A stretch of 35,649 nt of DNA from Methanosarcinales archaeon. Its GTDB lineage: Archaea; Halobacteriota; Methanosarcinia; Methanosarcinales; Methanocomedenaceae. The DNA lies in contig JAIOQW010000338.1 in NCBI GenBank assembly GCA_021108405.1, positions 1 through 35,649 of the forward strand, read 5' to 3'. The notes under the pieces were generated by a model. It worked only from the letters and a program-made list of their open reading frames with translations, was not told the origin of the DNA and searched no databases. The number at the start of each line of letters is the position of its first letter. The first letter of the stretch is position 1. Made by a program: the position numbers and the translations under genes. Below, one piece after another: positions 1-35,649 of the stretch.

Positions 1-6
1 AGATTA

Positions 7-58
7 GAAAATGTGAACGGAGTGAGCATTTTCGATATATCAAGTTATACTTGACATA
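7..58. repeat. Hairpin-plus-palindrome element, copy A
   Basis: A GAAAATG...CATTTTC stem-loop (7-33) is followed at once by an inverted repeat, TATATCAAG, spacer TTATA, CTTGACATA (36-58, one mismatch). The same two-part element recurs at 12150-12201 and 27388-27431, always hairpin first, and always upstream of a + strand gene. Here it lies about 110 bp before guaAB. A protein-binding operator, an RNA terminator/processing signal or an inert dispersed repeat are all possible. Confidence 0.7.
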
Positions 59-166
59 CTAAGATAAAAGAATAGTATTTAGTTATTTTGAAATTGTTTG
101 AGTTATTATATATATACTATTAGAAAAAATATAATGATATCATATGAAATTCCGGAGAAAAAATAG

Positions 167-1081
167 ATGGTCAAAGTGAATGAGTTCATAGAACAAGCAG
201 TGCAACAAATAAAACAAAGCATAGACGACAAGGCTATAATCGCTCTCTCAGGTGGAGTGGATAGCTCTGTTGTCACTGTTTTGTCATATCGGGCTATCGA
301 AGAACTGGTCATTCCCATATACGTTGATACGGGTTTGATGCGAAAAGGCGAGACAAAGCGTATACAAGAGGTCTTCGGACATATGAACTTACAGACCATT
401 CATGCGCAAGACAGGTTTATAGATGCCCTTCGCGGACTAACCGATCCAGAAGAAAAACGCAAGGCAGTGGGTGAAACTTTTATCAGGGTGTTTGAAGATG
501 AAGCTCGTAAGATCGATGCAAGATATCTTATTCAGGGCACAATTTACCCGGATCGCATCGAATCCGAAGGTGGGATAAAATCTCACCATAATGTTGGTGG
601 TCTACCATCCGTCATACACTTTGATAAGATAATCGAACCTATCTCAACCCTGTATAAGGATGAAGTTAGAGATGTCGCCAGGGCTCTTGAACTTCCTGAA
701 GAGATTTCCGGCCGGATGCCGTTTCCCGGTCCTGGGCTTTCAGTACGCATTATCGGAGAGGTCACGAAGGAAAAATTGGATGTGGTCAGGGAAGCCAATG
801 CCATAGTAGAAGAAGAACTACTTGAGACATTCAAGCCGTGGCAGACTTTAGCTGCCCTGTTGGGGAAAGGAACCGGAGTTAAAGGCGACCAGCGCATCCA
901 TGGATGGATCATTGCAGTGCGTGCAGTGGAGTCAAGAGATGGGATGACAGCAAAACCCATGGAACTCCCATGGGAGATACTTAAGAAGATAGAGTCACGT
1001 ATAACAGGCGAGATCCCTACTGTTGCCAGAGTAGTATATGATATTTCACCAAAACCACCTGCTACCATAGAATTTGAATGA
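167..1081 (+). CDS. guaAB: GMP synthase subunit B (ATP-pyrophosphatase subunit)
   Basis: This is the ATP-dependent subunit of archaeal two-subunit GMP synthase (XMP + ATP + ammonia to GMP), a cytoplasmic purine-biosynthesis enzyme. The N-type pyrophosphatase P-loop SGGVDSS is at residues 28-34. The dimerisation-domain C-terminus ends in the family-typical [13 protein letters not shown]. At 304 residues it is a normal length for the separate subunit. The glutaminase partner (GuaAA) is not in the window, so it must be encoded elsewhere. The ATG at 167 is preceded by GGAG at 154-157 with 9 nt spacing, and an AT-rich TATA-like stretch lies at about 108-120. The repeat element at 7-58 sits just upstream. 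Confidence 0.95.
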
Positions 1082-1127
1082 AAGAATAAGATCTTCGTCG
1101 GACATTTCACAAGAATGGGGGTATACA

Positions 1128-1616
1128 ATGATAGAAGAAGAAAATATACTTATACACAACCCGGATAGATTATCAAAACTTGAGATGCTAAAACAGGCAT
1201 CCGAACAGCTTGATAGTAATGACCCTATGCTGCAATATAAAGCAATCAGGCATATAAGGGGATTATCCAGGGAGAGGAGTGATCCACTTAAATGGATACA
1301 TGAGAACCACTATTATATACTGGATGATGTTGCCAGGAAATTGCAAAAAAAATCATCGGATAACAATAATAATAATGACGCTACAATTATTATTGAATCA
1401 AAACTATCACTTGAGCTTCTGGAACCATATCTTGTTGACAATGGATCATTAGAAAATAGTGAACTAAAATGCAGGAATTGCCAAAAAGGAGTGGATATCG
1501 AATGGAATATCTGTCCCGAATGCGGTTATAATTTAAAGCATGACTGCTGTTTGGCGTGTGGAAAGAATCTTGAGCCTTCATGGAAATTCTGTCCACATTG
1601 TGGTGTTAATTTTTAA
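1128..1616 (+). CDS. Double zinc-ribbon protein of unknown function
   Basis: This 162-residue protein has a mostly helical N-terminal part, a run of five Asn followed by Asp (about residue 88), and a C-terminal pair of zinc ribbons. The Cys pairs are CRNC, CPEC, CLAC and CPHC, the pattern of DZR/zinc-ribbon domains. Such modules bind Zn and usually mediate protein or nucleic-acid contacts; no enzyme motif is visible. I chose the ATG at 1128 over an upstream in-frame start at 1074, because GGGG at 1117-1120 is well placed and the earlier start would overlap the end of guaAB. It is co-directional with guaAB and 46 bp downstream, so co-transcription is possible. Its function is not recognised. 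Confidence 0.75.
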   Translation: MIEEENILIHNPDRLSKLEMLKQASEQLDSNDPMLQYKAIRHIRGLSRERSDPLKWIHENHYYILDDVARKLQKKSSDNNNNNDATIIIESKLSLELLEPYLVDNGSLENSELKCRNCQKGVDIEWNICPECGYNLKHDCCLACGKNLEPSWKFCPHCGVNF

Positions 1617-1706
1617 GGCAATACTTTTATTATATAGAGCAGCAATAAGTCAGCAATACTTCGTCACAATATATAAATAAAATCATTAAAACCGGAGGAA
1701 CAATAT

Positions 1707-2165
1707 TTGGCACGAATGCATATCAGAAGAAAGGGTATTTCGAGATCTACAAAACCTTTAAGGACAGAACCCCCTAACTGGATAGCTTTATCATCTGATG
1801 AGATTGAAAAAAAAGTAGTAGAACTTGCCGGACAGGACAAATCTACCAGTGAAATAGGTACTATAATGAGGGATACTTTTGGTGTCCCTGATGTTAAATT
1901 ATCTACTGGTAAAAAAGTAAACAGGATCCTTAAGGAAAATAATGCGGCTCAAAATCTTCCTGAAGATTTCACTAACCTGGTCACCAAAGCATTAAGACTG
2001 AGAAAACATCTGGCTATTAACCATAAGGATAAACATAATAAAAGAGCACTGAATCTTACAGAGTCAAAGGTACGCCGTCTCGGCAAATACTACCGCCGTA
2101 AGAAAATCCTGCCCGTGGACTGGAAGTACGATCCACTAACAGCAGAACGGTTAATAACCAGTTGA
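1707..2165 (+). CDS. rps15: 30S ribosomal protein S15 (S13e type)
   Basis: This is the archaeal/eukaryotic type of S15, which binds 16S rRNA in the small subunit. The N-terminus [17 protein letters not shown] and the conserved C-terminal block with [17 protein letters not shown] are diagnostic, and 152 residues is normal. The start is TTG at 1707, supported by a strong GGAGGA at 1694-1699 with 7 nt spacing and by the conserved ARMH N-terminus. A TATA-like AATATATAAATAAA lies at 1667-1680. It opens the cluster rps15 - DHH exonuclease - pcc1 - serS2, with the next gene starting at its stop codon, so the four are probably one transcript. Confidence 0.96.
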
Positions 2166-2167
2166 AG

Positions 2168-3475
2168 ATGAGTACAGCGCTAGTTGATCTGGCACAAAAT
2201 ACTGCAGAAATAATTAAAAAATATAATATAGTAAGGGTCATATCCCATAATGATGCAGATGGAATAACAGCTGCAGGGATCATGTCCCATGCATTATTTC
2301 GGTCCGATATTATTTTTCATACTATCATAGTGGACCATCTTGGGCAGGATATCATTGATAGACTTAATGCCCAGGTTTACGGGGGAGAGGGTGCTGTATT
2401 ATTCTGTGATATGGGAAGTGGTCAGCCTGATCTTCTAAATCAGGTAAAGGATAAAGTATTGATCATTGATCATCATCAGATAGTTGGAGACCATAGTGAT
2501 CATGTCCAGATAAATCCTCATATGGTCGGTATAGACGGCTCCGGTCTTCTTTCTGCTTCAGGTACGGCATATTACGTAGCCTGTGCAATGGATGATAATA
2601 CTGATCTGGCAGGTCTGGCCCTGACAGGGGCAGTAGGTGACAAACAGAGAATGGAAGGGCCAAATGGTGATATACTACAACAAGCCATCAAAAATGGTGT
2701 AGTATCAGTTAAAAAAGGTCTGAAAGTACCTGACGGTCAGGTAGATGAAGTATTACTAACACTGGTGGAACCATATCTTGATACTACTGGCGATAAGGTA
2801 GCAACTAAAGAATTTCTGGATCAACTGGACATTAGCGGCTCGATTAAGGATATTGAAGACGAGGATCTGGTCAAACTTGCCTCAGCCATTGCACTCAAGA
2901 TTGCTAAACGATCAGACCCTTCAATTGTGCAGTCTATAGTTGGGGATATATTAATGTTGGACAGGGAAGTAGTACCGAATATCCATACATTCGAGTGGAT
3001 AATCAACTGCTGTGGAAAAAAAGACCAACCTGCTTTAGCGCTATCGTTATGCCTTCGGGATTCCAGTGTACTGGATGAGTCAGTAAGGATCTCCGCAGGA
3101 TATCAGCAAGGGTTAATTGAGCAGATAAGATCTGCAGAGGAGTTGGTCAAAGAAATGATCAGCGTAAGATACATTGCCGTTGAAGATGCAGTAGGTACGG
3201 GTATTATTGCAGGTACTATGATCAGATATGTATGTCCTGATAAACCATTTATTACTCTTAACAGGGTAGAAGATATTATCAGGATATCTGCACGTGGTAC
3301 GCATCAACTGGTTGATAAAGGTCTTGATCTTGCTGTTGCTATGCGTGATGCATCGGATGCAGTAGGCGGACAGGGTGGTGGACATAATATAGCATCAGGG
3401 GCAAATATACCCCATGGTACTGAGAAGGATTTTCTATCTATTGCAGATAAGATCATAGGGGGCCAGCTTGCATAA
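2168..3475 (+). CDS. DHH-family phosphoesterase (archaeal RecJ-like exonuclease)
   Basis: This is a predicted single-strand nuclease of the archaeal RecJ/GAN group, which acts in replication or repair and in some archaea associates with the CMG helicase. The N-terminal DHH domain carries HNDADG near residue 27, DMGSG near 80 and the signature IDHHQ near 100. The C-terminal DHHA1 domain ends with VGGQGGGHNIASGA. The length of about 435 residues fits the family. The ATG at 2168 follows the rps15 stop by 2 nt; a TTG at 2162 would overlap that stop. The gene order rps15 - recJ-like - pcc1 is a common euryarchaeal arrangement. Confidence 0.9.
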   Translation: MSTALVDLAQNTAEIIKKYNIVRVISHNDADGITAAGIMSHALFRSDIIFHTIIVDHLGQDIIDRLNAQVYGGEGAVLFCDMGSGQPDLLNQVKDKVLIIDHHQIVGDHSDHVQINPHMVGIDGSGLLSASGTAYYVACAMDDNTDLAGLALTGAVGDKQRMEGPNGDILQQAIKNGVVSVKKGLKVPDGQVDEVLLTLVEPYLDTTGDKVATKEFLDQLDISGSIKDIEDEDLVKLASAIALKIAKRSDPSIVQSIVGDILMLDREVVPNIHTFEWIINCCGKKDQPALALSLCLRDSSVLDESVRISAGYQQGLIEQIRSAEELVKEMISVRYIAVEDAVGTGIIAGTMIRYVCPDKPFITLNRVEDIIRISARGTHQLVDKGLDLAVAMRDASDAVGGQGGGHNIASGANIPHGTEKDFLSIADKIIGGQLA

Positions 3476-3744
3476 AGATCAAAGGAAAGATCCGGATCAA
3501 AACCACTAACGCTCCTGAGCTTGCAAATATAATAACACGCTCATTGGAGCCTGACAACCTGGGCAATATTACTACAGAGTATGAGAAGGATTCAGTAACC
3601 ACTTATTTTATATCAGAAAAGATAGGAAGTTTAATCGCCAGTGTAGATGATTATCTAATGAATGCAAGGATCGCTAGCGACATGATCACTACAGTTGATA
3701 AAGATCCTAATAACGAAAGGGAGGATAATGTTGATGGAACTTGA
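3472..3744 (+). CDS. pcc1: KEOPS complex subunit Pcc1, apparent ATA start
   Basis: Pcc1 is the small dimerisation subunit of KEOPS, which makes the universal t6A modification of ANN-decoding tRNAs. The core RSLEPDN followed by the helix [13 protein letters not shown] is typical of the family. The family's first beta strand is encoded only if translation begins near 3472, giving a product beginning (M)[17 protein letters not shown] of 90 residues. The in-frame codon at 3472 is ATA, overlapping the upstream TAA stop (ATAA) where ATGA would be expected. The first ordinary start, TTG at 3544, would leave only 66 residues and lose the N-terminal strand. The 3' end overlaps serS2 by 11 bp. Confidence 0.82.
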
Positions 3745-5233
3745 ATTTAAGATCACAGGAATATTCAGAACCAGTGCAGACCCTGGCCCTGCCAGGGAAG
3801 CTATTCTTACTCTGCTTAAGGATGCACGAAGCACCATACTTTCAAAAGGTGCACCGGAGGGTAAAGGTGCCCGCATTACATCTGTGGATGTAGATACTAA
3901 TGGAATTGCAATTAATATTACATCTGATCGATATGTAAGGGCTCATGATGCAATATTGCGTCTTCGTAAACCTCTGGCCGGACTGCTGGGTAAGGAACAC
4001 AGGATAGGTATCAGGGGCATTGATATTACGCAGTATTTAGTAACTATCCCATCAGAGCAGCCGCTGGGAGAGTTAAAGATCCCTTATGTGAACAGTATGG
4101 AATATACACAAGGAGCTTTAGTCCTTTCACTTGATGTGGGACTTTCCGAGATCGAGAAACGCATTCCTGATCGTATCATCTCTTTAATAGAAGACAAAGT
4201 AACCGCCAGTTCCTATGGTGGTAAAGGCGAACACTGGGACTTACTATGGTCCAGTGGTAAGAAAGCCCATCAGTTCAATAAAGATCCTACCCCGGAACTG
4301 GTGAAACTGGGCTGGATAAAAAGGGGTGCCAGCAGGGGCCAGTGGATACACGGTCCCCAGAGTACTGCAATATTTCGTGCTTTTGAACATATAGTCATAG
4401 AAGAGATCATCAAGCCGCTGGGTTATAGGGAAATGATCTTCCCCAAGCTGGTCACCTGGGATGTCTGGAAGCGTTCAGGTCATGCCAAGGGTGTATATCC
4501 TGAGATATATTATGTATGCCCACCAAAGACCAGGGACCCTGAATTCTGGGAAGAAGTAGCAGATTATTATAAAGTCACCCTGGAAGTACCCATTGATAAG
4601 ATAGCCAGTAAGATAGACAAACCCATTGGAGGTCTGTGTTATGCCCAATGTCCGCCTTTCTGGCCGTTCCTGCAGGGTGAGACACTACCGGATGATGGTT
4701 TTCCTCTATTGGTCTTTGACCGTAGCGGTACGTCCCATCGTTATGAAAGCGGAGGCATACACGGTATGGAACGTGTTGATGAGTTCCACAGGATAGAGCT
4801 GGTTTTTATGGGTACTCAGGAACAAGTACTGGCTCATTCCGAAGAAATGCAGAAGAAGTATATGCATATCTTTAATGATATCCTTGACCTGGAATGGAGA
4901 ATGGCCTGGGTAACACCGTGGTTCATGGCCCAGGAAGGACTGACCGGTCTGGCTGATAAGGGGAGTGTCGGAACGATCGATTATGAAGCTGTTATGCCCT
5001 ATAAAGACGAATGGCTGGAATTCCAGAACCTGAGTGTGAACGGGGATAAGTATCCTAAGGGCTTTAATGTCAAGTCCCAGAGCAATCAGGAACTCTGGTC
5101 AGGTTGTAGTGGTATAGGACTTGAACGCTGGGCAAGTGCACTTTATGCACAGAAAGGTCCTGACCCTGATAACTGGCCTGATGCGTTTAATAAGATCGTC
5201 GGAGAACTTCCTGAAGGGATCAGGTTTCTTTAG
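3734..5233 (+). CDS. serS: Seryl-tRNA synthetase, methanogenic type 2
   Basis: This class II synthetase charges tRNA-Ser and is of the rare type confined mainly to methanogens, which has a distinct N-terminal tRNA-binding domain and a Zn ion in the active site. The N-terminal domain spans about residues 1-165. The catalytic core follows, with [43 protein letters not shown] and the C-terminal [12 protein letters not shown]; the conserved Cys and Glu residues match the known Zn-ligand scheme. The ATG at 3734 is 9 nt after a GGGAGG at 3719-3724. An ATG at 3728 is too close to that signal. At 499 residues it is a normal length. It overlaps pcc1 by 11 bp, indicating coupling. Confidence 0.95.
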
Positions 5234-5272
5234 GGTTTAGTTTATTATCTGGCTTGAATAGAAGGACTGCTT

Positions 5273-5602
5273 ATGAGAATATGGGATATACCTCCTGAGA
5301 AGTTTTGCAGGAATCATCTACTTGGCGAGCACAGGGAACTTCATGCAGTATGGTCTATAATTACCAATCATAAAAAAGCCTATGCCAACCACCCCGAGAT
5401 ATTGCGATGGAAAGGTAAGCTCAGATCGCTATATCTAAGGCACGAGAAACTTGTTGCAGAGATGACAGTAAGAGGGTATAAGCATCATACTCCACTTGAG
5501 CTGGAACTGGCAACAGGGGAAGAGGTTCAGGATGTATTGGTAGTTCCGTATGAAGAGCAGGTTAGAATTCTAAGGAATAAGGAGTGCGATTGTAAAGTAT
5601 AG
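5273..5602 (+). CDS. Putative pyrimidine-dimer DNA glycosylase (endonuclease V-like)
   Basis: This 109-residue protein resembles the small Pyr_excise/T4 endonuclease V-like family found in bacteria and archaea, which cuts out UV-induced pyrimidine dimers. What I see is the N-terminal block MRIWDIPPEKFCRNHLLGEH followed by RELHAVW, then HPEILRWKGKL, LYLRHEKLV and RGYKHHTPLEL. T4 EndoV has a comparable MAEYRELPRVFG segment, and its catalytic N-terminal Thr is not conserved in this branch. The ATG at 5273 has GGA 6 nt upstream. It lies 39 bp after serS2 on the same strand and may be the last gene of that transcript. The assignment is from motif memory, not alignment. Confidence 0.65.
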   Translation: MRIWDIPPEKFCRNHLLGEHRELHAVWSIITNHKKAYANHPEILRWKGKLRSLYLRHEKLVAEMTVRGYKHHTPLELELATGEEVQDVLVVPYEEQVRILRNKECDCKV

Positions 5603-5606
5603 TGTA

Positions 5607-5635
5607 AAATGCGGCATTTAATATCTCCTTTTAAT
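5607..5635. repeat. 29-bp direct repeat of the rps6e start region (left copy)
   Basis: These 29 bases match 11057-11085 with one mismatch, including an uninterrupted 24-base identity (5612-5635). In the right copy this is the ribosome-binding site, start codon and first codons of rps6e on the minus strand. Here the same RBS and ATG lead only into a 15-codon frame that ends at a TAG. The two copies are in direct orientation and bracket the accessory island plus rps6e. Confidence 0.85.
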
Positions 5636-5767
5636 GGTACTTATCCATAGTCAAATTGATGTACTCCTTTTCGATGTACTGCTACATGTATGGTGAGTAT
5701 ATCTTCTTTCAGATTTTGTTGCGTGGGAGGAGAAGATGTACAAATAAGCCAGACGTAAGTATAAATA

Positions 5768-6190
5768 TCAAAAAAATGAAAAATTATTAGGAATTTTAAT
5801 TAACTCCCATATACCAAACAATACAAGTATCATACCGCTGATTGAATTTATATACACTCTATATGAACGGACCCGTTCGGACAAAGTACACCCCCCAATT
5901 AGGCCAATCCCTATGAATGGTGTCAGTACACCACCACCAAACGACAGTAAAAGCACTATATCATTAATTGTTCCTGTTGTAAAGGTTTTATTAAGAAGCA
6001 CAAGGAGTAGGGGTGCAGCGCATGGAATTTTAATAAACGAGAACAAAAGCCCTAAGAAGAACACACCAGTTATTGTACCTGCATATTTCTTTACTGACTG
6101 CTGGAAAAACGTACCAAAAATAGAAAAAGGTTTTAAGACCAGTACTTCCGATAGACAACTAAATCTTCTAGTAGATCCAAAGAAAAAAAT
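5768..6190 (-). pseudogene. Frameshifted, N-terminally truncated CcdA-type membrane protein
   Basis: CcdA/DsbD-type proteins move electrons across the membrane to periplasmic thiol-disulfide partners. The 3' part (5768-6064) encodes FFLGLLFSFIKIPCAAPLLL, the family's second Cys-bearing transmembrane segment, and then two further membrane helices. In another frame just upstream (about 6066-6190) lies SEVLVLKPFSIFGTF, then FQQSVKKYAGTIT, which joins to it smoothly if one frameshift near 6062-6066 is allowed. The first transmembrane Cys helix is missing. The intact homologue at 22475-23626 has the matching segment VFSLVKVPCIAP. Two independent lesions, a frameshift and a missing 5' half, mark it as dead. 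Confidence 0.7.
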
Positions 6191-6343
6191 TTATAGGGGA
6201 TGAATCATACCCCTCAATAGAAATTCATGAGGGGATGATTCATTGGATTTTTCACAAATTAAGTCAGCCAGTATGCTGACTATGACAATTGAAATGATAT
6301 GTAAGATAAACATAATAAAGTTACCGAAAAGTGCAACATATAG
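6191..6343 (-). pseudogene. Membrane-protein C-terminal stump abutting the IS3 element
   Basis: The minus strand is open for 50 codons without a usual start and ends at TAA (6191-6193). It encodes a hydrophobic helix with FGNFIMFILHIISIVIVSIL and then a polar tail ending FLLRGMIHPL. The frame runs up to 6343, right where the IS3 left end begins (6345), so the simplest reading is a gene cut by that insertion. The family is not recognised. It could be chance coding, since the span also holds two stem-loops. Confidence 0.35.
6200..6243. other. Strong stem-loop
   Basis: Arms 6200-6216 and 6228-6243 pair over 16 bp with a single bulged A; the left arm reads ATGAATCATACCCCTCA and the loop has 11 nt. 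A second hairpin follows at 6262-6281, AGTCAGC/GCTGACT with a 6-nt loop. They may be remnants of a mobile-element end or a terminator for leftward or rightward transcription. Confidence 0.55.
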
Positions 6344-6344
6344 T

Positions 6345-7408
6345 TGGAGTGCACCCCAAAAAAAGGACAATTAGTTAAGCAATGAAAATATTTAGGGTGT
6401 ACATATGAAAATAAGACGAACATACACACGAGAATTTAAATTGCAAATAGTACGTGAATGTGAAAACAGTAAGGCTATGGCACAACTCAGCCGGCAACAT
6501 GGTATACATCCTTCTCTTATCACAAGATGGAAGAAGGAGTATAGAGATGATCCAGAGAATGCTTTTAGCGGAAAGGGAAATATTTATAAGGAAGATGCAA
6601 GGTTAGGTGAGCTTGAAAGGGTGATCGGTCAGCTGTATGCTGAGAACTCCTTTTTAAAAAAGGCCTTATCCAACTTGGAAATGAGATTACAAGAACAACG
6701 AAGAAAGGACACGCAGAGGTGATGTATACGATTATCGATTCATTATTACCACAATTCCCCGTATCTATCAACAGTGCCTGCTCCTGTCTGAATATTAGCA
6801 GAAGTCAATATTATGATTGGAAGATACGAAATGATTCACTTAATCAATCCAATCCGTTTGAAATTCAAATAAAAGATCAGATCCATCAGATAGCCATAGA
6901 GTTCCCGAGATATGGATATAGGCGTATAACAAAAGAATTGCAGCGAAGGGGTCTTCAAATAAATTCTAAACGGGTTTTAAATTTGATGCGTGAGGATAAC
7001 TTACTCTGTATTAAGAAAACCTTTGTTCCAAGGACGACGGATTCCAATCATAACCATAAGGTTTATCTAAATCTGGCAAGGGACGTAGAGGTAACAAGAA
7101 TTAATCAACTATGGGTTAGTGACATTACATATATTCAGTTACCAAATGAGTTCATCTGTCTTGCTGTAATAATCGATGTTGGCAGCCGAAGATGTATTGG
7201 TTGGGATTTGGATAGAAACATTGACACCCAGTTGACATTGAATGCTTTATATAAAGCACTGGAATGTAGAGCAGGCCAAGATCTTAGTGACCTAATACAT
7301 CATTCGGATCAGGGTGTACAGTATGCATCTAATGCATATATCAAATGTCTGCGGGAACATGATATATGTATCAGTATGAGTAGGAAAGGAAATCCATATG
7401 ACAACGCC
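6345..7408 (+). mobile_element. IS3-family insertion sequence, right end lost
   Basis: The left terminus appears to be at 6345 with TGGAGTGCACCCCAAAA, the TG-starting, GTGCACCCC-type end of this family. It is followed by an OrfA/OrfB pair. Recognisable element sequence stops at about 7408, inside orfB; no right inverted repeat is present and the sequence runs straight into the 3' end of an unrelated minus-strand gene. The element is therefore a fossil and cannot move by itself. Confidence 0.75.
6405..6722 (+). CDS. IS3-family transposase OrfA (helix-turn-helix)
   Basis: This 105-residue protein is the DNA-binding OrfA of an IS3 element. It has an HTH_Tnp_1 domain (RRTYTREFKLQIVRECEN, then a helix-turn-helix around LSRQHGIHPSLITRWKKEY) and a C-terminal leucine-zipper-like helix (about residues 65-95) used for multimerisation. 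The reading frame is intact. The ATG at 6405 lies 60 bp inside the left end. OrfA overlaps orfB by a few bases, allowing translational coupling instead of, or in addition to, the programmed frameshift usual for the family. With OrfB truncated it has no functional partner here. Confidence 0.9.
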   Translation: MKIRRTYTREFKLQIVRECENSKAMAQLSRQHGIHPSLITRWKKEYRDDPENAFSGKGNIYKEDARLGELERVIGQLYAENSFLKKALSNLEMRLQEQRRKDTQR

Positions 7409-7441
7409 TCAAGACAGACTCTCTTCGGATCACGACTTTAA
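6719..7441 (+). pseudogene. IS3-family transposase OrfB, truncated DDE integrase
   Basis: OrfB is the catalytic subunit with an rve-type DDE integrase fold. Visible are the HTH_21-like N-terminal region (FPRYGYRRITKELQRRG), the first catalytic Asp in WVSDITYIQ, and the second in HHSDQGVQY. The third catalytic residue, the Glu that normally follows NPYDNA by a few residues, is missing: after NPYDNA (nt 7408) the frame continues for about ten unrelated codons to a chance stop at 7441. The start is GTG at 6719 or ATG at 6722. Because an active-site residue is gone it cannot be active. The chance tail overlaps the last 12 bases of the convergent gene at 7430. Confidence 0.88.
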
Positions 7442-8143
7442 ATCCTCAACCGTCCCGGGTTCAATGAGGTAGTAACCTTCTGCTATCAGTTCTTTCAGGA
7501 ATGGTGTCTGGTTTGAAAGATTAACCGATCCCATTGCTCCATAATAAACTATGAAATAATCATCCCTGCCCTCGATAAATGGTATTTTATAAACCAAAAA
7601 AAATCCAGATGTTATTTCACTTTCATATTTAGTGACATCGAAACTTTTTGGGCCAAATGTTGGTCCCCATGCCAATCTATTTTCACGTCTTTTGATCTCT
7701 CCATTTATTTCTTTACTTATATCTAATTCTACAGTGGAAACCCGTCCTTGCTTTTCTAAATATTGATATAAATCTCTCTCTGATTGCAGGAACTTTTTCT
7801 CATCATCAAAGTACCATGCTGCTATAAGATACTGGTCATCCGACCCTGTTCGTTTGCAATTCGCATAACCGCAGTACTGCGAGACCGCTGGAAAACAAGA
7901 TGGACTTTCATCCATTATTCTATCATCAATCAATTCAAAATGTTCTGCCACACTCCGAACTTCGATAAGGGTTCCGTTCTCCATCCGGGTACCAAGACCA
8001 GGGACATACCACACCGGCATGCCTGCCGGAGGGGGTAATCCAGGACCAATTGCAACAAAATTTAGAATAAACCACATGCATAATCCACCAACCATAAGCA
8101 ATACCAATGACGCAACGATCTTAGTCTTTTTACTTTTGAACAT
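7430..8143 (-). CDS. Membrane-anchored extracytoplasmic protein, unknown
   Basis: This 237-residue protein has an N-terminal basic stretch and one hydrophobic segment (about residues 9-31), then a soluble, presumably extracellular part rich in aromatic and charged residues. A small Cys-containing patch (SCFPAVSQYCGYANCKR, about residues 81-97) may form disulfides. I recognise no family. It is the last of four co-directional genes (9940 down to 7430) and its stop lies inside the tail of the truncated IS3 orfB, so the deletion that removed the IS right end may also have trimmed this gene or its downstream neighbour. The start is ATG at 8143. Confidence 0.6.
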   Translation of the reverse strand: MFKSKKTKIVASLVLLMVGGLCMWFILNFVAIGPGLPPPAGMPVWYVPGLGTRMENGTLIEVRSVAEHFELIDDRIMDESPSCFPAVSQYCGYANCKRTGSDDQYLIAAWYFDDEKKFLQSERDLYQYLEKQGRVSTVELDISKEINGEIKRRENRLAWGPTFGPKSFDVTKYESEITSGFFLVYKIPFIEGRDDYFIVYYGAMGSVNLSNQTPFLKELIAEGYYLIEPGTVEDLKS

Positions 8144-8177
8144 TTATTATCTCCGATATAGAACGGATCAATCTTAT

Positions 8178-8696
8178 CTATCCTTCATACTTTGAATCAA
8201 TCCATTTGACACAATTTGAATAACCGTGGTATCCCGGAGTATATGTCTCACCATAATGATGACCATCGCAGTTCATCCACTTTGGTTTTGATTTAAAGAA
8301 AGCAAGTCCTATCCAGTTTCCACTTCTTGCATCATCTTGTGAACAGTGTATACTTGAACCGGATTTAACTGTAAGGGTGCTTCCACCGCAAGATGAGAAA
8401 CCTGGATTAATACTTGCTTTCCACTTAGCCACATCCTTATTATAATCACTTTTATCATCAAGTATAAACTCCGGGATTACCGTTACCGTTAGCCATGTAG
8501 AAGATACTGAACTAGATGACAAGTTTATAATAACAGTCTTCTCATCATTTTCGTCATAAGGATAGGAATCATACATATTACGGCTTCTTGGATAATCATA
8601 ATACTTCCAGTCGTGATTTATATAGACACGATAATTGTTCCAGTAATTATCATATTGTTCATTGCCCGGCTTTATACAAAATCTGCTTTTTAACAT
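8178..8696 (-). CDS. Hypothetical Tyr/Ser/Trp-rich protein
   Basis: This 172-residue protein is rich in Tyr, Ser, Asp and Trp, with several Cys (SSCGGSTLTVKSGSSIHCSQ, then WMNCDGHHYGE and YSNCVKW). That is the composition of secreted disulfide-stabilised proteins, yet no signal peptide or membrane segment is visible from the ATG at 8696. Upstream in frame a TAA follows within four codons, so a longer form with a leader is not available without a frameshift. It lies between two membrane/secreted genes on the same strand, 34 bp before the next gene. Family not recognised; a decayed or 5'-shortened gene is possible. Confidence 0.5.
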   Translation of the reverse strand: MLKSRFCIKPGNEQYDNYWNNYRVYINHDWKYYDYPRSRNMYDSYPYDENDEKTVIINLSSSSVSSTWLTVTVIPEFILDDKSDYNKDVAKWKASINPGFSSCGGSTLTVKSGSSIHCSQDDARSGNWIGLAFFKSKPKWMNCDGHHYGETYTPGYHGYSNCVKWIDSKYEG

Positions 8697-8810
8697 AAAT
8701 AATCCTTATCCTCATCTGTGTATGTGTTTAAAAGGACCCATTGGTCATAGCTTTGAAAAACTTTTTCGTCAGAAGTTGCTTCATCTAAGGTACTGAACCA
8801 TTTATCCCGT

Positions 8811-9587
8811 TTAACCTTTCAAGAGCTTTACTGCAACTATCCGCTTGACTAATGCCCATCTCATAAGCAATAAGATCAATCCACCCGGCAATCCGAAGCC
8901 TGGAACAGAAATATCTTCATCAGTCTTGGCCAATGATTCAACGGTGATCACTCTAACGTTATCAGGTAATTGTATCTCTCCTCTTTGCAGAGCGTTATCA
9001 AACCGACTCCTATCTGCCTTAACCACATACAACTCAACACTGTTATTATATACATTGATGCCAGAATCTGCAGGTATACCTGAAGCACGGACAGAATGTG
9101 AAGCATTGGTTTGAGCTCTTTGGAGGTTAGCCAACGACACATTTGCAGTGCGCACCTCAACAATGTTGGCTAACTCTGTGTGCTGCTTCAGGTATGGTTT
9201 AATTGTCTCCTCACCATCGTGAGTAAACTGCACAACAACACGGAATTCGGGGGTATGCTCAATCCAAAGTCCGGCAAAAGTTTCTACCTCATTCGTGCTC
9301 AGTTCTGCACCCAGTTTCCCTGCAATGTCTTGAAGTTGGAATCGGCTGAGAGCTTCGTCAATATTGACTCCTGTATCTGATGCATATTCTCGTGCATCCC
9401 GTAAAAGTGGATCCTTATCCTCCAATACAGGTTTTCCATCACTATCCTGTCCTTGAGCATTCACAATTGTTAACTTTATTCCTTCTTTACCAGCTATAGC
9501 TGGCACAATTACCGCTGCTATGAGCAGTGCAGCAAGCAGCAATGTTACTGCTATTCCGAATCCTATTGGTTTCGTTCTTCCTTTCAT
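8811..9587 (-). CDS. Secreted protein with protease-prodomain-like region and PGF-CTERM-like tail
   Basis: This 258-residue protein has an N-terminal signal/anchor helix (about 9-33, ending AIAG). Its middle region (about 80-215, with IDEALSRFQLQDIAGKLGA, FAGLWIEHTPEFRVVVQFT, LPDNVRVITVESLA) resembles the prodomain-like N-terminal part of some secreted chymotrypsin-type proteases. No His/Asp/Ser protease domain follows; the protein instead ends with PGFGLPGG, a hydrophobic stretch and basic residues, like the PGF-CTERM sorting signal handled by archaeosortase A, although an Arg interrupts the hydrophobic segment. Its start overlaps the upstream gene's stop by 4 bp (ATGA). It may be a surface inhibitor/chaperone or a protease that lost its catalytic domain. 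Confidence 0.6.
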   Translation of the reverse strand: MKGRTKPIGFGIAVTLLLAALLIAAVIVPAIAGKEGIKLTIVNAQGQDSDGKPVLEDKDPLLRDAREYASDTGVNIDEALSRFQLQDIAGKLGAELSTNEVETFAGLWIEHTPEFRVVVQFTHDGEETIKPYLKQHTELANIVEVRTANVSLANLQRAQTNASHSVRASGIPADSGINVYNNSVELYVVKADRSRFDNALQRGEIQLPDNVRVITVESLAKTDEDISVPGFGLPGGLILLLMRWALVKRIVAVKLLKG

Positions 9588-9940
9588 GTTGTTTTCCTCC
9601 TTTTGAAAATGGAGTACAAAGTCAAAAACAATATAAGTATGCCAGCTAAAGCAAACAGCTTTGACGTTATTATTTTACCATTTAGGAAGTAGAAATAACT
9701 GGTCCAAAAAATTGCAGCGATCATAAAAACGTCACTACAATCTGACAACACTTCAAATGACTTTTTCTCAACCTCAGAAAGGGAAAATGTGAAAAAAAGA
9801 AGTCCGAATCCTAACAGTACTAAGCCAAAACTTCCTATTGATTCAACTATAGTCGCTACAACCCCACCTAAAATAATAAATATGGAACCAAAAAATAAAA
9901 ACAGATGGGTCTTTGACCCTCTCTTTATTATTTTCCTCAT
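9584..9940 (-). CDS. Small membrane protein, unknown
   Basis: This 118-residue protein has a basic N-terminus and probably four hydrophobic segments (about residues 12-32, 36-54, 70-87 and 91-110), so it is an integral membrane protein with few loops. No family motif is recognised. Translation is probably coupled with the downstream secreted protein, through the ATGA overlap at 9584-9587. Its ATG (9938-9940) directly abuts the TAA of the truncated frame upstream (9941-9943), so the original operon once had at least one more gene. It is listed as a real gene because of the coupling and its coherent membrane topology. Confidence 0.6.
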   Translation of the reverse strand: MRKIIKRGSKTHLFLFFGSIFIILGGVVATIVESIGSFGLVLLGFGLLFFTFSLSEVEKKSFEVLSDCSDVFMIAAIFWTSYFYFLNGKIITSKLFALAGILILFLTLYSIFKRRKTT

Positions 9941-10180
9941 TTAGTCACCCTCAATCACAATTGTCACAAGCCTCTTGAACTCCTTGTAATAATTTTTATG
10001 ATTACAACTCCACTTATAATGGCCATTCCATAAATATTTTCCTCTATACTTTTCTTTATATACAGTATTTTCCGTTATTTTTTTTATAAGTTCACAACTG
10101 TAAGCATGTATATTAAAATAAAAATAGATTTGATTATTTTTAGAATATAGAGATATAATTAGAGGATATTTGATATTATA
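9941..10180 (-). pseudogene. 3' remnant of an unknown gene, cut at its 5' end
   Basis: The minus strand is open for 79 codons with no ATG or other plausible start near its beginning, ending in TAA immediately before the ATG of the next gene. The translation looks like real protein: KEKYRGKYLWNGHYKWSCN, then HKNYYKEFKRLVTIVIEGD at the end. The frame opens where the TnpB remnant begins on the other strand (about 10190), so insertion or deletion at that junction probably removed the 5' part. I do not recognise the family. Apart from this, the spacer 9941-10190 is only A+T-rich DNA. Confidence 0.4.
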
Positions 10181-10194
10181 TCATCGTATATTGA

Positions 10195-10630
10195 ATTTTA
10201 TCCACAGGATGCAGAGGCGCAAGTAAAACCGCCAAAACATTACCGCAAAGGTGAGGATAAACTAAAAAATTCAAGCAAGAGCTTAAGCCGGAAAGTGAAA
10301 GGTTCAACTAATCGAAACAAGCAGTGGATTAAGGTAGTAAAAATTCATAGAAAAATCCGCAATCAAATAAAAGATTTGTCTCATAAGATAAGTAGGACAC
10401 TCGTAGATTCATATGATAAAATAATTTTCGATAAACTGCAAATTCAAAATATGGTTAAGAAAACGTTAGCCGTCAGGGTTCATAGCTGTCCCGTCTGCGG
10501 GTTGATATTAGACCGTGATCATAACGCTGCGATCAATATACTCAATAATGTAGGGCAGGTCATGCCCGATTTAACGCCTGTGGAGATGTTCTTTAGAACG
10601 TCTGCGAAGCAGGATGCTCCGGACTTGTAG
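10195..10630 (+). pseudogene. TnpB remnant with internal deletion (IS200/IS605 group)
   Basis: TnpB is the RNA-guided nuclease of IS200/IS605 elements. The open frame (from about 10195; the first usual start is GTG 10295) begins in the central part with HYRKGEDKLKNSSKSLSRKV, continues through DSYDKIIFDKLQIQNMVK, then jumps to KTLAVRVHSCPVCGLILDRDHNAAINIL. Roughly 60 residues normally lie between NMVK and this point, holding a RuvC catalytic Glu region and the first CxxC of the zinc ribbon. The jump keeps the reading frame. The N-terminal third is also missing. The conserved tail TPVEMF is present. It is inactive as a nuclease. Confidence 0.8.
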
Positions 10631-10640
10631 TTCGGAGTAT
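10614..10640. other. Stem-loop at the right end of the TnpB remnant
   Basis: ATGCTCCG (10614-10621) pairs with CGGAGTAT (10633-10640) with one mismatch across an 11-nt loop that contains the TnpB stop codon. IS200/IS605 elements carry a hairpin at this place, next to the right cleavage site and within the 3' guide (omega) RNA. The hairpin ends 1 bp before the rps6e stop codon. Confidence 0.5.
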
Positions 10641-10641
10641 G

Positions 10642-11067
10642 TCACTCTTCGGACTCTTCTATTTCAGTTACTTCAGGTTCTTCTGATTTCCCGCTCAAGA
10701 GTTCATCAAGGGATTTATTCCCGGTTTGGGCAACGACAACATTTATCTGTCCTATTACAGATGATATCTCTTCTCCTCTTATGGCCCTGCGTCGCCTCAT
10801 ACCCTTCACTGGGGATTTAAATCCAACACCACTTGAGATCAGGATATTGCGACGGTTTGGACCGGACAGGCCTTTTCGCATTGGGAAACCATCTTTATCT
10901 GTTCCGCCAGTTATTTGCAATGAATATCCTGGAAGTTTCAAAACATCCCCATCCATCATATCACCAATTTTTTTACCTATGAACATGTTTGCCTGGTTGT
11001 CTGAAACCTCTATCTGATAAGCGGCTCCTTTATCACCATCTGAAACTATAACTCTGAAATCCGGCAT
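10642..11067 (-). CDS. rps6e: 30S ribosomal protein S6e
   Basis: S6e is an archaeal/eukaryotic small-subunit protein. The N-terminal core reads MPDFRVIVSDGDKGAAYQIE, and the characteristic GGTDKDGFPMRKGLSGPNRR and GMRRRRAIRGEEIS blocks follow. At 141 residues it has the usual archaeal length, with an acidic C-terminal tail. The ATG at 11067 has GGAG 7 nt upstream. It is divergent from mfnF, sharing the 100-bp spacer 11068-11168. Its stop abuts the right hairpin of the TnpB remnant, and its RBS/start region has a second 29-bp copy at 5607-5635. Confidence 0.95.
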   Translation of the reverse strand: MPDFRVIVSDGDKGAAYQIEVSDNQANMFIGKKIGDMMDGDVLKLPGYSLQITGGTDKDGFPMRKGLSGPNRRNILISSGVGFKSPVKGMRRRRAIRGEEISSVIGQINVVVAQTGNKSLDELLSGKSEEPEVTEIEESEE

Positions 11068-11085
11068 TTAATATCTCCTTTTAAT
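11057..11085. repeat. 29-bp direct repeat at the rps6e start (right copy)
   Basis: This is the functional copy of the repeat also found at 5607-5635. On the minus strand it covers the ribosome-binding site, the ATG and the first codons of rps6e. The single mismatch lies in the third codon. Confidence 0.85.
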
Positions 11086-11168
11086 CGGACATAACAGGTT
11101 ATGAAGATATTTAAGATTATCGAGGAAATACAATAATTCTTAATATATATTAGATTGTCAAGGTAAGT

Positions 11169-12143
11169 ATGAATTTTAAAAAAACCGTTATTGGTATTGA
11201 TATAGGAGGAGCGAATACTAAAGTTGCATCTATAGATAAAAGTATTGCGCAGTTGCATTATATCCCATTGTGGAAGGATACTGGTCTGCCAGGGGCCCTG
11301 CAGGATATTGCTAATAAACTCAATCCAGATAAGGTCGCAATAGTAATGACCGGAGAACTTGCAGACTGTTTTTCTAATAAAGAAGAAGGGATCAGTTTTA
11401 TTATGAAGTCAGTAGATGCAGCATTTCCTGATGCTTTATATCTGAACAACAACGGCCAGTTCATAGATAGCAGTGGAGATATCAAATCCCTGGCTGCTGC
11501 TAACTGGATGGCTTCAGCACTAATTGCCGGGAAGGATAAGGACTGTATATTTGCTGATGTAGGCAGCACAACTACTGATCTTATTCCTGTAAAGGATGGA
11601 TATCCTCTTGCAGGAAAAACGGATTTTCAGCGGTTAGGACGTCATGAGTTGATATACAGTGGTATATTACGTACTAATATAGCGGCTGTATTGGATAGGA
11701 TAAACCTATACGGCACTCAGTATAGAGTTTCTTCCGAGTTCTTTGCCCAGACAGCAGATGTATATTTACTGCTGGGAAATATCATGTCAGAAGACTATAC
11801 CTGTGATACCGCTGATAGTGAAGCAAAGAACAAAGAAGATGCTGCAAGGCGTCTGGCCAGGGTAGTATGTGCTGATACTTCTGAGCTGGATTATGTAATA
11901 ATAACGCAAATAGCACGAAAGATTTATGAACATCAAAGAAATGAACTTGCCAAAGCGCTTAAGTTTCTCTCATTAAAGCACGGTATTGACCATATCGTAG
12001 GTACCGGTCTGGGTGAATTCCTGATACAGGATGCAGCACAACGCGTTGGACTTACATGTACCATATTATCTGAAATATATGGTACTGATATCTCAAAGGT
12101 ATTTCCGGCTTATGCGGTTGCTTGTTTAGCAGACGAGATATAA
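11169..12143 (+). CDS. mfnF: Methanofuran biosynthesis enzyme MfnF
   Basis: This ASKHA-fold (hydantoinase/oxoprolinase-like) enzyme joins the aminomethylfuran unit to gamma-glutamyl-tyramine in methanofuran biosynthesis; older annotations call it an H4MPT-linked C1 transfer pathway protein. The phosphate-binding motifs are GIDIGGANTK at residues 9-18 and FADVGSTTTDLIP near 130. At 324 residues the length is usual. The ATG at 11169 follows AAGGT by 5 nt, with a TATA-like TTAATATATATTAG at about 11140. It is divergent from rps6e. Its presence supports a C1-metabolising archaeon (methanogen, methanotroph or relative). Confidence 0.88.
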   Translation: MNFKKTVIGIDIGGANTKVASIDKSIAQLHYIPLWKDTGLPGALQDIANKLNPDKVAIVMTGELADCFSNKEEGISFIMKSVDAAFPDALYLNNNGQFIDSSGDIKSLAAANWMASALIAGKDKDCIFADVGSTTTDLIPVKDGYPLAGKTDFQRLGRHELIYSGILRTNIAAVLDRINLYGTQYRVSSEFFAQTADVYLLLGNIMSEDYTCDTADSEAKNKEDAARRLARVVCADTSELDYVIITQIARKIYEHQRNELAKALKFLSLKHGIDHIVGTGLGEFLIQDAAQRVGLTCTILSEIYGTDISKVFPAYAVACLADEI

Positions 12144-12149
12144 ATATCT

Positions 12150-12201
12150 GAAAATGCTCACTTCGTTCGCATTTTCGATATATCAAGTTATACTTAATAT
12201 A
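12150..12201. repeat. Hairpin-plus-palindrome element, copy B
   Basis: GAAAATGC...GCATTTTC (12150-12176) is followed by TATATCAAG, TTATA, CTTAATATA (12179-12201). The hairpin loop is nearly the reverse complement of the loop in copy A, so the stem-loop has flipped while the flanking order is kept. It lies 6 bp after the mfnF stop and 28 bp before the DUF1616 gene. Confidence 0.7.
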
Positions 12202-12229
12202 CTTTAAAAAACTAATACTTTATTGATAA

Positions 12230-12721
12230 ATGCAACATCAAAGTACTTATGAGCAGGTTCTTACAAAACCACAATTCTATATTGACAGAATACTGACTAT
12301 ATTAATATTGATCTCAATTATAGTCTCAGTTGCAATGCTGGTATATGTTGTAGTTACACCAGGGCAGGGTGAGAAGTTCACTGAATTCTATATCCTTGGG
12401 CCAGAGGGGATGGCAGATGATTATCCAACGGTATTAGGTCCGGATGAGTCAGCAACTGTGATAGTAGGTATAGTAAATCATGAATATAAAAATGTGAATT
12501 ATTCCATAAAACTCATTCTGGATAATGAACATATAAGTATACCTGATAACTGGGATTCCATATCTCTTGCACACGACGAGACCTTTGAGCAAAATCTGAC
12601 GTTCACACCTCATAAGGCAGGGAATGATATGAAACTTCAGTTCCTGTTATATAAAGAAAAGGCTTTCACTAAACCTTACAAGCATCTGTATCTTCTAATT
12701 AATGTATTCGGGGATAAATAA
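12230..12721 (+). CDS. DUF1616-type membrane protein
   Basis: This 163-residue protein has one N-terminal transmembrane helix (about 18-44) and an extracytoplasmic beta-rich domain with the DUF1616 pattern: FTEFYILGPEGMADDYPT, then a region around VGIVNHEYKNVNYSIKLIL. In archaea DUF1616 domains are linked to cell-surface glycoprotein genes, but the role is unknown. It shares the TAATG junction (1-bp overlap) with the CPBP protease gene downstream, so the two are almost certainly co-translated. The ATG at 12230 has no clear ribosome-binding site. Confidence 0.8.
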   Translation: MQHQSTYEQVLTKPQFYIDRILTILILISIIVSVAMLVYVVVTPGQGEKFTEFYILGPEGMADDYPTVLGPDESATVIVGIVNHEYKNVNYSIKLILDNEHISIPDNWDSISLAHDETFEQNLTFTPHKAGNDMKLQFLLYKEKAFTKPYKHLYLLINVFGDK

Positions 12722-13620
12722 TGGGATGTGATCCGGATCAATCAATAAATAGGGTACTCATTGATGTACCTGCCAACACTTCTATTTTTAAAAAGAAAAT
12801 AATACTCTTAATACCTATACTGGTCATTATTCTGGCAGAAGCACAGCAGTTCACAGGTAATTATGCTTATGCTTTCTGGTTGTATATAATAATCCTGATC
12901 GCACTCTGCCTGGTTACTATTTTTGTTCAGGATATCAATATCTATGCCCCTTACCAGGCATTAATGCTGCTTCCTCTATTGAGATTGGTCAGTATTTCAA
13001 TGCCTGTTTTCTTTGAAATGACATTGTATTCATTCATATTTATTTATTTTCCGCTAATTATACCACTGTATTTTATAGCAGTTCACCAGAAATTCACTGC
13101 GAAACAGATCGGATTAAATAATAAGAAACTATTGATCTATATCCCGGCTGCCTTAATTATAAGTGTCATTATCGCTGCAGGAGAATATTATATCGTACGG
13201 CCTGATTACCTGATCCCTGATCTCTCTTTCTTGAATCTATTGAAACTTTCAATAATAATGTTCATATTTGTTGCAGTTATAGAGGAATTGATCTTCAGGT
13301 CAATATTACAGACACGTCTTGAGGAATATTTTGGTCTGTTCTTCGGACTTATTGTGACCAGTATATTATTCGGTGTAATGCATTCCGGATATGGTACTAT
13401 CTATGAGGTCCTGTTCACTTGTTTTGCAGGGCTTATCATAGGCTATTTGTTCCAGAGGACCAGGTGTCTCTTTTTGATAGTACTTATTCATGGTTCAATT
13501 AATGTACTCCTGTTCGGTGTAATGCCATATATATGGGATGTGTATAATATTGATTTGATTATAGCCCGGTATGCTTCTCTATCTTATATATCCGATCATT
13601 TTTCCTCACTCTTCCTGTGA
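12721..13620 (+). CDS. CPBP-family intramembrane metalloprotease (CAAX-protease-like)
   Basis: This 299-residue polytopic membrane protein has about eight hydrophobic helices. The three ABI/CPBP signatures are present: EELIFR (188-193), FGVMH (217-221) and HGSIN (257-261). They supply the catalytic Glu and the His/Asn residues of the Rce1-like intramembrane protease site, so it should be active. The substrate is unknown; pairing with DUF1616 suggests processing of a surface protein. Its last 62 bp overlap the 3' end of the convergent U32 gene, where both frames encode conserved-looking ends. Confidence 0.88.
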   Translation: MGCDPDQSINRVLIDVPANTSIFKKKIILLIPILVIILAEAQQFTGNYAYAFWLYIIILIALCLVTIFVQDINIYAPYQALMLLPLLRLVSISMPVFFEMTLYSFIFIYFPLIIPLYFIAVHQKFTAKQIGLNNKKLLIYIPAALIISVIIAAGEYYIVRPDYLIPDLSFLNLLKLSIIMFIFVAVIEELIFRSILQTRLEEYFGLFFGLIVTSILFGVMHSGYGTIYEVLFTCFAGLIIGYLFQRTRCLFLIVLIHGSINVLLFGVMPYIWDVYNIDLIIARYASLSYISDHFSSLFL

Positions 13621-14770
13621 CACTTAAACCAACATCCTGTCCTTTTTTGGTTTCTACAATAGATCTATTGTCCTTCATCAGTGACTCTACTTTTTGCTCA
13701 AGATATGTACTTGCCCCTTCAATAATTATCAAATCCCCTACGCAGATGCCTTGCTCATTCAGTCTTATAGCCGCAGCATTTTGCTTTGGGAAGTAATTCA
13801 ATACAATACCAACAGCTTGCCTGCGCATATGTGAAGCATTCATATCCACATCACAAGCCAGTCCATCCGGTCCAGGGGTCCCGAAATAGAATCCAGTAGA
13901 AAATCCCCTGTTATACACTGCACTTAGTTGTTCCTTCCATTTCTGTGCTTTTTCTAGTGTATATGAACCGTTAAAGCAGGCTTCTATTGCATAGTAATAA
14001 CATTTTGATACGGTATTTAAGTATTGTGCATTTCGAAGCCTTCCTTCGATCTTAAAAGCATTCACACCCGTATCTATCAGTTTTGGTATATGCTCGACCA
14101 TACACAGGTCTTTTACGCTTAATAGATATTTTCCTCCAAGTTCTACCAGTGCCCCGTTTTCTCCATGTAAGGTCCATGGCCATCTGCACGGTTGAGTACA
14201 GTCACCGCAGTTACCTGACCCGCCCAGTAGATAAGCTGAAAGGTAGCATCTGCCTGATATTGACTGGCACATAGCACCGTGTATGAACACCTCAAGTTCC
14301 ATGTCAGTATGCTGTCTGATCAGTTTGATCTGCTCTAAATTCAGTTCTCTTGACAGCACCACACGGCTGGCACCCATTGCGCGGTAGTATTCTGCAGCCT
14401 TTGCGTTGGATACGTTTGCCTGTGTGGATATATGCACCCTGAGGCCATGATCTACAGCCTGTTGTATCACAGCAGGATCCCAGGCAATAATAGCATCTAC
14501 TCTGGCACGTTTTGCACTTTCAATGATCTTTGATACTTCCATTAGATCATCAGGATAGATCACTGTATTAACTGCAAGATAGGCTTTAAGACCGCAATCT
14601 CTCACATTTTTGACAAAATCATCCAGATTATCAAGCGTGATATCCCTGGCTCTTGCTCTTAAACTGAATTTGTCAATAGAAAAATATATCGCATCAGCAT
14701 AATCTTTGCATGCAGATACGGCTGCAGGATTTCGTGCTCCTGCAACCAGTTGTGGCATAGGGTAGTGCAT
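13559..14770 (-). CDS. U32-family protein (peptidase U32 / prephenate-dependent hydroxylase-like)
   Basis: This 403-residue protein has the U32 TIM-barrel fold. The Fe-S cysteines of TrhP/RlhA-type U32 proteins are visible: Cys168 and Cys175 (HGAMCQSISGRCYLSAY), the cluster at 188-195 (NCGDCTQPC), and Cys223. Bacterial members hydroxylate tRNA or rRNA using prephenate; 'collagenase' annotations for this family are mostly unverified. The C-terminal beta domain ends in VTGRVRKNDRIYKI. It starts 3 bp after the GAPDH stop on the same strand, so the two form an operon, and it overlaps the CPBP gene tail-to-tail by 62 bp. Confidence 0.88.
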   Translation of the reverse strand: MHYPMPQLVAGARNPAAVSACKDYADAIYFSIDKFSLRARARDITLDNLDDFVKNVRDCGLKAYLAVNTVIYPDDLMEVSKIIESAKRARVDAIIAWDPAVIQQAVDHGLRVHISTQANVSNAKAAEYYRAMGASRVVLSRELNLEQIKLIRQHTDMELEVFIHGAMCQSISGRCYLSAYLLGGSGNCGDCTQPCRWPWTLHGENGALVELGGKYLLSVKDLCMVEHIPKLIDTGVNAFKIEGRLRNAQYLNTVSKCYYYAIEACFNGSYTLEKAQKWKEQLSAVYNRGFSTGFYFGTPGPDGLACDVDMNASHMRRQAVGIVLNYFPKQNAAAIRLNEQGICVGDLIIIEGASTYLEQKVESLMKDNRSIVETKKGQDVGLSVTGRVRKNDRIYKIEKHTGL

Positions 14771-14773
14771 ATC

Positions 14774-15796
14774 CTACTTGCCGATTCCCATTGTTCTATT
14801 AGTCTCTTTTATAGATTTAGCTCCATCCGGTTCAAGTTCGCACATAGCGCGTATTGCATCGATATTCTCAGGTACGACATCCGATTCCTGATGTATTGCC
14901 TGGAAGAAGTATAATTCACCATGATATTTACTGATACTGTCCTTCCATATCACATTTTCAAACATATCACTGCGGCTGCGTCCGAGATCTCTTGCCAGTT
15001 CCATGACCTCGGCTGTACTCTTGATATTCTGGTCTCCTGAAACAAACCTGATCCTCGGCCTGCCTGCATACAGGTCGATGATATCATCCGGCTCGAAATC
15101 TTTGTTCATTTCCACGTTCAATGCATGGAAATGCATGATCGTAGTAGATAATTTCACTGCTACCGTAGCAATCTCAATATGCGGGAGTATGGAATTCACA
15201 TCCGGTCCGTGATGGCTTGGTAAGCTTATAGGATTTGGTATGATGGCGTTTATCGGGCCGCTTTTAATATTGCCCGGGTCTGCTGCCCTTCGCATTAAAG
15301 TGACCCTGGACTTCTTAATACCGTAGGTCTGGTCAAGTGGGTATAATGCTCTTGTTAGCCCTGTTGTATTACAACTGACCACTCTGGTGAAGTCCCTGCC
15401 TATAGCATCGTTATAATTTGCCTCTGAATTGAAACTAAAACCTGCTAACTCGTGGCCTTCGCCGCCCTGCCAGATGGCTTTAATGCCATGTTTTCCATAT
15501 AGTTCCTTATAAGAAGCACCAACTCCTCCGGGCGTACAGTCCACTACCAGATCTACCTTATCCAGCAGTTCTTCCAGAGTACCTGATGTTTCGATACCGG
15601 CTTTATTAAATGCCCCGGTTTTGTCCGAAGATGATGTATATAGATCAAAACCTCTATCAACCGCGACATTTGCTTCAAATGTAGGTCGGGTCTTGACCAC
15701 TCCTATAATCTCCATATCATCCTGGGCAGTCACTGCATCTCCTATTCGTTTTCCTATTGTACCATATCCGTTTACTGCAATTTTTGCTTTTGACAT
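14774..15796 (-). CDS. gap: Archaeal type II glyceraldehyde-3-phosphate dehydrogenase
   Basis: This enzyme interconverts glyceraldehyde 3-phosphate and 1,3-bisphosphoglycerate; in methanogens it works mainly in gluconeogenesis. The N-terminal Rossmann motif is NGYGTIGKR (residues 9-17). The active-site Cys142 lies in VSCNTTGLTR, and DLYAGRPRIRF is typical of the archaeal branch. The length of 340 residues is normal. The ATG at 15796 has GGGG 7 nt upstream. It is followed after 3 bp by the U32 gene. The 125-bp spacer upstream (15797-15921) should contain the promoter. Confidence 0.96.
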   Translation of the reverse strand: MSKAKIAVNGYGTIGKRIGDAVTAQDDMEIIGVVKTRPTFEANVAVDRGFDLYTSSSDKTGAFNKAGIETSGTLEELLDKVDLVVDCTPGGVGASYKELYGKHGIKAIWQGGEGHELAGFSFNSEANYNDAIGRDFTRVVSCNTTGLTRALYPLDQTYGIKKSRVTLMRRAADPGNIKSGPINAIIPNPISLPSHHGPDVNSILPHIEIATVAVKLSTTIMHFHALNVEMNKDFEPDDIIDLYAGRPRIRFVSGDQNIKSTAEVMELARDLGRSRSDMFENVIWKDSISKYHGELYFFQAIHQESDVVPENIDAIRAMCELEPDGAKSIKETNRTMGIGK

Positions 15797-15921
15797 TGTA
15801 ATTCCCCATTGTAGTTATATGATCATTGGACTATATGTTGTTTATGATTTCATGGAATTCGTATTAAGCACGAAAGGGTTGAAAATATTACAGGATACTG
15901 AGCAACCTACAATTATAATAC

Positions 15922-18693
15922 CTAAGAATTAATATTGATATCAATATTATCCTTAATATTATCTTCAATATTAGCCCCGATAATCTGCTCAAGTTGATCC
16001 ATCAAACCATCTACTATCTTCATCTCACGCCCGTAGTTCTCAAGATCTCCCATTTCTAAATAATCCTTAGCATTATTGTAATGGTCTATCGCCCTTATAA
16101 GCAGATCATCCATGGTCTGATTATCTTCACCTGTTACAGTACGAACAGTAGGAATAGTTGACATATCCACACCTACTAATCTTCGTATAGCTTCTTCCAG
16201 TGAATCTTCCATGACGACTTTATTTTCATATATAACCAGGACTTTTTTAAGCTCAGGTATACTGGATGATGTTTGAGCTGAAATATATAGAGGCTCGATA
16301 TAGAGAATAGAATTTCGTACAGGAATGACCAGAAGGTTTCCTCTGATCACATCTGAGCCTCCCTGGCTCCATAGGGTGAGATCCTTTGATATATCTTCAT
16401 CCTGATCGATCAAAGCCTCTATCTGGGCCGGTCCGTAAATTAATTTATCTTTTGAGAACTTATAAAGTATCTTTTCACCATAATAAGGAGGGTCTTGGCT
16501 TACTGCCATCCAGGAAATCATATTATCCTTATTCTTCGGAGTAAAAGGCAGCATCATAATAAATTCAGTTGAGCCATTTAATTCCAGCAGCACATTATAG
16601 GGTTCCATCTGGATCAATGAATCACCGTATTTTTCCTTTGATATCTGCCATTGGTCTTCACGGTTGTAGAATACTTCAGGGACCTTCATATGATAACTAT
16701 TATAAATATGGGACTGTATCAAGAACATATCAGGAGAATATCTCAAATGCTGTTTAAGTTCATCAGGCATCTGATCATAGGGCTTGAATACATCCGGGAA
16801 TATTTTAGAATATGATGTAAGAAGCGGATCCTCTTCCATCATATAATAGGTAATGGTTCCGTTATATGCATTGACCACAGCCTTGGTAGAATCCCTTATG
16901 TAGTTAAGCCGTGTGTTGTCTAACTGCACCTGTTCGGAATAAGGATACCTGTCTGATGAAACAAATGCATTAAGTACCCAGTAGAGATCTCCACTGTCAC
17001 TTAATACAATATAGGCATCAGAGTCCAGTAATAAATACGGTGTGATCAGTTCTATGCGTTCCACTACATTTCGGTTGATGTGCAGTTTGCTGTTTTCATC
17101 TATGCCTGATGATGTAAATATCTTCAGATCACCCAGGGCAATGGTGGCTATAATTTTATTAAAAGATCCCATATTTATCCCACCGGTTCCCGTATAGGTG
17201 GTAACAACATTGGTATCACCACTGGGATAATCGAACTCATCATTTCCTGTGCCTGTAAAGATATATGTATCAGTCTTTTCCCCATAATATATCCTTGGCT
17301 GATTAATAATAAGTGAGGATGTAGTACTGATCGGTGGGATGTTCTTAATATACATTTCAGGCAACCCCTGTTCGATGATATCAGTAGCAGGAGACATTAC
17401 AACTCCAATACCATGAGTATAAAAAATATGTTCGTTCTGCCAGGTACCCGCTTGCAACTGATCATAATATATTTCACGTGCCGAGAGCCATACCTGTGTC
17501 TTGGCGCCGTCAATATTATACCGGTCCACATCCACATCATTAAATCCATAATAGGTACGTATGGCCTGTTTTTGCTGGTAAATGGTATTTAAGGGGCGGT
17601 GGTCCCATAACCTTGCATTGGTAATTGACGGATCATTTAAGATATCAGTGGTCAGGTTATATGTTACAGGGTACTGCTTGATTGTAACATCACGAAGATC
17701 ATAAGCTGTGTTCGTCATGTTGATGTTGTTCGTGATATAGGGTTTTTCCAGTTTAAGTTCATTAGGTGTGACCTTTAACTCCTGTATCAGTACAGTTGCA
17801 AAACCACTCAGTATCCAGATCAATATTATCAATGCGACCATGCCCGGAAGTATCTTTCCTACGGTAAATGTATCCCACCTTCCGGATATTAGTATTCCTA
17901 TTGCACTTAAAAAGAGGATAATAGAGATGATTACCGGAATATATTGACTGATAGTAACATCAATATAACCGGCTCCATAGACCACACCTGTTTCACTGTA
18001 CAGGATATTGTACTTCCCAAGATATATCCTAACAGCGAAAAAGGCAAGAAAACCGGCTAATAAACACCTTAGATTAAAAGGTGGGTGCGTCAGCATTTTC
18101 CAGTTTAAAGTAGCATATAATCCTGCAAGCAGCAGTATTCCAAAAAACAGGAGTGATGAGATGTAACTTAATATTACTTTATAAAAAGGTAGTGAGTATA
18201 CGTAGAATGCAATATCATTATTAAATATTGGGTCAGTTGTACCAAAAGGCATACTATTAAGGTACATTAATATCGTGAACCAGGACCCTGAGATAGATAG
18301 TCCCTGTAATACGGAAAATAATAAAATGAAAATATAGACAGGAAGTGTAGCAGCCTTTATAGCTGTATTTACATCCTGTTCAGGTTTCATATCAATATAA
18401 TCTTCCTGATTCGCAGCAAAATAATGAGACTTCCAGAAAGAGATCACCATACCACCTGATTGCAGGATATTCTTTTTACCTGATCGATAAATTATCAGCA
18501 ATATAAGAGCGAACAGGAGGGTAAAAACAATAAATAACGTGATACTTGCTTTATATTTGACAAGAAAAACATCTGTATATCCAACCGAATCATACCAGAG
18601 GTAATGTAAGATCAGTTTTGCAAAAGATGGTATAAAAAAAATCGCGGAAAAAATCAATATTGTAATAATATTAAATAGATGCTTGTTAGCCAT
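15922..18693 (-). CDS. UPF0182-family large membrane protein
   Basis: This 923-residue protein has about seven to eight transmembrane helices in the first ~310 residues and a long extracytoplasmic part. UPF0182 hallmarks are seen: the N-terminal LHYLWYDSVGYTDVF, the TNNINMTNTAYDL region, WDHRPL, ARLWDHRPLNTIYQQKQAIR, and YYMMEEDPLLTSYSKIFP. A C-terminal coiled stretch ends in Asn/Asp/Ile repeats. The function of the family is unknown; it occurs in actinobacteria, cyanobacteria and methanogens. The ATG at 18693 has GAGG 9 nt upstream. It is transcribed alone toward gap. Confidence 0.93.
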   Translation of the reverse strand: MANKHLFNIITILIFSAIFFIPSFAKLILHYLWYDSVGYTDVFLVKYKASITLFIVFTLLFALILLIIYRSGKKNILQSGGMVISFWKSHYFAANQEDYIDMKPEQDVNTAIKAATLPVYIFILLFSVLQGLSISGSWFTILMYLNSMPFGTTDPIFNNDIAFYVYSLPFYKVILSYISSLLFFGILLLAGLYATLNWKMLTHPPFNLRCLLAGFLAFFAVRIYLGKYNILYSETGVVYGAGYIDVTISQYIPVIISIILFLSAIGILISGRWDTFTVGKILPGMVALIILIWILSGFATVLIQELKVTPNELKLEKPYITNNINMTNTAYDLRDVTIKQYPVTYNLTTDILNDPSITNARLWDHRPLNTIYQQKQAIRTYYGFNDVDVDRYNIDGAKTQVWLSAREIYYDQLQAGTWQNEHIFYTHGIGVVMSPATDIIEQGLPEMYIKNIPPISTTSSLIINQPRIYYGEKTDTYIFTGTGNDEFDYPSGDTNVVTTYTGTGGINMGSFNKIIATIALGDLKIFTSSGIDENSKLHINRNVVERIELITPYLLLDSDAYIVLSDSGDLYWVLNAFVSSDRYPYSEQVQLDNTRLNYIRDSTKAVVNAYNGTITYYMMEEDPLLTSYSKIFPDVFKPYDQMPDELKQHLRYSPDMFLIQSHIYNSYHMKVPEVFYNREDQWQISKEKYGDSLIQMEPYNVLLELNGSTEFIMMLPFTPKNKDNMISWMAVSQDPPYYGEKILYKFSKDKLIYGPAQIEALIDQDEDISKDLTLWSQGGSDVIRGNLLVIPVRNSILYIEPLYISAQTSSSIPELKKVLVIYENKVVMEDSLEEAIRRLVGVDMSTIPTVRTVTGEDNQTMDDLLIRAIDHYNNAKDYLEMGDLENYGREMKIVDGLMDQLEQIIGANIEDNIKDNIDININS

Positions 18694-18799
18694 GTTGATT
18701 ACCTCAGGTGTAGTTAATCAAATGGGGATGACAGTATTAATAAATATCCATGTTAAAACAATTGATTAATCCGCATCTGAGAAACAATTAAATTATACT

Positions 18800-19825
18800 T
18801 CATTCACAATTCAATTGATATGTATTAGGATCGAAGATATGATTCATCATCAGCCGTGTATCAAGGATATTGATATTGACTTTGCCATCAACATTAGCGG
18901 CGTATTCGTAAACGGGAGTACCTGTAAAAATGTGACCTAATAAAAGCTGTAGATCATTATAACCTAGTATAGTATTTGCATCTAAATCACCGCATTCAAC
19001 ATACACATAGGTCAAAGGAAAGTGGTCAATATTACCTGCTATTATTTCGTAACTTTCATCACATATTCCATCTCCATTATTATCTGTACAGGTATTGGAA
19101 AATCCTTGCCCTGATGGACCTGACCAGAAGTTCCCACCTACATATAAGCCGTGGATAATATTTTTTCCTGGCGTCAGGTTAATATTCCATATATTATTAT
19201 TAACTGTTCCTGAAAAATTAATATCATTTTCATTATTAAAGTAATTATTATAGATCAGATTTGCCTCGTTACCATCATCACCATTTATATTAATTCCGAT
19301 ATTATTATCTGTAATATACGAATTATTGACTGTTGTACTTGAACAATTATTAATATAGATACCAGTAACACTGTTGGACAATGAAAAAATATGTGTCAGG
19401 ATATTGTATGAGCCAGATACGAGATAGATCCCATATTGTTTATTTAATTTTACTTCAACATCTTTCATGATATTATTATTGCTGTAAAAAGAATAGATGC
19501 CATCATAAAAACCACTTGTTTCGCAGTTTTTGATGATATTATTATCCGAATTCCTTGAAAGATGAATTCCATAGCCTGATAAATCGGAATCTCCTGAGAT
19601 AAGATGGCCGTTACCATCAAAGATAATACCATCTGTCCCATTAAACTCAATACAAGTACCATCCTGGTTTGTAATATCCACTGTTAGTATGACAATATCC
19701 CCGGGAATAGCATTTTGTATCTTCTGGCTGCAGTCTGAGCAGCTATTACAGTTATATACAGTTGCACCAGTTGGGTAAACAAGTAAAGTTAATATGATCA
19801 GGATAGCTATAAAATATACTCTCAT
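18800..19825 (-). CDS. Secreted right-handed beta-helix (NosD-like) protein with dockerin-like tail
   Basis: This 341-residue protein has a signal peptide (about 1-21), a CNSCSDCSQKIQNAIPGD segment and then parallel beta-helix repeats of about 22 residues, rich in Asn/Ile/Tyr (NNIIKNCETSGFYDGIY, GIYINNCSSTTVNNSYI). The module NFWSGPSGQGFSNTCTDNNG, then DGICDESYE and IDHFPL, is common in archaeal NosD/PKD surface proteins. The tail (about 278-338) holds two Asp-rich loop-helix repeats, DLDANTILGYNDLQLLLGH and NVDGKVNINILDTRLMMNH, as in type I dockerins. It is probably a surface glycan-binding or assembly protein. Confidence 0.85.
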   Translation of the reverse strand: MRVYFIAILIILTLLVYPTGATVYNCNSCSDCSQKIQNAIPGDIVILTVDITNQDGTCIEFNGTDGIIFDGNGHLISGDSDLSGYGIHLSRNSDNNIIKNCETSGFYDGIYSFYSNNNIMKDVEVKLNKQYGIYLVSGSYNILTHIFSLSNSVTGIYINNCSSTTVNNSYITDNNIGININGDDGNEANLIYNNYFNNENDINFSGTVNNNIWNINLTPGKNIIHGLYVGGNFWSGPSGQGFSNTCTDNNGDGICDESYEIIAGNIDHFPLTYVYVECGDLDANTILGYNDLQLLLGHIFTGTPVYEYAANVDGKVNINILDTRLMMNHIFDPNTYQLNCE

Positions 19826-19944
19826 AGTCCATGTGTTTTAATATTAATGTATATATAGTTTTTTAAAAAAAATTAACATTTTATATTTCTTTTTATTGGA
19901 AATATTAAACATTTTTGATTACTCTAACACAAGAACATAACGAA

Positions 19945-20010
19945 AACGCAAAGACGCCAGGACGCAAAGAAAAATAATAACACTTTCTGCGTCTTAGTGC
20001 CTTTGCGTTA
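19945..20010. repeat. Inverted repeat of AACGCAAAGACGC words
   Basis: The left arm reads AACGCAAAGACGCCAGGACG and the right arm CTGCGTCTTAGTGCC followed by TTTGCGTT, an imperfect 25-bp stem around a short A-rich loop. It is built from a short word repeated within each arm. Confidence 0.75.
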
Positions 20011-20019
20011 AAATAATGA

Positions 20020-20117
20020 GAAACCACAGATGCATACAGATACGTAAATACCTGAAAAATATAGCCTCAACGAACCCATTAACAAATCTGTGTTCATCTG
20101 TGTTCATCTGTGGCTAA
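20020..20117. repeat. Inverted repeat of CCACAGATG / ATCTGTG words
   Basis: The left arm starts AAACCACAGATGCATACAGA; the right arm has ATCTGTGTTCATCTGTGTTC ending ATCTGTGGC. The arms are separated by about 45 bp. A related element with GCAGATAAACGCGG words is at 27132-27199 and a half copy starts at 35544. Confidence 0.75.
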
Positions 20118-20270
20118 ATTTTTTTTCAACTACCCATAATAAAAAAAAACATTCAGTGATCACATGGAAATTATATGAAGTTATGAAAAAACGTTGGGAA
20201 TTGATATAAATCATCACGATTCTTCACTTAACCGGCCACAAATGGATTAGTATATTACCTGTACAAGCGA

Positions 20271-20302
20271 TTTCCAACCCCCCCATTTCCACTCCAAAAA
20301 CC
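20271..20302 (-). promoter_or_regulatory. Possible degenerate origin recognition box (ORB-like)
   Basis: On the minus strand this reads TTTTTGGAGTGGAAA then a run of seven G and TTGGAAA. Archaeal ORBs have a TCCA-nn-GGAAAC core followed a few bases later by a G-run. The core is imperfect (TGGA instead of TCCA), the spacing to the G-run is too short, and there is no second copy or orc1/cdc6 gene in the window. The evidence is weak. Confidence 0.2.
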
Positions 20303-20372
20303 ACTGCCATCCGGATTACTTTCACAGTGCTCCCTATAGAAACATTCATATGTCAATGTGACTTAAATCCAG

Positions 20373-22469
20373 ATGACAATAATGACAGAACAATCATCCA
20401 AACTTGTATGGGAAGAATTCATTAAACAATACTACTGGGAAGAATTACTTTCTCTTGCCGGAATATATCCGGAACGTCGGAGTCTAATTATCGAATTCTC
20501 TGATATTGAAAGATATAATATCGAACTGGCCAATGAGCTTCTCAAAACACCTGATGCGGTCATGAAACATGCCAATGCTGCATTATTTGAGATCGATCTG
20601 CCTATGGATGTAACACTGGACAATACTCATGTAAGAATAACAAATCTTCACTCCAGGATCCAGATAAGGGAACTTAGAAGTGAGAATATCTCCTGGCTGC
20701 TCGGTATTGACGGGATCATCAGAAAGGCTACTGAGGTCAGACCTAAACTGACCACTGCAGCTTTTGAATGCTTACGATGCGGGCATGTTAATTTTGTTCC
20801 ACAGAACCTAAGCATATTCACAGAACCGCTTGAGTGTGACGGTGAGCAGTGCGGCAGGCGCGGCCCGTTCAAACTGCTGGCAAATGAATCCACATTCATA
20901 GATGCCCAGAAGTTGAGGATACAAGAATCACCCGAAGGACTCCGGGGCGGAGAACAACCACAAACACTTGATATTGATATTGAGGACGACCTGGCCGGTC
21001 TGGTAGCACCGGGTGACCGTGTAACAATAACAGGTATACTCAGGAGCCATCAAAGGGTCACGAAAATTGGAAAAAGTACCTTTTTTGACCTGTCACTTGA
21101 GGGGATATCTATCGAGCGTGAGAAAAATGAATTTGATGAGATCGAGATCACACCTGAAGATGAGCAAGAGATCAGGAAAATGGGTAGCTCCAGTGATATC
21201 TATGACAAGATGATATCTTCCATTGCACCCAGTATACTGGGTTATGCAGAGATCAAGGAAGCTATGGCATTGCAGTTGTTCAGCGGGGTACCAAAACATT
21301 TGCCTGACGGAACACGGATAAGAGGAGACATCCATGTACTGCTGGTGGGAGATCCGGGTATTGCCAAATCACAACTGCTGCGTTATGCTTATAAAATATC
21401 ACCGCGAGGAGTCTATACTTCCGGAAAAGGGACTACTTCAGCGGGTCTTACTGCTACTGCTGTTAAGGATGAGTTCGGCGACGGTCGCTGGACACTGGAA
21501 GCCGGTGCACTGGTGCTGGCAGATAAAGGACTGGCTGCCGTAGACGAACTGGATAAGATGGCAAAGGAAGACAGAAGTGCCCTCCATGAAGCTATGGAAC
21601 AGCAGACTATAAGTATTGCAAAGGCTGGCATACTGGCCACCTTAAAAAGCAGATGTGCTCTACTGGGTGCGGCAAATCCCAAATTAGGCCGGTTTGACCG
21701 TTATGAAAATATTGCTCAGCAGATCAATATGCCGCCTGCACTTATATCAAGATTTGACCTGATATTTATCCTGACCGATGAGCCAAGCCCGCAACGGGAT
21801 GGAAGTATTGCCGAACATATTATCAAGGGGCATTATGCAGGAGAGATCAATGCCCAGTACCAAAACTTAAGTTCTTCGAAGATCACCAAAGAGCAGATCG
21901 ATGAGGCAATGAGTATCATTGAACCTACTTATTACCCTGATATGCTTAGAAAATATATTGCCTATTCAAAACGTCACATTTTTCCTGTAATGGAGAAGGA
22001 GGCGAAACAGAAAATAATTAATTTTTATCTTGATCTTCGAAGCCAGGCTAATGATCCCAATTCTCCTATACCTGTTACTGCCAGGCAGCTTGAGGCACTG
22101 GTCAGGCTGGGAGAAGGATCAGCCAGGATGCGCCTTAGCAATTCAATTACTACTGATGATATTGATCGTGTGATCAGGATCGTGAACGAGAGTCTTAGAC
22201 AGGTCATGACCGACCCCGAGACAGGAAAACTGGATGCTGATATGGTCAGTACTGGTATGCCTAAGAGCCAGCGTGACAGGGCCAAGCTTATTCGTGATAT
22301 TATACGTGAAGTACAAGATCAGCATGAAGGAGTTGCTCCAAGGACAGAAGTTATCAAGCAGGCTATGGAATTAGGAATAGAAGAGGATAAAGCAGAAGAA
22401 ATGATAAAGAGACTGAAAAAAGACGGAGCAATATTTGAACCAAGAAATGGTTTATTAAAGATCACTTGA
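20373..22469 (+). CDS. mcm: Replicative DNA helicase MCM
   Basis: This 698-residue protein is the hexameric 3'-5' helicase at the archaeal replication fork. The N-terminal DNA-binding part contains the zinc ribbon Cys133/Cys136...Cys155/Cys160. The AAA+ domain has Walker A GDPGIAKS (326-333), Walker B VDELDKM (Asp391, Glu392), sensor 1 GAANPKLGRFD and the arginine finger ALISRFDLIF. A C-terminal winged helix follows (about 630-698). No intein is present. The ATG at 20373 or 20382 is possible; neither has a clear ribosome-binding site. The stop is 5 bp from the stop of the convergent thioredoxin-CcdA gene. Confidence 0.97.
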   Translation: MTIMTEQSSKLVWEEFIKQYYWEELLSLAGIYPERRSLIIEFSDIERYNIELANELLKTPDAVMKHANAALFEIDLPMDVTLDNTHVRITNLHSRIQIRELRSENISWLLGIDGIIRKATEVRPKLTTAAFECLRCGHVNFVPQNLSIFTEPLECDGEQCGRRGPFKLLANESTFIDAQKLRIQESPEGLRGGEQPQTLDIDIEDDLAGLVAPGDRVTITGILRSHQRVTKIGKSTFFDLSLEGISIEREKNEFDEIEITPEDEQEIRKMGSSSDIYDKMISSIAPSILGYAEIKEAMALQLFSGVPKHLPDGTRIRGDIHVLLVGDPGIAKSQLLRYAYKISPRGVYTSGKGTTSAGLTATAVKDEFGDGRWTLEAGALVLADKGLAAVDELDKMAKEDRSALHEAMEQQTISIAKAGILATLKSRCALLGAANPKLGRFDRYENIAQQINMPPALISRFDLIFILTDEPSPQRDGSIAEHIIKGHYAGEINAQYQNLSSSKITKEQIDEAMSIIEPTYYPDMLRKYIAYSKRHIFPVMEKEAKQKIINFYLDLRSQANDPNSPIPVTARQLEALVRLGEGSARMRLSNSITTDDIDRVIRIVNESLRQVMTDPETGKLDADMVSTGMPKSQRDRAKLIRDIIREVQDQHEGVAPRTEVIKQAMELGIEEDKAEEMIKRLKKDGAIFEPRNGLLKIT

Positions 22470-22474
22470 AGATT

Positions 22475-23626
22475 TTATATTATCTTAAAATATATCATCA
22501 GTGCCAGTGCGATAAGCACAATACCTGTTATAACCCGTACTCTGATACGTCTTTTCTCCCTGAAATCGGTTACTTTTTCAGGACTCATCCCGAAAGCCAG
22601 CAAGATGCCCAGGACAAGTACCGGGAACACTACACCCAGATTATACATGATCAGATATATACTCCCTTTGGCAATATTTCCCTGTGATATGATCAGATCA
22701 ATTATTGCAAAATAGACTGGAGCGATACATGGTACTTTTACTAGTGAGAATACGCCGCCTGCAATGCATGATACGATTAATATATTCTTGCCTTCCATGG
22801 CATTGCCTTCTATGGCGTTCATCAACCGTTTGAATAAATTCGGTGTCTTAAATGATGACCTGTCATGTTTGTTTAGATGGTATGCATCATATAGGTGCCA
22901 TAATCCCATAATTCCGATCAGCAGTACTAAAAATAGAGTGATACTGTCTGTGATCTGGGGATGCTGCTTGACAACACTCAGCAGAAACAGCCCTCCCAGC
23001 ATAAATACAATAAATATACCTGTGCAGAAACCGGCAACCATTATCAATATATCCTTTCGTCCTCCTTGTGAGGATAAGGTGATCGTAGCCAGAAATGTCA
23101 TTACTGCGATCAGGCATGGATTAAAACCTGCAAGAAAACCTGCTATCAATACTATAAAGGGAGAGAGTTCAGGTAGAGAGTCGATTTTGGGTATTGTCTG
23201 GTTTGAGTTGTTCTGTGTCATCGGCGGTGCATTTTCGATTCCAGTGATCAATAAATCTCTTAAAACACTCTTATTACCATCATAATCCGAATATAGAATA
23301 GTGATCTGCCGGTTGATGACAACTCCCGGGACGCTGTATACTCCATATGCCTTCATCCTGGCATATCCGGTTGTGCCGTTATAATCAGTGGATATTTCAT
23401 ATTTTTCCAGTGTTATATTACCATACTGGCCGACAACTTCATCTATTACAGGTACCACCTGAGCACAATCGGAACAACCGTACTCATAGAAATATTCTAC
23501 TAGCTGGTCATCAGATGCACTAACTACTGTAGTTAATTGAAAAAAGAGTGACAGTAATAGTGCTGTTAAAATTAAATTCCTATTTATTTTTGTGACAGTC
23601 AAGAGATGCACAGCTCTGTATATCAT
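22475..23626 (-). CDS. Thioredoxin-CcdA fusion (membrane thiol-disulfide electron carrier)
   Basis: This 383-residue protein has a signal/anchor helix (about 17-37), an extracytoplasmic thioredoxin-like domain with the redox pair CSDC in FYEYGCSDCAQVVPVID, and six transmembrane helices. Two of these carry the conserved CcdA Cys-Pro partners, AGFNPC and LVKVPCIAP. It should pass reducing power from cytoplasmic thioredoxin to extracytoplasmic thiols, for haem attachment or disulfide exchange. I chose the ATG at 23626 (GGAG 7 nt upstream), which overlaps the lipoprotein gene by 47 bp. An upstream ATG at 23689 would overlap by 110 bp; TTG at 23602 has no signal. A decayed homologue lies at 5768-6190. 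Confidence 0.88.
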   Translation of the reverse strand: MIYRAVHLLTVTKINRNLILTALLLSLFFQLTTVVSASDDQLVEYFYEYGCSDCAQVVPVIDEVVGQYGNITLEKYEISTDYNGTTGYARMKAYGVYSVPGVVINRQITILYSDYDGNKSVLRDLLITGIENAPPMTQNNSNQTIPKIDSLPELSPFIVLIAGFLAGFNPCLIAVMTFLATITLSSQGGRKDILIMVAGFCTGIFIVFMLGGLFLLSVVKQHPQITDSITLFLVLLIGIMGLWHLYDAYHLNKHDRSSFKTPNLFKRLMNAIEGNAMEGKNILIVSCIAGGVFSLVKVPCIAPVYFAIIDLIISQGNIAKGSIYLIMYNLGVVFPVLVLGILLAFGMSPEKVTDFREKRRIRVRVITGIVLIALALMIYFKII

Positions 23627-24023
23627 ACTGGGTCTCCAAAACCATACCTGTGGTAATGTTAAAAACATCTCCGGTATATGGAGACACATATCCTTCGATC
23701 ACATGGAGTTTCTTTATACTGTTGCATGCACAGGTACGTTCCATCATCTCTACTTTCCAGACAGGAAACTCTCCCTGATATGTACTATTATTTACATTTT
23801 GTGTGCTCTTATTTAATAATGTAGCTCTTACCAGCCTCCACTCTTCCTTCGTGAAATAATCTGAAAAATAATCTTGTGCTGTTTGGTTCATTTGCGTAAT
23901 ATTGATCGCTTGTGACTCATTTATTGCAATGCCCTGGGCGTGGTTGCTATCTATACATCCCGAAGTGACGATATAACCTAAAAGAAGCACTCCCAGAATA
24001 ATTGATAGATCCTTCATATTCAT
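23580..24023 (-). CDS. Predicted lipoprotein, unknown
   Basis: This 147-residue protein has an N-terminal hydrophobic helix ending in a lipobox, VTSGC (Cys about 23), followed by a polar extracellular domain with several N-glycosylation-type sites. CAC at about residue 99 and a C-terminal CASLDC pair may be redox or metal-binding. Middle motifs such as WKVEMMERTCACNS and GYVSPYTGDVFNITTGM suggest a PepSY-like fold, though I cannot prove it. It overlaps PfkB by 4 bp upstream and the thioredoxin-CcdA gene by 47 bp downstream, so it may be a partner substrate of that redox protein. Confidence 0.7.
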   Translation of the reverse strand: MNMKDLSIILGVLLLGYIVTSGCIDSNHAQGIAINESQAINITQMNQTAQDYFSDYFTKEEWRLVRATLLNKSTQNVNNSTYQGEFPVWKVEMMERTCACNSIKKLHVIEGYVSPYTGDVFNITTGMVLETQYDIQSCASLDCHKNK

Positions 24024-24913
24024 ACCCTAAACTCTTCATAATAGTAATTAAATCTTTCCTGCATTTGATCCCATGTGGACAGGTTAGTCTGGCATCCGAC
24101 TTTCTCCACAACAAAAGAAGCAGTGGTAGATCCTATACGTCCACATATCTCAAGAGGATATCCTCTGGTATATGCTACTAAAAATCCAACACGATAGGCA
24201 TCACCTGCCCCGGTAGGGTCCACAGCTTGCACCTGGATAGGGGGAATAAAGATCCGCTCACCATCTTTACATATTTCACTGCCGCTTTTATCGTGTGTGA
24301 CCACGACTACTGGTATATCGGCTTCCAGAACTTCACGAGTACACCCGAGCATTTGTCCCAGTTTTTCTATCTCATGGCGGTTAGTGAACAGGATATCGGT
24401 ATGTGATAATATTATCTCAAGGCACTCTTTTGAATACCGGATCAGGTCCTGTCCGGGGTCGAATGAGACAAAATCAGCCTTTTGCGCTGCCCGGGTATTA
24501 AATATAGGATCAGCAGTGGCCAGATGGACAAATGGTAACTCTGGGGGGATCAATTCAGGAAAATGTTTTGATGCACCCCAATAAAAAAAAGTTATCTGGT
24601 TGTGTTCATCATCTGTATAAACGAATGCCGAAGCCGTCTTCTCATACTCAATATGATACATCAGGCTGATATCCGGCCCTAAACTCTGCAGATGTTTCTC
24701 GTACTCCGAACCGGCAAAATCACTACCTATAGGGGATATCAATTGGCTTTTGGCGCCCAGTACAGCAATGCCAGCAGCTATATTGGCTGCACCGCCACCG
24801 AAATATAAATGATAATCCTTTATAGGCATCGATGAATTTGGTTCAGGGAACCGCGTTACTTCGAATAAATGATCGTAAGCTGTATGTCCGATCACAGAGA
24901 TGGTCTTATCCAA
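24020..24913 (-). CDS. PfkB-family carbohydrate/nucleoside kinase
   Basis: This 297-residue ribokinase-fold protein has the glycine-rich substrate loop FGGGAANIAAG (38-48) and signature 2, DPTGAGDAYRVGF (232-244), with catalytic Asp238. Members phosphorylate sugars, nucleosides or ADP-dependent substrates; the exact substrate cannot be read from sequence. The start is TTG at 24913, supported by GGGGG 7 nt upstream and by the strand-1 sequence TISVIGHTAYDHLFEV. The ATGA overlap with the lipoprotein downstream indicates an operon. The DUF555 gene ends 15 bp upstream, so it may be co-transcribed with PfkB. Confidence 0.9.
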   Translation of the reverse strand: MDKTISVIGHTAYDHLFEVTRFPEPNSSMPIKDYHLYFGGGAANIAAGIAVLGAKSQLISPIGSDFAGSEYEKHLQSLGPDISLMYHIEYEKTASAFVYTDDEHNQITFFYWGASKHFPELIPPELPFVHLATADPIFNTRAAQKADFVSFDPGQDLIRYSKECLEIILSHTDILFTNRHEIEKLGQMLGCTREVLEADIPVVVVTHDKSGSEICKDGERIFIPPIQVQAVDPTGAGDAYRVGFLVAYTRGYPLEICGRIGSTTASFVVEKVGCQTNLSTWDQMQERFNYYYEEFRV

Positions 24914-24928
24914 GTACGATCCCCCACA

Positions 24929-25288
24929 TCATTCATATTCTTCTGAATAAACCAGATCAGTAACTTCGATCACGTTTAAGGGAATATTTTTCAGGGCTTT
25001 CCCTATTACTGATTTTGCTATTCTGGCAGCATGTTCTTCATTCTCTGCATCAAATACGCGCATCTGGAGTACCAGGCCTACAAGTGCAGTATTAGCAGTT
25101 AAGAATACGCTGTCAAATGGTTCATTGCACGAAGGACAATAAGTAGTACCTACATCAATCTCAACATACTCCAGTTGAGGGTTCAAACGTTTTCCAGCCT
25201 CTGCTATAGCTACTCCCATGGCATCATCAGTGGATCCAATATCCTTTACCAACCAGGCTGCTTCCAGTATCACATTATAATTTTTCAT
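24929..25288 (-). CDS. DUF555 (UPF0212) archaeal protein
   Basis: This 119-residue protein belongs to a small family conserved in euryarchaea, of unknown function. It shows the family pattern [30 protein letters not shown], a CPSC zinc-type pair with [15 protein letters not shown], and [18 protein letters not shown]. The ATG at 25288 has GGAG 8 nt upstream. It is co-directional with the DUF357 gene upstream and PfkB downstream; the compact spacing suggests a single transcript from the DUF357 promoter. Confidence 0.9.
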
Positions 25289-25318
25289 TATAGTATCTCC
25301 AATATTTACAATTTCTTC

Positions 25319-25609
25319 TTAAAGTGCGAATAATGTCTCATCCTCCACTGCAAAGACTCCTAATCTTGCACCTGCATCCAGCCATGCATGACCATAACTG
25401 AAACAAGCCAGGGCGTTCACAGGATCATCATTTTTCATGAAATGCACACCGTCATTGTAATAGGAACGTGCCATATTAAGATAATCTTTCGCGATGGTAT
25501 TCAGATATGATCTCTTGCTTGCGGCGATTGTAACGTTTCCCAATGCCCTCTGCAGCATCAGCATATAACGATTTGTCTTCTCATTTAGATTGGCTGGTTG
25601 AGTTTGCAT
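25319..25609 (-). CDS. DUF357 archaeal helical protein
   Basis: This 96-residue all-helical protein matches the archaeal DUF357 family: NRYMLMLQRAL at the start, then DYLNMARSYYNDGVHFMKND and ALACFSYGHAWLDAGARLG, a TPR-like two-helix pattern. Function is unknown. The ATG at 25609 has no clear ribosome-binding site and an A+T-rich stretch sits just upstream, so the message may be nearly leaderless. It leads the DUF357 - DUF555 - PfkB - lipoprotein - thioredoxin-CcdA run. Confidence 0.88.
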   Translation of the reverse strand: MQTQPANLNEKTNRYMLMLQRALGNVTIAASKRSYLNTIAKDYLNMARSYYNDGVHFMKNDDPVNALACFSYGHAWLDAGARLGVFAVEDETLFAL

Positions 25610-25682
25610 CTATTTAAATTTATCGGGAGATAACGTAAATGTTATCATATCTGCTTAAGTGCTACCGTCCTGATTCCATTGT

Positions 25683-26696
25683 TCATCTCTCTTCAATATC
25701 ATATTCATCATGGATCTCTCCTACTATCTCTTCGAGAATGTCCTCAATAGATAGCAGACCTACGACCTTATTATTTTCATCCGTCACTACAGCGATCTGG
25801 ATGTGTTTTTTCTGGAGCTCTTTAAGAATATATGCGATCTTACGGTCTTTTCTTACTGTTAATATTGGTCTAAGTATCTCCTGGGCTGTTATTTTCTGTA
25901 TCTGGTCATCAGTGAATTTTAACAGGTCCTTTGCATATATCATTCCTATGATATTATCAAAGTGATCTTTCCAGACAGGAAGTCTTGAATGTCCGCATTT
26001 ATTGATCTTCCCAAGGGCTTTACTGAGTATTTCATCACATTCGACAGTTACCATGTCTTTTTTTAATGTCATTGTACCCCTGGCTTTTTCATCAGTGAAC
26101 TCAAACACATTCTGGATATATTCTCTTTCATGATGTTCAATGTCACCTTCTTCCACACCAACTTTTAAGAGAAGTTTAATCTGGTCCTCTGTGACAAAAG
26201 GGTTTTTTATCTTATCTTTTACACCGATAATGCGCAGTACGAAGTTTGTGATCACTGTTAAGAAATAAACCAGGGGGTACAGTACTTTAGTCAGTAATTG
26301 CAGTAAACCTGCTACTCTGAGTAAATAAGTATCAGCATGCCTGATGGCAAAGGTTTTTGGAACGATTTCACCGAAGACAAGAATAATAATTGTCATTATT
26401 CCGGTCGCAATAGCTATACCAGCATCACCAAAGTACCTTAACGTCAGTACTGTACAAAGTACGGATGCTGCCACATTTACTATGTTATTACCCACCAGTA
26501 TTGTAGTAATGAACTTCTCAGGATGTTGCAGTTCCTGATGGATTGTTTTGGCTTTCTTATTACCCTTCTCGGCCAGATGGAGTATCTTTATTCTATGAAC
26601 TCCGATAAATGCAGTCTCAGATGATGAAAAAAAGGCTGAAAAACTTACCAGGATTATTATTATGATCAATTCAACCAATGATATTAGGTCACTCAC
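25683..26696 (-). CDS. DUF21-CBS membrane protein (CNNM/CorC-like)
   Basis: This 337-residue protein has the cyclin-M DUF21 membrane domain (about 1-185; ETAFIGVHRIKILHLAEKGN, GEIVPKTFAIRHAD) followed by two CBS domains (about 205-325; SRLPVWKDHFDNIIGMIYAK, AVVTDENNKVVGLLSIEDIL, EEIVGEIHDEYD). Relatives are linked to Mg2+ or Co2+ transport, with the CBS pair sensing nucleotides. The C-terminal CorC_HlyC domain is absent. The start is GTG at 26696 with GGGAG 11 nt upstream. It stands alone, with the DUF357 gene beginning 73 bp downstream. Confidence 0.92.
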   Translation of the reverse strand: MSDLISLVELIIIIILVSFSAFFSSSETAFIGVHRIKILHLAEKGNKKAKTIHQELQHPEKFITTILVGNNIVNVAASVLCTVLTLRYFGDAGIAIATGIMTIIILVFGEIVPKTFAIRHADTYLLRVAGLLQLLTKVLYPLVYFLTVITNFVLRIIGVKDKIKNPFVTEDQIKLLLKVGVEEGDIEHHEREYIQNVFEFTDEKARGTMTLKKDMVTVECDEILSKALGKINKCGHSRLPVWKDHFDNIIGMIYAKDLLKFTDDQIQKITAQEILRPILTVRKDRKIAYILKELQKKHIQIAVVTDENNKVVGLLSIEDILEEIVGEIHDEYDIEER

Positions 26697-26784
26697 TTCT
26701 ATTTAAACTCCCAAATATACCTGTAACTTCTTACTTCATTCCCAGTTACTTGAATAGATATTACTATTGATTAAATACTTGAAC

Positions 26785-26958
26785 AAAATCCTCGCTAACG
26801 CTCGGATTTTCTTGACTGAGGCTCTTAAAAGAGCCGAAGGTTAGAAGATTCGTAAAATCTTTGTCTGACATTCCAGAGGAATGGAGGATTAGAAGATTCG
26901 TAGAATCTTCGCCTGAGGCGCTTAAAAGAGCCGAAGATTAGAAAATGCAAATCATTTT
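26785..26958. repeat. Modular array of short hairpins, first block
   Basis: The stem-loops follow one another: AAAATCC...GGATTTT, GGCTCTTAAAAGAGCC, GAAGATTCGTAAAATCTTT, CATTCCAGAGGAATG, GAAGATTCGTAGAATCTTC, GGCGCTTAAAAGAGCC and GAAAATGCAAATCATTTTC. They are joined by short linkers such as TTAGAAGATT. Most modules recur in the same order at 27281-27385. Confidence 0.85.
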
Positions 26959-27131
26959 CCAGTGTATATTATCTCATAGATTATATACTATAAAAAAGCA
27001 TGGTTTGGAGTGTATCTCTATTAACGTCACAGGTTTAAAGCATGTATAAACATCAAATACTAATCCATATTAGTACTAATTGTAATTAATCAACAATTAG
27101 GTGACTATTATATTATTTGTTGGTAAACTCA

Positions 27132-27199
27132 ATTAACCGCAGATAAACGCGGATACAATACCTGAATGTCTGCGTTCATTTGCGTTTATTTGTGGTTTT
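27132..27199. repeat. Inverted repeat of CGCAGATAAACGCGG words
   Basis: The left arm starts TTAACCGCAGATAAACGCGG; the right arm is TCTGCGTTCATTTGCGTTTA followed by TTTGTGGTTTT. It forms an imperfect stem of about 28 bp and is a relative of the element at 20020-20117. Confidence 0.75.
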
Positions 27200-27280
27200 C
27201 TATTTTTCACCAATATGAATTGAAACGGTCTCGCAATTAGATAAATTATTTATATTAATATCACTAAGAACTATAAGAAT

Positions 27281-27385
27281 AAAATCCTCGCTAACGCTTG
27301 GATTTTCTTGACTGAGGCTCTTAAAAGAGCCGAAGATTAGAAGATTCATAGAATCTTTGTCCGACATTTTGCAGGAATGAAGGCT
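27281..27385. repeat. Modular array of short hairpins, second block
   Basis: It repeats 26785-26885 with few changes over about 100 bp: the AAAATCC...GGATTTT stem, the perfect palindrome GGCTCTTAAAAGAGCC, the GAAGATTCATAGAATCTTT stem and a degenerate CATTTTGCAGGAATG stem. It runs directly into element copy C. Confidence 0.85.
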
Positions 27386-27387
27386 AA

Positions 27388-27431
27388 GAAAATGTAAAGC
27401 ATATTCAGTATATCAAGTTATACTTGATATA
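27388..27431. repeat. Hairpin-plus-palindrome element, copy C
   Basis: The hairpin part has decayed (GAAAATG...CATATTC), but the palindrome is perfect here: TATATCAAG, TTATA, CTTGATATA (27409-27431). It lies 112 bp upstream of the first gene of the tubulin-like operon, in the same orientation as copies A and B. Confidence 0.75.
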
Positions 27432-27504
27432 CCATACAAAATGGTAGATATTTATTAAGCATAAGTAAAAATGATTGATTAACAAGAATAAATTATTATG
27501 ACTA

Positions 27505-27514
27505 CTATATGATA
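27505..27514 (+). promoter_or_regulatory. Candidate TATA box of the tubulin-like operon
   Basis: CTATATGATA sits 30 nt before the first ATG. Archaeal start sites usually lie about 25 bp downstream of the TATA box, which would give a leader of roughly 10-15 nt. This is judged by position and composition only. Confidence 0.35.
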
Positions 27515-27543
27515 TTTCTACCAAATTGCAAGTATAACGGAGA

Positions 27544-28290
27544 ATGAGAAAATTGTTTCATTCCAAAATCAGTACGATTGGAAATATTAAGTATATTATG
27601 AGAATTATACCTAAGCTAGTATTGCTTTTTTTTTGTTTGGGAGTAATTTTCATAGAAGTATCAGCACTACAAACAGAGATGAAAATAATACCTCCTGAAA
27701 ATCCTAAGGAAGGTGAAGTAATAAATTTTACTATATCTGTTTTCGACTTTCCTCAAGGATATAATCTGTCTTTTGATACTGAGCTGGTGAGTTATGATGA
27801 TAATCCGATATATAACATAACAACAATTAATAAACAAGTTTATGGGAGAAATTTTGAAATCAATACTACTGGCCATGATATCATTACTATTCATATGGTT
27901 GGAAAAGTGCCAAAAATAACCGAAGTAAAACAATATGAAGAAATAACTCTTAAAAAATATTCTAAAACGACCGGGTATACTTATTATAGAATTGAATTAT
28001 TTGATAAAGAAGGAACTATTATTGATACAAATACACAGCCATTTACTATTGATGTTTCTGAGATCGAATTTTTTAACAATAAACTTAGTAAAATACACGA
28101 TGGATGGATAAGAAATTATTTACAGGGATTACACGACAAAGGTCTTGTCAATGAAGCAAATGAACTTGCAGATCATTGGATAGATAATAAAAAGATACCA
28201 GTACTTTGGTTTTTTATCTCACTCATAGGTGTGGCAATAATATTTTTTATCATTGGTATTAGAATAGGATATAGGAGGGAAGAATTATGA
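27544..28290 (+). CDS. Bitopic surface protein, first gene of the tubulin-like operon
   Basis: This 248-residue protein has an N-terminal signal sequence (hydrophobic core IIPKLVLLFFCLGVIF, ending VSALQ), an extracytoplasmic beta-rich domain (about 45-175; EMKIIPPENPKEGEVINFTI, Ig/CARDB-like in appearance), a short helical linker (180-215), a transmembrane helix (220-240) and the cytoplasmic tail RIGYRREEL. The ATG at 27544 is almost on top of a GGAG; ATG 27598 would give a shorter, more classical signal peptide. The family is not recognised. It overlaps the tubulin-like gene by ATGA, so it is probably a membrane receptor or anchor for the same system. Confidence 0.75.
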   Translation: MRKLFHSKISTIGNIKYIMRIIPKLVLLFFCLGVIFIEVSALQTEMKIIPPENPKEGEVINFTISVFDFPQGYNLSFDTELVSYDDNPIYNITTINKQVYGRNFEINTTGHDIITIHMVGKVPKITEVKQYEEITLKKYSKTTGYTYYRIELFDKEGTIIDTNTQPFTIDVSEIEFFNNKLSKIHDGWIRNYLQGLHDKGLVNEANELADHWIDNKKIPVLWFFISLIGVAIIFFIIGIRIGYRREEL

Positions 28291-31200
28291 ATAATAGAAA
28301 AGATAAGAAAACAGCTTTGCAGGTACCATCCAATTTGACTATTGTTGCCATTGGAGGGTGTGGAAAAGGATTAACATCAGAGATTTGCGAGCATGAATGG
28401 TTCTTAAAATATTATTTTAAAGATGGCTATCACTTAAAGATTTATACATTAGATACAGATGAAAATGAGAAAGAGCAAGATGAAGAACGAATAAAAGAGA
28501 TTGATCAAAGAATTAAGGAAATTGGAGGAGGGAGTAATGTAGAAACTTCTGTACTTTATCTTCCAAACTTAGCTACTATCTCACATGTTTCTGATTTAGC
28601 CAGTAAAGAGATAGCAGATAGAATTAAGGATAGAAATATAGAACCAAAGGTAGATGTGTGGTGGCTAAATGATGCGGAATATGGTATATCATTTGATGAC
28701 CTTAAGAAAATTGATCCTTTTTTGATTGATGATTTTGGCGGTGGAGTACATAGAAGAAGAGCTATTTCAAAGGCAATTTTTTATAAAGTCATAAGTGAAG
28801 GAGAAAGTTCAGGTTTTCCTACATTCAGTAGAGGTTCGATAGCAATAATTGTTGGTCTCGGTGGTGGAACTGGTTCTGGAATGGTGATAGATTTAGCAAG
28901 ATATATAAGGAGCTTGAGAGGGCCAGAGGCAGAAATATGGCTTTATGCAATTCTACCAACCACCGAAGAAGGCGAAAAGGAACAGCTTAATGCTGCAATC
29001 GCTTTAACCGAGCTTGAATATTTAAACCTGAAGGAGAGCCTCTTTAATTGTATTATATTAACATCTCTGGGACCCACTGGATTTAAAAGAGGTGAAGAGG
29101 CAAGGAGAGAAGTACAAGAATTTGATTCGATATTTCCTTATATATTTGTGAATTCTCTCCATACAGTAAGAAGAGATCTTGGTATCTTTGATGCAAGAAA
29201 ACCATTTTCATCTTTTATTTTTGCTGATGCTCATGTTATAGAATACCCAATTGAAGAACTTCGCAAATTAAAGTCTGAATTTGAAAAAGCAATCAATGAA
29301 ATAAAGAAGATCACTGACAACAGGAAAGAATTAAACCGGACTATAAGAGATTTTTTAGATAAGGCAAATCAGAGAAATGAAGGAATACCAACGAAAGAAA
29401 ACATAGATTTTGTAAAAAAAGAAATTGGAAACATGGAGAAAATATGGCAAAACGAGATTGGAGAGCTGCTTCAATATCAGACTATAGAAGGAATATTATA
29501 TTATATCAGTAACAATATACCTTTAGATATATTTCCGGATAAAACAAAGAAATATGATGATCTAACTGATTACCTCTCAAAACTAAAAGCCTTCTCACAA
29601 AGTGTTAAAGAAGAAGAATTAAGAGATGAAAGTGATAGAAAGCTATACAGGATAATTCCGGAAGCATTAGAAACTATTGAAGATACTGCAAAAATATTGA
29701 AGCGAATTTCCGGAATCGAAGATGAAATTCAACGAGTAGTATTAAATGAAGTATTAAGAGGCAAAGAAAACATAATATCATCAATAGGGGATCTACAAGG
29801 TAGAGTTAATATTCTTAGAGATGACATAAGGAATCTGGAAGATGAGATAGATATATGTAATAAAAAATCAAAGAAAATTGATAATCAGAAATCCGGAACT
29901 GAAAAAACTGTCAATAATAAGCTGGATGATATAGGAACAGACATTAATTCATTTACCAGTCTGGATATAAAAATCAGAGAGGTAGAGGGTCGGCAAGAAA
30001 ATCTCAAGATGCATATTGAGGAAATAATTTACAAATGTAAGACTGGTGAAATAAAAGGGGAAGATGAAGTAACTTATTTGCAATCCGCAGGAGTTGCTAA
30101 ACTTGAAAGTGAGATTGATTTGATTTCTCGCGAAATAGGTGAAGATTTAGAGGGATTAAAGTCTTTAATTTCGGCTATAGCTTTATATTATTACTATAAT
30201 TACAAATTAGAAGGGCTTGAAAGCAGAAAAATTCCGCAAAAGGCTATAGATGCTATTATAGGGAATGTAGAGAAGAGGAGAAGGAAATATGAAGCAATGA
30301 TAAGAGATAAAGAGAATCTCATAAAAAGAAATGCAAAATACTGGAATATTGCAATTCATAGCCCATTTGAACTTACTGTTGCAGATAATTTTTTAATTGA
30401 AGGGCTCAATAAAAAGATGGGAGATATCAGAAACAGGATGATAAATTCAATAAAATCTGATTTTGAAATTGAAGATGAAGAGCTTCATGAATTAGAAGAT
30501 ACTTTAAAACAAAATGATAAAGGAAAAATCAGAGGAGAATTAAGAGAGCAATTAATCAATATCTCTCTTCTAAGGGGAGGATATTATACTAAAAAAGAAG
30601 AAATTGAAAGTTTCATTAATAGTAAAAATGAAATAAAAAAGAAAAAAGAAATGGATTTAAAGGCTATGGATATGATTAATGAACTTGCAGAGGAAACATT
30701 CAATTATAGAAGAGATCTTAGCAGGCATTATGAGTTATATTATAATAATTTTGTTATAAGAAATGAAAATTTCACAGCTAGTAGTAAAACTATTAAAGGT
30801 CTATATTCAACAAGATTTGGTGAAATTAATCCAAAGGTGCTATCTCTAATAAGTGATGAATCAGAGATGGGAAACCTTGATAGGGATGAAAATGGAAAGA
30901 AAGAACTCGATAAACTTATTAGTGAGATCAAATCTTCATATACTCAACTGATTGATAATTATAAACTTGGAATTCATAACCTGACAATACCATTTGGCAC
31001 TACTGAAAGGTGGACCTTTGGAAAGGCCGGATTGGTAATATCTTCTACATCATCTTACATATCCAGTGAATTAGCAAGCAGTAAGAATAGTAAGGCAATT
31101 ACAGAAGAAATCAAAGAAACATTGGTATTAAGAAATAATAATGATGCAAGATTGGTTACACATAATTATGCAAAACCATGGGATATATCCTTAATATTCT

Positions 31201-31460
31201 TTGCAGCTGCAAGTTTCTTGGATAACATATCACCATTTACTGCTGGCGGAGGATATAGGGAGATGTATGAAAGGGATAAGGATAATATTTTACATCATGT
31301 ATTGTTGCTTCAACATGGTAAGTATATTGTTAGAAAGAAGCTATTGGAGCTTAATAAAGCCGGAGAAATAGCAAAGAGGGAGATGGGGGGTGAAAAGGTA
31401 AACAGCGAAATTCTAGATCTATATGAAGAAAAAGATATAAGAGGATCACTAACAGAATGA
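28287..31460 (+). CDS. Large tubulin/FtsZ-superfamily protein with long coiled-coil region
   Basis: This is a 1057-residue cytoplasmic protein. The N-terminal ~325 residues have tubulin-type GTP-binding features: the first loop IGGCGKG (22-28), DFGGGVHRRRAISKAIF near 145-160, the tubulin signature GLGGGTGSG (190-198) and the following PTTEEGEKEQLNAAIALTEL, typical of Tubulin_2/FtsZ-like families. Residues about 325-880 are Lys/Glu-rich, predicted coiled coil. A C-terminal domain (about 890-1057) contains TIPFGTTERWTFGKAGLV and HNYAKPWDISLIFFAAASF. I could not find the T7 loop NxDxx(D/E) used for polymer-dependent GTP hydrolysis. Genes on both sides overlap it by 4 bp. The best guess is a filament-forming or membrane-remodelling protein. 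Confidence 0.85.
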   Translation: MNNRKDKKTALQVPSNLTIVAIGGCGKGLTSEICEHEWFLKYYFKDGYHLKIYTLDTDENEKEQDEERIKEIDQRIKEIGGGSNVETSVLYLPNLATISHVSDLASKEIADRIKDRNIEPKVDVWWLNDAEYGISFDDLKKIDPFLIDDFGGGVHRRRAISKAIFYKVISEGESSGFPTFSRGSIAIIVGLGGGTGSGMVIDLARYIRSLRGPEAEIWLYAILPTTEEGEKEQLNAAIALTELEYLNLKESLFNCIILTSLGPTGFKRGEEARREVQEFDSIFPYIFVNSLHTVRRDLGIFDARKPFSSFIFADAHVIEYPIEELRKLKSEFEKAINEIKKITDNRKELNRTIRDFLDKANQRNEGIPTKENIDFVKKEIGNMEKIWQNEIGELLQYQTIEGILYYISNNIPLDIFPDKTKKYDDLTDYLSKLKAFSQSVKEEELRDESDRKLYRIIPEALETIEDTAKILKRISGIEDEIQRVVLNEVLRGKENIISSIGDLQGRVNILRDDIRNLEDEIDICNKKSKKIDNQKSGTEKTVNNKLDDIGTDINSFTSLDIKIREVEGRQENLKMHIEEIIYKCKTGEIKGEDEVTYLQSAGVAKLESEIDLISREIGEDLEGLKSLISAIALYYYYNYKLEGLESRKIPQKAIDAIIGNVEKRRRKYEAMIRDKENLIKRNAKYWNIAIHSPFELTVADNFLIEGLNKKMGDIRNRMINSIKSDFEIEDEELHELEDTLKQNDKGKIRGELREQLINISLLRGGYYTKKEEIESFINSKNEIKKKKEMDLKAMDMINELAEETFNYRRDLSRHYELYYNNFVIRNENFTASSKTIKGLYSTRFGEINPKVLSLISDESEMGNLDRDENGKKELDKLISEIKSSYTQLIDNYKLGIHNLTIPFGTTERWTFGKAGLVISSTSSYISSELASSKNSKAITEEIKETLVLRNNNDARLVTHNYAKPWDISLIFFAAASFLDNISPFTAGGGYREMYERDKDNILHHVLLLQHGKYIVRKKLLELNKAGEIAKREMGGEKVNSEILDLYEEKDIRGSLTE

Positions 31461-32842
31461 AGATTTATGGCACACAACGAAGGATACTGGAAGTAGTTAC
31501 TTTCGTTTCCGGTTTAGTTTTATCTTTATTTCTTATTTATATTTCAAATTATCTTTCGATAATAGAAATTCCACACACAATAGCAGTTTCTATTTCCTTT
31601 CTTTATGGGATATTGATGCTAATTGCTATTGCAATGATATTTGAAGAGGATTCAAGGGTTGCAGGAATACTGCTTGTTTCAATATCCATACCTTTATTAT
31701 TGTATTTTGCAACAAACGAATATATAGTATTTAAAGGTATATTAGCTGGGATCTGTATTGGTTTTATACTCAGTCTATATGCACTATTTGAAAATAGATT
31801 TGATATTCTTGCAAGGATTTCACGAGCAATAGTGACTGGTTTTTTCTTTATAATGATTGTGTATATTTGTTATGGGTTTGTAATGTTGATATACTCCTTT
31901 TCAATTATGCTTATAAAAAATTATATAATATTATTTATTATAGGTGGTGTATTATATTTATTATTGCAAAAGATGATAATTGGAATTAACAGTAAGGATG
32001 TTTTTATTTTCGGTCCGCCGAGCTCTGGAAAGACATATCTTCTACTTGCATTTAATGATTACTTTATTAATTTTTTCCATGGAACACATAATGAAGAAAT
32101 ATTTTCCGCACATGATGATGCCAGGGATCTTAAAATTGAGAATATGCTAATAACTGTTGAAAGAGGAGAAAGGATAAGAAGCACATATTCTGATGAGATA
32201 GCTATGTATACTTTAAGAGGAAAAAAAAAAGGTATATTCCCAATTGAACTTACAATGATAGATTATGGAGGTGAGCAAACTGAAAAAATACAACAAAGAT
32301 ATCAAGACATAGTATCTGATCTAACTGAAAATCTTAAAGAAAATGAATTTACCATCAAATATAAGATCGGAACCATGCAATTCTTGAAAAGTATTAAAAA
32401 AAAAACCTTTGAAAAAACACCGGAGTTAGCAGATAAAGTAGCCTCAGCATACCTGATAAAAAATTTGAAAAGTGCAGGGAAAATAATCTTTTTGATAGAT
32501 GGAAAATTAATATCAGGTTTTCATGAAAAAAATAAGGAAGAATTAATTGGATTATTTGGTTATTACGGAAGGATAATAGAAAAACTTGGAACCAATAAAA
32601 AATATGTGCTGGTAATTACAAAAACAGACGATTTTTCAGATTTATTAAATATTTCCGAAAAATCAGAAAAATCATTAGAAATAGAAAAAGACATTTATAA
32701 GATGTTCCAATCAATTGATACTTTTAAATCACTCGTACACAAATGTAAAAACCCATTATATTTATTTGCAGTTAGTGCAGATGCTACAGGCAGTCTGAAT
32801 CAAATATATCCATGGCAGGTTGGTCAAGTTGTCAATATTTAA
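31457..32842 (+). CDS. Polytopic membrane protein with P-loop GTPase domain
   Basis: This 461-residue protein begins with about six transmembrane helices (about 13-33, 41-61, 65-85, 90-110, 119-144, 149-171), followed by a cytoplasmic GTPase domain. Motifs are Walker A/G1 GPPSSGKT (186-193), a G3-like MIDYGGE with Asp269 (DxxG variant DYGG), and G4 TKTD (388-391) after LVIT. The G3-G4 stretch is unusually long (about 115 residues) with a Lys-rich helical insert. It may belong with the TRAFAC-type 'double-GTPase' (DO-GTPase) proteins or the distinct GTPase partnered with FtsZ-like proteins. It overlaps the tubulin-like gene by 4 bp and the next gene by 23 bp. Confidence 0.82.
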   Translation: MKIYGTQRRILEVVTFVSGLVLSLFLIYISNYLSIIEIPHTIAVSISFLYGILMLIAIAMIFEEDSRVAGILLVSISIPLLLYFATNEYIVFKGILAGICIGFILSLYALFENRFDILARISRAIVTGFFFIMIVYICYGFVMLIYSFSIMLIKNYIILFIIGGVLYLLLQKMIIGINSKDVFIFGPPSSGKTYLLLAFNDYFINFFHGTHNEEIFSAHDDARDLKIENMLITVERGERIRSTYSDEIAMYTLRGKKKGIFPIELTMIDYGGEQTEKIQQRYQDIVSDLTENLKENEFTIKYKIGTMQFLKSIKKKTFEKTPELADKVASAYLIKNLKSAGKIIFLIDGKLISGFHEKNKEELIGLFGYYGRIIEKLGTNKKYVLVITKTDDFSDLLNISEKSEKSLEIEKDIYKMFQSIDTFKSLVHKCKNPLYLFAVSADATGSLNQIYPWQVGQVVNI

Positions 32843-34628
32843 TTATGGAATTTACGATACAAGCGGGAGATTATTAAAAGGCCATTTAAAAGGATATAGG
32901 GATTTGGCATGGCAGTTAGACGTAAATATGGTTGCGTTATACTTTGAATCGAAAAATGAATATGTCATTTTAGGATGCCGTTTTATTGTACAGATAATAG
33001 GAGGAAGAGTAGAAAGAGTACTTTTTATTGTAAAATATCCGGTTAAAGAAATAAATTCAGATACGATATTGCAGTTGTATAAAAGAGCTGTAGAAGAGAT
33101 AGAGAGTTTAAAAGGAGTGAAATATAATGTCCTTGGACTTTGGAAAACCGGAGACATAGAAGATATTATTGATATCGAGACTATTGACAATATCTATGAA
33201 ATTATAGTTGGCAAACTTATTTCTAATGAGCAAATTGTTGTGAAATCATCAGATTTATCTCAAGGTATTTCCTTACTTGCAAAGGTAGTCCTGGAATTAA
33301 AGTCTGTATTATCTTTAGGTTATAAATTTATTATTTCAGAATCAGTCTTTAAGGCAGACCTGTTGATACAACCAAAAGAGGAACATGTAGACATTGACAT
33401 TGACAATAACCATGGCATAATGAAGTATGAGGAAAAAAGTAGATTTACGAAATTATATGGTATTTATAAAGAACTTATTTTCACACAAGGTGGAGACTAT
33501 AGCTTTAGGAGCAGAAATGGACTTTTAGATGAAATAATCAAGAGAGATGTTAAAGATTATGCTGATGATATTTTCAATCTCTATCAATATGACTTGGATA
33601 GACTTTTACTATTTAGTACCAGAAATCCGGATATCTTAATCCTTGTGATTAATCGGATTATTAAAGAGAATCTGGATATAAGTGGAATTCGGGATGAAAA
33701 TGCTGTGAAAATCATAGAGGAGCTAGTGCCTATAATTTGTAGTGAATCTATTAGCAGCACTATTGAAATTTTCTTGGCAAGCGTCTATAAAAATATAAAA
33801 GATTCGGATAAGAGGGAAATACAAAAATATTTGATAAAAAAAAATATTTTTTTGGAAGAAATTGTGCATGATGTTGTGAAACGAATTGCGAAAGAAAGAG
33901 ACAGTGAATTGTTATATATATTGGCTTGTAGGTCTTTTATTGATCCTGGAACTGCAAAAGAGTTTGATAGGATTGTAAAAAATGCTATAAATTCATTAAA
34001 TCAAAAAGAAGTCTTAAATTTCATAAAATTTTTACTTGATGAACCTGAGTTGAAGCCGGATGAAAGTGGGAAGATACTTATCAAGGCACTTTATAGCGAA
34101 ATTATTGGATATGGAAGTTCGATGAAGTTCACTAACAAGCACAAGGAAAAGTTAAGAGAATTTGGAATTACAACGCCTCTTATGGAAACGCAAAAGGGGG
34201 AGATAGAAATTAATAGAGCAACTAAGAAGGTATTTACTGTAATTATTATATTAATAATCTTCATTATAGGAATTGGAATAGGTGAGCATTACGAACCAAG
34301 CAATATAATTATGAATTATTTTAATACCTCATCAACTTCCAAACAAATCACCTCACCACCTGTAATAATAAATAATACTCCAGAAGAAGATGTGCGTAGT
34401 ACTATAGGCGAAGTAAAAATTTTTAGTGTTACTGCCAACCAATCAGTGAATATTACCTGGTTAAATAATGAATCACAGGTCCAACAGACAAACGAAAGTG
34501 TAACAAAAGCATCTTATACAAATAAATCTGTTGCTGCCGGTGTATGGAATATATCAGCGAAAATAGAAAATGCTAATGGAACAGACATCAAGACATGGGA
34601 ATGGCATGTGAACTCTACATCAACGTAA
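32820..34628 (+). CDS. Bitopic protein with cytoplasmic body and archaeal surface Ig-like domain
   Basis: This 602-residue protein has a cytoplasmic N-terminal domain (about 1-125; NYGIYDTSGRLLKGH, ARC-like beta pattern), a long all-helical part (about 200-460), one transmembrane helix (471-488; VFTVIIILIIFIIGIGIG) and an extracytoplasmic domain (about 520-602). That outer domain, with NQSVNITWLNNESQVQQTNE and GVWNISAKIENANGTD, is of the type found in methanogen S-layer and other surface proteins and has several N-glycosylation sites. The start is TTG at 32820, or TTG 32829; both lie inside the end of the GTPase gene. It probably ties the GTPase/tubulin machinery to the cell surface. Confidence 0.78.
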   Translation: MVKLSIFNYGIYDTSGRLLKGHLKGYRDLAWQLDVNMVALYFESKNEYVILGCRFIVQIIGGRVERVLFIVKYPVKEINSDTILQLYKRAVEEIESLKGVKYNVLGLWKTGDIEDIIDIETIDNIYEIIVGKLISNEQIVVKSSDLSQGISLLAKVVLELKSVLSLGYKFIISESVFKADLLIQPKEEHVDIDIDNNHGIMKYEEKSRFTKLYGIYKELIFTQGGDYSFRSRNGLLDEIIKRDVKDYADDIFNLYQYDLDRLLLFSTRNPDILILVINRIIKENLDISGIRDENAVKIIEELVPIICSESISSTIEIFLASVYKNIKDSDKREIQKYLIKKNIFLEEIVHDVVKRIAKERDSELLYILACRSFIDPGTAKEFDRIVKNAINSLNQKEVLNFIKFLLDEPELKPDESGKILIKALYSEIIGYGSSMKFTNKHKEKLREFGITTPLMETQKGEIEINRATKKVFTVIIILIIFIIGIGIGEHYEPSNIIMNYFNTSSTSKQITSPPVIINNTPEEDVRSTIGEVKIFSVTANQSVNITWLNNESQVQQTNESVTKASYTNKSVAAGVWNISAKIENANGTDIKTWEWHVNSTST

Positions 34629-34637
34629 TATTCTTCT

Positions 34638-34697
34638 CACAGAGAGCATAGAGATAGGAGTTGGGGATGGAAAAGTCATCTCTGTGCTCTCCATGGC
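34638..34697. repeat. Inverted repeat of CACAGAGAGCATAGAG words
   Basis: The left arm is CACAGAGAGCATAGAGATAG and the right arm CATCTCTGTGCTCTCCATGG, separated by about 20 bp. It lies 10 bp after the last gene of the tubulin-like operon and could serve as its terminator hairpin, or simply be one of the dispersed repeats. Confidence 0.65.
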
Positions 34698-34874
34698 AGA
34701 AAGTTATAAAAAACAGATATGGTTTAGTATAGATTATGAAGGGCATAGGTCATATGGTACAGTGGAAATTCTGAGATAGCTTCTGGAACTACGATCGTCA
34801 TCTTAAGGAGATCAACTGCACGTTTATAGAATTCAAATGTAAGCCACTCGACTTGAAATATATTCGTAGTATTT

Positions 34875-35300
34875 CTACAATATTTTATCTGTAATAATAT
34901 GCATCTCAATCGGCAGCAAACAACCAATGATGATTACTCCGACTATCTCGGTTGAAATACCCCCAATCCCAAGAATAACCTTTGCAAACACAAGTAATGG
35001 TAGCAGGATTATAAATAAGTTCAGAAGTATCGAAACTGGCCCGGCGATAGGATGATGCGATATACCCCCGTGTTTAAACAGCTTCTTATACGGATACCAC
35101 AGAACTCTAAAAACACCCCATCGTTTGTATGGCGTACTGTCGATATCCAGATCCGGGCTTAAGAAATAGGTTGCGAACAAATACGTGAGTACGAATGCAG
35201 TGACAAGTTGAACATCTTTCAATCCAACCGCAAACATTGCGATCAGGATTATTACAAGTATTATCAAATTTATTTTGGTATGAATTTTATCTGATGGCAT
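34875..35300 (-). CDS. DUF2227-like membrane protein (putative metal-binding)
   Basis: This 141-residue protein has about four transmembrane helices and the conserved pattern of DUF2227 / YdjM-like predicted metal-dependent membrane hydrolases. The N-terminal MPSDKIHTKIN supplies a first His, ATYFLSPDLDIDS gives the Asp pair, then RWGVFRVLWYPYKKLFKH and HGGISHHPIAGPV contain the His cluster, and the last helix has HIITDKIL. Biochemical function is unknown. The ATG at 35300 has no clear ribosome-binding site. It faces the tubulin-like operon tail-to-tail, with a 246-bp spacer. Confidence 0.78.
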   Translation of the reverse strand: MPSDKIHTKINLIILVIILIAMFAVGLKDVQLVTAFVLTYLFATYFLSPDLDIDSTPYKRWGVFRVLWYPYKKLFKHGGISHHPIAGPVSILLNLFIILLPLLVFAKVILGIGGISTEIVGVIIIGCLLPIEMHIITDKIL

Positions 35301-35649
35301 TTATTTTGACTTTTATAGATTAACTTTTTTTTTTGTGCTATCCGTATCCACTTCAAAAAACATGGTATTTTGACAGGATTTACAAGATTTACAGGATTTA
35401 CAGGATTTACAGGATGTTGATGTTGCGGTATATCCTGTAGATCCAGTCTAATATTTTTTATGTTACCCTTAGATTTAAAGTGGATATATTTATATTATTT
35501 ATGACTTCCTTTATTAGCTTTTCCTGATTATTTAATAGAATTAACCACAGATAAACGTACCATTATACCTTTCGGTTTGAACAAGGAAATGTATTTTATA
35601 AGTATAAAATACACTAAATGTAAGGCAGGGACACAGCTCCTGGCTCCTC
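35301..35649. other. Intergenic end of window with tandem and dispersed repeats
   Basis: No gene is seen. It holds an 11-T run at about 35327-35338, the tandem array at 35373-35417, and a half copy of the CCACAGATAAACG word repeat at 35544-35560. The last bases may lead into a repeat or gene outside the window. Confidence 0.6.
35373..35449. repeat. Five tandem 9-mers ACAGGATTT plus inverted partner
   Basis: ACAGGATTT is repeated five times (35373-35417, one unit ACAAGATTT, the last ACAGGATGT). It is followed 12 bp later by TATATCCTGTAGATCCAGTC, which can pair back with the array. The layout, repeated word then complementary arm, is the same as in the other spacer repeats of this window. Confidence 0.85.

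Follow-up and report, generated by a model that had tools for sequence, protein, structure and literature searches.

An archaeal four-gene operon encoding a Tubulin_2 protein, a membrane GTPase that resembles DO-GTPases and a conserved surface-linked partner

We find that a 35,649-nucleotide stretch of DNA from a methane-oxidising archaeon, hereafter called the window, carries a real and conserved operon of four genes, A to D, which are consecutive open reading frames at positions 27544-34628 of the + strand; all features of the four genes given below are on this strand. The operon is an archaeal version of a kind of gene set that was described in 2010 and again in 2020, and is not a new kind. 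With moderate confidence we read it as an archaeal FtsZ-like 1 (Tubulin_2)/DO-GTPase system in which a GTP-driven, tubulin-like scaffold would be tied to the cell envelope.

The operon and its products

The window is contig C18 of an archaeal genome of 3.67 Mb that is 99 % complete. As the original prediction from the bare sequence had it, the four genes overlap, by 4 bp between A and B (ATGA), 4 bp between B and C (ATGA) and 23 bp between C and D. Hydropathy gives two membrane segments for A (residues 21-39 and 221-239), none for B, six for C and one for D (471-489), in agreement with the claim that A and D both span the membrane. Related named genomes hold 14 loci with the order A-B-C-D, and some 20 further loci keep a partial set, which is either A-B-C or B-C plus a third gene of D type. 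The four genes are thus neighbours in relatives, as the original prediction required, and because this order is kept the operon is not a product of chance. The conserved order has changing flanks. For the window, these are about 850 bp of gene-free DNA upstream followed by a CNNM/CBS protein gene on the opposite strand, and a DUF2227 protein gene downstream. The GC content of the operon genes is 29-32 %, compared to 33-46 % for the other window genes measured. A tRNA search of the window found none. An intergenic repeat of about 120-180 bp has two copies upstream of the operon (window positions 26779-26960 and 27277-27393) and 44 matches genome-wide.

B (1057 aa, 28287..31460) is a Tubulin_2/FtsZl1 protein with a coiled coil and a helical C-terminal part, identified by Pfam, PDB profile matches, an AlphaFold model and Foldseek, and it carries a tubulin-type GTP site. 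Across 20 orthologues the T1 loop GGCGK (28353..28367) has G23, G24, G26 and K27 invariant, and the T4 loop GGGTGSG (28860..28880) has its five glycines invariant and its T and S nearly so. The E228 and N235 positions are likewise conserved throughout the alignment or almost so. B scores 46.8 bits against the Pfam family PF13809 (Tubulin_2, cut-off 27) and 30.4 bits against PF00091, slightly below the cut-off of 33. Among PDB sequences, a profile built from 20 archaeal B sequences matches TubZ, which is the best match, as well as archaeal FtsZ/CetZ and an Asgard tubulin. The AlphaFold model of B has a mean pLDDT of 81, and its best PDB matches by Foldseek are CetZ2, gamma-tubulin and FtsZ (probability 1.00, E from 6e-5). 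Membership of the tubulin superfamily, predicted at the outset together with a check by structure prediction, is supported by both the family score and the fold. These Foldseek alignments cover about 300-380 columns with a TM-score to the target of at most 0.45 and an rmsd of 6-9 A, which means that the tubulin fold superposes only in part on the model. Because superposition on whole tubulins is poor and the T6-H7 region and the C-terminal tubulin half are unrecognisable, polymerisation of B is a prediction. The source genome has four further tubulin/FtsZ matches besides B, and B need therefore not be the division FtsZ.

C (461 aa, 31457..32842) has six membrane segments followed by a GTPase domain related to DO-GTPases, as judged from hydropathy, Pfam and profile comparison. 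In an alignment of 18 orthologues we find the G1/P-loop GPPSSGKT (32012..32035), the G3/Walker B motif DYGGE (32261..32275) and the G4 motif TKTD (32618..32629; T388, K389 and D391 invariant). Most residues of the three motifs are invariant, with the consensus GPxxSGKT, DYxGE and TKxD, and the predicted six-helix membrane GTPase stands. The window C scores 24.3 bits against PF19993 (DO-GTPase2), below the cut-off of 27, and 18 of 18 C orthologues match this family at E<0.1 with a best value of 1.8e-6. A score of 24.3 bits is typical because the DO-GTPases of bona fide archaeal loci of the type described by Kaur et al. (L108 and L107) score 20-34 bits against this Pfam family; within the window's family, a DO-GTPase encoded next to GAP1 has 20.1 bits. 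The profile of C scores 38.8 against three archaeal DO-GTPases; shuffled columns reach 20.5 at most, and an unrelated control gives 16.6. On these sequence comparisons C resembles the DO-GTPases at the level of distant homology and would belong with them, a placement that is new here and that joins the 2010 and 2020 literatures.

D (602 aa, TTG start, 32820..34628) is composed of a cytosolic N-terminal domain with helical repeats, a membrane helix recognised by hydropathy (residues 471-489, 34230..34286) and a sequon-rich outer tail (34287..34625). The conserved N-terminal domain (residues 6-185, 32835..33374) is defined by a 28-member alignment, in which G16 and R63 are invariant in all 28 proteins from methanogens, ANME archaea and haloarchaea, and by profile matches beyond those of shuffled profiles: 55 against the haloarchaeal gene that follows the GTPase (shuffled maximum 18) and 32 against the Methanoperedens/Argoarchaeum set (shuffled maximum 16). 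The AlphaFold model has a pLDDT of about 90 across most of residues 6-450 and mostly below 50 in the tail.

The tail of the window D has 10 N-glycosylation sequons in 113 aa, or 8.8 per 100 aa, and the cytosolic part has none. In nearly all Methanosarcinaceae orthologues the tail has 4.5-18.6 sequons per 100 aa and the cytosolic part 0-1.2; a few proteins (L047, L070) have sequon-free tails. This concentration of sequons in the tail lends independent support to a topology with the conserved half in the cytosol and the tail outside. In each of the 8 pairs compared, conservation is lower in the tail than in the cytosolic part.

An Ig-like surface domain had been predicted for D. The tail of the window protein shows no such domain by Pfam and no confident AlphaFold fold. 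In relatives, PKD_4 is matched by one of 13 D proteins (Pfam), the tail of the L043 protein has a PKD-like stretch, and four of the five haloarchaeal third-gene proteins scanned have CarboxypepD_reg/Ig-like domains outside. The prediction thus holds for some members of the family and not for the conserved core of D.

A Foldseek search of the D fold against the PDB gave nothing below E 1e-3, and the N-domain profile matched no PDB sequence. Residues 8-95 of the model follow the order strand-strand-helix-three strands-helix, as in longin-like domains. A longin-like domain is not claimed; the longin-DENN GTPase-regulator complexes in the Foldseek list (C9orf72-SMCR8-WDR41, FLCN) lack significance. 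GAP1 was considered as well and set aside. GAP1 models matched none of 13 D proteins, a test of low power, and comparison with two archaeal GAP1 sequences, of low power because there were only two, gave a profile score of 11.5, within the shuffled range. To judge by its conservation and predicted topology, D is a distinct surface-linked partner common to methanogens, ANME archaea and, more distantly, haloarchaea, and this partner is new here.

A (248 aa, 27544..28290) has, from hydropathy and an 18-member alignment, an N-terminal signal/anchor segment, an outer region read from the sequence as beta-rich and a C-terminal membrane helix. A Pfam scan of the window A gave no family above cut-off, and A was not recognised in the haloarchaeal loci compared.

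Distribution, selection and gene neighbourhood

Methanoperedens, Argoarchaeum and their relatives have mostly A-B-C with a D-type gene. The usual haloarchaeal set is B-C with a D-type gene, and in some cases protein-kinase or PQQ-propeller proteins come next. Two haloarchaeal loci (L085:16286-18607, L090:16519-18864) illustrate such followers, which are either a PQQ-propeller protein that weakly matches an MIT domain or a surface protein that combines a protein kinase with CarboxypepD_reg.

The distribution is patchy and sometimes plasmid-borne. B is matched in 34 of the 186 genomes of the order, and within the window's family only in the window's own genus (2 of 17 genomes), with the flanking CNNM gene present in 17 of 17; in relatives the two genes that flank the operon sit on separate contigs. 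Plasmid copies occur in Methanohalobium and Halorubrum, and a Haloplanus plasmid has a tubulin-like gene with no GTPase gene annotated beside it. Most copies found belong to ordinary chromosomal genomes, and the phage records and viral contigs searched contained no copy. In a tree of B made by a quick method and with long branches flagged, a methanogen/ANME-2 type that includes the window is separated from a Methanoperedens-haloarchaea type. Methanomicrobiales appear at two places in this tree, which suggests transfer without proving it.

The nearest named relative of the window is 'ANME-2 cluster archaeon HR1', whose B is 95 % identical. Measured against a 95 %-identical sibling, dN/dS is 0.36 for A, 0.19 for B, 0.26 for C and 0.43 for D; values of 0.19-0.43 indicate purifying selection and hence that all four genes are maintained. 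Apparent frameshifts in this sibling (L036) had raised gene decay as a candidate, which we rejected since they are runs of N at assembly gaps.

Several loci fall outside this general picture. A contig binned as Methanophagales (ANME-1) has A-B-C with a B 71 % identical to that of the window (L057), which would be due either to transfer from one ANME group to another or to faulty binning. One methanogen genome (G080) has two diverged copies of the tubulin-like gene (L041 and L054), and the second of these (L054, the same place as L092) has no GTPase and adjoins a protein that we judged caspase-like by eye. A different conserved operon is found in an archaeal family (f10) and a relative (L118, L119, L120, L121, L122). 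It encodes a Tubulin_2 protein of about 900 aa scoring 75-97 bits, small membrane proteins of about 148, 350 and 430 aa and, beyond these in four of the five loci, a protein of about 300 aa that matches a tubulin domain in the one case scanned (L118). The proteins scanned from these loci include no DO-GTPase, no vWA and no homologue of A, C or D. The operon is possibly an undescribed two-tubulin system.

The original prediction noted that vWA and OmpA are missing next to the four genes, and Pfam and the neighbour scan agree. There is no vWA gene beside the window operon, and vWA is not among the 25 commonest Pfam families of 126 neighbour genes at the archaeal loci. OmpA-like domains have no Pfam match in A, D or their orthologues, and an OmpA-like protein is not expected because there is no outer membrane. 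The further idea that A and D stand in for vWA and OmpA fails: there is no homology, the conserved part of D lies in the cytosol, and variation is greatest in its surface part. FNIII (fn3) has no match in A or D, and no protein kinase gene lies beside the window operon.

PADLOC gave no convincing match for A to D. On the neighbour genes it gave few matches, mainly to PD-T4-6, PglW and Cas12/TnpB-like models; in our reading the PD-T4-6 and PglW matches are kinase-related. In this uncontrolled scan we see no obvious signal of defence islands around the archaeal loci. Loci of the type described by Kaur et al. exist separately. One, in a genome of the window's family (G015, L108:429-11478), has GAP1-N2 and GAP1-M, two DO-GTPases, fn3 and HSP70, and another, in a different archaeal genome (G401, L107:2880-12006), has GAP1-N2/GAP1-M, a DO-GTPase and a vWA fused to HSP70. 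Of 295 genomes of the phylum, only 3 gave a GAP1-N2 match.

Possible functions of the operon

From the observed parts, motifs, membrane topology, gene order and purifying selection we infer steps of assembly, switching and coupling. B would assemble at the inner face of the membrane, and C, cycling between GTP and GDP, would be the switch that recruits or releases it. The cytosolic domain and helical repeats of D would couple C and B, and the outer tail of D together with the beta-rich outer region of A would anchor the assembly on the S-layer side, which they may also sense. The likely purpose would be conditional remodelling or reinforcement of the envelope and not routine division, because the genome has its four other FtsZ/tubulin matches and the operon is missing from most relatives. 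Envelope remodelling or reinforcement is our first choice because the set is built around the membrane and the exterior, with no conserved effector, nuclease or defence neighbour seen.

Tentatively, D may represent an unrecognised family of GTPase partners that is the archaeal functional counterpart of GAP1. Events at the S-layer would then set the state of the membrane GTPase and hence the assembly of the tubulin-like scaffold, forming an outside-in cytoskeletal switch. One of the reviewers of the 2010 paper raised the question of how an FtsZ-like protein in the cytosol could act with proteins outside the membrane (PMC2875224). The four genes suggest a testable answer, a compact set in which D bridges both membrane sides. 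The question is directly testable since Tubulin_2 is present in Methanosarcina acetivorans, a laboratory organism for which genetics are available.

A serious rival, although we consider it rather unlikely, is that the operon serves conflict or defence: the outer tail of D or A would sense an invader or a neighbouring cell, C would switch, and the structure made by B would block or kill. We take it seriously because of the kinship of C to DO-GTPases, the variable outer domains, among them the fast-changing tail of D, and the patchy, partly plasmid-borne distribution, which within the window's family is limited to one genus. The operon GC below that of every other window gene measured and the link made by Kaur et al. 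between such systems and a multicellular habit, with Methanosarcina mazei named (PMC7159879), are in line with it. However, no GAP1, FNIII or effector domain was found in A or D, PADLOC recognises none of the four proteins convincingly, the neighbours of the loci are not obviously defence genes and the window flanks are housekeeping-like. Purifying selection on A to D does not discriminate between conflict and an envelope function.

The 2010 paper and its reviews also left open a membrane signalling or transport device, in which B would be a GTP-regulated adaptor that never polymerises. We regard this as improbable: the unrecognisable T6-H7 and C-terminal tubulin half, the long helical insertion in B and the suggestion of transport or signalling by a reviewer (PMC2875224) are consistent with an adaptor, but all tubulin-superfamily proteins characterised by 2010 form filaments (PMC2875224), and the conserved neighbours include no transporter or enzyme gene. 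A TubZ-like segregation or maintenance module of plasmid type, captured by chromosomes, is very improbable: TubZ heads the PDB profile matches of B, archaeal plasmids carry copies and large FtsZ-tubulin homologues are reported from Borg elements (PMC9605863, PMC9879509), but neither a centromere-binding partner nor a conserved array of repeats was recognised, B is partnered by membrane and surface proteins, and ordinary chromosomal genomes hold most of the copies found.

Relation to known systems

Few members of the tubulin superfamily have diverged as far as the FtsZl1/Tubulin_2 proteins, which are widespread in bacteria and archaea. In the literature searched we came across no experimental work on these proteins. 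The original prediction called the apparatus 'not described as such', which is mostly wrong given the FtsZl1 operons that include Methanosarcina (PMC2875224) and the tubulin/DO-GTPase/GAP1 systems (PMC7159879); its proposed relation to the Makarova-Koonin system is borne out, B being an FtsZl1 with an adjacent membrane GTPase.

Makarova and Koonin defined FtsZl1 in 2010 and proposed membrane remodelling (PMC2875224). Their family includes Methanosarcina acetivorans and other archaea, with a distinct archaeal branch; the T6-H7 region and the C-terminal domain could not be placed, and the GTPases of the archaeal systems are membrane-associated (PMC2875224). In their operons a vWA gene is present in the majority, frequent and not obligatory, and an OmpA-like gene in several genomes (PMC2875224). 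B has the same build at about 1050 aa, a Tubulin_2-type N-terminal FtsZ domain with GGGTG(S/T)G followed by a coiled coil and a helical C-terminus, and the distinct P-loop GTPase gene adjoins it, C being membrane-associated as noted for archaea. The window differs in having no vWA, OmpA or protein kinase and in having two partner families, A and D, outside Pfam. A and D may be the unnamed families A1/A2 of Makarova and Koonin's Figure 2C (PMC2875224).

Compared to CetZ, FtsZ and tubulin, B shares the GTP-binding N-terminal domain with GGGTGSG and the Foldseek probability noted above, whereas it is two to three times longer, has an unrecognisable C-terminal half and has other operon partners. 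Large FtsZ-tubulin homologues have been reported from every Borg element of Methanoperedens, and a Borg Tubulin_2 family is listed in a later paper (PMC9605863, PMC9879509).

In 2020 Kaur, Burroughs, Iyer and Aravind assigned DO-GTPases and GAP1, together with tubulin, vWA and FNIII proteins, to predicted conflict systems, and mentioned archaeal occurrences (PMC7159879). The window operon differs from the GAP1-N2-type systems in that D matches neither GAP1-N2 nor GAP1-M and that FNIII and vWA proteins are missing. It is like them in its tubulin homologue B and in C, which we count as a GTPase of the DO-GTPase family, being DO-GTPase-like with N-terminal membrane helices. D, which follows the GTPase gene, is multi-domain and, like some GAP1 proteins, has a membrane helix and then a variable outer part at its end. 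The descriptions by Makarova and Koonin and by Kaur et al. cover overlapping gene sets, and the window supports this link on the archaeal side.

Follow-up and report, generated by a model that had tools for sequence, protein, structure and literature searches.

As listed in Table 1, a run of four genes lies on the plus strand of the window (the whole stretch of DNA analysed here, 35,649 nucleotides of a 3.67-Mb genome). The second of them, at 28287-31460, is a real ORF encoding 1057 amino acid residues. Start and stop of successive genes overlap at 28287/28290, 31457/31460 and 32820/32842, and the four genes, which encode a transmembrane (TM) protein, an FtsZl1 protein, a six-TM GTPase and a single-TM protein, are a translationally coupled set.

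Table 1. Features of the FtsZl1 operon in the window.
Feature	Position	Strand	Basis
Upstream partner, secreted/membrane protein, 248 aa	27544..28290	+	
FtsZl1, FtsZ/tubulin-like core (predicted GTP-binding), residues 1-322	28287..29252	+	Tubulin_2; Tubulin PF00091 (sub-threshold); hhalign to archaeal FtsZ over T4-H5
FtsZl1, T1-like loop IGGCGKG, residues 22-28	28350..28370	+	Conservation in 38 relatives
FtsZl1, T4 loop GGGTGSG, residues 192-198	28860..28880	+	Superfamily signature
FtsZl1, T7-like position D297-D302 (DLGIFD)	29175..29192	+	Placed by motif order, not structure
FtsZl1, helical stalk / discontinuous coiled coil, residues 323-830	29253..30776	+	Heptad periodicity; low-confidence AlphaFold2 helices
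FtsZl1, C-terminal conserved domain, residues 831-1057, and stop codon	30777..31460	+	Conserved residues
Polytopic P-loop GTPase, 461 aa	31457..32842	+	
Downstream partner (ORF4), 602 aa	32820..34628	+	

The original prediction of a tubulin-family protein at the second gene was borne out by a Pfam search, in which the 1057-residue product matched Tubulin_2 (PF13809) with an E value of 3e-12 and 46.8 bits against a cut-off of 27. Tubulin (PF00091) was matched at 6e-7, just below the model cut-off. The same Tubulin_2 profile was matched by 20/20 sampled FtsZl1 family members. Among solved structures the top sequence matches were FtsZ chains, which aligned weakly (E 0.011) and around the GGGTGSG loop only. 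The product is almost certainly a Tubulin_2 protein of the FtsZl1 family, which was first described by Makarova and Koonin in 2010 (PMC2875224) with an alignment that took in Methanosarcina acetivorans. Both its family membership and its architecture were observed directly in the present analysis.

Like the published FtsZl1 proteins (PMC2875224), which have an FtsZ-like N-terminal domain, an extended coiled coil and a mostly helical C-terminal domain (Huta_2051, for example, has 1051 aa), the window protein has an FtsZ-like core with GGGTG(S/T)G, a long coiled coil and a C-terminal domain. Its T6-H7/T7 elements cannot be identified with confidence, nor could the 2010 authors assign them in the family. 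The archaeal FtsZl1 genes described there adjoin a divergent, membrane-associated P-loop GTPase and co-exist with true FtsZ; both hold here, since a membrane P-loop GTPase is the neighbour and canonical FtsZs above the curated cut-off are encoded on two other contigs of the same genome (C27 and C61). Because of these canonical FtsZs, the product of 28287-31460 is not the division FtsZ. A vWA-domain partner is found in the majority of described FtsZl1 operons but is not universal (PMC2875224); in contrast to those operons, the window operon has no vWA, kinase or OmpA match, and none of its four genes matched vWA in Pfam at E 1. The host of the window gene is an ANME-2 archaeon. In a 2023 survey, Tubulin_2 proteins were classed as divergent and 'FtsZ-like' and were left out of the main reconstructions, and relatives in deposited plasmid records are already annotated as 'tubulin-like' domain-containing protein.

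Like canonical FtsZ, CetZ, TubZ and tubulin, FtsZl1 has T1-like and T4 GTP-binding loops and an H4-S5-H5 segment. It differs from them in its length (1057 residues against about 400), in a core without the T7 motif NxDxxD/E, and in having no match to FtsZ_C or a tubulin C-terminal domain (Pfam, E 1). The loops IGGCGKG and GGGTGSG were both found at the residues originally reported for them. In the T1-like loop, G23 and G26 are kept in 38/38 relatives and G24 and K27 in 37/38. Judging from these motifs, the N-terminal core would bind GTP.

No NxDxxD/E lies between GGGTGSG and the helical region of the window protein, nor does any of 38 relatives have one 60-160 residues past GGGTGSG. The earlier claim that this motif is missing thus stands for the core but not for the whole protein, which has a single literal N.D..[DE], NLDRDE at residues 863-868. 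As a displaced T7, NLDRDE was rejected: it lies in the C-terminal domain, is unconserved (its first residue and spacing differ among relatives), and is expected by chance, at least one N.D..[DE] occurring somewhere in 53% of shuffles of the protein. The absence of a recognisable T7 loop is genuine, but it is no oddity of this gene, having been described for FtsZl1 proteins at large (PMC2875224).

By motif order, S6 falls at about 253-260, F279-D280 look like the start of a shortened H7 (F279 in 37/38 and D280 in 33/38 relatives), and this putative H7 is followed by a short loop that contains D297 and D302. The D302 position is an aspartate in 30/38 relatives, and the motif reads xDIxxxD in the clade closest to the window protein. 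From its sequence, this loop may be a degenerate T7. FtsZl1 would then be a conventional cytomotive FtsZ/tubulin that polymerises with GTP hydrolysis, D302 completing the next subunit's active site. The resemblance of F279-D280 to an H7 start and an aspartate at about the right place favour such a protein. We consider it improbable, as several relatives lack the D302 candidate, H7 would fall 4-7 residues short of its length in FtsZ, and no H8-like helix is evident after the D302 loop. The profile comparison points the same way: hhalign of the FtsZl1 profile to archaeal FtsZ stopped at H5, no global alignment of the two profiles was obtained, and a forced full-length version was not credible past H5. 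AlphaFold2, run on an alignment of three sequences, gave a mean pLDDT of 38.5 for residues 1-420 and of 43 for the whole protein, too low for a superposition on FtsZ, TubZ or CetZ.

Residues 323-830 are nearly all helix in this low-confidence AlphaFold2 model, with pLDDT of about 70-80 at 511-560 and 711-790. Heptad periodicity was scored simply from the hydrophobicity of the a/d positions rather than with a published coiled-coil predictor. The heptad excess of residues 323-830 was matched by 0/300 shuffles, and the scores of the core and the C-terminal domain did not stand out in the same kind of test. Among relatives, 34/38 had an excess that 0/60 shuffles reached. A coiled coil of about 550 residues had been proposed; the region is indeed largely helical and its heptad periodicity is significant, but the significant stretches (322-367, 483-586, 598-634, 703-747 and 758-786) sum to only about 260 residues, so the coiled coil is discontinuous. 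The separate C-terminal domain of the original prediction was confirmed in so far as it has its own conserved block from W965 to R1016 (W965, D979, N980, G989, Y994, H1004, G1011 and R1016). Helices are predicted in this domain, with pLDDT below 50 all through 796-1001. The conserved block, together with the frequent D302, provides candidate catalytic elements. We consider it slightly better than an even bet that FtsZl1 is a GTP-binding scaffold with a partly coiled-coil helical stalk and a conserved C-terminal module.

TM segments were predicted in all three partners of FtsZl1, and none of these partners matched a Pfam family above cut-off. The upstream protein has an N-terminal hydrophobic, signal-like segment at residues 21-39 and a C-terminal TM segment at 221-239, and its external domain is predicted to be beta-rich. 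The downstream protein has one TM segment, at 471-489; its C-terminal domain, rich in N-x-S/T sequons, is probably external. A GAP1 identity was rejected for this ORF4, with no GAP1 match in 13 members of its family and no GAP1-N2 in the genome. The 461-aa GTPase has six predicted TM segments within residues 10-162. An alignment placed its Walker A (GPPSSGKT) at 186-193, a Walker B-like DYGGE at 269-273 and TKTD at 388-391, all of which are kept in most relatives. Because these three motifs are intact, the neighbour is plausibly an active nucleotide switch.

The neighbouring P-loop GTPase possibly supplies the energy for FtsZl1. In the extreme form of this idea, FtsZl1 would bind GTP as a structural switch only, and its neighbour would do all the work. 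The lack of T7 in the core of all 38 relatives and the intact motifs of the neighbour are consistent with such a division of labour. On the other hand, the acidic residues of FtsZl1 itself, namely D302 (often) and E228, E232, E242 and E244 (nearly always kept in relatives), could allow hydrolysis, and we hold this form of the idea at about one chance in four.

The gene order TM protein, FtsZl1, TM GTPase, ORF4 recurs at many of the sampled loci. At the sampled loci, the upstream TM protein family was represented by 33 ORFs adjoining FtsZl1, the GTPase by 41 and the downstream protein by 22 adjoining the GTPase. The four-gene set is conserved in many Halobacteriota, among them methane-metabolising archaea and many Methanosarcinaceae. 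Tubulin_2 was present in 87/392 genomes of the phylum, and the distribution of FtsZl1 is patchy, because only 8/60 near relatives have a homologue detectable by protein search.

The nearest named relative of the window protein is encoded by a metagenome-assembled genome (MAG) of ANME-2 cluster archaeon HR1, with 95% identity. In a tree, the window protein grouped with a 71% identical one from a MAG labelled Methanophagales, and families f4 and f26 form the clade adjoining this pair. The latter gene (L015:1221-4394, on a contig assigned to Methanophagales, ANME-1) is the nearest non-congeneric homologue and has the same upstream partner; it represents horizontal transfer or a binning error. In one genome, two FtsZl1 genes lie within a few kb of each other (L085:4771-8025 and 13071-16358); the second has diverged strongly and has no aspartate at the D302 position. 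Four FtsZl1 relatives were found on archaeal plasmids. That of the Methanohalobium plasmid pMETEV01 (L125) lies beside pilin-like, PGF-pre-PGF and S-layer genes, and that of the Halorubrum plasmid p117 (L126) beside Hsp70 and vWA genes. A viral origin of FtsZl1 is unsupported, as the patterns used picked out no relative among 2.9 million viral contigs, and none turned up in 50,697 phage records.

The operon also recalls the GTPase-centred conflict (anti-virus/stress) systems of Kaur et al. 2020 (PMC7159879), which group DO-GTPase, tubulin with a C-terminal coiled coil, FNIII and TM components. As in those systems, a TRAFAC-type GTPase with a Walker B glutamate and TM helices accompanies a tubulin fused to a coiled coil and extra TM proteins. 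FtsZl1 would in that case be an effector-scaffold, and the TRAFAC 'double GTPase' would control how tubulin-coiled-coil proteins assemble near the membrane. The top Pfam match of the neighbour GTPase is DO-GTPase2 (E 2.8e-5), with the Walker B glutamate kept; its 24.3 bits fall under the cut-off of 27, so that unlike the published systems the window operon has no above-threshold DO-GTPase match. Nor does it have GAP1 (a search of the whole genome gave no GAP1-N2 match even at E 10) or any recognised variable effectors, and PADLOC gave weak P-loop similarities only. The patchy distribution and the location of some relatives on plasmids, one beside Hsp70 and vWA genes, speak for a conflict system, but the gene set is stable across families. 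A role of this kind is a minority possibility, which we put at roughly a quarter.

Upstream of the operon lies a dispersed repeat, about 115-130 bp long and with the palindrome CTCTTAAAAGAG at its core, in two long copies and one partial copy (26781-26910, 26913-26958 and 27277-27406). At least 46 matches to it occur in the genome (40/317 candidates scored), and it looks like a miniature repeat family. The operon region (26690-34628) has a G+C content of about 0.30-0.33, compared with 0.36-0.45 in most of the window, and its GC skew is much stronger than in most of the window; both are consistent with recent acquisition. An archaeal MCM replicative helicase gene lies at 20373-22469, with UPF0182, U32 peptidase, NosD-like and DsbD-like genes near it, and this neighbourhood is ordinary chromosomal context.

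The most economical reading of these data is a membrane-bound FtsZl1 scaffold, which is the same as the membrane-remodelling role proposed in 2010 from gene context (PMC2875224). We prefer it because of the Tubulin_2 match, the FtsZl1 architecture, the conserved and overlapping gene order, the TM segments of the partners and the canonical FtsZs elsewhere in the genome, and we give this mechanism a probability of about 0.5. FtsZl1 would be a cytosolic scaffold under the control of GTP, kept at the inner side of the membrane by the co-translated six-TM P-loop GTPase. The two single-pass proteins with external domains would tie it to the cell surface, so that it could help deform or organise the envelope. 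Counting against this scaffold are the lack of a vWA partner in the operon and the Halorubrum plasmid relative beside Hsp70 and vWA genes; the latter neighbours fit a conflict system equally well. The literature searched contained no experimental work on any FtsZl1 protein.

A more elaborate and rather unlikely arrangement is that the four genes form an envelope-spanning machine with two GTPases, in which the T7-less core assembles via a non-canonical interface and the stalk couples it to the surface. The stalk would link assembly, via the six-TM GTPase, to the surface domains, and the D979/N980/R1016 block of the C-terminal domain or D302 would perhaps be a catalytic element.

The original reading was correct on a real gene, but the features that it called unusual are published FtsZl1 traits, and 28287-31460 is a further example of that family, in which the missing T7 is already a known trait. 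Few branches of the FtsZ/tubulin superfamily are as diverged and as widespread as FtsZl1. The membrane-remodelling prediction of 2010 is directly testable, because the four-gene set occurs in many Methanosarcinaceae, which include genetically tractable strains.
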